Assembly: GCF_001458295.1 (NCBI RefSeq)
Contig: NZ_CYUD01000005.1
Location: 1 to 64,000 of the forward strand
Direction: 5' to 3'
Source: Ruegeria denitrificans
GTDB taxonomy: Bacteria; Pseudomonadota; Alphaproteobacteria; Rhodobacterales; Rhodobacteraceae
Length of the DNA stretch: 64,000 bases
Below, piece after piece: positions 1-64,000 of this stretch. The translations under genes were made by a program, and so were the position numbers. The notes under the pieces are model-generated. The model saw only the letters and a list, made by a program, of their open reading frames with translations. It did not search any database and was not told where the DNA came from. Each line of letters starts with the position of its first letter. The stretch's first letter is position 1.

Positions 1-57
1 GGGGCGACCAGTAGTACCGGCGCTCGTTTTGTCTTGTCGGCGCGGGGCATCCTGTGG

Positions 58-90
58 CATCAACTGAACTTGCTAGGGTGGCAGTTGATG
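58..90. repeat. Inverted repeat, 9-bp perfect arms
   Basis: CATCAACTG at 58-66 is repeated inverted as CAGTTGATG at 82-90 with a 15-base loop. It lies just before the terminator at 98-133 inside the integrated element. No T-run follows it, so it may be a protein-binding site or an RNA stem; the function is unknown. Confidence 0.4.
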
Positions 91-97
91 TCACTGG

Positions 98-133
98 AAA
101 AGCCCCATCTCCGCGCTTGGAGTTGGGGTTTTT
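98..133 (+). terminator. Intrinsic terminator of a gene left of the window
   Basis: CCCCA plus CTCC pairs with GGAG plus TGGGG around a 6-base loop (one T-T mismatch), and the stem runs straight into GTTTTT. The A-run before the stem also makes it a possible terminator for the opposite strand, where the AlpA-type gene ends at 136. Confidence 0.7.
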
Positions 134-135
134 CA

Positions 136-348
136 TTAAATGACCTCCGGGCGGTTCTCTAACCATCCACGGATCAAGCTTTCGGGCCAGCCTACAGCTT
201 TGGTGGTCAATCTGACCGGGCGAGGGAACTCTCCTCGATTCATCATGTCGTAGATTGTACTGCGGCTCAGGTCGGAGATTGCTTCAACTTCGGTGCGGCG
301 GTAATGCTTTTCCAACATCTCGGTTGCCTCATGCATGAAATGGAACAT
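136..348 (-). CDS. AlpA-family helix-turn-helix regulator
   Basis: Small DNA-binding protein of 70 residues in the AlpA/excisionase (MerR-like) group, which controls excision or integrase expression in P4-type elements. The sequence shows a short HTH with AISDLSRSTIYDMMNRGEFP in the middle, followed by the wing PRPVRLTTKAVGWPES that is typical of AlpA. The length matches the family. It is two genes from the integrase on the same strand, which supports an element-borne role. An inverted repeat at 412-429, about 65 bases upstream of its start, could be its operator. No enzymatic function is expected. The family call is firm; its target is inferred. Confidence 0.85.
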   Translation of the reverse strand: MFHFMHEATEMLEKHYRRTEVEAISDLSRSTIYDMMNRGEFPRPVRLTTKAVGWPESLIRGWLENRPEVI

Positions 349-411
349 GCCGGAAGGATGAACAAACCAGGAAAACTAAAAAAGACTGCATGAAATCTAT
401 AACTTAAGATG

Positions 412-429
412 ATATCGCGTAGGCGATAT
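412..429. promoter_or_regulatory. Inverted repeat upstream of the AlpA-type gene
   Basis: ATATCGC at 412-418 and GCGATAT at 423-429 form a perfect 7-bp dyad with a 4-base spacer, in the 160-base gap between the AlpA-type gene and the unknown protein. A dyad of this size before a small HTH gene fits an autoregulatory operator, but nothing shows what binds it. Confidence 0.35.
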
Positions 430-508
430 GAAGCCAAAAACTTACGAACGTCTATTTCAATAGTGATACTGCTTTATGGTGCAGGGGATATAGCAGGCTT
501 TCATGTCA

Positions 509-1270
509 CTAATTATCCGAACTCGCTTTTCTACCCGGCGCTGACAGACTTGGGTTGATTTGACTTGCGGCCCACCAATGCTTGTCAAATTCTCTTCCGC
601 TCATGTCTGGAAACAACCGAAGTTTTATTTCGCTCTTGTTCGCGGGACTGTCTTCGAACGCCATTAAAATCTGGTCACTAGGCTGTAATTCGTCAACTTG
701 GGATTCATGCCGAGCTTCAATCCCGAGCCATTCTAGCGCGCTTTGACAAGTTTCCTCGCGCAGCAATAAAGGGAAACCATTGTAAGGGGCTAACATCTTC
801 AGCAAACTATTGGACTCTAAGTCAGACCAATGGTGGGGCATAGAATGGCTGTCTTCTTTGTCTGTAGCGACACCCGCAAAACCTGCCATGCGGTCAAGAA
901 CATCATCCCGAGATGAACGCAGTTCTCTGTTCAGAGACTTGTGGCGGCAGTCCGCCTCAAGGACGCTGGTATCAATACAGCCCGTTACGTAGTTGACTAC
1001 CATTCTTTTTGCCAACGAAGCATGGACTAGCGAAATAGCGAGGGAGCCATTCTCACACAAAAATTCTGCCAACTGACCCTGTTTGAAAGTCTTAATGAAA
1101 TCCAGCCGGGGTATTTGCTTAGAGGCGGACTCATCGGTGTAAACCAGCTTAACTGACGGCCTCAGAAACTCCGAAGGAATCTTAATGAACGGTGTCCGCT
1201 CGTTGACAACAAACTCAATATTTAGGTGAGAGTTGCTCGCGACCTTGGAGACAATTTCGTTAGACGCCAC
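509..1270 (-). CDS. Hypothetical protein in the integrated element
   Basis: 253-residue protein that I do not recognise. It has no signal peptide, no membrane segment and no obvious catalytic motif. The middle is Lys/Arg/Asp rich (ADCRHKSLNRELRSSRDDV) and the C-terminal part has several Trp residues (KHWWAAS). It lies between the integrase and the AlpA-type gene on the same strand, so it is cargo or an accessory function of the element. Genes in this position of integrative elements are sometimes defence or regulatory cargo, but the sequence gives no evidence for either. The long open frame and the lack of a better overlapping frame support a real gene. Confidence 0.55.
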   Translation of the reverse strand: MASNEIVSKVASNSHLNIEFVVNERTPFIKIPSEFLRPSVKLVYTDESASKQIPRLDFIKTFKQGQLAEFLCENGSLAISLVHASLAKRMVVNYVTGCIDTSVLEADCRHKSLNRELRSSRDDVLDRMAGFAGVATDKEDSHSMPHHWSDLESNSLLKMLAPYNGFPLLLREETCQSALEWLGIEARHESQVDELQPSDQILMAFEDSPANKSEIKLRLFPDMSGREFDKHWWAASQINPSLSAPGRKASSDN

Positions 1271-1440
1271 AGTAACTATGGCGGAGCCGGGGTATGCGCT
1301 ATCGTTATTAGATACAGATATGGTCTTTTGGGTTCCTCACTCCGCAGGAGCGGGAAGGTATGCCAAAATTTGATTAAGGATAGCCGACCGCACAGCATTT
1401 CTGAAAAATAAAAGGGTGCTGAATCCTTCTGGAGCAATCA

Positions 1441-2625
1441 TCAGCCAATCCTCACAATATCTGCTTGCTTTGTCGTCACGAAATCCGCCCAACGCTGCAT
1501 GAGTATCCGGCGCTGGTCCAGATGATCCGTCCGTCGGTACGCGCGCTCAACGGTGCCACCAACAACATGCCCCAGACAGGTTTCAGCAACCTCATGCGGT
1601 GTGTTTGTTGTTTCTGCGACCCAATCCCGGAAACTGGACCTGAACCCATGGGGGCGAGCCTCCAACTCCCTGCGCTCCATCAAGCGGGACATAGTCGCGT
1701 CGGAGATTACGCCCTTGCGGACACTTGGAAATAGGAACCCGTCACGCGACTGCTTCTTTGCTGCTTCAATCACGTCCAGCGCAGCATCCGACAACGGAAT
1801 TCGAAAATCTTCTGTCGCATCCCTGCGACCCTTTATGATTTCTGCGGGGATCGTCCACACGCCACCTTCAAACTGATCCTCGTGCGCTTTACGAACTGGC
1901 CCAGAGCGAACCGCCGTCAAAATCAACAGACGCAGCGCAAGGTGACTCGTGGTGCCTTCGTTCAGGCTGGCATAGAAGCTTGGAACATCTGGCCAAGGTA
2001 GTGCCGGGATGTTTTTGGGTTTATGGCGTTGCTTCCCGAGTAGTGCCCGAGCTTTCATTGTGGCTTGCAGGTCCACATCCAATCCCAACGCAGCTGCATG
2101 CTTCAGACAGATGCCAAGGCGATCCATTGCCTTGCTGGCGGTTTCGGCTTTCTCGTGCCAAATCGGGGCTAGGGTGTCTCTTATATCGATCTGGTCAATG
2201 TCGGCGACAGGAACCTTGCCCAGCTTTGGCAGTACGTGCAGCTCCAAGGGAGAATACCAGCGCCCTGCCTTACCATCGCCCTTTAGCTCTGCCTTACGGG
2301 ATTCAAACGCATCAAGGGAAATGTCTTTGAGCAGGTTCAAATTCCGCTCTGCCTGTCTACGCTCCCGCTCTCGCTCTTTTATCGGGTCCAGGTTCCTGCG
2401 AACGACTGCGCGCCATTTCTCAGCTTCTTCGCGCGCCTCTTTCAGCGATACGCCCGGATAGGCTCCGAGGCCCATTTCTCTACGGCGCCCGTGCACGGTG
2501 ACCAATAGTACCCATTTGCCTTGCCTGGCATCACGCTTGTGCAGCCAGAGCCCGCCACCATCGCCGAATTTGCCGGCATCGGCAGTTCTGACCTTGGCTC
2601 CACTTAGCTTGTTGGATTGGCGCAT
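1441..2625 (-). CDS. Tyrosine site-specific integrase (P4-type, DUF4102 N-terminus)
   Basis: Catalyses integration and excision of the element at its att site. The N-terminal arm-type domain shows AGKFGDGGGLWLHK and GLGAYPGVSLKEAREEA, the usual opening of P4-like integrases. The C-terminal catalytic domain shows the first Arg in LILTAVRSG, the His-x-x-Arg box in RPHGFRSSFRDW, and the nucleophile Tyr in VERAYRRTD near the end. I start it at the Met before RQSNKLSGAKVRTAD, which gives 394 residues. The frame is open to 2703, but those 26 extra residues are not family-like. The region between LTAVRSG and EDQFEGG differs from the usual box I sequence, though nothing essential is clearly missing. 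The start lies about 170 bases from the putative attachment site. Confidence 0.9.
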   Translation of the reverse strand: MRQSNKLSGAKVRTADAGKFGDGGGLWLHKRDARQGKWVLLVTVHGRRREMGLGAYPGVSLKEAREEAEKWRAVVRRNLDPIKERERERRQAERNLNLLKDISLDAFESRKAELKGDGKAGRWYSPLELHVLPKLGKVPVADIDQIDIRDTLAPIWHEKAETASKAMDRLGICLKHAAALGLDVDLQATMKARALLGKQRHKPKNIPALPWPDVPSFYASLNEGTTSHLALRLLILTAVRSGPVRKAHEDQFEGGVWTIPAEIIKGRRDATEDFRIPLSDAALDVIEAAKKQSRDGFLFPSVRKGVISDATMSRLMERRELEARPHGFRSSFRDWVAETTNTPHEVAETCLGHVVGGTVERAYRRTDHLDQRRILMQRWADFVTTKQADIVRIG

Positions 2626-2796
2626 TGCTCGATTGATCTTCAAATTGGTCCAACTTTCAGTCCCACTTCGATATCTTGTATAAAATGGAGCGCCTCGGAA
2701 CAACCCGGAATGTAAAATGTCTATATTTACAATGATTTGCCATTTTTGTTGAACACACCGGAACAGAAAAGAACGTATAGGAAAGCGTATTCAATG

Positions 2797-2812
2797 CCCT
2801 CCACCCGCACCA
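2797..2812 (+). other. Putative attachment site: 3' end of a tRNA-Leu
   Basis: CCCTCCACCCGCACCA equals the last bases of the T-arm, the acceptor strand (CACCCGC) and the CCA end of alphaproteobacterial tRNA-Leu genes that begin GCGGGTG. No tRNA body lies upstream here, so it is a fragment, as expected at the distal att site of an element inserted in a tRNA 3' end. The match to tRNA-Leu is from memory of the family. Confidence 0.65.
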
Positions 2813-2816
2813 CTTA

Positions 2817-2835
2817 GAAAACAAGTGTTTTCCCT
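2817..2835 (+). terminator. Short hairpin, probable old tRNA-Leu terminator
   Basis: GAAAACA (2817-2823) pairs with TGTTTTC (2825-2831) just past the tRNA 3' fragment and just before the end of the minus-strand Hint gene at 2841. It fits the original terminator of the tRNA gene carried at the chromosomal side of the junction. The stem is AT-rich and the following tract is CC-TATTTC, so the assignment is weak. Confidence 0.4.
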
Positions 2836-2840
2836 ATTTC

Positions 2841-3944
2841 TCAGGCAGCTTTTGCGAAGAGTTTTGTATGCGCTGACACACGTTGCGCTGCCAACAATGT
2901 CGCTTCGAAGGATTTCAGGATTGGGCGGGCAGAATGATGCCCCTGTCCCGAAGTCACATCAATCTCTGGGAACAAGGTCTGGATTTCCATGACGCTTTCT
3001 TCGTCCAGTGTGGCAATTCCTGCTTTGCCTAACAGCAGGCTTTCGGATGCGACGCCGTTGGCCCAGATAATCTGATGATCATCAAACAGCAGGTGGAAAT
3101 ACTCGACTTCCCCGCCTGTCCGTACTGATATCCCATGACCATCGACTAAATGCTTGGCCGCGGCAAAAACTTGCGGGCTGGCAAACTGTAACTCGACCTC
3201 GGCCCCTTGCAGCAAAAGGCGGTGTTGCGGGCTAACCTCGAATGTTTCTACTGCACCCAAAACACCCGCCTGAATTCTGATAGGTGCAAATTTTCCGATT
3301 GCGGCCATGGTACGTCGACCAATCCATCGAATCGGTTGTGCGCCGCTATCCATAGTCAGCACTTGATCCCCTACCTGCAGGGATTCAATGGGACGGGGCC
3401 CGTCCGGACAGGCAATCATCGCCCCCTGCGCAAAGCACAGAGGGTCAGAATCAGCTCTTTCCCCAAACAGAGAATATCCGGTATTGAAGCCGTTCGCGTA
3501 GATTGGCGAGACCAGCTGGAGTGATTGAATCGCACTGGCGTCAATCGCATCCTGATCCGCGTTTCCTTCGAACTCTGGCGCCCAATATGTGTTGCCGTTG
3601 CTATCCTGAAAAACAACAGCCGTGATATTGACGGTGCTACCATCGGTATAGGTAATGACGGCATTGAACTGCATTGCTGCATCAAAGGATTGTGCCGGCC
3701 CTCCGTCGATGCTGAACTGATCGTTCGAGGCATTGTTGTCCAGATCATAGGCCGTGGAATCCCCGCCACTGAACCCAGTGCCCCCCGGCCCGAATGTCTG
3801 CCTGCTGTCGAACAACGGGCTGGTTGCGGACCCATAAGTGCCAAGGCTCGAATTTACTGCGCCGGTTGAGAGGGTTTGGTTCCCTTCGACCGTGTCCCAG
3901 ATTTGTTGGTTGCCGAGGGTAAAGACAGTAAACGTTGTCGCCAT
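2841..3944 (-). CDS. Hint-domain (Hedgehog/intein) protein
   Basis: 367-residue protein of a group common in Rhodobacterales. Residues 1-165 form a beta-rich, Gly/Asn/Thr-rich N-terminal region without a signal peptide. From about residue 170 comes a Hint module: CFAQGAMIACPDGPRPIESL, then GDQVLTMDSGAQPIRWIGRR, and SPQHRLLL with FHLLFDDHQIIWANG, the classical Hint blocks A, B and F/G. These proteins are usually secreted by type I systems or self-processing, but no autoproteolysis can be shown here, and the C-terminal splice residues are not intein-like. It is monocistronic, beginning the chromosomal side of the element junction. Confidence 0.85.
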   Translation of the reverse strand: MATTFTVFTLGNQQIWDTVEGNQTLSTGAVNSSLGTYGSATSPLFDSRQTFGPGGTGFSGGDSTAYDLDNNASNDQFSIDGGPAQSFDAAMQFNAVITYTDGSTVNITAVVFQDSNGNTYWAPEFEGNADQDAIDASAIQSLQLVSPIYANGFNTGYSLFGERADSDPLCFAQGAMIACPDGPRPIESLQVGDQVLTMDSGAQPIRWIGRRTMAAIGKFAPIRIQAGVLGAVETFEVSPQHRLLLQGAEVELQFASPQVFAAAKHLVDGHGISVRTGGEVEYFHLLFDDHQIIWANGVASESLLLGKAGIATLDEESVMEIQTLFPEIDVTSGQGHHSARPILKSFEATLLAAQRVSAHTKLFAKAA

Positions 3945-4280
3945 GGGGTGCTCGTAATAACAAAAACAATCGTACAGATGCCAAATAGCCTTTGATTTCT
4001 TAAGAATTCAAGAATTTTTTACAATCTGCACTCTGTGCGGCGCCCAGGTTTCCAGATGCAAACAACCGTCTGAACCTATCCAGGTGAATCGTTGCGCCAA
4101 GTAGTTCATGCATCAGCAAAAAAGGCATTTACCGTGGAATTGTCAGCAAACGAACTGTGACTGTGTTTCATGGTCGGATATTTGCGACGCATTTTCTTGA
4201 TAGGGCGTTTTCTCATGTTAGGATCGCCGTTACGCTTAGACAGATGCGAAGCAAGTTTGCATTCGAAAGAGTAAAATAGA
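3945..4280. other. Intergenic region between divergent Hint and betaine transporter genes
   Basis: This 336-base AT-rich stretch separates divergent genes and should contain both promoters. I see no open frame with family resemblance and no clear tandem repeat. The last part leads into the structured leader described at 4281-4334. Confidence 0.4.
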
Positions 4281-4334
4281 CTGTTGATGGAAAACAGCCC
4301 GCAGGATCAAAACCCTGCAACCGTGCTGTTTTTC
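4281..4334 (+). promoter_or_regulatory. Structured 5' leader with mutually exclusive hairpins before the betaine transporter
   Basis: Three stems can be drawn. AAAACAGC (4291-4298) pairs with GCTGTTTT (4325-4332). Inside it, GCAGG (4301-4305) pairs with CCTGC (4314-4318). Alternatively CTGTT (4281-4285) pairs with AACAG (4293-4297), which would break the outer stem. The outer stem ends in a T-run. The element is 54 bases before the start of the binding-protein gene, so it could be an attenuator or riboswitch-like control. It does not match any riboswitch consensus I know. Confidence 0.4.
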
Positions 4335-4387
4335 GATACGGTAGAAAAAAAGGCCAAAACAGCCAGTTCACCAACGGAGGTCACACA

Positions 4388-5323
4388 ATGACATTTTCAA
4401 AGACTCTGAAGCCCGCCTTGCTGGCTTCAGCTACAATACTGTTAGGTCAAGGCACCGCCTTGGCCGATCCCATCAAGATTGCGGTCAACGAATGGACAGG
4501 CCAACATATCTCGGCCCATTTTGCGGGGGCCTTATTCGAACAATTGGGTCACGAGGTCGAATACGTGACTGCGGGAGCCGTGCCGCAGCTAGCTGCCATT
4601 GCCGAGGGAAGCCTGCACTATCAACCCGAACTGTGGACCAATAATGTCGGCGACATCTATCCCAAAGCCGTCGAGGCCGGTGATATTATCGTTGTCGGAG
4701 GTTTGGGACTTGAGCCGCAGGAAGGCTGGATTTACCCGCCCTACATGGCCGAACTATGCCCAGGCCTGCCCGCCTATGAGGCGCTGTATGATTGCGCGCA
4801 GGCTTTTGCCGCCGCTGATACATTCCCGGACGGTCGTCTGATCACCTATCCTGCGGATTGGGGTACCCGGTCGGCCGATCTGGTGGACTTGATCGACTTG
4901 CCCTTCAAACCGGTTCCGGGTGGTTCTGAGGGCGCAATGCTGGCCGAACTGAAAAGCGCCGTAGCCGCCGAACAGCCGATCCTGATGATGATGTGGCAGC
5001 CGCATTGGGTTTTCGCCGAAACCGATGTGAATTGGGTCGAATGGGACACGCCGCACGGCACCTGCGACGAAGCCAGCCAGAAACGCGGTGAGGCCTGTGG
5101 GTTCCAGCAAGCGACAGTTGACAAGATCGTCGCGAAGGATTTTGCCACAAGCTATCCTGATGCAATGAAGATGGTCGAGCTGATGAATCTGACCAACGAC
5201 GTGCAGAACGTACTGATCCTTGAAGTGGACCAGAACGGGCGTGAGGTCAAAGAAGTTGTGGCCGAATGGATGGGTGCGAACGAAGACGTCTGGCAGCCCT
5301 GGGTTGCAGCGGCAAAACAGTAA
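4388..5323 (+). CDS. Glycine betaine/proline-type ABC transporter substrate-binding protein
   Basis: Periplasmic binding component of an OpuAC/ProX-type importer for quaternary amines such as glycine betaine. The 311-residue protein begins with a Sec signal peptide ending in GTALA, and the mature protein starts DPIKIAVNEWTG, the usual opening of this family. Several conserved Trp residues (GWIYPPYM, MMMWQPHWVFAE, VNWVEWD) fit the aromatic cage that holds trimethylammonium groups. The start has an ACGGAGG ribosome site 7 bases upstream. A strong terminator follows at 5338-5370 before the ATPase gene, so this protein is probably made in excess of the membrane components. Exact ligand (betaine, choline, carnitine, proline) cannot be read from sequence. 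Confidence 0.88.
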   Translation: MTFSKTLKPALLASATILLGQGTALADPIKIAVNEWTGQHISAHFAGALFEQLGHEVEYVTAGAVPQLAAIAEGSLHYQPELWTNNVGDIYPKAVEAGDIIVVGGLGLEPQEGWIYPPYMAELCPGLPAYEALYDCAQAFAAADTFPDGRLITYPADWGTRSADLVDLIDLPFKPVPGGSEGAMLAELKSAVAAEQPILMMMWQPHWVFAETDVNWVEWDTPHGTCDEASQKRGEACGFQQATVDKIVAKDFATSYPDAMKMVELMNLTNDVQNVLILEVDQNGREVKEVVAEWMGANEDVWQPWVAAAKQ

Positions 5324-5337
5324 CTCTATCTGACGTT

Positions 5338-5371
5338 GGTGGAGCACCTCAGGCGTGCTCCACCCTTTTTC
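5338..5371 (+). terminator. Strong intrinsic terminator inside the betaine transporter operon
   Basis: GGTGGAGCAC (5338-5347) pairs perfectly with GTGCTCCACC (5355-5364), loop CTCAGGC, followed by CTTTTTC. It sits between the binding-protein gene and the ATPase gene, as often seen where the binding protein must exceed the other subunits. It also rules out the longer ATPase frame opening at 5336, whose first codons would be inside the stem. Confidence 0.85.
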
Positions 5372-5383
5372 AAGGTTGCCGAA

Positions 5384-6460
5384 ATGACTGCATCTTCTCC
5401 GACCAGCACCCCGAAACTGTCCTGCAAACATGTTTGGAAACTTTACGGAAAGGGGGCTGATCAACATTTGCGCAACATCGACGTCGCAGGGCAGGGCGCG
5501 GCCGAGGCCAGGGACCTAGCGCAGAGCATTCGCGATGAAGGTGGCATTGTTGCCTCGACCGATGTCAGCTTTGACGTCCTGCCCGGCGAGATCTTTGTGA
5601 TCATGGGGCTTTCGGGTTCGGGCAAATCCACCATCGTGCGTTGCCTGTCCCGTCTGGTCGAACCCACGGCCGGCGAAATCCTGCTGGATGGCGAGGACCT
5701 GCTGAAGGTTTCCTCGAAGGAGCTGATCGACATTCGCCGTCACAAGATGGGAATGGTATTCCAGAGCTTTGGCCTGATGCCGCATCTGAACGTTCTGGAA
5801 AACGTGGCGTTTCCGCTGAAACTGCAGGGTCTGGGTGACAAAGAACGCCTGGAACGCGCCAAGCGTGTGATCTCATTGGTTGGTCTGGAGGGGCGCGAAA
5901 GCAGTTTCCCCAGCCAATTGTCTGGCGGTCAGCAACAGCGTGTCGGGATCGCGCGGTCTTTGGCCGTGGAGCCCGAGGTCTGGTTTCTGGACGAACCTTT
6001 CAGTGCACTGGACCCCTTGATCCGCCGCCAGATGCAGGACGAATTCCTGCGGCTGCAGCAAGAGCTGCACAAGTCCATCGTATTCATTACCCATGATTTT
6101 CTAGAGGCGCTGCGCATCGCAGACCGGATGGCAATCATGAAAGACGGCGCGGTGGTCCAGATCGGGCGACCGGTCGACTTGATCCTGAACCCGGTCGACG
6201 ATTATGTGCGCGAATTCACCAAAGACGTCCCGTGGGAGCTAATCCTGACCGCAGGCGATGTAGCCTCGGGCAATGCTCCGCCGGCAGGGATCAAAGAGGT
6301 TCCAGCCTCGACCAATGTTGCGGATCTGCTGCCCTATCTGGCCTCGCATGACAGCGGAGTGGCCGTGCGAAAGGACGACACGTTGGTACATATGACCAGC
6401 CAGAACGTGATTGCCGCTTTGGCCAGCGGTGTATCCGACGCCTCTGCGGTCAAGGACTGA
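5384..6460 (+). CDS. Glycine betaine/proline-type ABC transporter ATP-binding protein
   Basis: Energises uptake through the permease that follows. The 358-residue protein has Walker A GLSGSGKST, signature LSGGQQQRVGIARSL, Walker B VWFLDEPFSALDP and switch His in VFITHDFLEAL. A long N-terminal insertion between the first strand (KHVWKLYGKG) and the Walker A region (RDLAQSIRDEGGIVAS) is typical of ProV-type ATPases, as is the C-terminal extension of about 100 residues in the place of the CBS pair. I take the ATG at 5384 because the upstream extension to 5336 runs through a terminator hairpin. The permease starts 5 bases after the stop. Confidence 0.9.
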   Translation: MTASSPTSTPKLSCKHVWKLYGKGADQHLRNIDVAGQGAAEARDLAQSIRDEGGIVASTDVSFDVLPGEIFVIMGLSGSGKSTIVRCLSRLVEPTAGEILLDGEDLLKVSSKELIDIRRHKMGMVFQSFGLMPHLNVLENVAFPLKLQGLGDKERLERAKRVISLVGLEGRESSFPSQLSGGQQQRVGIARSLAVEPEVWFLDEPFSALDPLIRRQMQDEFLRLQQELHKSIVFITHDFLEALRIADRMAIMKDGAVVQIGRPVDLILNPVDDYVREFTKDVPWELILTAGDVASGNAPPAGIKEVPASTNVADLLPYLASHDSGVAVRKDDTLVHMTSQNVIAALASGVSDASAVKD

Positions 6461-6464
6461 CTTC

Positions 6465-8528
6465 ATGGATTCATCTTCCGATAGATCGCTGGTGGTCTGG
6501 CTTGCGGTGACGGTGCTTGTGGCCATCTGCGTCGTGTTTGCCAAAAACCTTGGACCACTGGTCATCTATCCTGATGCACTGGTGTTACCGGTGACCGATC
6601 CGATGAACACCGCGATGCGGTGGTTTGTCGTGACTTTTGGGTGGTTCTTCAAAGCCATTTCCTGGCTGTTGGATTGGCCCATCCTACTGGCAAAGTCGCT
6701 TTTGCATGCAGTGCCATGGGCCGCATGGTTTGTGCTGTGGATCTATCTGGCCTTGCGTGCCGGGGGCAGAGGGTTAGCGATTTTCACCGCCATCAGTCTT
6801 ATGTACATGGTCACGTTTGGGTTCTGGTCCCAGTCGATGAACTCCTTCGCCTTGGTTGTTGTGTCGATCCCGATGGCGGTTGCGCTGGGTTTCGCGTTAG
6901 GAACGTGGGGGTTTCTGTCCGACCGGGCCTATCGGATCATCATGCCGATCCTTGATCTGATGCAGACGGTGCCCGCTTTTGCCTATTTACTGCCAATCCT
7001 GTTGTTGTTTGGCTTCGGCACGACTGTCGGTTTGGTCGCCTCGATCTTGTTCGCCTTTCCGCCGATGGTGCGCAACACCATTGTGGGTTTGCGCGGAGTT
7101 CCGGACGAGGTCATCGAATCCGGCCTTATGAGTGGTGCCACCCCGTCCCAACTGTTCTGGCGCGTGCGGGTTCCCACAGCACAGCGGCAGATACTGTTGG
7201 GGGTAAACCAGACGACGATGGCGTCATTGTCTATGGTGATCATCGCTTCGATCATCGGCGGCACCAACGATATCGGTTGGGAGGTCCTTTCGACCATGCG
7301 CAAAGCGCAGTTCGGCGAAAGCCTGCTGGCCGGGATCGTGATCGCGCTGATGGCCATGGTGCTCGACCGGATCACGTGGGGGTTTGCAGTGCAATCCAGC
7401 CCAACCAAGCGCGGTGCTGCAGGCTGGATCATCTGCGCCGTACTGTTTGGCGCGGCCTGGCTGCTGGCTTTGCTCTTCCCGCCCTTCAAGGACTGGCCCG
7501 AGGCTTGGGTCCTGAACCCGGCCCCCGCAATGAACGCGGGGCTTGAGTGGATTTTTGTCGAATTCCGCACTGTGCTTGAGGCGATCAAACGGGCCGCGCT
7601 TTTCTATTTGATGCTGCCGATCAAGATCGGGCTGTCTCAGGCCGTCAGCCCATTTACCTGGGGTTTCGCCATGACTCCGGCGGTAACCACGGGCTATTCC
7701 CTGATCGTCGCAGCGGTGGCTGCGTATTTCTCCTTCAAAGGAAAGCTGCTTCCGGCCCTTTGGGTGATCCTGTTCGCGCTGGTTCTGTATTCCGGTTTGA
7801 CCGGTTTGGCCTGGGTGGCGCTTAGTGCTGTCATCGTGGCTCTTGCCTGGCAGGCCGGGGGCAAAAACCTTGCCCTCTGGGCGTTGGCGGGGGTCGCCTT
7901 CTTACTGCTGACCGGGATTTGGGAGCCGTCGGTCATTTCCTTGTACCTCTGCGGCGTTGGCGTACTTCTGTCCTTTATTTTCGGTAGCGCGATCGGCACC
8001 TGGGCGTCCGAGAATGACACCGTATCGCGCATGGTTCGGCCCGTGATTGACACGCTGCAGACCATGCCCTTGTTCGTGATCCTCATCCCATTTGTGATGG
8101 TGTTCAAAATCGGCGAATTCACGGCCCTTCTGGCCATCATCGTTTACGCGATCGTTCCGGCGATCCGTTACACTGAACACGGGCTGCGCAATCTTCCGCA
8201 TGACGTGATTGAGGCCGCAACGGCCATCGGCACGACGCCCCGTCAATTGCTGTGGCAGGTGAAACTGCCGCTGGCGGTGCCCTCAATCATGCTGGGTTTG
8301 AACCAGACGATTATGTTCGGTATCTCGATGCTGGTGATCACGGCACTGGTTGGAACCGACGATCTGGGTCAGCAGATTTACATCGGTCTTGGAGACGGTG
8401 ATTTCGGAGTCGGTATGACGGCAGGAATTGGTATGGCCATCATTGCCATGATCGCCGACCGCATCACCCAAGGGTTCAGTCAGCAAATTCAGGCACGACT
8501 GGGGGTGAAGCTGAACGAGTCCTTGTGA
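6465..8528 (+). CDS. Glycine betaine/proline-type ABC permease, fused tandem (two permease domains)
   Basis: Inner-membrane channel of the importer. At 687 residues it is about twice the length of a single ProW-type permease. It carries two binding-protein-dependent permease domains, one at about residues 130-300 (EVIESGLMSGATPSQLFWRVRVP, the EAA loop) and one at about 485-680 (DVIEAATAIGTTPRQLLWQVKLP, the second EAA loop). Extra hydrophobic helices link the halves. A fused pair would build the whole channel from one chain. The ATG at 6465 is 5 bases after the ATPase stop; the frame opens earlier within the ATPase gene but has no family support there. It is followed by a terminator at 8564-8590. 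Confidence 0.87.
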   Translation: MDSSSDRSLVVWLAVTVLVAICVVFAKNLGPLVIYPDALVLPVTDPMNTAMRWFVVTFGWFFKAISWLLDWPILLAKSLLHAVPWAAWFVLWIYLALRAGGRGLAIFTAISLMYMVTFGFWSQSMNSFALVVVSIPMAVALGFALGTWGFLSDRAYRIIMPILDLMQTVPAFAYLLPILLLFGFGTTVGLVASILFAFPPMVRNTIVGLRGVPDEVIESGLMSGATPSQLFWRVRVPTAQRQILLGVNQTTMASLSMVIIASIIGGTNDIGWEVLSTMRKAQFGESLLAGIVIALMAMVLDRITWGFAVQSSPTKRGAAGWIICAVLFGAAWLLALLFPPFKDWPEAWVLNPAPAMNAGLEWIFVEFRTVLEAIKRAALFYLMLPIKIGLSQAVSPFTWGFAMTPAVTTGYSLIVAAVAAYFSFKGKLLPALWVILFALVLYSGLTGLAWVALSAVIVALAWQAGGKNLALWALAGVAFLLLTGIWEPSVISLYLCGVGVLLSFIFGSAIGTWASENDTVSRMVRPVIDTLQTMPLFVILIPFVMVFKIGEFTALLAIIVYAIVPAIRYTEHGLRNLPHDVIEAATAIGTTPRQLLWQVKLPLAVPSIMLGLNQTIMFGISMLVITALVGTDDLGQQIYIGLGDGDFGVGMTAGIGMAIIAMIADRITQGFSQQIQARLGVKLNESL

Positions 8529-8563
8529 TCCCGTGATTATTCGCATGCAGATGACGGGGGCTA

Positions 8564-8590
8564 AAGCATCCGCAGATGCTTGATCTTTTC
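8564..8590 (+). terminator. Intrinsic terminator after the betaine transporter
   Basis: AAGCATC (8564-8570) pairs with GATGCTT (8575-8581) around loop CGCA, then GATCTTTTC. It lies 35 bases past the permease stop. Confidence 0.65.
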
Positions 8591-8838
8591 TGATGAATTT
8601 CCCCTATATAGTTGCAGAAACTAGAAACTATACCCTGCAAAATCTCAATTTTAATCAAATATAATTAGAATTAAGCTTGCGTTGAACTGGGGGAGGGCGT
8701 CACGACGACAGCGTGGTCGACAACGGGCCAAGTACTCCTCACCGGTAAGGGTGAACGACTGGCAAATCATACTTGCATACGTGATTTCTATCGGTTGCTG
8801 TAAGCTGGAGAGTTCGACAGGGTTGGGAGGAGAAAAGA
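8591..8838. other. AT-rich region upstream of the TRAP operon
   Basis: With the terminator this forms a 310-base gap between operons. It should hold the TRAP operon promoter; runs such as TATAATTAGAATTAAG near 8660 are promoter-like, but I cannot fix a -35/-10 pair. No open frame resembles a known family. A GGAGGAG ribosome site lies just before the dctP start. Confidence 0.4.
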
Positions 8839-9885
8839 ATGAACGCGTTCCATACAATCAAAAACTCGGTTATTGGCGCCTTATTGGCCACAGGCATTTC
8901 GTCGTCGGCGTTGGCTGCTGAGTTCGACTTTAAGTTGCACCATTTTCTAAGCCCAAAAGCACCGGCGCATGCAAAGATGCTCGAGCCCTGGGCCGAACGG
9001 ATCATGGAGGCCTCGGACGGGCGCATCATGATCGAAATCTTTCCGTCCATGACGCTGGGTGGAAAACCACCGCAATTGCCGCGTCAGGCGCGTGACGGCG
9101 TTGTCGATATGGTCTGGATGGTAAACGCCTATGCTTCGGGCGCTTTTCCCCGGACGGAGGTATTCGAACTGCCCGGAGTCCATCAAGGCGAAAGTGCCGC
9201 GGTGAACAAGGCAATGCTGGAAATGTACCCCGACGAACTGTCGAAAGATTTCAAAGGCCTCGTGGCCTTGTTCCAGCATGTTCACGGCGGCAATGCTATT
9301 CACATGGCCAGCGAACCGGTACGGTCACCGGAAGAATTCGCGGGTAAAAAAATCCGCATACCGTCACGGACTGGCGCATGGGTGTTGGAAGCGTTAGGGG
9401 CCAGCCCCGTACAAACCTCGGTCGGTGAAATTCCCGTCGCTCTTTCAAAGAAAGTCATCGACGGAGCGTTGATCCCGTTCGAGATTATTCCCCCGCTGAA
9501 AATACAGGAGCAAACAGAATACCAGATCGAAGGTCCAGGCGGGAAAAGGTTGGGAACCACGACATTTTCGCTTGTGATGAACGAGGATCGTTGGGACAGT
9601 TTGCCTGCGGATATTCAGCAGATTTTCATCGAAAATTCAGGTCCAGAATGGCACGCTGAAGTGGGTGAAATCTGGGACGGATCCGAAGCGTTCGGCATAG
9701 GCATCGCCACTAAGGCCGGGAACGAGCATATCCAGCTTAGCAGTGAAGAATGGAATGCGTTTGAAGCGGCGCTTGAACCGGTGGCGGCACGCTGGATCGC
9801 TGAGATGAATGAAAAAGGCATTGATGGGCAAGCCATATACGACCGTGCCGTCAGCCTTGTTTCTCAGAACATGAGTTCGCAGTGA
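8839..9885 (+). CDS. dctP: TRAP transporter substrate-binding protein (DctP family)
   Basis: Periplasmic receptor of a tripartite ATP-independent transporter that imports organic acids with a sodium or proton gradient. The 348-residue protein has a signal peptide ending SSALAAEF and the family pattern: FKLHHFLSPKAPAHAKMLEPWAERI, PSMTLGGKPPQLPRQARDG, and the ligand-carboxylate Arg region FAGKKIRIPSRTGAWVLEALGA. A strong GGAGGAG site precedes the ATG. DctQ and DctM genes follow in tight order. The operon converges on the pca genes, so an aromatic or other monocarboxylate ligand is possible but is only inferred from position. Confidence 0.92.
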   Translation: MNAFHTIKNSVIGALLATGISSSALAAEFDFKLHHFLSPKAPAHAKMLEPWAERIMEASDGRIMIEIFPSMTLGGKPPQLPRQARDGVVDMVWMVNAYASGAFPRTEVFELPGVHQGESAAVNKAMLEMYPDELSKDFKGLVALFQHVHGGNAIHMASEPVRSPEEFAGKKIRIPSRTGAWVLEALGASPVQTSVGEIPVALSKKVIDGALIPFEIIPPLKIQEQTEYQIEGPGGKRLGTTTFSLVMNEDRWDSLPADIQQIFIENSGPEWHAEVGEIWDGSEAFGIGIATKAGNEHIQLSSEEWNAFEAALEPVAARWIAEMNEKGIDGQAIYDRAVSLVSQNMSSQ

Positions 9886-9889
9886 TCTG

Positions 9890-10408
9890 ATGCGGCAGCA
9901 GAATGGAGGCGGCGTGACAAAGTTGGAATTTATTGCCCGCTACCTGATCACAAGCTGGGCGCTTATCGGCGGCTTTGTCCTGATTGGCGTCGTTCTGGTG
10001 AATGCCTGGTCGATCCTGGCCGGAGCCATTATCAACAAGCCTTTTCCAGGGGATTTCGAACTGACCGAGATGGGCGCGGCGATTGCCGCGTTCTGTTTCC
10101 TGCCATACTGCCAACTAGTGGGGGCCAACGTGTCGGCCGATATTTTCACCATGAAGGCCGGGCCGACTTCGGTGGCGTTGATGTCAATTCTGGCAGCGAT
10201 TGTCGCTTTGTTGTTTGCTGCTTTGCTGATCTGGCGGATGAGCGTCGGCCTGCAGGATTATCGGGAATATGAAGAGTTTACGGGAATTTTGGGAATTCCA
10301 ATCTGGTGGGCATTTGTTCCGGTCCTGATATCTCTTGTTCTTCTTTTCTCTGCTTCGCTGATAACGCTCACCGAGGCCGTCGGAACATTTCGGAAAAGCA
10401 GGGCCTGA
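9890..10408 (+). CDS. dctQ: TRAP transporter small permease (DctQ family)
   Basis: Small membrane subunit that docks the binding protein on the large permease. Four hydrophobic helices are visible (WALIGGFVLIGVVLVNAW, AIAAFCFLPYCQLV, SILAAIVALLFAALLIW, WAFVPVLISLVLLFSA), matching the family, and FELTEMGAAIAAFCFLPY is the usual second-helix region. The ATG at 9890 lies 4 bases after the dctP stop; an alternative GTG at 9914 has a GGAGG only 4 bases upstream and would give 164 residues beginning VTKLEFIARY, which looks more like the family start. The large subunit begins 3 bases after the stop. Confidence 0.85.
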   Translation: MRQQNGGGVTKLEFIARYLITSWALIGGFVLIGVVLVNAWSILAGAIINKPFPGDFELTEMGAAIAAFCFLPYCQLVGANVSADIFTMKAGPTSVALMSILAAIVALLFAALLIWRMSVGLQDYREYEEFTGILGIPIWWAFVPVLISLVLLFSASLITLTEAVGTFRKSRA

Positions 10409-10411
10409 TCC

Positions 10412-11767
10412 ATGGACAGCATTACGATCGGATTTCTGGGCCTCGGGGCGCTTGTTTTTCTGATCGCGATCCGAATGCCCATTGCTTACGCAATGATTAC
10501 AGTAGGCGGCGTAGGTATTGCCTTGTTGAACGGTCCAATGATTGTTCTAAGCCAGCTTAAGGATTTGGCTTACGGTCAGTTTTCGATCTACGACCTGTCC
10601 GTTGTTCCGCTGTTCGTTCTGATGGGGGCGATTGCATCGCGGACGGGATTGAGCGCGGATCTGTTCCGCGCTGCCAATGCCTGGCTTGGATGGATGCGCG
10701 GTGGCGTAGCAATGTCTGCCATTGCAGCGTGCGCCGGATTCGGTGCCGTTTGCGGATCATCATTGGCCACAGCGTCGACGATGGGTCGGGTCGCGTTGCC
10801 CGAACTCAAGCGTTACAACTATTCTTCCACGCTGGGGACAGGAACCATTGCGGCAGGCGGCGTTCTGGGCATCCTTATTCCCCCCTCGGTGGTTCTGATC
10901 ATCTATGCCATCATTGTTGAGGCCAATGTTGTGACCATGTTCATGGCAGCCTTGTTTCCTGGTCTGATTGCGGTCGCCTTCTTTATCTTGACTATTCTGA
11001 TCTACGTACTGGTCAAACCGGATGCCGGACCTCGCGGCGAGTCCGCCTCCAGGCAAGAACTGATCAGCGCCACGTTGAATGTGCTGCCTGTTGGAGTGGT
11101 CTTTGGAGTTGTGATCGGGGGGATTTATTTTGGTCTGTTCAACCCGACGCCGGCAGCGGCAGTTGGGGTCGTTATGGTGGCCTTGTTTGGCCTGTTTCGA
11201 GGGCAAGTCACCCTGAGTGCTGGTCGCGAGGCTCTGCTGGAAACGGCACGGACAACCGGGATGATCTACTTGATTCTTTTGGGCGCCGAATTGCTAAAGA
11301 TTTTCATGTCGCGGGGCGGCGTGCCGCAAGCGATGGCGGAAATGATGGCCAATTCCAGCCTGACACCCATGACCACCCTGATGGTCTTGTTGTTTGCCCT
11401 GATCCTGCTGGGCTGTCTCATGGATAGCCTTTCGATGATCTTGTTGGCGATTCCGTTCTTTTGGCCGGTGCTGGTTGAAATCAATGGCGGCGACTACGCG
11501 ACCGCGGATATGTCGCCGTTCGGTATGGATACCGAAGACCTCAAGATCTGGTTTGGTATTTTGGCGCTTATTGTCGTCGAACTTGGATTGATCACGCCAC
11601 CCGTCGGGATGAATGTCTTCATTATTTCGGCTCAGGCACCTGATGTTCCGATGCGGGATACGTTTCTGGGGGTTCTACCGTTTTTCGCTGCCGAAATTGT
11701 ACGTGTGGGCGTTCTGATTGCTTTCCCCGCGCTTACCCTTTGGCTGCCGCGAATATTGGCCGGGTAG
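10412..11767 (+). CDS. dctM: TRAP transporter large permease (DctM family)
   Basis: Main transport channel of the TRAP system, 451 residues with roughly 12 membrane helices. Family landmarks are SVVPLFVLMGAIASRTGLSADLF near residue 65, the Gly-rich AGFGAVCGSSLATASTMGRVALPEL, GGVLGILIPPSVVLIIYAI, and near the C-terminus ELGLITPPVGMNVFIIS. It is the last gene of the operon. No clear terminator follows before pcaB, which ends in the opposite direction 83 bases away. Confidence 0.93.
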   Translation: MDSITIGFLGLGALVFLIAIRMPIAYAMITVGGVGIALLNGPMIVLSQLKDLAYGQFSIYDLSVVPLFVLMGAIASRTGLSADLFRAANAWLGWMRGGVAMSAIAACAGFGAVCGSSLATASTMGRVALPELKRYNYSSTLGTGTIAAGGVLGILIPPSVVLIIYAIIVEANVVTMFMAALFPGLIAVAFFILTILIYVLVKPDAGPRGESASRQELISATLNVLPVGVVFGVVIGGIYFGLFNPTPAAAVGVVMVALFGLFRGQVTLSAGREALLETARTTGMIYLILLGAELLKIFMSRGGVPQAMAEMMANSSLTPMTTLMVLLFALILLGCLMDSLSMILLAIPFFWPVLVEINGGDYATADMSPFGMDTEDLKIWFGILALIVVELGLITPPVGMNVFIISAQAPDVPMRDTFLGVLPFFAAEIVRVGVLIAFPALTLWLPRILAG

Positions 11768-11850
11768 GGGGTATTCTTGGGGCCACTTTGTCCAATACAG
11801 AAGCTGTCTAATTTGGCAGGGGATGTAATCCTGAATTGCCAACTTTTGAG

Positions 11851-12906
11851 TTACTTTCCCAATCGCTCGATCTGATCCGCAAGTTCCAGCGCGACCCCGA
11901 GGGCTCTGCCGGTGGTCTGGATCATCTGCGGCAGCACCATCCATTCCAAAGACCAGGCGCTGCCGGAACGCTCTTGCTCATGAACAAGCGCGTGATTCAT
12001 CGCTGAAAGCAGGGTGGCGTTATAGCGTGCCAATGTGATCAGCAATTCCGCCTTCACGGGGTTTTGTTTGTGAGGCATGGCCGATGAGCCGCCTCCGCCG
12101 GAAAGGCCGATTTCATCAATCCCCTGCTGAGCCATCAGTGCAACGTCCTGACCGACCTTGCCCAGCGAACCGGAAACCAACGATAGCCATCCCGCGAATT
12201 CAGTGATGCTGTCGCGGCGATTGTGCCAACTTCTGGGCGCAACATTCAAGCCAAGTGTCTTGGCCATTTCTGCGCCAATCTGCCCTGCATCCTTTCCCAA
12301 AGCGGCACCATTTCCGACGGCACCACCTAATTGAAGATTCAATAGACGTGGCTTGATCTGATCCAGTCGGACAAGATGGTCGTCAATCGGCAAAATCCAA
12401 CTGTTCATTCGATCCGCGACTTTCATTGGCAGCGCGGCCTGCATCCGGGTGCGACCCATCAACTCGTTTTCACCAAGAGCGTCGCGATGGGCACTCAGCC
12501 GCTCTTTCAAATCAGACAGGCGTTCCGAGAACAGACAGCAAAATGTCTTCAATGAAAGGATCAATGCGGTGTCGATTATGTCCTGTGACGTCAGCCCGCT
12601 GTGGACGGCGGAGCGGTAATTGTCTGGCAAAGCCGCCTTTATGGATCGCACGAGCGCGGGCACGACGACACCGTCGATGGCGACGCCCTCACGAAGCTCG
12701 TCTACATCAATCGCGACGTCCCTGATGGCACTGGCTGCATTTTGGGCAGTCTGAGGGTCAATCCGCCCCACAGCACCTAAAGCGACAGTATACGCAGCCT
12801 CGACAGCCAGTATATGTTGCAGTTGAACATCTGTGGAAAGCGTTTGACCGACCTCATCGTCGCCAAACAATCCACCGAGCCATGGGTGATCGAAAACGTC
12901 ACTCAT
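11851..12906 (-). CDS. pcaB: 3-carboxy-cis,cis-muconate cycloisomerase
   Basis: Converts 3-carboxy-cis,cis-muconate to 4-carboxymuconolactone in the protocatechuate branch of the beta-ketoadipate pathway. It belongs to the fumarase/aspartase superfamily: SAVHSGLTSQDIIDTA near residue 95, RTRMQAALPMKVADR near 155, and the signature GGSSAMPHKQNPVKAEL near 265 are visible. The length of 351 residues is at the short end for PcaB, as in other roseobacters. It is the last gene of the pobA-pcaDCHGB run but is separated from pcaG by a 396-base gap that contains the BKACE relic, so it may rely on readthrough or its own promoter. Confidence 0.92.
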   Translation of the reverse strand: MSDVFDHPWLGGLFGDDEVGQTLSTDVQLQHILAVEAAYTVALGAVGRIDPQTAQNAASAIRDVAIDVDELREGVAIDGVVVPALVRSIKAALPDNYRSAVHSGLTSQDIIDTALILSLKTFCCLFSERLSDLKERLSAHRDALGENELMGRTRMQAALPMKVADRMNSWILPIDDHLVRLDQIKPRLLNLQLGGAVGNGAALGKDAGQIGAEMAKTLGLNVAPRSWHNRRDSITEFAGWLSLVSGSLGKVGQDVALMAQQGIDEIGLSGGGGSSAMPHKQNPVKAELLITLARYNATLLSAMNHALVHEQERSGSAWSLEWMVLPQMIQTTGRALGVALELADQIERLGK

Positions 12907-12957
12907 ACATCACTCGATACATACAAACCGGCTTTAATGACGACCATCTACTACTCC

Positions 12958-13236
12958 TCAGGCAGCGGCTAACCCAAGGATTTTACGGGCTTCACCGGGA
13001 TTGGCACAAGCCTTACATTGTCTTCCAGACAGGTGCGGGTATGCCCCCCCCAGTCGCGATAGTCCATTCATGGACGACAATCAGGTTTGGCCCGATGCCG
13101 GCCGCGCACCACTCGCCACAAACGCTTCTTGCGTGCTTTTGATCTGCTCTTCAACGCTGATTGGAACCGCAGGGTTGTTCGCTTTGGTTGGTAATGAGCC
13201 GGTGATGGCGACGCAGATGTTGCATGGTTTATTCAT
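12958..13236 (-). pseudogene. Relic of a beta-keto acid cleavage enzyme (BKACE, DUF849)
   Basis: A minus-strand frame from the ATG at 13236 encodes NKPCNICVAITGSLPTKANN and PAVPISVEEQIKSTQEAF, the unmistakable N-terminus of BKACE proteins. After about 43 codons it jumps to GIGPNLIVVHEW and IATGG-HTRTCLEDNVRL, a late conserved block. An eight-G run there breaks the frame. It then jumps again to ANPGEARKILGLAAA and stop, the C-terminus. Only about 280 of the usual 900 bases remain, so two internal deletions and frameshifts have destroyed it. BKACE enzymes join a beta-keto acid and acetyl-CoA. The relic sits between pcaG and pcaB on their strand, so an intact copy probably belonged to this operon. 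Confidence 0.85.
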
Positions 13237-13302
13237 GGCGAATATCTTTCGGAATAGCTGACCTGCCCCTAAGCAACGAAAGGGAAGGGGCAGGCCGAAA
13301 GC

Positions 13303-13923
13303 TCAGATATCAAAAAACACAGTCTCGTTCTCGCCCTGAAGGCGTATGTCGAACCGATAGACAGCTTGCCCATCTCGTTCGGAGCGCTGAGCAATCAAAG
13401 TTTGGCGGCGGCTTTCCCATTCAACCAGATTAATAACCGGATCAGCGGCGTTCGCCCTTTCCTCGTCGCTGAAATAGAGGCGGGTATTAAGGCCGACATT
13501 GATGCCCCGTGCCACGATCCACAGGTTGATATGAGGGGCCATCGTCATGCCTGAACGACCGGGAACTAAGCCAGGCTTTACCGTATCAAATCCCCATTCG
13601 CCGGTTTCAAAATCGGTTATCACGCGGCCCCAACCACGAAACCCAGCTTCGACCTCACCCGCATGCTCGGGGTGGGCGTATATTCCATCGGCATTGGCTT
13701 GCCATGCCTCGATCAGCACATCTTTGAGCGGGTTGCCTGTCCCGTCGATGACCAGACCTTCGATCCGGATGCGATCGCCCTTGGCATTGGGTCCGGCAAT
13801 ATCCCAACCCAGCTCAGTTCTATAGATATCGAATCCGGCCGCACCGGGCGCAAGGCCAATATGAACAAATGGGCCAGCGGTCTGAGACGGAGTTTCCTTA
13901 AGATAGTTCAGCTCTTGAGGCAT
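13303..13923 (-). CDS. pcaG: Protocatechuate 3,4-dioxygenase alpha subunit
   Basis: Non-catalytic but active-site-lining subunit of the ring-opening intradiol dioxygenase, 206 residues. The start PQELNYLKETPSQTAGPFVHIGLAP is the classic PcaG opening. Further family blocks are GLVIDGTGNPLKDVLIEAWQ, FRGWGRVITDFETGEWGFDTVKPG and APHINLWIVARGINVGLNTRLYF. It lacks the Tyr/His iron ligand set, as expected for alpha. I use the ATG at 13923, 4 bases after the pcaH stop; a longer frame to 14010 overlaps pcaH and is not family-like. It is translationally close to pcaH, consistent with a heterodimer repeated in the holoenzyme. Confidence 0.95.
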   Translation of the reverse strand: MPQELNYLKETPSQTAGPFVHIGLAPGAAGFDIYRTELGWDIAGPNAKGDRIRIEGLVIDGTGNPLKDVLIEAWQANADGIYAHPEHAGEVEAGFRGWGRVITDFETGEWGFDTVKPGLVPGRSGMTMAPHINLWIVARGINVGLNTRLYFSDEERANAADPVINLVEWESRRQTLIAQRSERDGQAVYRFDIRLQGENETVFFDI

Positions 13924-13927
13924 CGGA

Positions 13928-14707
13928 TCAGTTCCCTTCCAGCCGGTTCTCGAACAGGGTGGACCGGCGACCCCGCAAGACGATGTCGAATTTGTAAGCG
14001 ATCGTATCAAGAGGGATCGTCGCGTTCATATCCAGCGTTGCAACCAACTGTTCTATTGCTTCCGGGTCAGGAATCGCCTGCACAATGGGGCATAGCCGGA
14101 TCAGCGGATCCCCCTGAAAATAACATTGCGTGATCAGACGTTGCGCAAAGGCCGTCCCAAAGATGGAAAAGTGAACATGCGCGGGGCGCCAGGTGTTGAC
14201 CCAGTTGCGCCAAGGGTAGGCACCGGGTTTCACGGTTCGAAAATAGTAATACCCGTTTTCATCTGTAATTGAGCGCCCGCACCCGCCAAAATTCGGATCG
14301 ATTGGGGCAAGATAGGTGTCTTTCTTATGGCGATATCGCCCCCCGGCGTTGGCTTGCCAGATTTCCACAAGTGTGTTGGGCACGGGGCGACCGTTTTCAT
14401 CCAGAACCCGCCCATGCAGAATGATCCGTTCGCCAATCGGGCCTTCACCGGGTTTGGCAAAGTTAGACAGCAAATCCCTATCTATCGGATCAACATCATC
14501 ATGCCCAAAGACCGGACCAGTGATTTCGCTCATGGAATTCTGCAGACTTATCAGCGGATGTTTCGGCGACCGCGATGTCGACGTCTTATAGTTCTGAGCA
14601 TATGCGGGGGGATGCCACTTACGATCACGCTGGTAGAATTCGCCCGGTTTCACCATGTCGACATATTCCTTTTCAATACGGAAACGTTCGCGCGTTTCTC
14701 GTGTCAA
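13928..14707 (-). CDS. pcaH: Protocatechuate 3,4-dioxygenase beta subunit
   Basis: Iron-bearing catalytic subunit that cleaves protocatechuate between its hydroxyls to 3-carboxy-cis,cis-muconate. The 259-residue protein shows [20 protein letters not shown] and [19 protein letters not shown] near the start. The non-haem Fe(III) ligands are visible as the Tyr in GGRYRHKKD, the Tyr in [10 protein letters not shown] and the two His in [12 protein letters not shown]. The N-terminus has about 20 residues more than common PcaH proteins, and a later start is possible. The ATG overlaps the pcaC stop by 4 bases, indicating translational coupling. Confidence 0.95.
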
Positions 14708-15081
14708 TCTTGTTCCATTTCATCATAGGTTTGTTTGGCCAGCTTCAGCGCATGGTTGGCGCGCGGAACGCCCGCGTAGATAGCCACATGTTGAAAGGCC
14801 TCTAAAACATCTTGTTTGCTTGCTCCGGTATTGGCCGTGGCGCGTATATGCATCGGGATTTCCTCAAAATTCCCAAGTGCAGCCAGCAGCGCCAGTGTCA
14901 ACATCGAGCGTTCCCGATCCGAAATACCGTCAGACGCCCAAACCGTGCCCCAGGCCCCTTCGGTAATCAAAGTCTGAAACGGCTCATCAAAAGAAGTTTT
15001 GCAGCCTTCGGTGTGATCGACATGGGTATCACCCAGAATCGACCGCCGCACATCCATGCCTTGTTGATAACGGTTAGCCAT
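14704..15081 (-). CDS. pcaC: 4-carboxymuconolactone decarboxylase
   Basis: Removes CO2 from 4-carboxymuconolactone to give beta-ketoadipate enol-lactone. The 125-residue protein has the AhpD-like fold pattern: the first half carries [36 protein letters not shown] and the second half [18 protein letters not shown]. The length is that of stand-alone PcaC, not the PcaDC (PcaL) fusion. It overlaps pcaD by 8 bases and pcaH by 4, so the three are read as one coupled block. Confidence 0.95.
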
Positions 15082-15862
15082 TCAATGTCTCCTCAATGAA
15101 ATCGCCGATCAAAGTGGCAAATTTCTCCGGCGCTTCGACACATGGCAAGTGCCCCACGCCCTTTATTTCTTTGTATGTTGCGCCCGGGATCAGCGAAGCC
15201 GTGCTTCTGACCAACTCAGGGGGGCTGGCCAGATCTTCCGACCCGCCAATAGCCAGAACCGGAAGATGTAGTTCCGCGCTTGTGGCCCTCAGGTCTGTAC
15301 CCGCGATGGCGGCACAACAACCAATGTATCCTTCAGATGGAGTTCGGGTCAGCATGTTGCGCCAGGCCGCCACCTCTGTGTTTTGTCGAAATGCCGCACT
15401 GAACCAGCGGTCCAGAATAGGCTCGGCCAAAGACGCAATTCCATCGGCGCGCACCGCATTGATCCGGTCCTGCCATGTCTCGGCCTCGCCCAGTTTCGCG
15501 GCTGTGTTTGACAAAACGAGCGCCCGGACAAGATCGGGGCGGTGTGTAGCCAGTGATTGTCCGATCATACCACCGATTGAAAGACCGACGAAAACACAGT
15601 TGGAAACACCAAGTTGGTCCAGCAGGTTCTCGGTGTCGCGTGCCAAATCCGCCATCGAGTATGGAGCGGGCGGGCAGGAGGACAGACCGTGCCCGCGTTT
15701 ATCAAACCTGAACAGACGTAAATTTTTGGGCAAATGCGGAACGATTTTGTCCCACACCCTCAGGTCGGTGCCCAACGAGTTAGCGAAGACCACTGGATAC
15801 CCGTCCGGGTCGCCATCTTCGCGCCAATGCAGGCTCGTGTTATCCAGCCGGGCTATCCGCAT
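15074..15862 (-). CDS. pcaD: 3-oxoadipate enol-lactonase
   Basis: Hydrolyses beta-ketoadipate enol-lactone to beta-ketoadipate. The 262-residue alpha/beta hydrolase shows the nucleophile elbow FVGLSIGGMIGQ (Ser near residue 97), the acid Asp in IGGSEDLASPP and the catalytic His in GVGHLPCVEAP near the C-terminus, plus the oxyanion region VVFANSLGTDLRVWD typical of PcaD. Its ATG shares one base with the pobA stop. The remaining steps of the pathway (pcaIJF) are not in this window. Confidence 0.94.
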   Translation of the reverse strand: MRIARLDNTSLHWREDGDPDGYPVVFANSLGTDLRVWDKIVPHLPKNLRLFRFDKRGHGLSSCPPAPYSMADLARDTENLLDQLGVSNCVFVGLSIGGMIGQSLATHRPDLVRALVLSNTAAKLGEAETWQDRINAVRADGIASLAEPILDRWFSAAFRQNTEVAAWRNMLTRTPSEGYIGCCAAIAGTDLRATSAELHLPVLAIGGSEDLASPPELVRSTASLIPGATYKEIKGVGHLPCVEAPEKFATLIGDFIEETLNG

Positions 15863-17031
15863 CAGTAGGGCAGGCCGACATAGTTTTGCGCAAAAACCGA
15901 CTGAGCCTCGCGGTTATCCCGCAAGAAGTTCACGTCGGCTTGCTGCATTTTCAGATCAAACTCATTCTGTTTCGGAAAGCGATGCAACAGATTGGTCGTC
16001 GCCCAGCTGAAGCGTTCGGCTTTCCAGATCCGGGCCAGCGCTTTTTCCGAATATCGGTCGATGCCTTCGCTGTCGCCGTCCTCGAAATATTGTTCCAATC
16101 CATTGTAAAGATAGTGAATATCGCTGGCGGCTGTATTCAGACCTTTGGCTCCGGTCGGCGGTACGATGTGGGCAGCGTCTCCGCACAGGAATAATCGTCC
16201 CCAGCGCATCGGCTCGGTCACGAACGACCGCAGTGGTGCAATTGATTTCTCAATCGAAGGCCCTGTCACCAGCTTATCGGCAAATTCCCTGGGAATGCGG
16301 CGTTTCAATTCCCGCCAAAACGCGTCGTCGGTCCAATCGTCGGGCGAGTCCGACAGTGAGCATTGGATATAATAACGGCTTAAACTTTCATTGCGCATCG
16401 AACACAAAGCGAACCCTCGGTCCGAGCCTGAATAGATAAGCTCGTCATGGACCGGAGGTGTTTCCGACAGAATACCTAGCCAACCAAATGGGTAGAGTTT
16501 TTCGTATTCCTTGCGGATTGTTAGCGGAATGGTTTGGCGGCTAACCCCATGGAAACCATCACATCCGGCAACAAATTCACAGTCGATCCGGTGCGTCGTA
16601 CCGTCCGTCGAATAGGTCACATAAGGCGCGTCGCTGTCGGCATCGTGAATGGTGACATCTTCTGTGTTGAAGATGATATTACCGCCCATCGCCTCGCGTG
16701 CTTCGTATAGATCACGTGTAACTTCGGTCTGGCCGTAGACGACCACATGGCTGCCCGTATGTTCTTTGAAGTTTATCTCAAACTGGGTGTCGCCGTACGA
16801 GATGACTGTGCCGTCATGCACAAAACATTCTTTATCCATACGTGCGGCAACCCCAGCTTCACGCATCAGATTGACAAAGCCCGTTTCCAGAATGCCAGCC
16901 CTTATGCGACCAAGGACATATTCCTTAGTCTTTCGTTCCAGCACCACACTATTGATTCCTTTTCGGTGCAACAGCTGGCTAAGCAGCAAACCCGATGGGC
17001 CACCGCCAATAATAAGAACTTGTGATTTCAT
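15862..17031 (-). CDS. pobA: 4-hydroxybenzoate 3-monooxygenase
   Basis: FAD- and NADPH-dependent hydroxylase that turns 4-hydroxybenzoate into protocatechuate, the substrate of PcaGH. The 389-residue protein has the nucleotide-binding LIIGGGPSGLLLSQLLHRKG, the middle motif CDGFHGVSRQTIPL, and the FAD-ribityl motif LCGDAAHIVPPTGAKGLNTAASD, all typical of PobA. It is the first gene of the catabolic operon and is divergent from pcaQ, with an 89-base intergenic region that must hold both promoters. This means the operon as a whole is set up for 4-hydroxybenzoate as well as protocatechuate. Confidence 0.96.
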   Translation of the reverse strand: MKSQVLIIGGGPSGLLLSQLLHRKGINSVVLERKTKEYVLGRIRAGILETGFVNLMREAGVAARMDKECFVHDGTVISYGDTQFEINFKEHTGSHVVVYGQTEVTRDLYEAREAMGGNIIFNTEDVTIHDADSDAPYVTYSTDGTTHRIDCEFVAGCDGFHGVSRQTIPLTIRKEYEKLYPFGWLGILSETPPVHDELIYSGSDRGFALCSMRNESLSRYYIQCSLSDSPDDWTDDAFWRELKRRIPREFADKLVTGPSIEKSIAPLRSFVTEPMRWGRLFLCGDAAHIVPPTGAKGLNTAASDIHYLYNGLEQYFEDGDSEGIDRYSEKALARIWKAERFSWATTNLLHRFPKQNEFDLKMQQADVNFLRDNREAQSVFAQNYVGLPY

Positions 17032-17120
17032 ACTGGGGTCTCCTGACCGTAGATTGATGTATTGAAACTGAAATGTAAAATGAGTTATCGGCTAAATTAG
17101 TTGCCCAAAGAGATAAGAAA

Positions 17121-18029
17121 ATGATCGACCGACGCATCAAGTTCCGCCATATTCAGTCTTTTGTGGAAATTGCGCGGGAAAAGAGCCTGAAACGCGCAGC
17201 TGAAAAGCTGTTTCTGACCCAGCCGGCGATTTCAAAGACCTTGAAAGAGCTCGAAGAAATCGTCGAGGCCCCTTTGATGACACGTAGTCGTTCAGGTGTG
17301 GCGTTGACCGAAGAAGGGCAGGTTTTTCTGCACTTTGCGCAGATGTCTCTGGCAAGTCTTCAGCAAGGCCTGGACGGAGTGGAACGCGCCGGGCGAAAGG
17401 AAAAAGAAAAGCTGACAATTGGTGCGCTTCCAAGCGTCGCCGCCTGGATAATGCCCAAGGTTGTCAGAGAGTTCGATGCGCTTGCCCCTGACGCAGCCCT
17501 CCAGATCGTCGACGGTCCACATGGGTATCTGGTGGATCGCCTGCGACATGGCCAACTGGATTTGGTCATAGGACGTCTGGGCCGCCCGGAAACGATGCAG
17601 GGAATTTCATTTACGCAACTCTACAACGAACAGGTTGAATTTGTGGTCCGTCCAGGTCACCCGTTGCTCAAAGATCCCAATCTGCACAAGATAGCTGACT
17701 GGCAGGTCATTTTCCCTCCGGAAGGATCTGCAATCCGCCCGCTGGTTGAGCGTTTTCTAATTGCATGTGGTATCGGCGAGATTCCAAATCGGGTGGAAAC
17801 AGTGTCAGGCGCATTTGGGCGTGTCTATACCCGCCAAACCGATGCAATCTGGATTATTTCAGGTGGGGTGGTCGCAAACGAAATCGCGGATGGTCGATTG
17901 GTCAAGTTGCCGATCAATACTGAACTGACCCAGGGTCCAGTCGGGTTGATGACCCGCCCAGATGTTGCGCCGACACCCATTCAGCAGGTCTTTCGGTTAG
18001 CTGTTCAAAATGTGGTTTCGGGCGCATAG
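17121..18029 (+). CDS. pcaQ: LysR-family activator of the pca operon
   Basis: Regulator expected to activate the divergent pobA-pcaDCHGB genes in response to pathway intermediates. The 302-residue protein starts DRRIKFRHIQSFVEIAREKS with the HTH LKRAAEKLFLTQPAISKTLKELE, which is close to PcaQ of Agrobacterium and Sinorhizobium. The effector domain shows GALPSVAAWIMPKVVREF and the C-terminal PTPIQQVFRLAVQNV. In those species PcaQ recognises a dyad of the ATAAC type; the 17032-17120 interval holds only an imperfect candidate (TTATCGGCTAA), so I do not annotate an operator. Confidence 0.9.
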   Translation: MIDRRIKFRHIQSFVEIAREKSLKRAAEKLFLTQPAISKTLKELEEIVEAPLMTRSRSGVALTEEGQVFLHFAQMSLASLQQGLDGVERAGRKEKEKLTIGALPSVAAWIMPKVVREFDALAPDAALQIVDGPHGYLVDRLRHGQLDLVIGRLGRPETMQGISFTQLYNEQVEFVVRPGHPLLKDPNLHKIADWQVIFPPEGSAIRPLVERFLIACGIGEIPNRVETVSGAFGRVYTRQTDAIWIISGGVVANEIADGRLVKLPINTELTQGPVGLMTRPDVAPTPIQQVFRLAVQNVVSGA

Positions 18030-18147
18030 GAAGAGTTATGTTAAATTAAATATCTTAAGTCTTGAAGCGAAGCGCAATTCCCTTGACCTACGAAACCGAC
18101 CAGTTTTCGCAAGCTATTCTAGGTTGACTGGAATTTCTCCTGCACGC

Positions 18148-18819
18148 TCAAAACCCAGTCGAAAGATTTTCGAAGGGACTTTTTTTGTACGATACCGTGC
18201 GGCAAACAAGAACATTGTTGAACTCTGGATCCACTTTTGGAAAGGGAAGTTTTCTTAACGCTCCAGCGGACAGAAATTCAGCATCGTAAGAGCTGCGCGT
18301 CAATGCGATTCCCATTCCCGAGATTGCAGCGCGAAGCGTAGGATCTGCATTGCTGAACACTGGTCCGTGCCGCAATGCGCTGGATGGATAGCTGATCTTT
18401 TTCAGATAACGATCCCAGGTATCCGCGGTCTCGGCATGCGGCATAACGGGATTCTAAATCTGAGAGAAGTTGCAGGTCTGCTCCAGTTCATTTTGTTCGA
18501 CAGAGAATAAGGAAGGGCTGCAAACTGCAATTTGGCGATCCGAAAACATCGGGATGACCTTGAGGCCAGGCCCTGGTTGGGCGTTGGCATGGCTGTCGGG
18601 GCGCACCGCAAGATCGGAAAGTCCAGGTTGAATTTTGCGGTAGAACCGATGTCCTGCGTCGGTGATGTTGATCCCTCGCCTTGTGCGGGTGAATAGCTGA
18701 CCGCTAAGCAGCGCTTCAAGTTTACCGACGCGATAGCTGACTGTTGGTTGGGTCAATCCAAGCTCTGTCGCTGCTTTGGAGAATGAACGCAGCCGGCAAA
18801 CTCCTTGGAAAAATCGCAT
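18148..18819 (-). pseudogene. Broken LysR-family regulator (GcvA-like)
   Basis: The frame begins RFFQGVCRLRSFSKAATELG with LTQPTVSYRVGKLEALLSGQ, a clear LysR HTH, and reaches the wing FTRTRRGINITDAG. Most of the effector domain is then missing. A fragment KVIPMFSDRQIAVCSPSLF follows, then an in-frame TAG at 18454, and the C-terminal part DTWDRYLKKISYPSSALRHG to ALRKLPFPKV. About 200 codons remain against about 300 normally. Its 5' end overlaps the 5' end of the divergent binding-protein relic, so the intergenic promoter has also been lost by deletion. Confidence 0.8.
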
Positions 18820-19592
18820 CAGTATCAATCCTGTCTGCGAGGCTTGCTGCTGCGGCAATTGCCGGTGAAACCCTGGATCGGATCGAAGGCACAATAGTGC
18901 TCAAGGTTGCCACCAACTCGGACTGGGCAGTGCAGGCCTTCCTGAACGATCAAAACGAAATGGATGGGTTCGACGTTGATGTGGCGTTCGAGTAGCCAAA
19001 CGCCTTGGGGCCGAGACCGAGTTCGTGACGCCCGGTTGGGAAGCGATGACCGCTGGGCGCTGGAATATTGTCGTTGGATCGATGACGCCCACGGCAAAAC
19101 GCGCCGAAGCCCTGGAATTTCCGGCAGTCTACTACTACACGCCGGCCGCATTTGCCGTTCACGAAGATTTCGATGGTGCAATTATTTCTGACCTGAAAGA
19201 AAAGGTAATCGGTGTGACTCCTTCGTCGACCTATCACTTGTAATTGCAACATGACCTCAAGATCGACGCCGCGGGCGTGCCGGAATTCGACTATCAGGTC
19301 CAACCGGCTGAGATCAAAACTATGGCACTGGTATGAGTGAGTTTGATGACCTTCGCCTGGGTAACGGCGTGCGCCTTGATGCGGTGCTGCAATCGTTGCC
19401 CACAATCCTGTCTGCAGTTGAAAACGGTCTGCCAGTCCGCCAGCTGGGCGAGCCGGTCTTTTTCGAACTGCTGTCGGTTGCAGTCGGCAAGGGGGGTACT
19501 GACTTTGTCGGAAAGGTCGCTGACATCGTGACAAAATGCGCAAAGACGGAACCCTGCGCGAGCTGTCGATGAAGTGGCATGGCGTCGACTAA
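18783..19592 (+). pseudogene. Broken amino-acid ABC transporter substrate-binding protein
   Basis: Successive frames encode one family-3 binding protein. First come a signal-like LLGKIASVSILSARLAAAA and VLKVATNSDWAVQAFLNDQ. A one-base loss near 18993 shifts the frame to VAKRLGAETEFVTPGWEAMT and VVGSMTPTAKRAEALEFPAV. A TAA lies at 19241-19243, before LQHDLKIDAAGVPEFDYQVQ. There is another one-base loss near 19325 before MSEFDDLRLGNGVRLDAVLQ, and a third shift near 19537 before MRKDGTLRELSMKWHGVD and stop. At least three frameshifts and one nonsense codon show long-term loss of function. Confidence 0.85.
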
Positions 19593-19648
19593 ACGTCGGC
19601 AAACTGATCTTCATACCCTGAAAGGACAAACCGGAAATCCTCTCGAGC

Positions 19649-20557
19649 TTGACCGCCTACCCCACAGTTAAACGCTCACGCCGGTTCAATGCCGAATGTT
19701 CGCTGATTGCTGGCAAGGTGGTTTTCCTGATCGGATATTGGGCGGGCTTTTCCGGGGAAACATTCCTGCGCTTTTTCTATGCACCCGAGGCAGGTGAACT
19801 GGCCTCGGGGGTATCGGAAAGGGTATCGGCGACGCTGGTTCTAGCGCTGATCGTGACCTTAAACCTGTTCCTGCTTTTGGCTGCCGACCGTAGGTTCAGC
19901 GCATCCTCGTATGGGCCGAACTTTTGCGCCTGTTCCTGTTCACCACAGGTATCGTGACAACCTTGTACGTGTCGTTGGCATCTATTGTGATCGCGTTCGG
20001 GCTTGCTCTGCTTGGGTCAGTTTCCAAACTTTCCGGTAATGGGATCGCAATGGGCGCGGTCGATTTTTTCACCTCATTTTTCGGGGTGTGCCGCTGTTGG
20101 CGCAGCTTTTTCTGATCATCTGGGCTTGCCGCAGATAGGCCTGATCGTCGACCCGATCCCAGCGGGGCTTGCTGCGCTCAGCCTGCGTTATGGCGGTTAC
20201 ATGACTGAAATCTACCGGGCCGGCATCCGAAGCATCGATCCCGGTCAATGGGAAGCATCGGCAGCCTTGGGTTTGAAAAAAGGCGTAGCGTTTCGCAAAG
20301 TGATCATGCCGCAGGCGTTCAAGATCATTATCCCTCCGACGGGCAACAGCTTTATTGCGATGTTGAAAGACAGCTCACTGGTTTCGGTCGTTGGCGTCTG
20401 GGACCTGATGTATGTCGCCCGCTCCGCTGTCCGCAGCAAATTCCGAATTCTCGAAATGCTGATCACCGCAGCACTGATCTATTGGGCTTTGTCTTTCCTG
20501 CTGGAACTGGGGCAGGCCCCGCTAGAAGAACGCTTTCGCCGCTCTGCCGCCAACTAG
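19649..20557 (+). pseudogene. Broken amino-acid ABC transporter permease (HisM-like)
   Basis: The relic begins TAYPTVKRSRRF. A frameshift near 19920 moves it to LRLFLFTTGIVTTLYVSLAS, and one or two more near 20090-20125 move it to LPQIGLIVDPIPAGLAALSL. After that the frame is open to the end. The intact part carries the permease EAA loop (SIDPGQWEASAALGLKKGVA, FRKVIMPQAFKIIIPP) and the usual end EERFRRSAAN. The order binding protein then permease fits one decayed importer operon; no ATPase gene remains beside it. Confidence 0.82.
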
Positions 20558-20605
20558 AACCGAATGCTGAATTGCCAAAACATCTCTGACAAAGGACCAA
20601 GCCGC

Positions 20606-21541
20606 ATGTGCACAATCGGTGCGATAAATTTGGACGATGGCAACTATTATCTGTTCAAGAACAAAGATTTCGGGTTGTTAAACTTTGATGAACATCTGAT
20701 TTCCGATCCATCAATGTTCGGGGTATCCGGTGTGGAAAACTTTGCCGCAACCGATGACAGCGAAGCGGTGTTCTCGGGGCTGTCAATCGGCGCCAACGAA
20801 CATGGGCTGTTATGTTGTAACGCGCATGTCAGCTTCACACCTGCGAACGGTCGCAACTATGACATTCTGGTCGAGATCGCCTAGCGGCAGGGCCACGACG
20901 TCCAGTCGGCCATTTCTGCGATCAGGATGCATCTGGCAGACAACCCGACCTGGGTTGGCAGCCTGATTATGGTAGACGGTAAGACAGTTGCCTGTATCGA
21001 AGCGCGCGGACATGAAATCCGGGTTCAGGAGGCATCTTATTTTCTGGTCAAAAGCAACCATCAGGTGATGTTTGAATCCGATAACGACCCGGCTTCGTCA
21101 AACAGTCAAAGCTGCCTTACATCGGCGCGCAACAGGATGGCCAGCGTTGGTGAGCTTGACGATATTTTGACTGTCCTGTGCTCTCATGATGATGGTGATA
21201 CCGGCGTGTGCAACCATTTGAAGGGGCGCAGAACTGTTTATTCATATGTTCTGAACTTTCTCGGGGACAAAATCTCGTTGCATGTATCCAAGGAACTGCC
21301 GTGCAGGGCCGAGCATTTTCGGAAATTGGACCTGCCGCTTGCGGAGATGTGGAACGCGGAAGATTTAAGCAACTCGACGCGTCGTATCCGAGATAGCGGG
21401 ATAAAAGCTCGGGAACTGTCAATCACAAACAGGATCTTGCCTGTTCAAACAATTTGCGAGGTTAGTCGCTTCTGCACTGAAACCTCCTGCCCAGTTTCCC
21501 CCGGCATGGGAGTAATGCGATCAAACACATGGATGACCTGA
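20606..21541 (+). pseudogene. Interrupted Ntn-hydrolase (C45-type acyltransferase/hydrolase-like)
   Basis: The frame starts MCTIGAINLDDGNYYLFKNK, with Cys in second position followed by a Gly-Ala-Ile-Asn block. This resembles the autocatalytic N-terminal-nucleophile start of C45/acyl-CoA:6-APA-acyltransferase-like enzymes. GLSIGANEHGLLCCNAHVS and later WVGSLIMVDGKTVACIEARG also fit. A single in-frame TAG at 20882-20884 stops it after 92 residues. Without that codon the frame is open to 21541, although homology in the last 60 codons is unclear. It follows the decayed importer closely and may have worked on what that importer brought in. The family call is moderate. Confidence 0.65.
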
Positions 21542-21663
21542 AAACGGTCTGAGAACCGCGACGGTTGACCGACGGGGTCTGATCCATCATCCTGCGGCCT
21601 AACAGATTGGCCCGGCGCAGATATTTTGACGTTGTGGTCGACTATTTTAGCAAGGCCCGAAAC

Positions 21664-22869
21664 ATGCCCGATGGATCGCAGAAGCAATATGTGCTGGACA
21701 CGCATCGGCTACGCGACCCCGAGCAAACCCTACAAATCGTCAAACCGTTTCTAAAGGGCATGGGCATCACCCGGGTTGCAAACCTGACCGGCCTTGACCG
21801 GATCGGTCTGCCCACGGTGATGGTGGCGCGACCCAACTCCCGGTCAGTCGCGGTGTCATTGGGCAAAGGGTTGTCGCTGCGTGCGGCCGAGGCCTCGGGC
21901 GTGATGGAGGCAATTGAATCCTGGCACGCTGAACGGGTGCAATTACCGCAGCGGTTGGCCAGATATGCTGAACTGACGCAAGAAGCGACGGTGGTCGACG
22001 TGACCGGATTACCTCGCGTGACGGGTGGGCGGTTTGATCCTCATTCTAACATGCTGTGGGTTCTGGGGCGTGATCTGGGCGCCAATCGCGCGTGCTGGGT
22101 TCCGCTTGAGATGGTCGATACAGACTATACCAGCGCTCCGGTCGGGGGTCAGGCCGCCTTTCCGCGCACCACCAACGGATTGGCGTCGGGTAACAACGTG
22201 GTTGAGGCCAGCTGTCACGCCATTTGCGAATTGATCGAACGGGATGCCACAACGCTGTGGCACCATCGCGCGGGCACCCCCCGCCTTGATCCGAATAGTG
22301 TGGATGACCCACGCTGCCGACAGGCCATCGAGATGATAACCGCAGCCGGGTTAGAGATAGGGCTGTGGAACACAACGTCGGACATTGGCATCGCCAGTTT
22401 CCGCTGTGTGGTTTGCGAAGGCGGCGGCCAACCCGGCCATATTGGTATCGGCGATGGCTGTCATCCGGACCGCGCGATTGCCCTGCTGCGGTCTTTGACC
22501 GAAGCAGCGCAGACACGGCTGACTTATATCTCAGGTGCTCGGGATGACCTGGATCCCGAAGAATTCACCGATCAGGCGAAAATGGATCGGGGCCGCTATG
22601 TGCGTGATCTGATCGACGATGCGGCGGCGGATCAAAGTTTTGGCGACTGCCCGTCATTTGTAACCGCATCCTTTGAAGAAGATCTGGAATTATTGTTGCA
22701 ACGGCTTGCCGCCGTGGGCATCCCGCAAGTGGTTACCGTTGACCTGTCGCGCCCTGAATTGGACATCGCCGTGATCCGGGCCGTGATCCCCGGGCTGGAG
22801 GCACCGCATGACGAACCGGATTACATACCCGGTCCGCGCGCTCGACGCATAGTGGAAGGGCTGGCATGA
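21664..22869 (+). CDS. YcaO-domain protein (TfuA-associated type)
   Basis: ATP-dependent enzyme that activates backbone amides of peptides; YcaO proteins paired with TfuA form thioamides, while others form azolines or amidines. The sequence shows MGITRVANLTGLDRIGLPTV, RPNSRSVAVSLGKGLSLRAA, the ATP/Mg region SGVMEAIESWHAE, NGLASGNNVVEASCHAICEL followed by IERDATTLWH, and SLTEAAQTRLTYISGARDD. I start at the ATG at 21664 (401 residues), as the family homology begins just after it; the frame opens at a TTG at 21607. The stop overlaps the TfuA start by 4 bases, so the two are coupled. It is intact, unlike the genes just upstream. Confidence 0.88.
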   Translation: MPDGSQKQYVLDTHRLRDPEQTLQIVKPFLKGMGITRVANLTGLDRIGLPTVMVARPNSRSVAVSLGKGLSLRAAEASGVMEAIESWHAERVQLPQRLARYAELTQEATVVDVTGLPRVTGGRFDPHSNMLWVLGRDLGANRACWVPLEMVDTDYTSAPVGGQAAFPRTTNGLASGNNVVEASCHAICELIERDATTLWHHRAGTPRLDPNSVDDPRCRQAIEMITAAGLEIGLWNTTSDIGIASFRCVVCEGGGQPGHIGIGDGCHPDRAIALLRSLTEAAQTRLTYISGARDDLDPEEFTDQAKMDRGRYVRDLIDDAAADQSFGDCPSFVTASFEEDLELLLQRLAAVGIPQVVTVDLSRPELDIAVIRAVIPGLEAPHDEPDYIPGPRARRIVEGLA

Positions 22870-24176
22870 CGGCAGTTGTATTTGTGGGCCCGACCCTGAC
22901 GCTCGAGACAGTTACCAAACATCTGGATGCAACCATCCTGCCGCCAGTCCGACAAGGAGATGTCTATCGTGTCGCCCGTACAAACACGTCAGCAATCGGC
23001 ATCATAGACGGATTTTTCGAAGGGGTGCCCTCGGTCTGGCACAAGGAAATCCTCTGGGCGATGGAGCAAGGGATTCCGGTCTTTGGCAGTGCCAGCATGG
23101 GCGCTTTGCGCGCGGCTGAATTGGCTGATTTCGGAATGATTGGGGTTGGCCAGATCTTTCAGGATTACTACAACGATGTCCTGCAGGATGACGATGAAGT
23201 TGCTGTATTGCACAGCCCCGCCGAGCTTGGGTTCAAGCCTCTCAGCGAGCCGATGGTGTCGATCCGCGCGACCGTGGCGCAAGCGCAGACCGCAGGCGTA
23301 CTGCCGGCGGACACCGCGTCCAAAATACTGCAAATCACCAAGGCCATGCATTACCGCAAGCGTATCTGGGCAGACATAATTTCTGCGATGCGGGATTTGC
23401 CTGGTATCTCTGAGTTTTCCGACTGGTTACCGACAGGCCGCATCGACGCCAAGGCAGATGATGCCCGCGCCATGCTGACCCGCATGTCCGAGCATCTGGC
23501 CGGAGCCGTTCAGCCAAAGTCCGAAGCCACGCGCACCGAACCAACCCTGATGTGGAAAGCTCTGTGTGCCCGGGTCGATGCCGGAGAGCTAACCACCGAC
23601 CGCGCAGTCGTCGACGAGCTGCGGCTGGACCCTGCGCTCTACGCGCAATTGAAACATCGCGCCGCTCTTGCGTTGCTGGCGCGCGAGGATGCCTCAAGAC
23701 GGGATCGTAAACCTGAGCGTGCGGACTTGATCCGGCAGATGGACGATCACAGGGCAACAACAGGTCTTTCGCGACGATCCGAATTGATGGATTGGATCGA
23801 GGCAAACGATTTGAACGCGGATAGCTATGAAACAATGTTGGCCGACGCTGCCCGGATTGATGCTGCCATTGCATCGCGCGCCGGTTCTTTGGAAGCGCAA
23901 CTGTTGTCAGAGCTGCGCCGTGCGGACCAATATACCGAGCTGCGGGACAGGGCAGACAGAAAAGCACATCGTGCCATTCCGGCGGGTTCCTCCGGGGTGG
24001 ATCGGTTGCGCGTGCTGATGTGGTATTTTGAATCTCGTCTTGACCAAGAGGTGCCTGATGATCTTGACTCTTACGCAGTTGCGCTTGGTCTGGACGGGCG
24101 CGACGCGTTTTATGAACTGATAGAAGCTGAATTTTTATATTGCCATAGAGGTGCCGACGCCGGAGCCGCAGAATAA
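22866..24176 (+). CDS. TfuA-like protein with a long C-terminal extension
   Basis: Partner of the YcaO enzyme. Residues about 1-165 are the TfuA core: AVVFVGPTL, GIIDGFFEGVPSVWHKEILW, then MEQGIPVFGSASMGALRAAE and GVGQIFQDYYNDVLQDDDEV. In thioviridamide-type and archaeal systems TfuA assists YcaO in thioamide formation, probably at the sulfur-donor step. The remaining 270 residues are alpha-helical and rich in Ala, Arg, Asp and Glu, with repeated acidic-basic heptad-like runs. I recognise no domain there. Most TfuA proteins of stand-alone type are nearer 200-250 residues, so the extension may hold a substrate-recognition or partner domain, but this is inference. Confidence 0.85.
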   Translation: MTAVVFVGPTLTLETVTKHLDATILPPVRQGDVYRVARTNTSAIGIIDGFFEGVPSVWHKEILWAMEQGIPVFGSASMGALRAAELADFGMIGVGQIFQDYYNDVLQDDDEVAVLHSPAELGFKPLSEPMVSIRATVAQAQTAGVLPADTASKILQITKAMHYRKRIWADIISAMRDLPGISEFSDWLPTGRIDAKADDARAMLTRMSEHLAGAVQPKSEATRTEPTLMWKALCARVDAGELTTDRAVVDELRLDPALYAQLKHRAALALLAREDASRRDRKPERADLIRQMDDHRATTGLSRRSELMDWIEANDLNADSYETMLADAARIDAAIASRAGSLEAQLLSELRRADQYTELRDRADRKAHRAIPAGSSGVDRLRVLMWYFESRLDQEVPDDLDSYAVALGLDGRDAFYELIEAEFLYCHRGADAGAAE

Positions 24177-24219
24177 CAGGCCGACGGATTTGACCGGGCA
24201 CGACACGGGAGGGCGTATT

Positions 24220-25515
24220 ATGAACTACCCCGAACAGATCAAAGACGAAGAACCCGGCACCCGGTTCTTGCTGTACCCGCAGTCGCCCTTTCTGGAACCT
24301 GATGCCCCGCTGGAACTGGTCGAAATCTCTGCCCCGCAAGGCAGCGTCGGCCCGGGTCCGTCGGGGCCGCGCATGTACACAGTGAACCCGGTCGGGAAAA
24401 CCACCCCATACGGCGCGATTGTGCCTGGGCCGAACGGGCCGGGCATGTATCTGCCCCCGTGGAATGGTTATATCCAACCCCCTGCCATGCCTGATGCGCT
24501 TGGCAATTTCATCCATATCGACCCAACCGACCCGGCCTTTGAAGCCGCGCATCTGTATGGCTCGGCCCATTTCACCATGGATGTCTGGCAGGGATATTTC
24601 GATCGTCCGATCCCGTGGCATTTCTCCCGCGATTTCGACCGGCTGGAGCTATCGTTGCTGCCCAGCCTGGACAACGCTCATATCGGTTGGGGATTTCTGG
24701 AAACCGGCGGTACGCATGAACATGGGGATGAATACCGTCCTTACAGTTTGAATTTCGACGTCGTCGCGCATGAGATTGGCCATGCCATCATCTATAGCGT
24801 GATCGGCATGCCCTCTGATGGGGATGCCTCGGGCGAATATTACGGGTTTCATGAATCCGCCGCCGACCTTGTGGCCTTGCTGGCGTCACTGCATTTCGGT
24901 TCGGTGGTGGACACGTTGCTCGAAAACACGCGGGGTAATCTCTATACGTTCAACCGCCTCAGCCGCTTTGCCGAACTGTCGGAAAACGCACAAATCCGGA
25001 TTGCTGCCAACGACCGGTCCTTGTCGGAATTCGCCGCTGGCTGGTCCAGCGAACACGCCCTGTCTGAACCTCTGACCGGTGCGATGTTCGACGTTTTCGT
25101 CGATATCTATCACGAACGGTTGCTGCTACATGGCCTGATCTCTGCCGAAGAGGAAGAGCTTTCGGACCAGCTGGAAGGCACCCCCGAATACAGCCAAGTG
25201 ATGCAGGATATCTTTGACAAGCGATATGCCGAAAACCCTGAAGGTTTCCGCATCGCGCTGCTTGAAGCACGCGACTATCTGGGCACCTATCTGGCCGACG
25301 CGTGGGAGAGGCTGGACGCGGATATGCTCAGCTATTTTGGGGTGGAAAAGGCTCTGCTGGCCGTCGATCAAGAGATTACCGGTGGTGCCTTCCGCCGTAT
25401 TATCGAGGGCAATTTCCGTATGCGCGATATTGGCCTGACAACCGCCGGCCCCCGTCTGCCAGACCCGGAAGAAGACAGCCATTCACATTCAGTTCGAACG
25501 CAAGTGCCGGATTAG
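24220..25515 (+). CDS. HEIGH zinc metallopeptidase-like protein
   Basis: 431-residue protein with a gluzincin-like active site: HEIGHAIIYSV near residue 184 gives the two His zinc ligands and the catalytic Glu, and GFHESAADLVALL 22 residues on supplies a third Glu ligand, as in thermolysin- and fungalysin-type enzymes. There is no signal peptide. The N-terminal 90 residues are Pro/Gly rich with a near-duplicated segment (GPGPSGPRMY and VPGPNGPGMY). I start at the ATG at 24220, preceded by GGGAGGG; an ATG at 24151 within tfuA has no such site. Placed 43 bases after tfuA, it may process the product of the YcaO/TfuA pair. A hairpin terminator follows. Confidence 0.7.
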   Translation: MNYPEQIKDEEPGTRFLLYPQSPFLEPDAPLELVEISAPQGSVGPGPSGPRMYTVNPVGKTTPYGAIVPGPNGPGMYLPPWNGYIQPPAMPDALGNFIHIDPTDPAFEAAHLYGSAHFTMDVWQGYFDRPIPWHFSRDFDRLELSLLPSLDNAHIGWGFLETGGTHEHGDEYRPYSLNFDVVAHEIGHAIIYSVIGMPSDGDASGEYYGFHESAADLVALLASLHFGSVVDTLLENTRGNLYTFNRLSRFAELSENAQIRIAANDRSLSEFAAGWSSEHALSEPLTGAMFDVFVDIYHERLLLHGLISAEEEELSDQLEGTPEYSQVMQDIFDKRYAENPEGFRIALLEARDYLGTYLADAWERLDADMLSYFGVEKALLAVDQEITGGAFRRIIEGNFRMRDIGLTTAGPRLPDPEEDSHSHSVRTQVPD

Positions 25516-25585
25516 CGCCTAAAATCCTTTATTTTTACAAGGTTTTATGGCATGCAATCATGGGGTGATTTTTGGAACGTATTTG

Positions 25586-25612
25586 CTCGAATTATTTATT
25601 CGAGTTCTTTTA
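25586..25612 (+). terminator. Intrinsic terminator after the metallopeptidase gene
   Basis: CTCGAAT (25586-25592) pairs with ATTCGAG (25598-25604) around TATTT, followed by TTCTTTT. It separates the ycaO-tfuA-peptidase operon from the VSGAR-repeat gene, which therefore probably has its own promoter or depends on readthrough. Confidence 0.7.
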
Positions 25613-25666
25613 AGGGGGGAGATGAGGGTCCTGACTCCGTCGATCCCATAGTTGGGAGGAAATGAG

Positions 25667-26551
25667 ATGTCTGAATCCTTGCTCAGTTTTTCAGAAGTGT
25701 TGTTGTTTGGTCGTGCAGTTGATGATCTTAAACTTAAGAAGGACACGCGTGTTCGTGTGGCAATCATCGACGAAAGCTTGACGGCAAAACCAGATATCAC
25801 CAGTGGAATAATTGATGACGTGACCGTTGAAGTCGGGGACAAAGTGCTTGTTCAGATTGGCGACGACGATATTTCAGGAGTTTACAAGGTCAAGAAAACA
25901 GGCGCCAATCTTGTATTGGAAGACCGCAAAGACGAAGCAAAAGGTGACTTCGTTTTTGTAAAGAAAGGGTCAAAGCACAAACGTACGTTTTGGAAGCAAA
26001 CACTTAAACCGGAAGGCACTCCGCCGAAACAGAAATTCGAATACAAAGGCAAACGTCGTCGTGGAAAAGGTGTAAACAATTTCCTTGGCGACCAGTTTCT
26101 GGATGGAGGCAAGCTGGCCAGAATCTATGGGTTCGCCTATGAGGGCGTGTATTACGAATTGCCGGAGCCGGTTATCTTCCTTGTGCACGGGGATGGCGAG
26201 TTCGTTAACAAATCGGATGGCAAAGATAATGCTCCGGGTGGGCTTGCATCCCGCGCGCCGAACAATCCCGACCTCACAGGTATTGCTTCAGCTGACTTCC
26301 AGTTCGCGGATGACATCCGGGTGTGGGATTACAACAAAGCCGATTTCACCATCCGCATGGACGTTATGACCGGTCAGTTTGAACAGGTTCTGCTGGACCT
26401 TTATTTCGGCTTTGACAGCCCGGCTGTCAGCGGCGCCCGCGTCAGCGGAGCCCGAGTGAGTGGTGCGCGGGTCAGTGGTGCCAGAGTTAGCGGAGCACGT
26501 GTTAGCGGAGCCAGAGTCAGTGGAGCAAGGGCACGGGGCTCGGACGACTGA
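25667..26551 (+). CDS. VSGAR-repeat-tailed protein of unknown function
   Basis: 294-residue protein that I do not recognise as a whole. Residues about 17-110 (VRVAIIDESL, VGDKVLVQIGDDDISGVYKV, GDFVFVKKGSKHKRTFW) loosely resemble the beta-rich module seen in phage tail and surface proteins, where a GDRVLV-(x)n-NGIYVV pattern is common. A basic patch KGKRRRGKGVNN follows, then a middle region with IYGFAYEGVYYELPEPVIF and DFTIRMDVMTGQFEQVLLD. The C-terminus is seven perfect VSGAR units and ARGSDD. There is no signal peptide and no Cys. I start at 25667, which has GGGAGG 8 bases upstream. Position after ycaO-tfuA-peptidase makes it a candidate substrate of that set. Confidence 0.65.
   Translation: MSESLLSFSEVLLFGRAVDDLKLKKDTRVRVAIIDESLTAKPDITSGIIDDVTVEVGDKVLVQIGDDDISGVYKVKKTGANLVLEDRKDEAKGDFVFVKKGSKHKRTFWKQTLKPEGTPPKQKFEYKGKRRRGKGVNNFLGDQFLDGGKLARIYGFAYEGVYYELPEPVIFLVHGDGEFVNKSDGKDNAPGGLASRAPNNPDLTGIASADFQFADDIRVWDYNKADFTIRMDVMTGQFEQVLLDLYFGFDSPAVSGARVSGARVSGARVSGARVSGARVSGARVSGARARGSDD
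26426..26530 (+). repeat. Seven tandem 15-bp units, each encoding VSGAR
   Basis: Every unit encodes Val-Ser-Gly-Ala-Arg without a single substitution, yet the DNA differs between units. The Arg codons in order are CGC, CGA, CGG, AGA, CGT, AGA and AGG, so all six arginine codons occur in seven units. Val, Gly, Ala and Ser codons vary too. This means the peptide is conserved while the DNA has drifted or been selected to differ. Confidence 0.95.
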
Positions 26552-26583
26552 CGCAGATTAAAACCACAACTGACAATGAATTC

Positions 26584-26612
26584 AGGCCCTGCTCAGCAGG
26601 GCCTTTCTTTTT
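26584..26612 (+). terminator. Strong intrinsic terminator after the VSGAR gene
   Basis: AGGCCCTGC (26584-26592) pairs perfectly with GCAGGGCCT (26596-26604) around TCA, followed by TTCTTTTT. It also lies at the end of the convergent adenylate cyclase gene. Confidence 0.85.
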
Positions 26613-28387
26613 CAGAAACCTGCCTTTTTCAGGCCCTCAACAAAGTGTTGTGTGTCTTCTTCCAGCTTGTCCGGCTGAACGGTTTCCCACCGAGCTAGTG
26701 AAAAGTTCGGATGTGCTGCGCGATGCTTGTCTGCAATCTGACGGGCAATGTCGGTTTGGCCAAGCTGTGCATAGCTTGCCGCCAACAGACGCTGCCCTTC
26801 CGTGGGATTGTTCATCTTGTTGACGGCACCGATGGCGTCTTGATAGCGGTGGAGGTTGAAATACGCCCCACCCAAATGCCACAGATACTGGTCCGGAAAA
26901 TAAGGATTCAACCGCATCGCCTGTTGAAGATGTGTGATTGCCATTTCGTTGTCGCCGTAATGAGCCAGCGCATCCGCGTAGTCTGAATGCATATCTGCAT
27001 CATTCGGGTTCAACGCCAAAGCTCGTTTGTAGGACTGCAACGCAGCATCATGTTCTTTGCGGTACAGGTGTACATAACCCAACTCACCAAATCCACGCGC
27101 ATCGGTCGGGTCCAGTTCAATCGCGCGTCGCGCGAAGGTCAGCGCCTGATCCAGCGCTTTTGTGGGATCTTCGGACCAGGAATAGCGCCAGTTGATATTC
27201 AGCGTCCGCGACAGGGCGGCGGCAGCGCGGGCATAGCCTCCATCCCGATCAAGCGCGTTCTGATAATAGTTTTGCGCCTTCTGGTTGTCGTTCCTGGTAT
27301 ATTTGAAGATGTGATGCTGGCCTTGCAGTACGGATCCATAGGCCTCTAGGTCGGACGGGGCCGATTGTATCATCCGACGCTTTTCATGCGACTCGATCAT
27401 CACTGCGGTTGCCGCCACGATGCACTCTGTCACCTCATCGAGAATATCGAAAATATCGTCGATCTTGCGATCGAAACGCTCACCCCAGATGGTGCGCTCG
27501 GTGGTGGCATCAACCAGTTCCGCTGTTATCCGGATACGGCTGGCTGAACGACGTACACTGCCGCGCGCGATATAGCGCACATTCAGTTTTTGCGCCGCTT
27601 CCTTCGGAGGCATACCCTGTGCCTTGAAGAAAAAGGACGAGTTCCGCGCGATCACGAACAGATTGCGGAACTTGGACAGGTTCATGATGATGTCATCGGT
27701 CAGCCCTTCGGCAATCCAGCTGTCGGATTCATCCCCGCTCTGGCTGCTGAAAGGCAGAATGGCCACTGAAGGCGAGTCGGGACGCTCGAGGATATTACCC
27801 GGCATGTCCGGCCGCATCGTTCCGGCCATGGTAGCACCTGCAACCTCACTGCGGACGCAATAGGTCGCGATGGGTGAAAGGATGTTCTTCAGCTGCTTTG
27901 GCCCGAGAAATTCATAGCCATAACGCAGCCGATTACAGACCTGATCGTAAACGGCGGAACTGACGTAAACCCTTTCAGGTTCAGCAATTTCCTGAAGCCG
28001 CGCCGCTATATTGACATTGTCGCCGTGTATACCGCGATCGTCGATTAGAATTTCGCCCAGATGGACACCCGCGCGAAAATTGATTCGTTGATTTTCTGCG
28101 CGATCCTGGTTGTGTTGGCTGGCGATGCGATGCAGTTCAACCCCGAACTCCACTGCGCTGGTGGCGGTTTCGAACAGGGCCAGAATACCATCGCCGCGCA
28201 CCTCGACCACCCGGCCCTGAAAGCGCGCGCAGGTTTCCTCAAGTTGGTAAATCAATGATTTCAACGCGTTGTAGGTGTCCAGCTCATTCTCGCTCATCAG
28301 ACGAGAATATCCGACAACGTCGGCAAACAAGACGACACCCAGCTTCTGCGTTATGGAAGAGTTTGGACTTGTGGTGTTCACATTCAT
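26612..28387 (-). CDS. Class III adenylate cyclase with TPR region
   Basis: Predicted to make cAMP from ATP. Residues 15-185 are a class III cyclase domain: VVLFADVVGYSRLMSENE holds the first metal Asp, VRGDGILALFE the second, and HGDNVNIAARLQEIAEP the Asn/Arg pair used in catalysis. Residues about 205-330 resemble the TolB/FlgO-like middle domain of this group (SVAILPFSSQSGDESDSWIA, GLTDDIIMNLSKFRNLFVIA), and residues 330-590 hold tetratricopeptide units (ARGFGELGYVHLYRKEHDAA, YADALAHYGDNEMAITHLQQ). The architecture is common in rhizobia and roseobacters. No membrane segment is visible. It is alone on its strand with the GNAT gene upstream. Confidence 0.88.
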   Translation of the reverse strand: MNVNTTSPNSSITQKLGVVLFADVVGYSRLMSENELDTYNALKSLIYQLEETCARFQGRVVEVRGDGILALFETATSAVEFGVELHRIASQHNQDRAENQRINFRAGVHLGEILIDDRGIHGDNVNIAARLQEIAEPERVYVSSAVYDQVCNRLRYGYEFLGPKQLKNILSPIATYCVRSEVAGATMAGTMRPDMPGNILERPDSPSVAILPFSSQSGDESDSWIAEGLTDDIIMNLSKFRNLFVIARNSSFFFKAQGMPPKEAAQKLNVRYIARGSVRRSASRIRITAELVDATTERTIWGERFDRKIDDIFDILDEVTECIVAATAVMIESHEKRRMIQSAPSDLEAYGSVLQGQHHIFKYTRNDNQKAQNYYQNALDRDGGYARAAAALSRTLNINWRYSWSEDPTKALDQALTFARRAIELDPTDARGFGELGYVHLYRKEHDAALQSYKRALALNPNDADMHSDYADALAHYGDNEMAITHLQQAMRLNPYFPDQYLWHLGGAYFNLHRYQDAIGAVNKMNNPTEGQRLLAASYAQLGQTDIARQIADKHRAAHPNFSLARWETVQPDKLEEDTQHFVEGLKKAGF

Positions 28388-28473
28388 AACTCGTCTAAGG
28401 GGCTGCGTTCGAACCCTATTGTCACTTTATAGCAAAATGGGCTTTTGCGCTTGGACAGTGTTAGCACACCCCG

Positions 28474-29118
28474 TTAGTCACACTTATCAACCTGTGGTGG
28501 CCAAGACCAGCTTGGGCAGCCTTTTGACCCAAAAGTTACAATAGTTTCAGGGCTTACCTCTTTCGCAAGGATCAGCCTTCTATTCACCCAATCCTGGCTT
28601 AGAAGGCCCACCACGATCATATCGCGAAAGGTCCCGTCAGCGAACCAGGCTTGCCGCATGGTTCCTTCGACCTGACAGCCCAGTCGTTCCACAAGATCGC
28701 GACTGATATGATTGTCCTGTCTGTAATACGAAGTGAGCCGGTTCAGACCAAGCTGACGGAAGGCGAAATCCGCAAGCAGCGCTGTTGCCCTGATCGCAAG
28801 ACCCAAACGGCGCGCTGATTTTTCAACAAACATGGCGATGACCGCATCCCGGTTGACCAGAGAAATTGCTTCGAGCCCGACAATTCCCATAGCCTGTCCA
28901 CTGTCGGATTCAACGACGAACCAGCAGCTCCCATTTTTGCCCGAAGGACTAAAATTTTCGCGCCAAATTTCTTCGGTCTGAATAAGGTTGAGCGGAATTC
29001 GCGACGTCCGATCAAATCGGCTAAGGTCCTCGATATCCTGAAACCAGGGTGTGATGACCTCCAGATCTGCTTTTTCCAGTGGACGTAACGTGAATACGCT
29101 GTTGGATTTGTCTGGCAA
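28474..29118 (-). CDS. GNAT-family N-acetyltransferase (RimJ/RimL-like)
   Basis: 214-residue acetyltransferase of the RimJ/RimL group that moves an acetyl group from acetyl-CoA to an amine, often a protein N-terminus or a small amine. The fold blocks are visible: FTLRPLEKADLEVITPWFQD at the start, GIVGLEAISLVNRDAVIAMF, the CoA loop region SARRLGLAIRATALLADFAF (a degenerate RRxGxA), and NRLTSYYRQDNHISRDLVER with LGCQVEGTMRQAWFADG. Its C-terminus has about 25 extra residues rich in Pro and Trp. The substrate cannot be told. It lies upstream of the adenylate cyclase on the same strand, with 86 bases between them. Confidence 0.8.
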   Translation of the reverse strand: MPDKSNSVFTLRPLEKADLEVITPWFQDIEDLSRFDRTSRIPLNLIQTEEIWRENFSPSGKNGSCWFVVESDSGQAMGIVGLEAISLVNRDAVIAMFVEKSARRLGLAIRATALLADFAFRQLGLNRLTSYYRQDNHISRDLVERLGCQVEGTMRQAWFADGTFRDMIVVGLLSQDWVNRRLILAKEVSPETIVTFGSKGCPSWSWPPQVDKCD

Positions 29119-29246
29119 TGGATCAACTACCTTTAACTAATATCAGAAAATATACGACCCAAAGACTAACACACATATGCATGAAACATGAAATGAGAAA
29201 ACAGGTGGTCCGGCAGAAATGCACCGATGCTCTACCTGTAGGAAAT

Positions 29247-29273
29247 CCGGCCCGCCATTTGCGGACGGGCCGG
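29247..29273 (-). terminator. Terminator of the sugar ABC operon
   Basis: CCGGCCCG (29247-29254) pairs with CGGGCCGG (29266-29273). Read on the minus strand it lies 10 bases after the binding-protein stop and is followed by ATTTCC; the T-run is short, but the stem is very GC-rich. Confidence 0.55.
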
Positions 29274-29282
29274 GTATTGCTT

Positions 29283-30227
29283 TTAGTCGTAGAGGACGGC
29301 AGAGATTTTCGGATCGTCGATGTTTGAGGCGTCATAGTAGTAGAAACCAGTGTCGATCAGCGCCGGCACATCCTCGCCATTCATGGCGGCGACGGCGGCT
29401 TTGACAGTTTCATAACCGATGCCAACCGGGTTTTGCGTGATGGCGCCTGCCATCAACCCGCTTTTGATCGCATCTTTCTGTGCCTTCCCGCTGTCGTAGC
29501 CAATGATCACCAGCCCTTCGGTTCCCAGTTCCTGCACCCCGTTCACCACGCCGATGGCAGACCCTTCATTGGTTCCGAAAATGCCATTCAAGTCAGGATT
29601 TGCAGTCAGGATGGCCTTGGTCACTTCTGTGGATTTCAGATGATCCCCCTGACCATATTGAACCGTGACAACCTCGATATCGGGGTATTGCTCGGCGATA
29701 CGGTTCACGAACCCGTCGCGGCGGTCGATACCTGTACGGCTAGTCTGGTCATGAGCAACCACTGCAACCTTGCCCTTGCCACCGATTTTTTCAGCCATCT
29801 TATCCGCAGCCAGAGCCGCCGCCGCCAAGTTGTCGGTGGTCGCGGTCGAGACCGGGATATCGCTGTCGACGCCGCTATCAAAGGCGATGATCGGGATGCC
29901 TTTCTCATTGGCCTGTTTCAGCAGCGGAATGGCGGCCTGGCTGTCCAGCGCGGCAAAACCGATGGCCTTGGGATTGTTGGCCAGTGCCGCGGCCAGCATG
30001 TCGATCTGGCGATCCACCATGGTCTCATTGTCGGGGCCTTCAAAGGTGATGGTCACGCCATATTCATCGGCTGCCTGTTCCGCACCGGATTTCACGGCCT
30101 GCCAGAACTGATGTTGGAAGCCTTTCGAGACCAACGGGATATAGATATCCTCAGCCATAGCCATTGAGGCCGGGACCGTAAGGGTGGCGGCACTGATCGC
30201 CCCCAGAATAAACCGACGTGTAAACAT
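29283..30227 (-). CDS. Sugar ABC transporter substrate-binding protein (ribose type)
   Basis: Periplasmic type-I sugar receptor of 314 residues. It has a signal peptide (FTRRFILGAISAATLTVPAS, cleavage after MAMA) and the family pattern IYIPLVSKGFQHQFWQAVKS, IGFAALDSQAAIPLLKQANE, IPIIAFDSGVDSDIP, GIFGTNEGSAIGVVNG and IIGYDSGKAQKDAIKSG. The true start is the Met at 30227, preceded by GGAGGA; the frame is open far upstream into the permease gene but that is not coding. It is the last gene of the importer and sits with a fucose/pentose pathway, which suggests that such a sugar is the ligand. Confidence 0.92.
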   Translation of the reverse strand: MFTRRFILGAISAATLTVPASMAMAEDIYIPLVSKGFQHQFWQAVKSGAEQAADEYGVTITFEGPDNETMVDRQIDMLAAALANNPKAIGFAALDSQAAIPLLKQANEKGIPIIAFDSGVDSDIPVSTATTDNLAAAALAADKMAEKIGGKGKVAVVAHDQTSRTGIDRRDGFVNRIAEQYPDIEVVTVQYGQGDHLKSTEVTKAILTANPDLNGIFGTNEGSAIGVVNGVQELGTEGLVIIGYDSGKAQKDAIKSGLMAGAITQNPVGIGYETVKAAVAAMNGEDVPALIDTGFYYYDASNIDDPKISAVLYD

Positions 30228-30274
30228 GATTTCCTCCTCCATTTGATTGTATTGTCTTTGGTTTGAAGTTTCAG

Positions 30275-31282
30275 TCATCCCGACTTTTTGCGGCGCGCCA
30301 TGTCGGCATAAACGGCCAGTATAATAATCGCGCCGGTCACGACGGTCTGCCATTCCTGCGCCACTGACAGCACCCGCAGCCCGTTGGTCAGCACTGCCAT
30401 GATCAGTGCGCCGATCAGCGTGCCTAAGATCGTACCGCGCCCACCGGACAGGGACGTGCCGCCAATCACAACTGCGGCGATAGCTTCCAGCTCGTATCCC
30501 AGACCCAGCGCGGGCTGTGCCGAATTCAGACGCGAGGCGATCAGGATTCCGGCAATGCCGCAAATTGCACCGGCCAGCGCGTAAATACGCATTTTCCAAA
30601 GATCGGTGTTCACGCCCGACAAGCGCACAGCCTCTTCGTTCGATCCCAGCGCAAAAGTGTACCGCCCCAGCACCGTGCGCCCTAGAATGTAAGATGCCGC
30701 TATCGCCACCAAGAACAGGATCAGCACCCCGTTGGGGATGGGCAGGGCCGGAAACACCTCTCCGATCAGCGATCCGCGCGAGATTTGATCGAACCCCGGC
30801 GTGTCGTTGAAATAAATCGGGCGGGTACCGGAGATCACCAGTGACAGGCCCTTGAGGATCAGCATCATGCCCAGCGTGGCAATAAAAGGCGGGATTTTCA
30901 TCTTGGCCACGAACGTGCCTGAACACAGGCCGCAAAGAGCGCCAGCCCCGATGGCAGCCGCCACACCCAGCAACAAGGGCATCCCCAGATAGGTCAGCAC
31001 GACGCCCGCGATCACCGCGCAGAAGGTCATCATCGTGCCCAGCGACAGGTCGATCCCGCCAGTGATTATGATCAGGGTTGCCGCCACCGCGAGGACTCCA
31101 TTCACCGAAGTCGCCTGCAAAATCGCGATCATGTTCGAGGTCTGCATGAAGTTCGGCGAGGCGATGGAAAACCCGATCAGCAGGGCGATCAAACTGGCGA
31201 AGGCCAACAGTTTTTGATACGCGCCGCTTTCCGACAGGCCCGCAAGGGGCTTTTTCTTGTCGATATCCGTTGCTGTGGTCAT
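30275..31282 (-). CDS. Sugar ABC transporter permease (RbsC-like)
   Basis: Membrane channel of the sugar importer, 335 residues with about ten hydrophobic helices. Typical RbsC/XylH blocks are [58 protein letters not shown] and [20 protein letters not shown]. The start is placed at 31282, where ATGA overlaps the ATPase stop; the longer frame to 31396 is inside the ATPase gene. The binding-protein gene follows after a 47-base gap. Confidence 0.93.
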
Positions 31283-32805
31283 TGCGCTGTCCCTGTTACC
31301 TGCATGGCCGCCGTACGTTGGGTGGCCAGATGCATGATGTCTTCCTGAGTGGTGTCTTTTCCGCCGGGCAGAATGCCGGTCAGCCGGCCCTCGCACATCA
31401 CGGCGATGCGATGGCTCAGGCGCATGATCTCGGGCAGTTCGGATGAGATCACGATGATTGTCTTGCCCTGCCCGGCCAGTTCTTCGAGCAGTTTGTAAAT
31501 CTCGGATTTTGCGCCCACGTCGATGCCGCGGGTGGGTTCGTCAAAAATCAGGATGTCGCAATCACGCAGCAGCCATTTGGCGATGACTACCTTTTGCTGG
31601 TTGCCCCCCGACAGCAGCCGAACCTCTTGTACGTCCGAGGGCGTACGGATTCCAAGTTGATGTATAAAGCTCTTGGCTGCAGTGCCGATTTCACCGTCGT
31701 TCAGTATTCCACCCGATCCGGTGAACAGGTCCATCGAGGCCAAGGCAATGTTGTCCCGCACGTTCATACCCGTCGCCAGGCCGAAATGCTTGCGATCCTC
31801 GGAGAGGTAACCGATCCCCGCCCGCACCGCGTCCTTCGGGGATTTGATCGAGGTCGGTTTGCCATGCACGCGAATGTCGCCGCTGTCCTTTGGATCGGCA
31901 CCGAATATGGCGCGCGCCACTTCAGTCCGCCCTGCCCCCATCAGACCGGCAAAGCCCAGAATTTCACCCTTCTGGACCGAGAAGCTGACATCGTGAATAT
32001 CTTTGCTGCGGCTCAGGCCGCTGACCTGCAAGGATATCTCGGCATCCCCCAAATCCGGCACTTCCAGAGGCTCCTCGTTCACTTCCCGTCCGACCATCAT
32101 AGCAATGATCTGACTGATCGGGGTATCCGCCGCATCCACGGTCCCTACATATTCACCATCCCGCATGACGGTGACGCGGTCGGCGATCTGCTTCAGCTCA
32201 TCCATTTTGTGGCTGATATAAACGATGCCCACGCCCTCGTCCTTAAGGCGACGGATGATCACGAAAAGCTCGGCAATCTCGACGTCATTTAGGGCGGCCG
32301 TCGGCTCGTCCATGATCAGAACCTTGGACCGGTAAGACAACGCCTTGGCAATCTCGACCATCTGCTGCTTGGCGATAGTCAGGCTGCCGACCAGCGCCTT
32401 GGGGTCGAGGGTCAGGTTCATCGACTCGAAAATCTCGGCCGTGCGTGCATTCAGCGCCACGTCATCCAAACGGCCAAAACGCTTGCGCGGTTCGCGCCCG
32501 ATAAAGATGTTTTGCGCAACCGTCAGATCATTCATCAAGCTCAATTCCTGATGGATGATGCCAATGCCTAGATCCTGCGCCTCGCGCGGGGTTTGGGGAC
32601 TGGCCGTGCGTCCTTCGATCTTCAGACTGCCCCCATCACGCTGATAAATGCCCGATAGGACTTTCATCAGCGTGCTTTTCCCGGCGCCGTTCTCGCCCAT
32701 TAGCGCGTGAACCTCACCCGAATACAGATCGAACTGCACGGATTTCAGCGCGTGCACACCGGGGAAATGCTTATCAATCCCCGTCATGTCGACCAGTTTT
32801 GCCAT
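31279..32805 (-). CDS. Sugar ABC transporter ATP-binding protein (RbsA-like, two ATPase domains)
   Basis: Tandem ATPase of a ribose-type importer, 508 residues. The first domain has Walker [17 protein letters not shown], a signature-region [20 protein letters not shown] and Walker [14 protein letters not shown]. The second has [16 protein letters not shown] in place of a normal Walker A, signature [19 protein letters not shown] and [14 protein letters not shown]; the altered second nucleotide site is normal in this family. I start at the Met before [13 protein letters not shown] (GGGAGAAGAG upstream). It is the first importer gene, 43 bases after the UxaA-type dehydratase on the same strand. 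Confidence 0.94.
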
Positions 32806-32847
32806 CTCTTCTCCCATAGGCCCCTCTCTCCTTGGGCCGTGCGTGGA

Positions 32848-34401
32848 TTACATCACCGCACCGATTTGCCAGGGCACGAATTCAACGCCCCCAAAGCCAA
32901 GCTCTTCGCTTTTGGTTTTCTCGCCGGATGCGACTCGGATCAGAATTTCGAACAGTTCTTCGCCTTTGGCCTCGATACTGACCCCGTCGGTGACGATGTC
33001 GCCGCAATTCAGGTCCATGTCCTCGGCCATGCGCGTGTACATTTCCGAATTGGTGGCCAGCTTGACGCATGGTGTCGGCTGATAGCCCGAGACCGAGCCC
33101 CGCCCGGTGGTGAACACGATCAGGTTCGCACCCGCGGCCACCTGCCCAGTGACCGAGCACGGATCAAAACCCGGGCTATCCATAAAAACAAAGCCCTTTT
33201 TGTCGATCATCTCAGCAAATTTGTAGATATCGCGCAGCGGTGCGGTACCACCTTTGGCCACAGCCCCCAGTGATTTCTCCAGAATGGTAGTCAATCCGCC
33301 GCGCTTGTTGCCGGGGCTGGGATTGTTGTCCATTTCACCGCCATTGCGGGCGGTGTAATCTTCCCACCAATGAATGCGGCCGATCAGTTTCTGGCCCACT
33401 TCGGGGGTTTCCGCGCGGCGGGTCAGCAAATGCTCGGCACCGTAGATTTCCGAGGTTTCCGACAGGATCGTCGTACCACCATGGCGGACCAAAAGGTCCG
33501 ATGCATATCCCAGCGCCGGGTTTGCGGTGATCCCGGAATAGCCGTCCGAGCCACCGCATTGCATCCCGACCGTAATCGCACTGACGGGCGCAGGTTGCCG
33601 GGTGGCTTGGTTGGCCAGTTCGGCAATCCCACGCAGCTCTTCCAGCCCGCGTTCAATTGTGCGGCGTGTGCCGCCCTCGTTCTGGATGGTCATATAGCGC
33701 AGTACGCCATCCTGCCGGATGGGGCGTCCGCCAACCAAATCTGCGACTTGCATGACCTCGCACCCCAACCCGATCAGCAAGATACCTGCAAAGTTCGGAT
33801 GTTGTGCGTACCCGGCCAACGTTCGGAACAGGGTGGCATATCCCTCATCCTTGCCAGACATGCCGCAGCCGGTCCCGTGCACGATTGGAACCACGCCGTC
33901 GACATTTGGGAATTCGTCCAAAAGACCGGATTTCTCGGCAGCTTCAGCAATGAAACGCGCAACAGAACCCGAGCAGTTCACGGTGGTCAGAATACCAACG
34001 TAGTTGCGCGTTCCGATTTTACCGTCTGCACGGTGAAAGCCTTGAAATGTGCGGCCCTCATTAATCATCGCCAAGGGCGTGTTCGCGCTGGCATGGGCAT
34101 AATCCTGTTGATGTGCACCCATCCCAAGGTTGTGAACGTGGACATGCTCACCAGGTCGGATATCCGCTTTAGCCTGCCCGATGATCTGGCCGTAGCGAAT
34201 GACATTCTCACCCTCAGCAATAGCAGCAGCCGCGATCTTGTGCCCGCGAGACACCGAATTGGTCAGCGGCACTGGCACGCCAAATGGCTGCTCGTCGGCC
34301 TGCAAATCCCGCAGGGCGATCACGACATTGTCACAGGGGTTCAGTTTGACCGTGTCGCGAGTCGCCGTCCGGGGGGCCTTATTTTCATGGGTTGCTTGCA
34401 T
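32848..34401 (-). CDS. UxaA-family sugar-acid dehydratase (altronate dehydratase family)
   Basis: 517-residue dehydratase of the altronate/galactarate family, which removes water from an aldonate to give a 2-keto-3-deoxy acid. The N-terminal SAF domain (VSRGHKIAAAAIAEGENVIR, ADIRPGEHVHVHNLGMG) is joined to the large catalytic part with GTRNYVGILTTVNCSGS, VVPIVHGTGCGMSGKDEGYA, IGLGCEVMQVADLVGG and VGMQCGGSDGYSGITANPALG, whose Cys/His residues fit a metal-dependent site. Beside an L-fucose-type pathway it probably acts as L-fuconate (or D-arabinonate) dehydratase, as proposed for the UxaA-like genes of the Campylobacter fucose locus. It heads the minus-strand operon with the importer. Confidence 0.85.
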   Translation of the reverse strand: MQATHENKAPRTATRDTVKLNPCDNVVIALRDLQADEQPFGVPVPLTNSVSRGHKIAAAAIAEGENVIRYGQIIGQAKADIRPGEHVHVHNLGMGAHQQDYAHASANTPLAMINEGRTFQGFHRADGKIGTRNYVGILTTVNCSGSVARFIAEAAEKSGLLDEFPNVDGVVPIVHGTGCGMSGKDEGYATLFRTLAGYAQHPNFAGILLIGLGCEVMQVADLVGGRPIRQDGVLRYMTIQNEGGTRRTIERGLEELRGIAELANQATRQPAPVSAITVGMQCGGSDGYSGITANPALGYASDLLVRHGGTTILSETSEIYGAEHLLTRRAETPEVGQKLIGRIHWWEDYTARNGGEMDNNPSPGNKRGGLTTILEKSLGAVAKGGTAPLRDIYKFAEMIDKKGFVFMDSPGFDPCSVTGQVAAGANLIVFTTGRGSVSGYQPTPCVKLATNSEMYTRMAEDMDLNCGDIVTDGVSIEAKGEELFEILIRVASGEKTKSEELGFGGVEFVPWQIGAVM

Positions 34402-34453
34402 CCTCTCCCCGCTTGCTTGCCCAGATTGCTAAGGCGTGATCACGTACTTGTCA

Positions 34454-34467
34454 ACTAACATGTTAGT
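34454..34467. promoter_or_regulatory. Perfect 14-bp palindrome, probable GntR operator
   Basis: ACTAACATGTTAGT reads the same on both strands. It lies in the 82-base gap between the UxaA-type gene and the divergent GntR gene, 17 bases before the GntR start, so one site can control both the importer/dehydratase operon and the regulator/enzyme operon. FadR/FCD-type GntR proteins bind short palindromes of this kind. Confidence 0.65.
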
Positions 34468-34483
34468 ATGATAGATCGAGATC

Positions 34484-35221
34484 ATGACTAAACCACAAGA
34501 CATCGACGCGCAGCTTTTGCGCGATATTTCATCTGATGACGGCTCATTGGCGCAGCGGGTCTATCAGGCCATCAAACAGGCCATCCTGTCGCTGGACTTC
34601 CCGCCTGGAGCAATCCTCAGAAAGGCCCCGATCTGCGAAAGGTTGGGCGTGTCCCGCGCCCCTGTGACCGAGGCGATTGCCAGATTGGCGGGTGAAGGGC
34701 TTGTGGATGTGGTGCCGCAATCGGGCACCCGTGTTTCCTATTTTTCGATGCCGGAAATCCGCGAGGGGATGTTTCTGCGTGAAGCGCTTGAGCTGGCAAC
34801 CGTCGCCAAAGTCGCGCGCGACCTAACCGAGGATCAGCGCAAGCGGCTCAGTCGCAACATGCGCCTGCAGGAACTGCTGATCGAGGACGAAGATATTCCG
34901 GGCTTCTATCAGGCAGACGAAGAATTCCACGCTCTGTTGATGGAATTTACCGGCTTCAAGCGCTTGGGGGATGTGGCGCAGACCGTTTCCCTGCAAGTCA
35001 GCCGCGCCCGAATGCTTTTGTTACCGACGCCGGGGCGCGTCGCCGAAACACTGGCCGAACACCGTGCCATTCACACCGCCATTCTGGACCAAAACGAACT
35101 GGTAGCCCAGGCAGCCATGCGGCGCCATCTGGGACAATTGATGCCGCGGATTAAAGTTCTGATGGACGAGAGGCCGTATCTTTTCAACATCACCACACAA
35201 CCGGCACGAGAGGCAGGATGA
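34484..35221 (+). CDS. GntR-family regulator (FCD type) of the sugar-acid cluster
   Basis: 245-residue regulator. The winged HTH covers VYQAIKQAILSLDFPPGAIL and CERLGVSRAPVTEAIARLAG with the wing VDVVPQSGTRVSYFS. The C-terminal FCD domain carries REALELATVAKVARDL and the metal-site residues in DEEFHALLMEFTGF and LAEHRAIHTAILDQNELVAQ. The effector is probably a sugar acid from the pathway. It overlaps the aldo/keto reductase gene by 4 bases and is divergent from the dehydratase/importer operon across the palindrome at 34454-34467, so a repressor role for both sides is likely. Confidence 0.88.
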   Translation: MTKPQDIDAQLLRDISSDDGSLAQRVYQAIKQAILSLDFPPGAILRKAPICERLGVSRAPVTEAIARLAGEGLVDVVPQSGTRVSYFSMPEIREGMFLREALELATVAKVARDLTEDQRKRLSRNMRLQELLIEDEDIPGFYQADEEFHALLMEFTGFKRLGDVAQTVSLQVSRARMLLLPTPGRVAETLAEHRAIHTAILDQNELVAQAAMRRHLGQLMPRIKVLMDERPYLFNITTQPAREAG

Positions 35222-36270
35222 CCGTTTCGCAAACCGAACTTCTGAACCATCGAACCACACGCCCCGTGCCTCTGACGCGCATGGGGTTTGGCGGTGCACC
35301 TTTGGGCAACCTTTATCGTAAAGTTTCTGATGAGGATGCGCATGCAGCTTTGCAGGCGGCTTACGATGCGGGTATCCGGTTCTTTGACACTGCCCCGCAA
35401 TACGGGTTGGGCCGGTCCGAGCACCGCTTTGGCAAGGCAATCGCGCGGTTTGGGCGCGAGAATATTCAACTATCGACCAAGATCGGGCGTCTACTACTGG
35501 ATTGCGAACCGCATGAGGTAACGCCCGAAGCTTTTGTAGACGTCCCGCAAAAACGCATCGTGTTCGATTACACCTATGACGGGGTGATGCGGTCCTATGA
35601 AGCCAGTCGCAACCGGATCGGTGTGGCGAATTCCGATATCCTGCTGGTGCATGACGTGTGTGTCTTCAGCCAGGGCAGTCAGGAAATGTCGGATGCCAAA
35701 GTGCGAGAGCTTTTCGACGGCGGCGGGTACAAGGCCCTGGTCGAATTACGCGATGCCGAAGAGATCGCCGCAATCGGTGCCGGTGTGAACGAATGGCAGG
35801 TCTGCGAGAGGCTGCTTGGGCTAGGTGATTTCGACGGTTTTCTGCTAGCCGGTCGGTATACGTTGCTGGAACAAGAAGCTTTGGACAGTTTTCTGCCGCT
35901 TTGCGAACGGCGCGATGTAGGGATCATTCTGGGCGGGCCCTATAACTCGGGCATCCTGGCCACTGGCGCGGTGCCAAGCGCGAAATACAACTACGCCGAC
36001 GCGCCTGACGAAATTCTGGATCGCGTGCGTAAGATCGAAGCTGTCTGCGCTGCACATAACACTCCGCTGATCGCAGCTGCCTTGCAGTTTGTTCTGGGGC
36101 ACCCTGCCGTCAAAACTGTTGTGCCCGGAGCTGTCAACGTGGCAGAAGTTCAGGCCAATGTGGCCTTGATGGATCGGAACATTCCAGTTGGCCTGTGGTC
36201 TGATTTGCGTAGTGAGGGATTGATCCGCCCTGACGCGCCCTTACCGACCGAGGCCGCCAATGCTGCGTGA
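35218..36270 (+). CDS. Aldo/keto reductase, probable L-fucose (D-threo-aldose) 1-dehydrogenase
   Basis: First enzyme of the route: oxidises the aldose at C1 to its lactone with NAD(P). The 350-residue AKR-fold protein shows MGFGGAPLGNLYRKVSDEDA, the Asp/Tyr pair FFDTAPQYGLGRSEHRFG, the Lys in LSTKIGRLLL and the His of ILLVHDV, completing the AKR tetrad. It matches the L-fucose/D-threo-aldose dehydrogenase subfamily in length and motif order. It overlaps the GntR gene upstream by 4 bases and the fucU gene downstream by 11, so the operon is tightly packed. Confidence 0.85.
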   Translation: MTVSQTELLNHRTTRPVPLTRMGFGGAPLGNLYRKVSDEDAHAALQAAYDAGIRFFDTAPQYGLGRSEHRFGKAIARFGRENIQLSTKIGRLLLDCEPHEVTPEAFVDVPQKRIVFDYTYDGVMRSYEASRNRIGVANSDILLVHDVCVFSQGSQEMSDAKVRELFDGGGYKALVELRDAEEIAAIGAGVNEWQVCERLLGLGDFDGFLLAGRYTLLEQEALDSFLPLCERRDVGIILGGPYNSGILATGAVPSAKYNYADAPDEILDRVRKIEAVCAAHNTPLIAAALQFVLGHPAVKTVVPGAVNVAEVQANVALMDRNIPVGLWSDLRSEGLIRPDAPLPTEAANAA

Positions 36271-36688
36271 CATCGACCCGCTTCTGTCACCTGAATTGCT
36301 ATATGCCCTTCGAGCAATGGGGCATGGAGATGAGATCGTGATAGCGGATGCAAATTTCCCGGGCTCCAGCCTTGGTCCCGACTGTATTCGCGCCGATGGT
36401 TCCTCGGCCAGTGAGATGCTGCAGGCAGTTCTATCTGTAACGCCGCTGGACACGTTCGTGCCCGATCCGGTGGTAACAATGCAGGTTGTCGGCGACGCTG
36501 AGGCCGTGCCCGAAGCCGTCGCCGACTTTCAGCGTATTATAGATGCGACAGCCGATAACCCAGCCCAAATTCAGGGGATTGAGCGGTTTGCCTTTTACGA
36601 CCGCGCGGCCCATGCCTTTGCGGTCGTTCAGACCGGAGAACGCAGGCTCTACGGCAATATCATCCTCAAAAAAGGCGTGATTGGATGA
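36260..36688 (+). CDS. fucU: L-fucose mutarotase (FucU/RbsD family)
   Basis: Interconverts the alpha and beta anomers of the sugar so that the dehydrogenase can use both. The 142-residue protein has the family start RDIDPLLSPELLYALRAMGH with the His/Asp pair in MGHGDEIVIADANFPG, and the end LYGNIILKKGVIG, which is diagnostic of FucU. It is the best marker that the cluster handles L-fucose or a sugar of matching configuration. It overlaps both neighbours. Confidence 0.92.
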   Translation: MLRDIDPLLSPELLYALRAMGHGDEIVIADANFPGSSLGPDCIRADGSSASEMLQAVLSVTPLDTFVPDPVVTMQVVGDAEAVPEAVADFQRIIDATADNPAQIQGIERFAFYDRAAHAFAVVQTGERRLYGNIILKKGVIG

Positions 36689-37515
36689 AGATCGACGCGC
36701 ATCAGCATTTCTGGTTACTGGCCCGGGGTGATTACGGTTGGCTTACACCTGATCTGCCCGCGGTCTACCGGGATTTCATGCCCGAGGATCTGGCACCCCT
36801 GCTCGCAACAGCAGGGATCGAAGGCACTATTCTGGTACAGGCCGCACCGACAGCGGCCGAAACTGAATACCTGCTATCTCTCGCCGAACAAACTTCGTTT
36901 ATCAAAGGCGTAGTCGGCTGGGTGGATTTCGCAGCCACCGATGCTCCTGCGCAGATTGAGGCCTTGTCCACGCACCCGGCTTTCGTCGGATTGCGGCCCA
37001 TGATTCAAGACATTTCTAACCCGCTCTGGATGACGGAGACCGCGCTCACCCCGGCATTCGAGGCGGTGCGACGGCATGACCTGACCTTTGACGCGCTGAC
37101 CCTGCCAGTGCATCTTGGTCCGCTGCGCCAGCTTTTGGAACGTCATTCGCAGATGCGGGTGGTCATCGACCACGCCTCTAAACCCTTGATCCGTGATGGG
37201 GTGATCGCCGGATGGGCCGAGGACATGGCTGCACTCGCCAGTGATACCAGCGCCTGGTGCAAATTGTCCGGGCTGGTCACCGAGGCCGAAACGGATTGGA
37301 CCGTCGACGATCTGCGCCCCTATGTCGATCATTTGCTGGACAAATTCGGCCCGTCGCGTCTGATCTGGGGCAGCGACTGGCCGGTCTGCACTTTGGCCAG
37401 CAGCTATCAGCGCTGGCTTGACGCCACAGACGAACTGCTGATCGCACTGTCCGAAACCGAACGCAATGCGGTGTTGGGGGGCAATGCCGCCCTAGCCTAT
37501 AACCTCAGAGGTTAG
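36685..37515 (+). CDS. Amidohydrolase-family lactonase, probable L-fuconolactonase
   Basis: Hydrolyses the aldonolactone from the dehydrogenase to the open acid. The 276-residue protein is of the amidohydrolase-2 (COG3618) type: metal-site IDAHQHFWLLARGDYGW at the N-terminus, MRVVIDHASKPLIRDG with the middle His, and LIWGSDWPVCTLAS with the conserved Asp near the C-terminus. GLRPMIQDISNP is also typical. Homologues in fucose clusters are L-fucono-1,5-lactonases. The ATG overlaps fucU by 4 bases and the next gene starts 1 base after its stop. Confidence 0.9.
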   Translation: MKIDAHQHFWLLARGDYGWLTPDLPAVYRDFMPEDLAPLLATAGIEGTILVQAAPTAAETEYLLSLAEQTSFIKGVVGWVDFAATDAPAQIEALSTHPAFVGLRPMIQDISNPLWMTETALTPAFEAVRRHDLTFDALTLPVHLGPLRQLLERHSQMRVVIDHASKPLIRDGVIAGWAEDMAALASDTSAWCKLSGLVTEAETDWTVDDLRPYVDHLLDKFGPSRLIWGSDWPVCTLASSYQRWLDATDELLIALSETERNAVLGGNAALAYNLRG

Positions 37516-37516
37516 G

Positions 37517-38629
37517 ATGAAATTTCCGGAACTTGACACCAGCGGATTGTGGCTGGGGCGTGTGGAACGACCGGGCATTGGTCCGTCTGTTGTGACCCTG
37601 CGTGACGATCAGCTTTTTGATATTACGTCCAAAACAGCGCCCACCGTGCGTGATGTTCTGGAACGGGACGACGCGCTATCTTACACGCGGACTGCATCGG
37701 GTGAAGTGCTGGGACATTTGAGCGACGGACACCAGTGGCTCGCACCCTGCGATCTTCAGGCGATCAAGGCCTGCGGCGTGACCTTTGCAGGGTCCATGGT
37801 GGAACGCGTGATCGAGGAACAAGCCGCGGGCGACCCCGGCAGGGCTGACGCGATCCGAGCGCGTATCGGCGCCCGCATCGGGGACAGCCTGACTGATATC
37901 GTGCCGGGCTCTGACGCGGCCATGCATGTCAAAGAGGCTCTGATCTCTGAAGGATTATGGAGCCAGTATCTTGAGGTTGGGATCGGCCCCGATGCCGAAG
38001 TATTCTCCAAAGCGCAGGTACTGTCGTCGGTGGGTTTTGGCGCAGATGTGGGTCTGCACCCGATTTCGACCTGGAACAATCCCGAACCTGAAGTGGTTCT
38101 GGCCGTCACCTCGCAAGGTCAGATCAAGGGCGCAACGCTAGGCAATGACGTCAATCTGCGCGATGTCGAGGGACGCTCAGCCCTGTTGCTAAGCAAGGCC
38201 AAGGACAACAACGCGTCTTGTGCCATCGGGCCAATGATCCGCCTGTTCGACGAGCAGTTCACTCTGGACACTGTTCGCAGCGCCGATCTGTCCCTGACCG
38301 TGACCGGCCCGGACGGGTTTGAGCTTACGGGCCACTCCTCGATGGCGCAAATTAGCCGTGACCCACTTGACCTTGTGGCGCAAACGATCGGGCGGCATCA
38401 CCAGTATCCGGATGGATTGATGTTGTTCCTGGGAACCCTCTTTGCGCCAACGCAGGATCGCGATACGCCTGGGGGTGGGTTCACCCACAAGCTGGGCGAT
38501 ATCGTTACGATTTCTAATGAAAAACTGGGCGCGCTGACCAACAGGGTGCGCCTGTCGACGGATTGCCCCGAATGGACGTTCGGCGCATCCCACCTGATGC
38601 GAAACCTTGCCGCGCGCGGCCTGATTTAA
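37517..38629 (+). CDS. FAH-family sugar-acid dehydratase (XylX/AraD1-like)
   Basis: 370-residue fumarylacetoacetate-hydrolase-fold protein, longer than the simple hydrolase at 40928. The C-terminal FAH core shows the metal-site acids in PEPEVVLAVTSQG and NDVNLRDVEGRSALLLSKAK, and the end DCPEWTFGASHLMRNLAARG is typical of the 2-keto-3-deoxypentonate dehydratase group (XylX of Caulobacter, AraD1). It would dehydrate 2-keto-3-deoxypentonate to 2-oxoglutarate semialdehyde, the substrate of the dehydrogenase encoded next. That gives the cluster a pentose branch besides the fucose branch. Subfamily assignment rests on length and motifs remembered from the family. Confidence 0.78.
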   Translation: MKFPELDTSGLWLGRVERPGIGPSVVTLRDDQLFDITSKTAPTVRDVLERDDALSYTRTASGEVLGHLSDGHQWLAPCDLQAIKACGVTFAGSMVERVIEEQAAGDPGRADAIRARIGARIGDSLTDIVPGSDAAMHVKEALISEGLWSQYLEVGIGPDAEVFSKAQVLSSVGFGADVGLHPISTWNNPEPEVVLAVTSQGQIKGATLGNDVNLRDVEGRSALLLSKAKDNNASCAIGPMIRLFDEQFTLDTVRSADLSLTVTGPDGFELTGHSSMAQISRDPLDLVAQTIGRHHQYPDGLMLFLGTLFAPTQDRDTPGGGFTHKLGDIVTISNEKLGALTNRVRLSTDCPEWTFGASHLMRNLAARGLI

Positions 38630-38642
38630 GTGAGACTAGAAC

Positions 38643-40909
<2,267 letters not shown>

Positions 40910-40927
40910 GTTGAAAAGGAACGGAAG

Positions 40928-41770
40928 ATGAAGCTGTTACGTTATGGACCGGTTGGTGCGGAAAAGCCCGGTATTTTGGATGAAGTCGGTAAAATCCGCG
41001 ATCTGTCGGGGGTCGTCGACGATATCTCGGGCGTGGTACTTGGTGATGAGGGTCTGGCTCGGCTGCGCGATCTCGATCTAGGTGCCTTGCCTGTTGTCGA
41101 TGGTGACCCGCGCATCGGGGCTTGCGTCGGAAATGTTGGTAAATTCGTCTGTATCGGCTTGAACTATGCCGATCACGCCGCCGAAAGCGGTCTGGACCTG
41201 CCCGCTGAACCGGTGGTCTTTTTCAAAGCAACCTCGGCGATCATGGGGCCGAACGACACGGTCGAAATCCCGCGCGGATCGGTCAAAACCGATTGGGAGG
41301 TTGAACTGGGCGTCGTTATTGGCAAACACACCAAATACGTCTCCGAAGCCAAGGCGCTGGACCATGTGGCTGGGTATTGTGTGGTCAACGATCTGTCCGA
41401 ACGGGATTTTCAACTCCACCGCTCGGGTCAGTGGGTCAAAGGCAAGTCAGCCGACACGTTCGGCCCCATCGGGCCTTGGTTGGTGACCCGGGATGAGATC
41501 GCCGACCCACAAAACCTGCCGATGTATCTTGAGGTCAATGGGCACCGTTTCCAGAATGGCTCGACGAGCACGATGCATTTCAGTGTGGCGACGGTCATCT
41601 CACATCTGTCACAGTTCATGTCACTGCAGCCAGGGGATGTAATTTCAACCGGGACGCCGCCAGGTGTGGGTATGGGACAGAACCCGCAGGTTTATCTGAA
41701 ACCCGGTGACAGGATGGAGCTGGGAATCGACGGGCTTGGGGCGCAACGTCAAAACGTTGTGCAAGGTTGA
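40928..41770 (+). CDS. FAH-family hydrolase, probable 2,4-diketo-3-deoxy-L-fuconate hydrolase
   Basis: 280-residue fumarylacetoacetate hydrolase that would split 2,4-diketo-3-deoxy-L-fuconate to pyruvate and lactate. It shows KFVCIGLNYADHAAESGLDL, the metal-site EVELGVVIGKHTKYVSEAKA and CVVNDLSERDFQLHRSG, QWVKGKSADTFGPIGPWLV and the end PGDVISTGTPPGVGMGQNP. This pattern matches the UGP/FAH enzymes placed next to the SDR in L-fucose loci. It is the last gene of the plus-strand operon and converges with the PhnY-like gene only 15 bases away. Confidence 0.88.
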   Translation: MKLLRYGPVGAEKPGILDEVGKIRDLSGVVDDISGVVLGDEGLARLRDLDLGALPVVDGDPRIGACVGNVGKFVCIGLNYADHAAESGLDLPAEPVVFFKATSAIMGPNDTVEIPRGSVKTDWEVELGVVIGKHTKYVSEAKALDHVAGYCVVNDLSERDFQLHRSGQWVKGKSADTFGPIGPWLVTRDEIADPQNLPMYLEVNGHRFQNGSTSTMHFSVATVISHLSQFMSLQPGDVISTGTPPGVGMGQNPQVYLKPGDRMELGIDGLGAQRQNVVQG

Positions 41771-41785
41771 GCCCCGTTCAGGTAG

Positions 41786-43234
41786 CTATTCTGGCCAGGG
41801 CAAGGAATAGGTTTTGACGTTGGTGAAAAACTTCATCGCTTCGATGACCCCTTCCTTGACCCCGTTGCCGCTATCCTTGATGCCTCCAAAGGGCGACATT
41901 TCGATCCTGTATCCGGGTTGTTCCCAGATGTTGCAGGAACCGACATTCAGGCCATTGATATAGGCAATCGCGCGGTTTAGATCGTTGGTGCACACGCCCG
42001 AGGACAGACCAAACGCTGTACCGTTCGAGATTTCCATGACCTTCGCGTCATCATCTGGCACGCGGACGATGGGTATAATGGGGCCGAAGGTTTCTTCCAT
42101 CACCAGCTCGCAGGTATGTGGAACCTTGTCCACAACAATCGGCGGCAAAAGCGCGCCCTGCCGACCGGGGTGATAGGGGATTTCCGCGCCCTTACCCTCG
42201 GCCATATAGACACGCTGTTCGAACAGTTCCGCAGCCTCGGCATGGATCACGCAGCCCAGTTGCGTTTCAGGGTCTTGCGGATCGCCAAAGCGAATGGCCT
42301 TGGCCTTTTCCAGAACCAGCGGCACAAATTTGTCTGCCACGCTGTCTTGCACGAGAATACGTTTGATCGCGGTGCAACGCTGTCCGGAATTGCCGGTGGC
42401 CCCGGCCACGGCGATGGCGGCGGCCTTATCCAGATCGGTGTCGCTCAGGTCGTTCAGAACGATCAGAGGATCGTTGCCTCCAAGCTCAAGCGCCTGACGT
42501 TTGAAGCCCGCTTTCTCCGCGATCATCTTGCCCACCGGAACACCGCCGGTGAAAGTGATGATGTCGATATTTTCATTGGTGATCATCTCATCGCCAATAT
42601 CCTGCGGCCAGCCGGTGACAATTTGGAACATCTCGGGCGGCAATCCCGCCTCGTACAGGATGTCGGCCAGCGTCAATGCCGTCAGAGGAGTCAGTTCGGT
42701 CGGCTTGCAGACCATACAGTTGTTGGTGGCAATCGATGGGGCAATCTTGTGACTGACCATGTTCAGCGGGTGGTTGAAGGGCGTGATGGCACTGATGGCT
42801 TTGACTGGCTCGCGTTTGGTGAAAATCTTCCGCGCCTTGCCATTATGTGTCAGATCGCACGAAAAAACCTCGCCATCATCTTTCAGCGCCTCAGCAGCGG
42901 CGAACTGAAAAACATCCTGCGCCCGCTTGGTTTCATAAATCGCGTGCTGGTGGCAAATGCCCAGCTCCAGCGTTAGCCATTTCGCCAGATAGTCGCGTTT
43001 GTCACCGATCAACACGCTGGTGCGCTGTAAAATCTGGTTGCGCTCGTACCTGGTAAGGCTGGGGGTGTAATTTGCAGCGATTTCAAAAGCCTGACGCGCG
43101 TGTTTGGCCTTGCCTGCAGGAACCGTGCCAACGACTTCATTCGTATAAGGATAACGTACAGGCACCGTGGCTTCGGTGAAAACAACCTGTCCTCCGATGC
43201 GCATGCCTTCGTTGCGAATGTCGGATGTATTCAT
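41786..43234 (-). CDS. phnY: Aldehyde dehydrogenase similar to phosphonoacetaldehyde dehydrogenase
   Basis: NAD-dependent aldehyde dehydrogenase of 482 residues. Asn in [20 protein letters not shown], Glu in [16 protein letters not shown] and Cys in [15 protein letters not shown] form the active site. The blocks [19 protein letters not shown] and [20 protein letters not shown] are those I associate with PhnY, which makes phosphonoacetate from phosphonoacetaldehyde. However, no phn gene is nearby; neighbours are a divergent GntR gene and a peptide-type transporter, so the true substrate may be another short aldehyde. The first Met of the frame is at 43246; I prefer the one at 43234, which has AGGA just upstream. 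Confidence 0.8.
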
Positions 43235-43420
43235 GGTCCTGTCCATCTTTCTTAAGCCGCTGTTGTTGTTTCATGGATAAATTCGTCAAAAAACCTGCAT
43301 ATCGTCTAGTGCTGTCAGAAAGCCATTTTCGTACCAAAGAATTCCCTGCTTAGGGTCCGTCAGAATCTGTGCGACACCTAATTGTTATCCTTATTGCAAG
43401 GGGCTTGGAAATCGGTCAGT

Positions 43421-43440
43421 GATTTTGTATTTTGGATACA
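43421..43440 (+). promoter_or_regulatory. 20-bp operator candidate, copy 1 (before the GntR gene)
   Basis: GATTTTGTATTTTGGATACA lies 26 bases before the GntR start in the region shared with the divergent PhnY-like gene. It contains the dyad TTGTAT-N5-ATACAA if one more A is included. The same 20 bases occur in the same orientation relative to the gene upstream of the peptide-binding protein (50836-50855). Confidence 0.75.
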
Positions 43441-43466
43441 AGTTTCCAATACCCGAGACGAAGTGA

Positions 43467-44141
43467 ATGCCCAAAACGCGCGCGATCCCCCGACAAAGCC
43501 TGCCCGACGTTATCACCAACGACCTGCGTGAGCGGATTCTGAGCGGTGAAATGGCCGAAGGCGAAACCATTCGGCAAGAGGCTCTGGCCGAGGATTATGA
43601 CGTCTCTCGCATGCCAATCCGCGAGGCATTGAAACGGTTGGATGCTGAGGGCCTCGTGCAACTAACCAACAACCGAGGCGCGTCAGTCACATCGCATTCC
43701 CTGTCTGAGATCGGAGAGATTTTCGACCTGCGCGTCCTGCTTGAGGTGGACCTGTTCAAGCGTGCCATTCAACAGATGACTGCCGTCAATTTTGACGAAT
43801 GCGAGCGAATTCTGGACGAGATGGAAAAGTCGTATGACGCCTATGATGTGGGCCGGTGGGGCAGTCTGAACAATGAATATCACATGGCACTTTACGCCGC
43901 CGCCGGTCGAGGGCTGAGCAACGAAATCCTACAGCGGGTCAACGTGCAGTCCGACCGTTACGTCCGCATGCATCTAAGCGTTATGGAGCAGCGCGAACCG
44001 GCCAAAAAAGACCACCGCGAGCTGTTATCGCTGGCTCGCACGGGCCGGGTCGATGATGCCTGTTACCTACTGATCCGGCACATTCAGCGCACCAAGGAAC
44101 AATTGCTGGCCATGATCACTGCGACGCGCAAAGGCGACTAG
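43467..44141 (+). CDS. GntR-family regulator (FCD type)
   Basis: 224-residue transcription factor. HTH blocks are DVITNDLRERILSGEMAEGE, ALAEDYDVSRMPIREALKRL and the wing VQLTNNRGASVTSHSLSE. The FCD ligand domain has LRVLLEVDLFKRAIQQM, NNEYHMALYAAAGRGL and KKDHRELLSLARTGRVDDAC with the expected His residues. It is divergent from the PhnY-like gene and convergent with the transporter operon. The identical 20-bp sequences before its own start and before the binding-protein gene point to it as the shared regulator of all three transcription units, probably with autoregulation. Confidence 0.88.
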   Translation: MPKTRAIPRQSLPDVITNDLRERILSGEMAEGETIRQEALAEDYDVSRMPIREALKRLDAEGLVQLTNNRGASVTSHSLSEIGEIFDLRVLLEVDLFKRAIQQMTAVNFDECERILDEMEKSYDAYDVGRWGSLNNEYHMALYAAAGRGLSNEILQRVNVQSDRYVRMHLSVMEQREPAKKDHRELLSLARTGRVDDACYLLIRHIQRTKEQLLAMITATRKGD

Positions 44142-44147
44142 GCGCGA

Positions 44148-45104
44148 TCAGTCCAGCGGGTGCAAGCACGCAACCTGATGGGTGTCCCCACTCAAGTCAG
44201 GTGGTGCGGTGCGGCATTCTTCGGTGGCCAGCCAGCATCGCTGCGCAAAAGCACAGCCCTTGGGGATATTCATCGGTGACGGCAATTCGCCTTCCAGCTT
44301 GATCCGATCTTTTTTCGCTTCGGGATCGGCGCGCGGGGTCGTGGACAGCAGCGCCTTGGAATAGGGATGCCGAGGAGCGGCAAACAACATCTCTTTCGGG
44401 GCTTTTTCAACGGCGCGGCCCAGATACATGACGATCACATCATCGGCGAAGTGCTTTACCACCGACAAATCGTGCGAGATGAACAGGTAGGCAAGGTTCA
44501 ATCGTTCCTGCAATTCAACCAGCAGGTTCAGAATCTGCGATTGAATCGACACGTCCAGCGCCGAGACCGGCTCATCCAACACCAACACCTTAGGGTTCAA
44601 CATCAGAGCTCGGGCAATGGCGATACGCTGGCGTTGACCGCCTGAGAACATGTGCGGATAGCGGTCGTAATGCTCGGGCCGTAGGCCTACTAGGTCGATC
44701 ATCTCACGTGCGCGGGCCTCGCGATCGGCGGCGGACATGTCGGGGCGATTGATGATCAGTGGTTCCTGCAGAATCTGCCCAATGCGCTGGCGCGGATTGA
44801 GCGAGCCATAGGGGTCCTGAAACACGATCTGCACCGTCTCGCGCATTTGGGCCCATTTCGACGGGGTGATATCGACCCCATCAATGGTCAGGCTGCCCGA
44901 GGTCGGTTCCTCAATCATCGTTACCACCCGCGCCAGCGTGGATTTTCCGCAACCCGATTCACCGACAATGGCCAGCGTCTTGCCGGGTTGCAGGTCAAAA
45001 TCCACACCGGACAGGGCCTTGACCGTTGCCGGTTTCGACAGCAATCCGCCTTTGACAGTATAGAATCTGGCCAACGCGCTGGCCTGAACGATGGGGGCGG
45101 TCAT
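44148..45104 (-). CDS. Dipeptide/oligopeptide ABC transporter ATP-binding protein (DppF/OppF-like)
   Basis: Second ATPase of the peptide-type importer, 318 residues. Walker A is IVGESGCGKSTLARVV, the signature HMFSGGQRQRIAIARAL, Walker B VLVLDEPVSALDVS and the switch His in LFISHDLSVVKHF. The C-terminal oligopeptide extension has LLSTTPRADPEAKKDRIKLE and a Cys-bearing GCAFAQRCWLATEECR; such Cys in this extension often bind an iron-sulfur cluster. Its start overlaps the end of the preceding ATPase by 4 bases. Confidence 0.92.
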   Translation of the reverse strand: MTAPIVQASALARFYTVKGGLLSKPATVKALSGVDFDLQPGKTLAIVGESGCGKSTLARVVTMIEEPTSGSLTIDGVDITPSKWAQMRETVQIVFQDPYGSLNPRQRIGQILQEPLIINRPDMSAADREARAREMIDLVGLRPEHYDRYPHMFSGGQRQRIAIARALMLNPKVLVLDEPVSALDVSIQSQILNLLVELQERLNLAYLFISHDLSVVKHFADDVIVMYLGRAVEKAPKEMLFAAPRHPYSKALLSTTPRADPEAKKDRIKLEGELPSPMNIPKGCAFAQRCWLATEECRTAPPDLSGDTHQVACLHPLD

Positions 45105-46078
45105 GCCAGTTCTCCGGCGATTATCTTTTCAACGTAATGGCAACGGGCCTTGCCGAATTCCGCACTGTGTGGCGTTGGTGGCAGAGATCGGCAGAGATCG
45201 TCAGCATATTGGCATCTGGGGCTAAACAGGCAGCCTTTTGGCCGGTCGAATTGCCCGGGCACCACACCCGGAATTGTCGGTAGCAGTTTCGAGGTTGCCC
45301 GTTCCGGCAAAGCGTTCAGCAAAGCCACTGTGTAAGGATGACGCGGAGTACGGAACAGGTCTTTGACCGGCTGTTCCTCGACTTTTTGGCCGGCATATTG
45401 CACCTGCACCCGTTCGGCTGTTTCTGCGACCACGCCCATGTCGTGCGTGATCAGAACCAAACCCATGCCTTGTTCATCACGCAGACGGAGCAACAGGTCC
45501 AGAATCTGCGCCTGAATGGTCACGTCCAGCGCTGTTGTCGGCTCATCCGCGATCAGAAGTTTGGGTTTGCAGGCAATGGCCATGGCAATCATGACGCGCT
45601 GGTTCATCCCCCCCGACATTTGGTGCGGAAAGGTGTTCAGGCGGCTTTCGGGGGCCGGAATGCCGACCTGATCGAATAGCTCAATGGCACGCTCGTGGCG
45701 TTCCTTGCGGTTCAAGCCCAGATGAATACGCAAGGCTTCCTTGATCTGGAAACCAACCGTGAAACAGGGATTCAGCGACGACATCGGTTCCTGAAAGATC
45801 ATGGCAATGTCCTTGCCGATGATCTTGCGCCGGTCACGGGCCGAGATTTTGGTGAGGTCGATACCCTCAAAACTCAATTGATCGGCGGTGATCGTGGCGG
45901 TCCAGGGCAGCAGGCCCATCAGCGCCAGCATCGACACGGATTTGCCCGAGCCGCTTTCACCGACGATGGCCATAAGCTCACCCTTGTCGACAGACAGGTC
46001 AACACCATCCACGGCGCGGAACTTGCCCGAAGCGGTGGCGAATTCAACAGTGAGGTTTCGGATATCCAACAGGCTCAT
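45101..46078 (-). CDS. Dipeptide/oligopeptide ABC transporter ATP-binding protein (DppD/OppD-like)
   Basis: First ATPase of the importer, 325 residues, with Walker [19 protein letters not shown], signature [20 protein letters not shown], Walker [17 protein letters not shown] and switch His in [14 protein letters not shown]. The C-terminus carries [20 protein letters not shown] with the usual Cys trio of oligopeptide ATPases. It follows the DppC-like gene after 4 bases. Confidence 0.93.
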
Positions 46079-46082
46079 GTCG

Positions 46083-46985
46083 TCAGCTCCGCTTCAGTTT
46101 CGGATCCAGCGCGTCGCGCAGACCGTCACCCATCAGGTTGATCGCCAGCACGGTGACCAGAATGGCAAGGCCGGGGAAGGTCACCACCCACCAGGCGCGC
46201 AGAATGAACTCGCGCGCTTCGGCCAGCATGGTGCCCCATTCAGGAGTGGGAGGCTGCGCGCCCATGCCCAGAAAGCCAAGCGCGGCGGCGTCCAGAATGG
46301 CCGTCGAGAATGACAGCGCGGCCTGCACGATGATTGGGGCCAGACAGTTCGGCAGCACGGTCTTGAACATCAGTCGCGCTTTGCTTGCACCTGCCACGCG
46401 GGCCGAGGTGACATAGTCCTTCTGCCGTTCCGACAGCACCGAGGCACGGGTCAGCCGCACGTAATGCGGTTGAAACACGATGGCGATGGCGATCATCGCG
46501 TTTGTCAACGACGGGCCAAGGATGGCGACCAGAACCAATGCCAGCAATAACGACGGGAAGGACAGGATGATGTCCATCACCCGCATGATCATTGTATCTA
46601 TCCATTTGGGTGCAAAACCGGACAACAGGCCGATGATCACACCACCGGTCACGGCCACACAGACCACGACGATACCGACAAAGAAAGAATAGCGTGACCC
46701 CATGATCAGCCGCGACAGCATATCTCGGCCCAACGGATCGGTGCCAAGCGGGAAGGCCCAGCTGCCGCCCTCTTGCCACGCGGGCGGCTGCAGGATGTGT
46801 TCGCGAAATTGTTCAGTCGGATCATACGGCGCCAACAGGGGCGCGAAGGCGGCGCAAAAGACAAAAGCGGCAAAGACCCAAAGACCCATAACCGCCCCGC
46901 GGTTTTCGCTGAAGTAATACCAAAATTCGCGCAATGCACTGGGGCGGTCTTCGGTTTTGGGTGGGATTGCGGATAGTTCAGCCAT
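46083..46985 (-). CDS. Dipeptide/oligopeptide ABC transporter permease (DppC-like)
   Basis: 300-residue membrane subunit. There is one N-terminal helix (VMGLWVFAAFVFCAAFAPLL), a periplasmic loop with HPLGTDPLGRDMLSRLIMGS-type sequence (here FPLGTDPLGRDMLSRLIMGS), and then five helices with the EAA loop YVTSARVAGASKARLMFKTV. The start is at 46985, where the stop of the DppB-like gene and this ATG form TGATG; the longer frame to 47126 is inside the neighbour. It is part of a six-gene minus-strand run. Confidence 0.92.
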   Translation of the reverse strand: MAELSAIPPKTEDRPSALREFWYYFSENRGAVMGLWVFAAFVFCAAFAPLLAPYDPTEQFREHILQPPAWQEGGSWAFPLGTDPLGRDMLSRLIMGSRYSFFVGIVVVCVAVTGGVIIGLLSGFAPKWIDTMIMRVMDIILSFPSLLLALVLVAILGPSLTNAMIAIAIVFQPHYVRLTRASVLSERQKDYVTSARVAGASKARLMFKTVLPNCLAPIIVQAALSFSTAILDAAALGFLGMGAQPPTPEWGTMLAEAREFILRAWWVVTFPGLAILVTVLAINLMGDGLRDALDPKLKRS

Positions 46986-47992
46986 CACCGCCTCCGGATT
47001 TTGGGGTTGATGATGCCGTAAAGAACATCGACCAGCAGGTTCACCAGCATGACAATCACTGCGATCATCAGCAGACCGCCCTGAACCACCGGGTAGTCGC
47101 GGCGGAAAATGCTGTCGACCATCCACTTGCCGATGCCGGGCCAGCTAAAGATCGTCTCGGTCAGGATCGCACCGGCCAGCAGAGTGCCGACTGACAGGCC
47201 GATCACCGTTATCACCGGTATCAGTGCGTTGCGCAGCGCGTGCAGCCCGTTGATCCGTGAAGGCGAAAGGCCTTTGGCGCGGGCAGTGCGGATATAATCC
47301 TCGCCCAAAACCTCAAGCATCGCCGAGCGTGTCTGACGTGCAATGACCGCCAGCGGAATGGTACCCAGAACGATGGTTGGCAGGATCAAGTGCCGTACAG
47401 CCGACCCGAACGCCCCCGCCTGCCCTGACAACAGGCTGTCAATCAGCATGAAACCAGTGACACTGGGAAAGTAATACAACAGGTCGATCCGGCCCGAGAC
47501 GGGCGTCCAGCCCAGATTGCCCGAAAACACGATGATCAGCAGCAGCGCCCACCAGAAGATTGGCATCGAATACCCGACCAGCGCCGAAGACATCAACGCC
47601 CTGTCAAAGAACTTACCACGGTTCACAGCCGCAATCACGCCAGCAGGCAGCCCCAGCGCCACAGCAAAGATCATCGCACATATGGACAATTCCAACGTGG
47701 CCGGAAACAGCGCAAAAAATTCATCCCAGACCGGCTTTTTGGTGACAAAGCTTTCACCCAGATCGCCGTGCAGCACACCCACAAGATAGTCCCAATATTG
47801 TTGCAGTACAGGTTTGTCGAAGCCCAATTTTTCGACCATCTCCTGATAGCGTTCTTCGGTCATGCCGCGTTCACCGGCCATGACGATGATGGGATCGCCC
47901 GGTAAGACCCGGATGAACATGAAGGAAATCAGCGTCACGCCCAGAAAGGTCGGGATGAACATCCCCAAACGGGTAAGAAAGTAGCCAAACAT
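46985..47992 (-). CDS. Dipeptide/oligopeptide ABC transporter permease (DppB-like)
   Basis: 335-residue membrane subunit. It begins MFGYFLTRLGMFIPTFLGVT, followed by the DppB landmark FIRVLPGDPIIVMAGERGMT, the EAA-type loop YIRTARAKGLSPSRINGLHA, and SVGTLLAGAILTETIFSWPG near the end. I start at 47992, the ATG in a TGATG overlap with the peptidase stop; the frame open to 48043 lies within the peptidase gene. Confidence 0.93.
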   Translation of the reverse strand: MFGYFLTRLGMFIPTFLGVTLISFMFIRVLPGDPIIVMAGERGMTEERYQEMVEKLGFDKPVLQQYWDYLVGVLHGDLGESFVTKKPVWDEFFALFPATLELSICAMIFAVALGLPAGVIAAVNRGKFFDRALMSSALVGYSMPIFWWALLLIIVFSGNLGWTPVSGRIDLLYYFPSVTGFMLIDSLLSGQAGAFGSAVRHLILPTIVLGTIPLAVIARQTRSAMLEVLGEDYIRTARAKGLSPSRINGLHALRNALIPVITVIGLSVGTLLAGAILTETIFSWPGIGKWMVDSIFRRDYPVVQGGLLMIAVIVMLVNLLVDVLYGIINPKIRRR

Positions 47993-49086
47993 CAGCGACC
48001 TATGATTGTGAGATCTTTGGGAAAGCGGGTCAACGACCGGCAACCATTTTCGGTCACCAATACATCATCTTCGATGCGAACGCCGAAATTGTCCAGATCA
48101 TAAAGGCCCGGCTCGTTGGTCCAGACCATGCCTGCGTGGATTGTCTGGTCATTTCCGCGCATGATATACGGCGCCTCGTGCACGTCCCGGCCCAACCCGT
48201 GTCCGGTCTTGGTGCGGATTCGGTCAGCATAAGGCGACGCCTCAAGCATGCTTGTCACCGCATCGTCGATATCGTGCGCCGTCACGCCCGGACGGCAGGC
48301 TTCAAATCCGGCGAGATTGGCGCGCAGAACTGTGTCATAGACCGACCTGCCCTCATCCGAGACCTCTTTGACGAAAAAGGTCCGGGTGATATCGGCGGCA
48401 AACCCGTGTTTGCGGGCACCAAAATCAAACAGCAACGCATCGCCAGCTTTGATCCGGTAATCCGCGCGCGCCTTGCCATGCGGTCGGGCGGAGTTGTCCC
48501 CTGCCGCAATAATCGGCGCAAAAGCAAGCGAAGCCGCCCCTTCGGCAAACAACGCTTGAATAAGGGCCTGTTCGATCTGAACCTCGGTCTGACCGACACG
48601 CACATCTTCGATGACACGCGCCAGCGCACGTTCCGAGATATCAATCGCAGCCTGCAACGCTGCGATGTCTTCATCGGTCTTGATGATACGCAGGCCGGAA
48701 ATCTCTCGTTCGCCGTCTACAATGCGCAGGTCCGGCATCGCGCGGGTCAGGGCCTTGGACACGAAGACCCGCATTACCTGACCTTCCACTGCCAGCGACG
48801 ACAAAGGCATGTGCGCGGCCAACGCTGCAAAGGCGTCGTCATAACCCGTCTGATCGCGCCAATCAAAGACAGCGCCGTCAAACCCAACCAGAGCCCATGA
48901 CCCCAGTTCCAGGTTTGGTACAATCGCCGCCGGAGCGCCCTCGGCCGGGATCACGACCACAAAGGGCCGCTCGTGGCTCATGAAGGGTTTTCCCAAAGCG
49001 CGGGTGAAATTCGGGCCGGGCACCAGCGCCACGGCATCTACTGACATGTCCTTTGCCAGTTGACGGTACTCGGACAAATCCGGCAT
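47992..49086 (-). CDS. M24-family metallopeptidase (Xaa-Pro aminopeptidase-like)
   Basis: Cytoplasmic aminopeptidase of the pita-bread fold, 364 residues. The five metal ligands are visible: Asp in LLFDFGARKHGFAAD and again in AADITRTFF, His in TGHGLGRDVHEAPYI, Glu in VWTNEPGLYDLDNF and Glu in FGVRIEDDVLVTENG. The N-terminal half is the creatinase-type accessory domain. It sits inside the importer operon between the binding-protein and DppB-like genes, so imported peptides with Pro in second position, or a related substrate, are probably trimmed on arrival. A terminator separates it from the binding-protein gene upstream. Confidence 0.9.
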   Translation of the reverse strand: MPDLSEYRQLAKDMSVDAVALVPGPNFTRALGKPFMSHERPFVVVIPAEGAPAAIVPNLELGSWALVGFDGAVFDWRDQTGYDDAFAALAAHMPLSSLAVEGQVMRVFVSKALTRAMPDLRIVDGEREISGLRIIKTDEDIAALQAAIDISERALARVIEDVRVGQTEVQIEQALIQALFAEGAASLAFAPIIAAGDNSARPHGKARADYRIKAGDALLFDFGARKHGFAADITRTFFVKEVSDEGRSVYDTVLRANLAGFEACRPGVTAHDIDDAVTSMLEASPYADRIRTKTGHGLGRDVHEAPYIMRGNDQTIHAGMVWTNEPGLYDLDNFGVRIEDDVLVTENGCRSLTRFPKDLTIIGR

Positions 49087-49111
49087 TCAGGCCGACCTCC
49101 CAAAAAAGAAA

Positions 49112-49139
49112 ACCGGAGCCACCTTTCGGCGGCTCCGGT
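49112..49139 (-). terminator. Intrinsic terminator between binding-protein and peptidase genes
   Basis: On the minus strand ACCGGAGCC pairs with GGCTCCGGT and runs into TTTTCTTTTTT. It follows the binding-protein stop by 14 bases. As in the betaine operon, this lets the binding protein be made in excess while some transcripts read on to the peptidase and membrane genes. Confidence 0.85.
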
Positions 49140-49153
49140 CAGTGAGTGGTGGT

Positions 49154-50737
49154 TTATTCGACGCTCACACCATAGAAGATGTGGCCGCCCAGCGGGTGCA
49201 CTTTGTAGCCCTGCACCTTGTTGCTCATCGGCATGTAGACAACCGAGTGTGCGATGGTGGCCCATGGTGCCTGTTCTTTGAAGACGACTTGCGCGTCTTC
49301 ATACAGCTTGGTGCGTTCGGCCTGATCAGTGGATTGCTTGGCCTGCAGGATCAGGTCTTCGAACGGCTGGTGGCACCATTGTGCGCGGTTCGACGCTTCG
49401 CGACCGTCACAGCCCAGCAGCACGGCCAGGAAGTTATCCGGATCGCCATTGTCGCCGGTCCAACCCAGCAGAACCGCGCCATCCCGGTTCAGTTCTTTCG
49501 AGCGCGACAGGTACTCACCCCATTCATAGGAGACGATTTCAACATCCACACCAACCTTAGCGAAATCCGCCTGGATCAGTTCGGCCATCCGGCGCGCGTT
49601 CGGGTTGTACGGGCGCTGTACAGGCATCGCCCAGACCTTCATCGACAGGTCGGAAACACCTTCGGCTTCCAGCATCGCCTTGGCCGCTTCGGGATCATAG
49701 GCGTCGTCGGTGATGGCGTCGTTATAGCCCCACATGGTTGGTGGGATCGGGTTCTTGGCCACCTGGCCCGAGCCCTGGAACACCACGTCGATGATGGCAT
49801 TCTTGTCGATCGCCATGTTCAGCGCCTTGCGGACATTCGGATTGTCGAACGGTTCCATGGTGGTGTTGTAGGCCAGATAACCGACGTTCAGGCCTTCCTG
49901 CTCCATCATATTGATGTCGCCATCATCTTGCATCGCCTGAATATCAGCCGGGTTCGGATAGGGCATGATGTGGCATTCGCCAGCCTTCAGCTTCTGATAA
50001 CGTACCGAAGCATCCGGGGTGATCGCGAAGATCAGGTTTTCGACATCTGCCGGGTCTTTCCAGTAGTCGGCATTCTGAGCATAGCGGATCACGGCGTCTT
50101 TCTGATAGGCCACGAACGAAAACGGACCAGTGCCGATAGGCGCAGTGTTCAGCTTTTCAGGTGTGCCCGCTTCCATCATCGCATCGGCGTATTCGGCCGA
50201 CAGGATTGAGGCAAAATCCATCGCCATATTGGCGACAAACGGCGCTTCGGGCTTGGTCAGAGTAAACTTGACCGTATAGTCGTCGACTTTCTCGATGGAC
50301 TCGACCAGATCCGGCATGCCCATACCCTGGAAATATTCCCAAGTGCCGCCAGATACCTGATTGAAGGGGTGGCCTTCATCCTTTTGACGCATGAACGAAA
50401 AGATCACGTCATCGGCGTTAAAGTCGCGGCTCGGGGTGAATTCGTCATTGGAATGGAACTTGACGCCCTGACGCAGTTTGAACGTGTATTCAAGACCGTC
50501 ATCGCTGGCCTCGACGCTTTCGGCCAGACCGGGAATGACGTTGGTCGTGCCTGTCTCAAATTCCAGCAAGCGGTTGTAGATCGGGTGCGAAGACGCATCA
50601 AATGTCGTCCCGGCGGTGAACAGGGCCGGATCAAACCCTTCGGGTGATCCTTCAGAGCAATACACCAAGGTGTTTGCCTGTGCCGCGGCAGCCGACAAGG
50701 CCATCGCAGCAGTTGCGGCCATCAATTTCAGTTTCAT
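49154..50737 (-). CDS. Dipeptide-type ABC transporter substrate-binding protein (DppA-like)
   Basis: Periplasmic family-5 binding protein, 527 residues, with a signal peptide ending AAAAQA/NTLVY. Characteristic blocks are LVYCSEGSPEGFDPALFTAG, LRQGVKFHSNDEFTPSRDFN, the RNA-like sequence of this family NADDVIFSFMRQKD, TAPIGTGPFSFVAYQKD and ADWTGDNGDPDNFL-like GWTGDNGDPDNFLAVLLGCD. It closely resembles DppA, so dipeptides (or haem/5-aminolevulinate, which DppA-type proteins can also bind) are likely ligands. It heads the operon and has the 20-bp GntR operator candidate 99 bases before its start. Confidence 0.93.
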   Translation of the reverse strand: MKLKLMAATAAMALSAAAAQANTLVYCSEGSPEGFDPALFTAGTTFDASSHPIYNRLLEFETGTTNVIPGLAESVEASDDGLEYTFKLRQGVKFHSNDEFTPSRDFNADDVIFSFMRQKDEGHPFNQVSGGTWEYFQGMGMPDLVESIEKVDDYTVKFTLTKPEAPFVANMAMDFASILSAEYADAMMEAGTPEKLNTAPIGTGPFSFVAYQKDAVIRYAQNADYWKDPADVENLIFAITPDASVRYQKLKAGECHIMPYPNPADIQAMQDDGDINMMEQEGLNVGYLAYNTTMEPFDNPNVRKALNMAIDKNAIIDVVFQGSGQVAKNPIPPTMWGYNDAITDDAYDPEAAKAMLEAEGVSDLSMKVWAMPVQRPYNPNARRMAELIQADFAKVGVDVEIVSYEWGEYLSRSKELNRDGAVLLGWTGDNGDPDNFLAVLLGCDGREASNRAQWCHQPFEDLILQAKQSTDQAERTKLYEDAQVVFKEQAPWATIAHSVVYMPMSNKVQGYKVHPLGGHIFYGVSVE

Positions 50738-50835
50738 GTGGGTCTCCCAGAAATGAATTTATTCAGACATTCGCGTTGCTCTTTGTGGTCAGAGCATTCC
50801 TAGACGACTCGTGTCATCGCGATATCTCTGCCCAA

Positions 50836-50855
50836 TGTATCCAAAATACAAAATC
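50836..50855 (-). promoter_or_regulatory. 20-bp operator candidate, copy 2 (before the DppA-like gene)
   Basis: Read on the minus strand this is GATTTTGTATTTTGGATACA, identical in all 20 bases to 43421-43440. It lies upstream of the binding-protein gene in the 293-base gap to the LysR gene. Identity over 20 bases in two promoters 7 kb apart is very unlikely by chance. Confidence 0.75.
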
Positions 50856-51030
50856 CATTGTCAACTGACTTACCAGAACTAAGTCGGGTCGTGCTGACGA
50901 TGCATTGAATACAGTCTCAGGGTGAGAGTTTTTGAACGTGTCGGCAAGGGTTAATATCCACGACGGATCAACCCGGCATCCTAAAATAGGACCTGCAGAA
51001 ACGGTCAATCTACACTTGGCAAATCAGAAC

Positions 51031-51951
51031 TTACTGATGAAACGTCGGGACAACGCCGATCGGTGGACTTTCCTGAATATAAGCACCGATGCGATCCAGA
51101 AGGGGCCGCCGCGGACAGCCGGGGCGCGTTGCCGCACCCAAGTTTCGAAGGTTTCCCGGACCTTCGAACGGAACAAAGCACAAGGGCCACTTATCCCGTT
51201 TGAACTGTTCTGCCGCCAACGCCGAAACGATGGTGCAATCGTCCGAATGACAGATATGGCGGCAGATCGTTTCGAACCGCAATGCGCTCAGGTCGAACCG
51301 CTTGCTGGCCCGGTTCAATGGATCAGAGTCCGGCAATCGGTATTCAAGCTCATACCCGAAACTGTGAGGAAGCCGGATAAAATCGTGCACTGGCACGTCT
51401 TCCGGCGCGATGGACGGCAACATGCACAGCGGGTGGCCTTCGCGGACAGCCAGAAACAGGGGCTCGGACCAGATTGACGTGAAATCTAGCGCTTCGCTAT
51501 TGTTGACCTTTGCCACCAAGGCGACGTCCAGCGTGTGATCTTCGACCATCTGCAGCATATTATGTGGTAGGTCTTCAACCATGGTGACGCGCATGTTGGG
51601 AAACAGCGCACTGAAGAGTTCCGAAAAATACTGCGTCAGATAAGGGGCCAGTGTGGGTGTCATGCCGATGTTAAAAGGCACAGCCTCGGGATCGCGAAAC
51701 TGGGTCGCGGTGTCGCGGATTTTCTGGGCATCTTTCAGGATGCGTTCGGCTATGCCGATAACCCGGTCGCCACAGGCAGTGGGGCGCACTTCGTTATTGA
51801 GGCGCAGGAACAGGTCTGTACCCAATTCCTGTTCCAGCTTTTTCACCTGATTGGACAACGCAGGCTGCGAGACATTGCAGGCCACGGCTGCCTGACTGAA
51901 CTGGCCGTGTCTGGCAATGGCGAGCACATATTCCAGGTCTCTGAAGTTCAT
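51031..51951 (-). CDS. LysR-family transcriptional regulator (OxyR-like sequence, role unknown)
   Basis: 306-residue regulator. The HTH is FRDLEYVLAIARHGQFSQAA with VACNVSQPALSNQVKKLEQE; the order FRDLEYVLAIA resembles OxyR. The effector domain has several Cys (ETICRHICHSDDC near residue 225), but I do not see the OxyR redox block HCLRDQ, so peroxide sensing is uncertain. I start at 51951; the longer frame to 52146 is not family-like. It is divergent from the RTX exoprotein gene and separated from it by 325 bases, so control of that secretion locus is possible. Confidence 0.83.
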   Translation of the reverse strand: MNFRDLEYVLAIARHGQFSQAAVACNVSQPALSNQVKKLEQELGTDLFLRLNNEVRPTACGDRVIGIAERILKDAQKIRDTATQFRDPEAVPFNIGMTPTLAPYLTQYFSELFSALFPNMRVTMVEDLPHNMLQMVEDHTLDVALVAKVNNSEALDFTSIWSEPLFLAVREGHPLCMLPSIAPEDVPVHDFIRLPHSFGYELEYRLPDSDPLNRASKRFDLSALRFETICRHICHSDDCTIVSALAAEQFKRDKWPLCFVPFEGPGNLRNLGAATRPGCPRRPLLDRIGAYIQESPPIGVVPTFHQ

Positions 51952-52291
51952 GGTCGTGGGCCCGTGATGCGTTTCCCAACCCCGCTGGGGATGCTCATTA
52001 CATACGCGAACCGAGGCTTGGTTGCAGGAAATCAGCTTCACAACTACTGACAAAACCGTCAATCGGCGCCATTGAATAGGTTCGCTTGGTAGCGCAAAAA
52101 TCCGTAACCATTTGAAATTAAATGCGACAGTGACTCCGGATATCACGCCATCTGTGACTATTTGCGTTGGTTATACCCCCAATTCGCAGGATGAATTTTA
52201 GCTGCCCGGCGGTGGTGACTACCCCTTTGCTACGTGGAACGCCCAGACCAACGGGCAGGCCGCATAACGCAAACCCATGATGGAGTCCCCC
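51952..52291. other. Intergenic region between divergent LysR and exoprotein genes
   Basis: About 340 bases that must hold both promoters. It is moderately AT-rich with no ORF of family resemblance, no tandem repeat and no strong hairpin that I can see. T-N11-A motifs of LysR type occur but are too common to call. Confidence 0.35.
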
Positions 52292-55200
52292 ATGCTGTCC
52301 CAACTGATGGAAAGCTTACGCGCACGTCTTTTGACCTCGTCCACTTTGGCGCAAGAGACCAGCCGCGATGGCCAAACCCTTTTGAACAACTTTTTCCAAA
52401 GCACGGTTGTCGACGATACCCCGGCCTTTGTGCTAGCCAATGATTTCTCGCGCCTGCTGAACTTTGGCGAGATTGTCACCAACAACGCCGTCGCCGCCGT
52501 GCAGGCGCAGGGCGAAGATGTTGATATATTCAACTTTGCTTCAGGTCGGATCGAGGCAAACAATGGCCCCGAAGTTCTGGCCACTGGTGTGCAGGTCGCC
52601 GGCAGCGCCGCGGTCCGCAACTTTGGTGAGATTGCCGGAGAATTTAACGGAGTGCAGTTTGCAGGACCTGACAGCTCGGGTAGCCTGGATAACTTCAGCG
52701 GCGGTGTGATTAGCTCGGACAGTCGCGCGGTTGATATTCAGGGTCAGGGCATCGATGTGCGCAACTTTGGCGACATCATTGGCACTGGCGATCAGCGTAA
52801 CGGCACGATCTATACCAACAGCACGGCCGAGGATGTTTCGATCTCGAATTTCTCAGGTGCCACAATTGATGCCGGTGACGGCAATCAGGGTGCAGGTATC
52901 TCGTTGCAAGTCGGTGATGAGGTAGGAGACCGCGTGGAAACCGACGTGTTCAACGGCTTTGGCGCTACCATTCAGGGCCGCGGTCAGGCGGCAGCAAACA
53001 CAGGTCTGGCCGGAGACGGCATCCGCATCGACGACGGTGCCGAAGGTGCTATTCTTGAAACCGAGATCATTAACAGCGGCCTGATCTCGACCGAAAGCAA
53101 TCAGGGCACCGCCGCCGGTATCCGCATTGCCAATGGTGCGAATGCTGAAGGAGAAATCCTGAACACCTCGACCGGTGTGATCGAAGGCCCACGCAATGGT
53201 CTGTACATCGGTGAAGGCGAGCATGATCTGGACGTGCTGAACTTTGGCACCATTCAGTCTGGCAGCCGCGCAGTGAATATCGACGGCTCGGGTGTTGATC
53301 TGGTCAATGGCGGTGACATTCTGGGCACCGGCGATCAGCGCAACGGTACAATCTACGCCGACGACACCGCGTCTGATTTCTCGATCAACAACCTGGCAAC
53401 TGGCTCGATCGATGCAGGCGAAGGCAACCAAGGCGCTGGCGTTTCTCTTTCCCTGTCCGCCGAAGGCAATGGCGAGGTTGAGGTGACCAACGCTGGCTCC
53501 ATTGCAGGTCGCGGCAACGCAGGTGCAGGTCTGGGCACAGCAGGGGATGGCATTCGTCTGGAAGGTGTCCGTCAAGAGGGTGGCGGCTTTGGTCCGGCCC
53601 AGTTCACCGGCACAATCAGCAACACCGGCTCGGTTACGTCCGAGGGCGCAAATGGCACGGTTGGCGCGTTCCGCGCGGTGAACAACGTCCATTTCCAGGG
53701 CCAGTTGGTCAACGAAGAAACCGGCGTCTTTGCGGGTGGTCAGAACGGCGTCTACTTCGGAACAGGCGACCATTCGGGCGGTTCTTTCGTCAACCGCGGC
53801 ACTGTCACCTCGGACAGCCGAGCGCTGAATATCGACGGTGAAGGGCTCGAGGTCATCAACGAAGGCGACATTCTGGGCACCGGTAACCAGCGCAACGGTA
53901 CGGTCTATGCCGATGGCACCGCCGACAACTATACCTTTACCAACACCGGTCTGGTTGACGCGGGCGAAGGCAATAACGGCTCGGCCGTGTCGCTGCAAAC
54001 TGGTGATGTGTCTGGGGATGTGGTCTCGGCCGCTGTCGTGAACGAAGGCACGCTGCAAGGTCGTGGAGACGCCGCAGAGGGCAACCAGGTGGGCGACGGC
54101 TTGCGCCTGTTCACCAGCCAAGATGACGCATCCTTTGCCGGAGTTGTCGTCAACGAAGGTCTGATCGCGGGATCCGAGGACTCGGACGCTGCGGCGGGCT
54201 TGCGCGTTGATGGCGGTCTGAACCTTGTCGGTGCCGTCCTGAACGAGGGCGAAATCCGCGGCACAGTCAACGCAATCGACGCTTCGGATGCTGGTACCGT
54301 CACCATCGTCAACGACGACGAAGGCGTGATCAACGGTGATGTTCTGCTGAGCAATGGTGACGACATCTTTGTCGATCTGGGCACCACCAATGGTAACATT
54401 TTTGGCGGGGCCGGCAACGACACGTTAATTGCAGGCGACGCCGACAACATCCTGACCGGCGGGCTGGGGGATGACTTCATTGACGGTGGCGCCGGAATCA
54501 ACACGGCTGACTTCTCGGATCTGGACGTCGCTGTCGAGGTCCGTCTGGACGCCAATGGTAACGGAACCGCAACCCGTGATACCGGGTTTAACATCTCGGT
54601 TACGGACGCGGTTGTGGCGGCACCGGATCAGTTCGGCTCTAACATCGCCGATGGCGCTGGGTTTGTAGATCAGGCGGTTCAGGGCAATCTGTACTACAAT
54701 ATCCACACCAACCAGTTTCCGGCCGGTGAAATTCGCGGTCAGCTATTGGTTGACAGCGACGTGACAGAGAATGGTGTTCGCACCGTCACCCTCAGCGGTG
54801 GTCTGGACGCGGCGCAAGAGCCGGGTCCGTTGTCAAGCAGTGAAGCCACTGGTGAGGCCACCGTTGTCATCACCCAGAACCTGAATACCGGCGAGGTCAC
54901 CTATTCCAGTGAGCTGAGTGTTGTCGGCATCAGCGAGGCAGAGCTGGGCACCCCTATCCCGGGCACTGTTTCAGCGATCCATCTGCACAATGCCCCAGCG
55001 GGCGTAAATGGCCCGGTGGTACAGGACACGCTGGTCGATGCGGGTGCCACGCTGGATGTGAATGCAACCGGCGGCACCGGTGTCATCGGCCAGGACGTCA
55101 TCGAAAACCAGTTCGAAACTGACGTTCTGCAATCCATCGAAAACGTCATCGGCTCGGATGACGGCGATCTGATCATCGGCAGTGACCAGTCCAACGTGAT

Positions 55201-55495
55201 CAATGGTGGCGCAGGCGGCGATGTGATCTTGGGCGAAGGCGGCGATGACATCCTTATTGGTGGACGGGGGCGCGATACGTTCTCGTTCGGGGAAGACTTC
55301 GGCAATGACGTGATCCAGGACTTTGAGATCGGTCGTGATCAGCTGCAGTTCGGTGACCTCGGCCCAGATTTCGGAGACGCGGTGAATGTCGCGCAGGATG
55401 GCAATGACACCCTGATCACCTTTGGCAACGAAGGCTCGGTCCGTTTGGCTGGCATCAACAGCGCGGACCTGACCGAAGACGACTTTGTCGCATAA
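52292..55495 (+). CDS. Large RTX-type exoprotein with beta-helix-like repeats and a CHRD domain
   Basis: 1067-residue secreted or surface protein, counted from the ATG at 52292 that has GGAG 6 bases upstream (an ATG at 52277 lacks one). The first 690 residues consist of imperfect repeats with NFG, GTI and SGSRAVNI motifs; a larger module of about 181-184 residues occurs three times (marker GTGDQRNGTIY near 52784, 53327 and 53879). RTX nonapeptides follow (GGAGNDTLIAGDADNILTGG). A CHRD domain covers about residues 775-925 (NLYYNIHTNQFPAGEIRGQL, TVSAIHLHNAPAGVNGPVV). More RTX repeats (GGAGGDVILGEGGDDILIGG) then lead to an uncleaved type I secretion C-terminus. There is no Sec signal. The next two genes encode its probable exporter. 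Confidence 0.85.
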   Translation: MLSQLMESLRARLLTSSTLAQETSRDGQTLLNNFFQSTVVDDTPAFVLANDFSRLLNFGEIVTNNAVAAVQAQGEDVDIFNFASGRIEANNGPEVLATGVQVAGSAAVRNFGEIAGEFNGVQFAGPDSSGSLDNFSGGVISSDSRAVDIQGQGIDVRNFGDIIGTGDQRNGTIYTNSTAEDVSISNFSGATIDAGDGNQGAGISLQVGDEVGDRVETDVFNGFGATIQGRGQAAANTGLAGDGIRIDDGAEGAILETEIINSGLISTESNQGTAAGIRIANGANAEGEILNTSTGVIEGPRNGLYIGEGEHDLDVLNFGTIQSGSRAVNIDGSGVDLVNGGDILGTGDQRNGTIYADDTASDFSINNLATGSIDAGEGNQGAGVSLSLSAEGNGEVEVTNAGSIAGRGNAGAGLGTAGDGIRLEGVRQEGGGFGPAQFTGTISNTGSVTSEGANGTVGAFRAVNNVHFQGQLVNEETGVFAGGQNGVYFGTGDHSGGSFVNRGTVTSDSRALNIDGEGLEVINEGDILGTGNQRNGTVYADGTADNYTFTNTGLVDAGEGNNGSAVSLQTGDVSGDVVSAAVVNEGTLQGRGDAAEGNQVGDGLRLFTSQDDASFAGVVVNEGLIAGSEDSDAAAGLRVDGGLNLVGAVLNEGEIRGTVNAIDASDAGTVTIVNDDEGVINGDVLLSNGDDIFVDLGTTNGNIFGGAGNDTLIAGDADNILTGGLGDDFIDGGAGINTADFSDLDVAVEVRLDANGNGTATRDTGFNISVTDAVVAAPDQFGSNIADGAGFVDQAVQGNLYYNIHTNQFPAGEIRGQLLVDSDVTENGVRTVTLSGGLDAAQEPGPLSSSEATGEATVVITQNLNTGEVTYSSELSVVGISEAELGTPIPGTVSAIHLHNAPAGVNGPVVQDTLVDAGATLDVNATGGTGVIGQDVIENQFETDVLQSIENVIGSDDGDLIIGSDQSNVINGGAGGDVILGEGGDDILIGGRGRDTFSFGEDFGNDVIQDFEIGRDQLQFGDLGPDFGDAVNVAQDGNDTLITFGNEGSVRLAGINSADLTEDDFVA
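52772..53930 (+). repeat. Three copies of a 181-184-codon module in the exoprotein gene
   Basis: Sequences beginning GACATCATTGGCACTGGCGA at 52772, GACATTCTGGGCACCGGCGA at 53315 and GACATTCTGGGCACCGGTAA at 53867 mark corresponding points of three tandem modules, 543 and 552 bases apart. Divergence between copies is moderate, so the expansion is not recent. Confidence 0.8.
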
Positions 55496-55506
55496 GCGAT
55501 CCACAG

Positions 55507-55532
55507 CGGGGCGGACTTGTGCCGCCCCGTTT
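55507..55532 (+). terminator. Hairpin terminator between exoprotein and secretion genes
   Basis: CGGGGCGG (55507-55514) pairs with CCGCCCCG (55522-55529), followed by TTTG. The U-tract is short, so partial readthrough into the secretion genes is expected, giving more substrate than transporter. Confidence 0.6.
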
Positions 55533-55555
55533 GCCAAACCGGAAAGGGCTAACTG

Positions 55556-57298
55556 ATGTTCCAGAACTCCAACCCCGTCAAAACCGCCTGGGGGTCGCTG
55601 CGCAAAGGCTTTGTTGCGGTCGCGGTCTTCAGCCTGTTCCTGAACCTTCTGATGCTGGCCGGACCGCTGTACATGCTGCAGGTCTATGACCGGGTCCTGA
55701 CCAGTCAGAACATAGACACACTGGTCGCCTTGTCCGTCCTGCTGGCCGGGGTATTCATAGTCATCGCCTGCCTCGACTTGATGCGGATGCGCATTCTTGG
55801 CCGCCTGGCCGCCCGGTTTGAGCTTAGCGTCGGTGCGCCTGTCCTTGGCGCCGCCATGCGCCGTCGGGTACAGGGCGAAGCTGAGGCCGGCGAAAATCTG
55901 GTCGAAGACGTGAATGGTTTCCGCGAATTCATTTCAGGCACCACCCTAACCGCCTTTTTTGACGCACCGTGGATACCAATCTATCTGTTGGTTCTTTACG
56001 TTCTGCACCCGTTTCTGGGCCTGCTGGGTCTGGCCGGAGCCCTGACCCTGACGCTGATGGCGCTGATCAACAACGCTCGGGCGCGCACTCCGATGCAGCA
56101 AGCCGCGCAGGCGCGGGGACGCACAGATGCACTGTTCAGGATCAGCGACAAGAATGCCGAACTGGTCCATGCGCTGGGTATGAAATCCGATCTGGTACGT
56201 CGCTGGACTGCTCTGCAGACGGATGCTCACCAGCATAAAACCCGTGCTGCTGATCGGGTCGCCAGCTTTTCTGTATTGTCCAAGACCATACGCATGGGCC
56301 TGCAATCAGCTGTTTTGGGGATGGGCGCGGCGCTGGCCGTGATTGGTGAGTCCACCGCGGGTGTCATGATCGCGGCCACAATTGTCCTGGCCCGCGCGCT
56401 GGCTCCGATTGATCAGTTGATCGGGCAGTGGCGCACGTTTTTGGCCGCACGTGGATCATACCGCAAGATCAAGAAGTTGACAGAAGATTTCGCCGAAGCA
56501 CCGCCAAATCTGAACCTGCCGCGTGCGTTCAAATCTATGGATGTCCGTATCGCACAGGCAGGTCCTCCGCTTGCGATCAATGCCACCATCAGGGCGATTG
56601 ATTTCAGCCTCAAGGCCGGGGACATTCTGGCTGTGATCGGTCAAAGCGGTTCGGGCAAGACCACGCTGGGCAAAATGCTGGCAGGTATCTGGCATCCGCA
56701 ACGCGGTGAGGTCCTGCTGGACGGCAGCCCGATGTCGAAATGGAACCCCGAAGATCTGGGCAAACAGATCGGATACCTGCCGCAGGATGTCGAGCTGTTC
56801 GATGGCACGATCCGCGAAAACATTGCCCGGTTCTCAACCGCGATCGACGATGCCGAGGTCCTGCGTGTCGCGCGCGAAGCAGGGGTTCACAAACTGGTCA
56901 GTGGCCTGCCCGACGGGTACGAAACCCGCATTGGGCGCGGCTTTTTCCTGTCTGGCGGTCAGCGTCAGAGGCTCGCTTTGGCCCGTGCGCTTTATGGCGA
57001 TCCGTTTGTTCTGGTTCTGGATGAACCGAACTCGGATCTGGATGCCGAGGGTGAACAGGCCCTGCGCGATGCATTGCTAGCCGTGCAGGAACGCGGCGGG
57101 ATCGCCATTGTCATGACCCACCGCCCCGCCACGCTGCAGGCGGCAAACAAAGTGATGGTTCTGCGCAATGGTAACCAGACCCAATTCGGCGACAAACAGG
57201 ACGTTTTGAAAGTCAATCGGCGCAACGTTCTGGACAAGCCAACGCAACCGGCCCCGCGCCAGTCAGATGAAACTCAGATCATAGGAGCGGCCCTATGA
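55556..57298 (+). CDS. Type I secretion system permease/ATPase (PrtD-like)
   Basis: Inner-membrane ABC exporter of 580 residues that drives the RTX protein across both membranes. Residues about 20-320 form the membrane domain (LFLNLLMLAGPLYMLQVYDR, VLTSQNIDTLVALSVLLAGV are the PrtD-type opening). The ATPase domain has Walker A VIGQSGSGKTTLGKMLAG, signature FFLSGGQRQRLALARALYG, Walker B VLVLDEPNSDLDAEG and His in IVMTHRPATLQA. There is no N-terminal C39 peptidase domain, matching an uncleaved RTX substrate. It overlaps the fusion-protein gene by 4 bases. Confidence 0.93.
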   Translation: MFQNSNPVKTAWGSLRKGFVAVAVFSLFLNLLMLAGPLYMLQVYDRVLTSQNIDTLVALSVLLAGVFIVIACLDLMRMRILGRLAARFELSVGAPVLGAAMRRRVQGEAEAGENLVEDVNGFREFISGTTLTAFFDAPWIPIYLLVLYVLHPFLGLLGLAGALTLTLMALINNARARTPMQQAAQARGRTDALFRISDKNAELVHALGMKSDLVRRWTALQTDAHQHKTRAADRVASFSVLSKTIRMGLQSAVLGMGAALAVIGESTAGVMIAATIVLARALAPIDQLIGQWRTFLAARGSYRKIKKLTEDFAEAPPNLNLPRAFKSMDVRIAQAGPPLAINATIRAIDFSLKAGDILAVIGQSGSGKTTLGKMLAGIWHPQRGEVLLDGSPMSKWNPEDLGKQIGYLPQDVELFDGTIRENIARFSTAIDDAEVLRVAREAGVHKLVSGLPDGYETRIGRGFFLSGGQRQRLALARALYGDPFVLVLDEPNSDLDAEGEQALRDALLAVQERGGIAIVMTHRPATLQAANKVMVLRNGNQTQFGDKQDVLKVNRRNVLDKPTQPAPRQSDETQIIGAAL

Positions 57299-58665
57299 CG
57301 GACCTGGTCAAATATTCAGCCTCTCGTACTGCCGTGGGATTTCACGAGGCGCAACTAAAAGAAATTTCGAATAGCTCCTCTGGCATCGCCCGCTATGTTC
57401 TGTCCGGCCTTTTCACGCTGGCAGTTTTCGTTGGCGGCAGCGCCTACTGGGCCTTCGCTTCCAAACTGGACGGGGCCGTCGTTGCGCCCGCGTCCTTCGT
57501 CGTCGAAGGCCAACGTAAAACAGTTGAACATCTAGACGGCGGCATAATCCATTCCATTCTGGTCACAGATGGCCAGTTCGTGCAGGCGGGGCAACCTCTG
57601 GTGCAGCTCGACAGCACCGAGATCGACGTGGATCTCAGCGTGCTGGGCAACCAATTGGGCGAACTTTCCGTCCGCCGCGCACGCCTGTTGGCGCAGATGA
57701 GCGGACAGGCGCAATTCGAGGAAACCACCGCATTGGCCAGTTTTCAGGAAGGGATGGACCGCCTGCAGTGGGTATCGTCCTACCTGACCCAGAAACAGCT
57801 GTTCGACGCCGAAGCACGCGCCCGCCGGACCGAAGCGCAAATCAACGTGCAACGCATCGCGGGCCTGCGCAATCAGGTCACAGGTCTGAACGAGCAGCGC
57901 CACGCGACCCGGAACCAAATTGAAATTACCCAGGTCGAGCTGTCCAACCTGGAAAAGTTGCTGGACAAGGGTCTGGTTGCGGCGACGCGCGTCAACGCGC
58001 GGCAGATCGAGTTGGAACGGTTGGGTGGCGTCGATGCCTCGTTACGCACTCAGATCGCGCAGGCTAAGGATCAGATGCAAGAACTGGAGTTGTCCTTACT
58101 CAGTCAGCAAAAACTGCGCGATGAGGTCATCGCCGGAGAACTGGCCGTTGTTGAGGCGCAGCTTGATCTGGTCCGGCCGCAATTCGCGGGCACGCTGGCG
58201 CGGCTGAAGCGAACGCAGGTTCTGGCCCCAACCAGCGGACGTGTGGTGAATCTGGAGGTGTCGACCAATGGCGGAGTGATCCGTCCAGGTGCGCCGATCA
58301 TGGACATCGTCCCGGCCGATCAGGCGCTGATCGTCGAAGCTCGGGTCAAGACCGGTGATATTGACAAGTTGCGGATCGGTCAGACCACGCGCATTCGCCT
58401 GTCAGCCTTCGCGCAGGCGGACGTACCTGAGGCGCAAGGTCAGATATTCGACATTTCCGCCGACGCGCTTGAGGACGAGCGCACCGGCGAAGCCTATTAC
58501 AAAGCGCGGGTCAAACTGGATACTGAACAACCGCAAGACGTGGCTGCGCTGGACCTGGTGCCCGGCATGCCTGCGGACCTGTTCGTCAATACCGGTGAAC
58601 GCGCCGTCATAAGTTATTTGTCCCAACCGATCAGCGACCGGTTGGCCAAGACCTTTGTCGAGTGA
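57295..58665 (+). CDS. Type I secretion membrane fusion protein (HlyD/PrtE family)
   Basis: Periplasmic adaptor linking the ABC exporter to a TolC-like outer-membrane channel, 456 residues. One membrane helix lies near residues 34-55 (VLSGLFTLAVFVGGSAYWAF). Then the lipoyl half-motif KTVEHLDGGIIHSILVTDGQ, a long coiled-coil region (about residues 110-300) and the second half LAPTSGRVVNLEVSTNGGVI with DIVPADQALIVEARVKTGDI. The C-terminus has PGMPADLFVNTGERAVISYL, typical of the family. The outer-membrane TolC partner is not encoded here, so a shared copy elsewhere is expected. Confidence 0.93.
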   Translation: MTDLVKYSASRTAVGFHEAQLKEISNSSSGIARYVLSGLFTLAVFVGGSAYWAFASKLDGAVVAPASFVVEGQRKTVEHLDGGIIHSILVTDGQFVQAGQPLVQLDSTEIDVDLSVLGNQLGELSVRRARLLAQMSGQAQFEETTALASFQEGMDRLQWVSSYLTQKQLFDAEARARRTEAQINVQRIAGLRNQVTGLNEQRHATRNQIEITQVELSNLEKLLDKGLVAATRVNARQIELERLGGVDASLRTQIAQAKDQMQELELSLLSQQKLRDEVIAGELAVVEAQLDLVRPQFAGTLARLKRTQVLAPTSGRVVNLEVSTNGGVIRPGAPIMDIVPADQALIVEARVKTGDIDKLRIGQTTRIRLSAFAQADVPEAQGQIFDISADALEDERTGEAYYKARVKLDTEQPQDVAALDLVPGMPADLFVNTGERAVISYLSQPISDRLAKTFVE

Positions 58666-58741
58666 GTGCAAACGCCTGCGCCTGAATATTGGGCGCAGGT
58701 AATTCACATGACCGCCTTACATCGTTGCGCAGTCTGGTCCG

Positions 58742-59359
58742 TCATACACCGTAGCGTGCCATGAACATATCGACCGCCTGCAGCGCGATCTCATCAATCT
58801 CGGATTGCCGGAAAACGGTCTGAATGCCCAACGCAGCCTTGGTCCACACGCGGACCTTGCACAGCTCCGAAAATTGTTCGGCCGCGATCTGAACATCCTC
58901 AATGGCAAGCTCACCTCTTTGTACGGCCTTCTCCAGATATTCGACCATGTGGCGCTTACCGTTCTGAGGTCCGGATTTGTAAAATGCCATGCCCAATTCG
59001 GGGAACCTGTCCCGCTCGGCTACACAAATCCGAAACACCTGCTGTGCAAAGTCGGATACCAGAAAAGCGGTCAGCTGCGTCGCAGTGATCGTTAGAACCT
59101 CGCGCGCAGGTTTGGAGTCATCGATCATCGAAATGACTTTTTCAGCCATAAGCTTGCATTCGGTCTGGGCGACTTCCATGAACAGCAATCGCTTGTCAGG
59201 GAAATAGCTGTAGAGCGTCGCCTTGGACACACCCGCCGCGCGCGCGATGTCATCAACGCTCGCACCTTCGAACCCATCCGCCATGAAAACTTCTCGGGCG
59301 CCACGCAATACCTGATCGAATTTGCGGCCCGTGCGAAGGATGGCGGCGGTCTGAGGCAT
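58742..59359 (-). CDS. TetR-family transcriptional regulator
   Basis: 205-residue regulator with the N-terminal HTH ARAAGVSKATLYSYFPDKRL preceded by FMADGFEGASVDDIARA, the standard TetR pattern. The C-terminal ligand domain (TATQLTAFLVSDFAQQVFRI, CVAERDRFPELGMAFYKSG) is of the AcrR/TetR_C type. I start at the Met at 59359, which has AGGAGAG upstream, rather than 59389. It is divergent from the AEC transporter gene, and a near-perfect dyad lies between them at 59396-59407, so repression of the transporter is likely. Confidence 0.87.
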   Translation of the reverse strand: MPQTAAILRTGRKFDQVLRGAREVFMADGFEGASVDDIARAAGVSKATLYSYFPDKRLLFMEVAQTECKLMAEKVISMIDDSKPAREVLTITATQLTAFLVSDFAQQVFRICVAERDRFPELGMAFYKSGPQNGKRHMVEYLEKAVQRGELAIEDVQIAAEQFSELCKVRVWTKAALGIQTVFRQSEIDEIALQAVDMFMARYGV

Positions 59360-59395
59360 GAACTCTCCTTGGGTAGGTGTTTCCCTCAAACTATA

Positions 59396-59407
59396 AACCG
59401 ATCAGTT
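59396..59407. promoter_or_regulatory. Dyad, possible TetR-type operator
   Basis: AACCGATCAGTT is symmetric at 10 of 12 positions. It lies 37 bases before the TetR start and 135 bases before the divergent transporter start. AcrR-type regulators often use sites with a central GATC-like core. Confidence 0.45.
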
Positions 59408-59541
59408 CAGATACAACGATTCGCGTAAGACCACAGACAATCGGGCATGAATTCGGATCCGTTTTTCGTCAGATAACTATGCCTGATGGTCGTGGTCGTT
59501 CGGGGCTTGCTGCGCAGCTAAACGATGCTAACACTCTGGGC

Positions 59542-60471
59542 ATGGCCGAGATATTTCTGCGTACACTTCCATTTTTTGCGATCATCGGCCTGGGATACTG
59601 GGCCGGGCGTAGCCGCTTTTTTACCGAGGATGCGACCGCCTACCTGACAAAGTTTGTGTTCTATTTCGCACTGTCGGCGATGCTGTTCCGTTTTGCCGCC
59701 ACCCTGCCCTTTGCCGAGATTTTCAACGGCCGCTTGATGGTGGGGTATCTATTGGGCACCCTTGTCGTCTATGTTCTGGCAACCGTAGTTGCCTGGATAC
59801 GTGGTCTTGATATTCCCACAGCCGCGGTCGAGGCCCAATGCGCCGCCATCGGCAATGTCGGCTTTCTGGGACTTCCTATGTTGGCACTATTGTTGTCCGA
59901 GGCCGCGATCGGGCCGGTCATGCTGGTTCTGACAGTTGATCTAGTGGTGTTCTCGTCCCTGATCGTTGTTTTGATGAATGCGGGGCGAGATGGGCGGTTG
60001 ACCCCGGCAACCCTGCGCCTGATCGGGTTGGGTTTGTTAAAAAATCCTATGATTATATCGATTTCCGCCGGGTTATTGTGGTCGGCATTGCAGGTGCCTG
60101 TTCCGGCGGTTCTGAATGACTTTCTTACCATTTTGGGTGGGGCCGCTACGCCGGGGGCATTGTTTGCGATCGGGGCTTCTTTGGCGTCCAAATCTGCTGA
60201 GCGCATTCAGGTGGCGGCGTGGCTGAGTTTTTGCAAGTTGATCATTCACCCGGCTTGTGTGGCTGTGGCCTTGCTATGGCTGATACCTGTCGATGTCTTC
60301 TCCGCCTCGGTCGCCATTGCGGCGGCCGCACTGCCGGTGGCGGGAAATGTCTATATGCTGGCGGCCCATTACCGCGTGGCGCCACACCGGGCGTCAGCAG
60401 CGATCCTGTTGTCCACGGTAGCCAGTATCCTGACTGTTCCGGTTGTCATCGCCTGGGTTGGAACACTCTGA
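59542..60471 (+). CDS. AEC-family (auxin efflux carrier-like) transporter
   Basis: 310-residue inner-membrane transporter with about ten helices. It begins AEIFLRTLPFFAIIGLGYWA with GRSRFFTEDATAYLTKFVFY, contains AAIGNVGFLGLPMLALLLSE (the conserved N-terminal half GN-G-LG-P) and the C-terminal half with TPGALFAIGASLASK and LPVAGNVYMLAAHYRVAPH, the inverted repeat half typical of AEC proteins. Substrates in bacteria are organic anions such as malonate or malate, but this cannot be told here. I start at the ATG at 59542; upstream residues to 59377 are not membrane-like. Regulation by the divergent TetR protein is likely. Confidence 0.88.
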   Translation: MAEIFLRTLPFFAIIGLGYWAGRSRFFTEDATAYLTKFVFYFALSAMLFRFAATLPFAEIFNGRLMVGYLLGTLVVYVLATVVAWIRGLDIPTAAVEAQCAAIGNVGFLGLPMLALLLSEAAIGPVMLVLTVDLVVFSSLIVVLMNAGRDGRLTPATLRLIGLGLLKNPMIISISAGLLWSALQVPVPAVLNDFLTILGGAATPGALFAIGASLASKSAERIQVAAWLSFCKLIIHPACVAVALLWLIPVDVFSASVAIAAAALPVAGNVYMLAAHYRVAPHRASAAILLSTVASILTVPVVIAWVGTL

Positions 60472-60572
60472 TCTAGAGCGTTCAAAAAGACGCGTGCCGA
60501 AGTCGCATGGCCTTTACGCCGCGCCCTTGGATCGTTAGCCATAACGCGACCTAAAATTAAGGACACTGCCAG

Positions 60573-61406
60573 ATGGAAACCCTTTCGGAAAACGCCTGTT
60601 TTGGTGGCGTGCAGGGCGTCTACCGCCATACCTCGACCGCTTGCCAATGCGATATGACCTTCGGTCTGTTTCTACCCGCCGAGGCCAAGGACGGCCCGGT
60701 TCCAGTTCTGTGGTATCTGTCCGGCCTGACCTGCACCCATGAAAACGCCATGACCAAGGCTGGCGCGCAGGCCTGGGCGGCTGAACAAGGCATTGCCGTC
60801 GTGTTCCCCGATACCTCGCCCCGAGGGGAAGGCGTGGCCGATCACGAAGATTATGATCTGGGTCAGGGCGCCGGGTTCTATGTGAACGCGACGCAAACCC
60901 CCTGGGCACCTCATTTCAACATGTGGGACTATGTGGCCGAGGAATTACCCGCCTTCCTGGCGGAGAACTTTGCCATCGACATGGAGCGTCAGGCTATCAC
61001 CGGGCATTCGATGGGTGGCCATGGGGCGCTGACGCTGGCGATGAACCTGCCGGGGCGCTACCGCTCGGTTTCGGCCTTTGCGCCGATTTCGAACCCGACC
61101 GGCGCGGATTGGGGCCGCAAACAACTGAGAGCCTATCTGGGCGATGACGAAGCCGCGTGGACCAAGCACGACGCGTCCTTGATGATGAAAGAGGTTGGCT
61201 TCGACGGTCCGATCCTGATCGACACCGGTGCCAGTGATCAGTTCATCGACCTGCTGCGCCCTGAAGCATTGGCGGCGGCCATCGCGGAACGCCGCCAGCA
61301 GGCGACCTATCGTTTGCAGCCGGGTTATGACCACTCATATTTCTTCGTTTCGACCTTCATGGAAGACCACATCACCTTCCACGCTGAAGCGCTGTATGGG
61401 GACTGA
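60573..61406 (+). CDS. fghA: S-formylglutathione hydrolase
   Basis: Hydrolyses S-formylglutathione to formate and glutathione in formaldehyde detoxification. The 277-residue esterase-D-type protein has VLWYLSGLTCTHENAMTKAG and VVFPDTSPRGEGVADHEDYD, the nucleophile elbow AITGHSMGGHGALTLAM (Ser near residue 147), the Asp in ILIDTGASDQFIDLL and the His in PGYDHSYFFVSTF. All three catalytic residues are present. The glutathione-dependent formaldehyde dehydrogenase gene is not next to it. It is followed after 3 bases by sthA. Confidence 0.93.
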   Translation: METLSENACFGGVQGVYRHTSTACQCDMTFGLFLPAEAKDGPVPVLWYLSGLTCTHENAMTKAGAQAWAAEQGIAVVFPDTSPRGEGVADHEDYDLGQGAGFYVNATQTPWAPHFNMWDYVAEELPAFLAENFAIDMERQAITGHSMGGHGALTLAMNLPGRYRSVSAFAPISNPTGADWGRKQLRAYLGDDEAAWTKHDASLMMKEVGFDGPILIDTGASDQFIDLLRPEALAAAIAERRQQATYRLQPGYDHSYFFVSTFMEDHITFHAEALYGD

Positions 61407-61409
61407 CGG

Positions 61410-62861
61410 ATGAGCAAATTTGATTATGACCTGATCATCATCGGGTCAGGCCCCTCCGGGCGTTCTGCGGCTATTCAGGCAGGCAAACTCAAACGGCGCG
61501 TTCTGGTGATTGACCGCAAAGACCGGTTCGGCGGTGTGTCGGTTCATACCGGCACCATCCCCTCGAAAACTCTGCGTGAAACAGTGCTGAACCTGTCGGG
61601 CTGGCGCGAGCGCAGCTTTTATGGCCGCTCATACAGGGTCAAGGATCAGATCCGCGCCGAGGACCTCAAGGCGCGTCTGCATATGACTCTGGACCACGAG
61701 GTCGACGTACTGGAGCATCAGTTCAACCGCAACCACGTGGAAACCCTGAACGGTCTGGCCAAGTTCGTTGGCCCGCATGAGGTCGAGGTCGCCACCGATG
61801 CCGGGGAAACCACACGCCTGACCGCGGCTAAATTCCTGATAGCCACCGGGACCAAGACCTACCGACCGGATTACGTGCCCTTCAACGGCAAGACTGTTGT
61901 CGACGGCGACGATTTTCTGGAAATGGCAGAGATTCCGCGCTCGCTTGTCGTGATCGGTGCCGGAGTGATCGGGGTGGAATACGCCACGATGTTCTCAGCG
62001 CTGGATGTGCGGGTGACCCTGATCGAGCCGCGCGAGACGTTCCTTGATTTCGTCGACAAGCGGTTGATCCATGATTTCACGCATCAGATCCGCGAAAACG
62101 GCGTCGATCTGCGGCTGGGCTCTGCCGTGGAAAAGATCGAGGACGCGGGTGATCACGTCGAGGTCACGCTAGACAATGGCCGTCATGTCCGTGGCGAGAT
62201 GTTGTTGTTTGCGGCCGGGCGCATGGGCGCAACGTCAGCGTTGAATTTGGATTCCGTTGGTTTGGAGACGGATCACCGCAACCGCATCAAGGTGGATCGC
62301 AAGACCTATCAGACCTCAGTGCCGCATATCTATGCCACCGGCGATGTGATCGGGCATCCTTCGTTGGCTTCAACCTCGCTGCAACAGGGGCGCGTCGCGG
62401 CCTGTCATGCGCTGGACACCCCCACCCTGCCGGAAAGCCCTTGGTATCCCTATGGCATCTATTCGGTGCCCGAGATTTCGACCTGCGGCATGTCCGAGGA
62501 AGAGTTGCAGGAACGCGAAATTCCTTATGAGGTCGGCGTGGCGCGGTTCCGCGAAACTTCGCGTGGGCATATCATGGGGTTGGAACATGGCATGCTGAAA
62601 ATGCTGTTCTCGCTTAAAACACGCCGGGTGCTGGGTGTGCAGATCGTGGGCGAAGGCGCGACCGAACTTATCCATATCGCCCAGGCCGTTCTGAACCTGA
62701 AAGGCACGGTGGATTACTTCGTACAGAACACGTTCAACTACCCGACGCTGGCCGAGGCCTACAAGATCGCCGGTTTGGACGCGTTCAACCGAATGCCGAT
62801 CCCGGAAGAGTTCAAGGTGAAGAAAAAGTCTGCGGCGGCGAAGGAGGCGAAGAAAGCGTGA
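61410..62861 (+). CDS. sthA: Soluble pyridine nucleotide transhydrogenase
   Basis: Si-specific NAD(P) transhydrogenase that balances NADPH and NADH. The 483-residue flavoprotein is like dihydrolipoamide dehydrogenase, with [20 protein letters not shown] (FAD), [20 protein letters not shown] (NAD(P)) and [20 protein letters not shown]. At the redox-disulfide position it has [15 protein letters not shown], which lacks the two Cys, exactly as in SthA and unlike true disulfide reductases. The C-terminal dimer domain ([20 protein letters not shown]) is complete, then a Lys/Ala-rich tail. It overlaps the next gene by 4 bases. Confidence 0.94.
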
Positions 62862-63313
62862 CAACGCTCTATGTCGATGGCGACGCCTGCCCCGTGAAAG
62901 CCGAGGCCGAGCGAGTGGTCACACGCCACAAGGTGCCGATGGCGTTGGTCTCGAATGGGGGGCTGCGGCCATCGGCCAATCCTTTGGTAGAGGTCGTCAT
63001 CGTGTCCGAGGGCGCTGACGAGGCGGACAAATGGATCGCCGAACGGTGCGGCTCAGGGGATGTGGTGGTGACCTCGGATATCCCTCTGGCGGCCAAATGC
63101 GTCGAGGCCGGCGCGCGGGTGTTACGCCCCAATGGCGAGGCTTTCACGGCTGCCAATATCGGCCAGCAACTGGCGATGCGCGATCTGATGGCGGATCTGC
63201 GGGCGGCCAATCCGCTGGGGGCTGGTGGCGGAGGTAAACCTTTTGGCAAAGCGGATCGATCCCGATTTTTGGATTCGTTGGAACGTGAACTGCGCGCGGC
63301 TCTGCGCAAGTAG
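62858..63313 (+). CDS. YaiI/YqxD-family protein (DUF188)
   Basis: 151-residue protein of a widespread PIN-like family of unknown function. Motifs seen are [60 protein letters not shown] and [20 protein letters not shown], which together are diagnostic. The several conserved Asp fit a PIN-type nuclease site, but no activity is established for the family. It is translationally coupled to sthA by a 4-base overlap. The C-terminus is short and basic. Confidence 0.92.
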
Positions 63314-63458
63314 CTCTCCCGCCCGTCAGCGACGCATTGAAAATGCGCCTTCTCCAGTTGGGTCGGGCAGCGCTGCGCGCTGCAGTTGTGTCTTGTAAAA
63401 CCCGCCTGGGATTGGTTCAGTCGGGCTCACAATAGGTTTTCTTTCGAAGGGACGTCGC

Positions 63459-64000
63459 ATGCCGATTGAAGCCGTAGTTTTCGACATTGGAAATGTTCTG
63501 ATCGAATGGCAGCCTGAACGCTATTACGACAGAGTTCTCGGAGAAGAACGCCGCCGCGCCATGTTCACCGAGGTCGATCTGCACGGGATGAATGATCTGG
63601 TTGATCAGGGCCACCACTTTACCGATACGATCTATGATTGGGCCGAGAAATACCCCGAATGGCGCGATGAGATCCGCATGTGGCATGACAAGTGGATCGA
63701 ATTGGCCACGCCGGCAATTTCGCATTCCGTGCGCCTGCAACGAGCTTTGCGTGCAAAGAAAATCCCAGTTTTTGCGTTGACCAATTTTGGAGTGCAGAAT
63801 TTCGACTATGCCACCACGATCTATCCGTTCTTGAACGAATTTGACCGGCAATACGTGTCCGGTCGGATGAAAACGGTCAAGCCGCACGCTCCGATTTATG
63901 AGATGGTCGAGGCCGATTGCGGCCTACCGCCCAGCAGTTTGCTGTTTGCCGACGATCGGATCGAAAATATCGAAACAGCGCGCGCTCGGGGCTGGCAAAC
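63459..64000 (+). CDS. HAD-family hydrolase, truncated by the window end
   Basis: 180 codons from the ATG at 63459 to the window edge. Motif I is VVFDIGNVLIEW (nucleophile Asp; the second Asp is replaced by Asn, as in the YihX/haloacid-dehalogenase branch), motif II is FALTNFGVQNF, motif III is the Lys in RMKTVKPHAPIYEMVE, and motif IV is LLFADDRIENIETARARGW. The cap region (RYYDRVLGEERRRAMFTEVD) is of the small helical type. It belongs to the group of haloacid dehalogenases and sugar-phosphate phosphatases; the substrate is unknown. A 145-base gap with no clear hairpin precedes it. Confidence 0.88.
   Translation, partial: MPIEAVVFDIGNVLIEWQPERYYDRVLGEERRRAMFTEVDLHGMNDLVDQGHHFTDTIYDWAEKYPEWRDEIRMWHDKWIELATPAISHSVRLQRALRAKKIPVFALTNFGVQNFDYATTIYPFLNEFDRQYVSGRMKTVKPHAPIYEMVEADCGLPPSSLLFADDRIENIETARARGWQ

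Follow-up and report, generated by a model that had tools for sequence, protein, structure and literature searches.

A YcaO-TfuA pair in Ruegeria denitrificans lies beside a metallopeptidase gene and a gene whose product ends in short repeats, raising the question of whether the repeat tail is a substrate that the pair modifies and the peptidase cuts. The window analyzed here, a stretch of 64,000 nucleotides (contig NZ_CYUD01000005.1, positions 1 to 64,000), contains the following features.

21664-22869, + strand: ycaO, 401 aa, putative backbone thioamidating enzyme (Pfam YcaO, E 2.8e-79)
22866-24176, + strand: tfuA, 436 aa, putative sulfur-delivery partner with a long C-terminal extension (Pfam TfuA, E 8.4e-47)
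24220-25515, + strand: predicted zinc metallopeptidase with a thermolysin-like fold, 431 aa, ATG at 24220
25585-25605, + strand: possible weak terminator in the peptidase/precursor gap (8-pair stem, 3 GC pairs, T run)
25667-26551, + strand: candidate precursor (repeat) protein, 294 aa, GGAGG at 25655-25659
26426-26530, + strand: seven tandem VSGAR core units, direct repeat with a period of 15 nt
26584-26604, unstranded: strong hairpin terminator separating the convergently transcribed precursor and cyclase genes (9 pairs, 7 GC, T-rich tail)
26612-28387, - strand: class III nucleotide cyclase with TPR repeats, 591 aa (Guanylate_cyc, E 5.5e-13, plus TPR)
28474-29118, - strand: GNAT-type N-acetyltransferase, 214 aa (Acetyltransf_3, E 4.9e-19)

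The initial annotation had described coupled ycaO and tfuA genes, a HEIGH metallopeptidase 43 bases further on, and a 294-residue protein with its own ribosome site and a C-terminus of seven VSGAR units. The coordinates bear this out: ycaO and tfuA overlap by 4 bases, the peptidase starts at the given distance and encodes HEIGH at 24769-24783, the GGAGG precedes the repeat gene, and the seven units lie at the C-terminus of its product. Of the two terminators it named, the final one looks strong, whereas the one preceding the repeat gene is unremarkable; the region contains seven terminator-like sites versus 5.7 expected from shuffles, and the site at 25585-25605 was not above chance. The ycaO, tfuA, peptidase, and repeat genes were retained as parts of the locus, but the conserved cyclase and GNAT genes had been overlooked.

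Putative modifying enzymes and peptidase

The window YcaO covers positions 2-325 of the 325-position Pfam YcaO profile, corresponding to the full catalytic domain. For both YcaO and TfuA, the nearest curated protein models were of the McrA type, and both proteins fell below the equivalog cut-offs (for YcaO, the NCBIfam model of McrA-glycine thioamidation, E 9.2e-67, under that model's cut-off). Among solved sequences, MJ1094 was nearest to the YcaO (E 4e-36), ahead of TruD, LynD, and MusD (E 2.7e-18 or weaker), which we take to be azoline enzymes, and the 6xp8 TfuA was nearest to the window TfuA (E 5.9e-30). No RRE domain was listed by Pfam in either protein at E<=1.

The HEIGH and HESAAD regions of the peptidase (HESAAD at 24850-24867) were kept in 24 diverse homologues (alignment A2), in which H184, E185, H188, E212, and D216 were invariant, corresponding to HEXXH and the downstream glutamate. 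The AF2 model (pLDDT 83.5) predicted a thermolysin-like fold, with thermolysin as the best Foldseek match (E 4.3e-7); the five thermolysin entries among ranks 1-7 gave TM values of 0.41-0.46 when normalized to the length of the model and of 0.53-0.61 when normalized to that of thermolysin. In its HEXXH motif, downstream glutamate, and predicted fold, the protein resembles the M4/M36 peptidases (thermolysin), whereas it differs from them in a Pfam M4 score of 14.2 bits, below the 22.4-bit cut-off, and in the signal peptide, none being seen by eye. Because of this last observation, the peptidase is perhaps cytosolic.

Co-occurrence, gene order, and exchangeable cores

In the genus (54 genomes), the repeat protein, the peptidase, and a close TfuA were all found in the same 34 genomes, and this peptidase was absent from the remaining 20. 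The initially proposed pairing held throughout the genus, all 34 carriers of the repeat protein having both the close TfuA and the peptidase. The distribution is patchy (34/54), and the cassette appears to occur in marine, plant-associated, and other Alphaproteobacteria.

A wider set comprised 80 of 153 loci, all found through the peptidase; because the loci were found in this way, the constancy of the peptidase among them is no evidence. The whole order ycaO-tfuA-peptidase-repeat protein was present in 75 of the 80, counting L089, which carries a ycaO-tfuA fusion. Outside these were L064, which begins inside tfuA, and L054, L057, L060, and L061, which have no adjacent precursor gene; in three of the latter four genomes it was located elsewhere. 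TfuA adjoins ycaO in 79 of the 80 loci, and the precursor gene lies 3' of the peptidase gene in 76. Clustering of neighboring ORFs of at least 110 aa across the 80 loci gave six widely shared families of 52 to 72 loci each, the next family reaching 17. No second precursor, the rival small peptide gene considered in the initial annotation, was present among these six, and no widely conserved exporter was found among the neighbor families of the 80 loci.

Where flanking sequence was available (71 loci), the cyclase and precursor genes converge in 67 cases, at a median distance of 62 bp (the L049 cyclase, included in this count, is a fragment), and a GNAT gene was found in 65. Among 34 further genomes with a strong peptidase match, 30 likewise have a linked cyclase; these 34 are 39 minus L198, L199, L202, L214, and L216, whose contigs equal those of named loci in length, and weak peptidase matches such as L151 and L152 were left out. 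There are two linked cyclase types, one facing the precursor gene and another heading the operon. Three Leisingera-group genomes carry the precursor-cyclase pair on the contig of the modifying operon but approximately 19.5 kb away from it; these equal distances suggest one rearrangement and are therefore weak evidence for signaling.

The candidate precursor consists of a leader at approximately residues 1-253, a core at 254-288, and a short acidic end. Its AF2 model had pLDDT values above 90 at about residues 31-130 and of 32-37, with no strands, in the tail (250-294). Precursor ORFs measure about 165 to 330 residues from stop to stop, and, by RiPP standards, the leader is large. Homologues numbered 482 at E<=0.001, and the repeat tail was kept in nearly all of the 120 listed. 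The seven window units have identical amino acids and share the same codon in only 0.295 of 105 inter-unit codon pairs, which, together with the retention of the tail in homologues, places the repeat beyond chance. Across proteins, identical units had a codon identity of 0.367 versus 0.342 expected. The units are thus held uniform by protein-level constraint, and near-identical amino acids combined with a codon match barely above expectation indicate that selection favors multiple copies of a single product. A recent origin of the units by DNA duplication was rejected, since the codon match is little above what the rest of the gene predicts. Position 5 is uniformly K or R within 69 of 75 proteins; seven K/R switches were counted on a quick peptidase tree with 23 of its 72 inner branches open, and recombinational tail exchange could be an alternative cause of these switches.

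At distant loci, the cores are exchanged at the same gene position for units of 4, 5, or 6 residues, namely MNARG (L193, L196), ANARG (L194), RAVMAS (L144), RAMMQS (L195), YSGGKA, GRSSG, and MNVG, and some loci have no units. This variation in sequence and length weakens the earlier doubt that the VSGAR units may be only a flexible linker. Precursors with MNARG, ANARG, YSGGKA, GRSSG, or MNVG units match the leader profile of alignment A1. The L144 precursor gave no match to this profile at E 0.01, and that of L195 was recognized via L144; neither leader shows a clear relationship to A1, so the link for these two is their position. One basic residue is present in most unit types and none in MNVG. 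Precursor-like ORFs without tandem repeats were found in 19 of the 34 further genomes, so tandem repeats are not essential, and L089 retains a leader-like protein without repeats. At L143, TfuA, the peptidase, and the MNVG precursor are present, and the 16 kb covered there contain no ycaO. G697, a genome outside the genus that is 88% complete, has a GRSSG-repeat precursor, the peptidase, and the cyclase, and neither YcaO nor TfuA was found in it.

Proposed pathway and alternative readings

We consider it probable that the locus encodes a multi-core RiPP, involving a precursor thioamidated by YcaO/TfuA and cleaved by the peptidase, with possible N-acetylation and a link to cyclic nucleotides. 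The 294-residue protein would be the precursor, with a large leader followed by seven identical VSGAR cores and a short acidic stretch. Together, YcaO and TfuA would alter every unit in its backbone, most likely from amide to thioamide, at a position that is likewise presumed. By analogy with thermolysin, the peptidase may separate the units before a hydrophobic residue, Val here and Met or Tyr in many relatives, and the cleavage products would be pentapeptides such as VSGAR. The calculated [M+H]+ of VSGAR is 489.278 unmodified, 505.255 with one thioamide, and 547.266 with thioamide plus acetyl; the corresponding values for VSGAK are 461.272, 477.249, and 519.260. The GNAT may acetylate the newly made N-terminus; lysine is an unlikely target, since loci whose units are all VSGAR also carry GNAT. 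Through the cyclase, either product or precursor might be coupled to cyclic-nucleotide signaling. That the tail is a YcaO/TfuA substrate cut by the peptidase had already been proposed in the initial annotation; the co-occurrence and the 75/80 gene order support it, and we infer the thioamide and the cleavage.

Several observations run against the multi-core reading: the gene content of G697 and L143, the repeat-less precursors, the L144 and L195 leaders, L089, the large leader, and the lack of a widely conserved exporter and of an identified RRE. The GRSSG and ANARG units, which have no large hydrophobic residue, likewise speak against a thermolysin-like cut at such a residue.

A stronger form of the signaling link, for which we see roughly a one-in-four case, is a second-messenger circuit in which one precursor gives rise to many copies of a protease-resistant thioamidated pentapeptide and a dedicated cyclase, on sensing either this peptide or the precursor, increases the level of a cyclic nucleotide. 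It is suggested by the linkage of the cyclase in the named loci and further genomes counted above, and if true it would define a RiPP family by signaling and not by antibiosis.

Less likely than the multi-core reading is that the tail is never released: YcaO/TfuA would thioamidate the repeat protein in place, the tail would bind metal, nucleic acid, or a partner, and the peptidase would only trim or recycle. The McrA-type models nearest to both enzymes, the single basic residue in most unit types, and the lack of a widely conserved exporter in the 80 loci are all in keeping with this, and protein-modifying YcaO enzymes acting on McrA and uL16 are described in excerpts of PMC5589413 and PMC13063428, respectively. 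However, the clade-to-clade change of unit sequence and length at one gene position is easier to reconcile with a product than with a structural tail, the MNVG units have no basic residue, and the peptidase tracks the repeat protein exactly in the genus.

YcaO chemistry is diverse, and the Ser of VSGAR could become an azoline, which makes another backbone change on the repeats (amidine or azoline) conceivable though improbable. Azoline formation cannot be general and was set aside as the general chemistry, because the MNARG and ANARG units, which adjoin ycaO and tfuA, contain no Ser, Thr, or Cys. The closeness of MJ1094 relative to TruD, LynD, and MusD also argues against such a change, as does the lack of a seventh gene, such as a dehydrogenase, common to more than 17 of the 80 loci.

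We regard a conflict or defense system, with the cyclase as a sensor-effector enzyme and the peptide as an internal trigger or toxin, as very unlikely. The patchy presence in the genus would fit it, and the cyclase domain gave weak PADLOC PycC matches (E 3.5e-10), while a distant upstream cyclase, which also contains an AAA_16 domain, matched Avs2 very weakly (E 9.6e-4); it was set aside since the PADLOC matches were limited to cyclases, with none for ycaO, tfuA, peptidase, precursor, or GNAT at E<=0.01. Least probable of all, a short pentapeptide-repeat beta helix (A-x-V-x-G register) serving as a structural module while YcaO/TfuA act on something else would agree with a weak Pfam Pentapeptide match (residues 256-287, E 0.017), the name pentapeptide repeat-containing given to some homologues in public records, and phmmer matches (best E 4.1e-6) to PDB chains named beta1 variants and NP275, presumably repeat-five-residue beta solenoids, but was set aside on account of the 15.1-bit score below the 20.2-bit Pfam cut-off, the disordered, strandless low-confidence tail model, and the 4- and 6-residue units of relatives, which cannot follow the same helix.

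Relation to described systems

For the preferred multi-core reading, the nearest described case is thiovarsolin. As set out in excerpts of PMC6511847, the varA-varY-varT cluster of Streptomyces varsoviensis combines YcaO and TfuA with a repeating-core precursor and yields a short thioamidated, N-acetylated peptide; according to that paper the cluster has no dedicated protease, and endogenous peptidases and an endogenous acetyltransferase are invoked. A thioamide is expected to absorb near 270 nm, as the same excerpts indicate. The window family shares with it YcaO, TfuA, and repeating cores (seven units here; VarA was compared by description only), and the repeat number varies between species there as well. 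In contrast, the thiovarsolin core is APR and that of the window family V-x-G-x-K/R, no APR repeat occurring in the tails read (VSGAR/VSGAK and others), and the window family has a linked peptidase, usually a GNAT, and a cyclase. As regards counterparts of varO, varL, varS, and varP, the pertinent observation is the neighbor clustering of the 80 loci, which gave only six widely shared families. The archaeal McrA YcaO-TfuA is alike in its curated models and in MJ1094, but acts on a housekeeping enzyme, whereas the window family apparently has a dedicated precursor.

The survey of Malit et al., 2021 (PMC8120280) reported many proteobacterial TfuA clusters and mentions Ruegeria, with precursors that are Nif11-like with a GG motif, unlike the window repeat protein. 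The words "repeat" and "Rhodobacter" are absent from its main text, and the main-text portions considered here describe no precursor or cyclase of the window type. According to the same portions, the YcaO-TfuA products known in 2021 all came from Actinobacteria, and the present family supplies, for marine and plant-associated Alphaproteobacteria, a candidate for a dedicated precursor. Our guess is that the family was overlooked owing to its long precursor ORF. The linked cyclase raises the question of peptide-controlled cyclic-nucleotide signaling. Core sequences can be read directly and product masses predicted, and the codon pattern is unusual, with units identical as protein and codons near chance.

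Gene set and predicted enzymes

The window genome comprises 4.62 Mb in 42 contigs, and the repeat protein, a putative precursor, follows three enzyme genes on the same strand:

21664-22869, plus strand: ycaO
22866-24176, plus strand: tfuA
24220-25515, plus strand: zinc peptidase
25667-26551, plus strand: repeat protein (putative precursor)
26612-28387, minus strand: class III cyclase with TPR repeats, facing the plus-strand genes
28474-29118, minus strand: GNAT acetyltransferase, facing the plus-strand genes
20003-20557: ABC transporter permease (Pfam E 4.9e-20)

Just upstream of ycaO, a same-frame ORF pair split by a single TAG stop at 20882 (20564-21541, plus strand) looks like a broken gene; its first ORF matched the Pfam AAT acyltransferase family very weakly. 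Numerous short overlapping ORFs beside the permease (18400-20557) are perhaps a decayed transporter operon.

The window YcaO covered the Pfam YcaO profile end to end, and TfuA covered almost all 119 positions of its Pfam profile. The closest curated models for both were McrA-glycine thioamidation proteins, with scores below the equivalog cut-offs (YcaO, 225.6 vs 365 bits; TfuA, 200.3 vs 235.2 bits). Among solved structures, MJ1094 was the closest YcaO sequence (E 4e-36), with TruD and LynD far behind, and 6xp8 was the closest TfuA. For the peptidase, no Pfam family reached the cut-off; structure comparison showed that its model (pLDDT 83.5) resembles thermolysin and M36 proteases, and all 26 structure matches at E<=0.001 carry titles of what we take to be M4 or M36 enzymes. 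Residues H184, E185, H188, E212, and D216 were invariant across 24 diverse homologues.

A thioamide as the modification would be in line with what is known of these families: the thiovarsolin (PMC6511847) and uL16 (PMC13063428) papers describe TfuA as assisting YcaO in thioamide formation. The closest described case is thiovarsolin. In the accessible text of the global TfuA survey (PMC8120280), Ruegeria is named just for Nif11-like precursors. In our literature search, none of the listed titles concerned this precursor or a RiPP with a linked cyclase, although most subscription papers lay outside its coverage and absence is not proven.

Co-occurrence and gene order

Among 54 genomes of the genus, the peptidase and the repeat protein were found in the identical 34, each with a close TfuA match adjoining the peptidase. 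Because these genomes are related and not independent, the Fisher value for this overlap does not stand for a probability. TfuA was detected in 39 of the 54; the five additional genomes (G036, G037, G041, G049, and G053) had remote or partial matches and contained neither the cassette peptidase nor the repeat protein. Taken together, the evidence supports a single system comprising the precursor and the modifying enzymes. A second, remote TfuA match was present in genome G017.

Scanning named genomes with the peptidase alignment retained 80 of 153 relatives, with the complete one-strand order as separate genes in 74 loci. Locus L089 keeps the order with ycaO and tfuA fused into a single 949-residue frame (L089:1155-4001) and a precursor-like gene 1.7 kb farther on; the leader-like protein at this distance after the fused gene has no repeats. 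Locus L064 begins within tfuA. In four loci (L054, L057, L060, and L061), no precursor gene was found beside the peptidase. L061 stops 99 bases past the peptidase, and its genome gave just a weak, tail-only precursor match. In L054, L057, and L060 (with L206-L208), the precursor gene and a cyclase convergent with it share a contig with the ycaO-tfuA-peptidase operon but are separated from it by about 19.5 kb; such similar spacing suggests that a single rearrangement was inherited, probably one inversion or transposition.

Records with the cassette include Ruegeria, Roseovarius, Leisingera, Roseobacter, Roseibium, Hoeflea, Nitratireductor, and several MAGs. A record titled Gammaproteobacteria (L067) has a cassette with VRGAS units, reflecting mis-binning or horizontal transfer. 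At L037:9431-10494, one precursor-like ORF overlaps another in a different frame, representing a duplication or a frameshift.

Core units and leader of the putative precursor

The core units vary from clade to clade. In the 80 named loci they are chiefly VSGAK or VSGAR, with some VSGSR, VSGSK, and VRGAS. Of the 34 further genomes, defined by a strong peptidase match, 14 had tandem cores, 19 had precursor-like ORFs without tandem units, as in L145 with the C-terminal end SPTMYASRMMMGHRGGRLGDS, and the contig of one (L133) stops short of the precursor.

Tandem core units in the further genomes
VSGAR or VSGAK: L150, L197, L200, L201, L215
MNARG: L193, L196
ANARG: L194
RAVMAS: L144
RAMMQS: L195
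YSGGKA: L205, G803 precursor
GRSSG: L203
MNVG: L143

Azoline formation is excluded as the common chemistry because the MNARG and ANARG units contain no Ser, Thr, or Cys. Thermolysin favours a hydrophobic residue after the cut, and Val, Met, or Tyr is present in 10 of the 12 named unit types (all except GRSSG and ANARG). The RAVMAS precursor was unmatched by the leader profile (A1), and the RAMMQS precursor was recognised through the RAVMAS one. The precursor-like ORFs of L148 and L149 were assigned from position and by eye; downstream of each, a second small protein (beginning about MPC..INVTE) may be another substrate or partner.

Both ycaO and tfuA lay upstream in 30 of the 34. Locus L203 (genome G697, 88% complete) has the cyclase, the peptidase, and the GRSSG precursor, yet YcaO and TfuA were not found genome-wide; L143 had no ycaO inside 16 kb, and the other exceptions, L133 and L192, are short contigs.

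At position 5, 69 of 75 proteins with V-x-G-type tails had K only or R only, three S only, and three a mixture; a quick peptidase tree required at least seven K/R changes, and at least five among the Ruegeria-like rows. Identical units shared codons at 0.367 (5915 codon pairs) vs 0.342 expected from the remainder of each gene, and at 0.295 in the window precursor. This low codon identity between identical residues indicates units that are old in DNA and uniform in protein, the pattern to be expected of a precursor that yields one peptide in many copies. Tail-to-tail recombination could also contribute.

The leader is common to the homologues and contains conserved segments; some homologues, of about 190 residues, have no middle domain. 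The AF2 precursor model was confident at residues ~31-130, with no strands in the tail (pLDDT 32-37); a fold search with the leader gave no confident match. The last residue was D or E in 109 of 117 precursor ORFs (duplicates included); the eight others include L064, truncated by the contig end.

Linkage to the cyclase and GNAT

The cyclase link is the most interesting part of the system. In 67 of the 71 loci whose flank measured 1 kb or more, the cyclase was convergent with the precursor gene, with a median gap of 62 bases (<=200 in 62/67); the copy in L049 is fragmentary. No cyclase was found in L034, L070, L081, and L085, and a search with the second cyclase type did not change this. The GNAT, found in 65 of the 71, may fill the role of the endogenous acetyltransferase invoked in the thiovarsolin paper (PMC6511847). 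The further genomes had a cyclase in 30 of 34 cases (exceptions L143, L215, L133, and L192); in many it is about 1000 residues long and heads the operon, and an AAA_16 domain was confirmed in both operon-head cyclases tested (L144 and L149).
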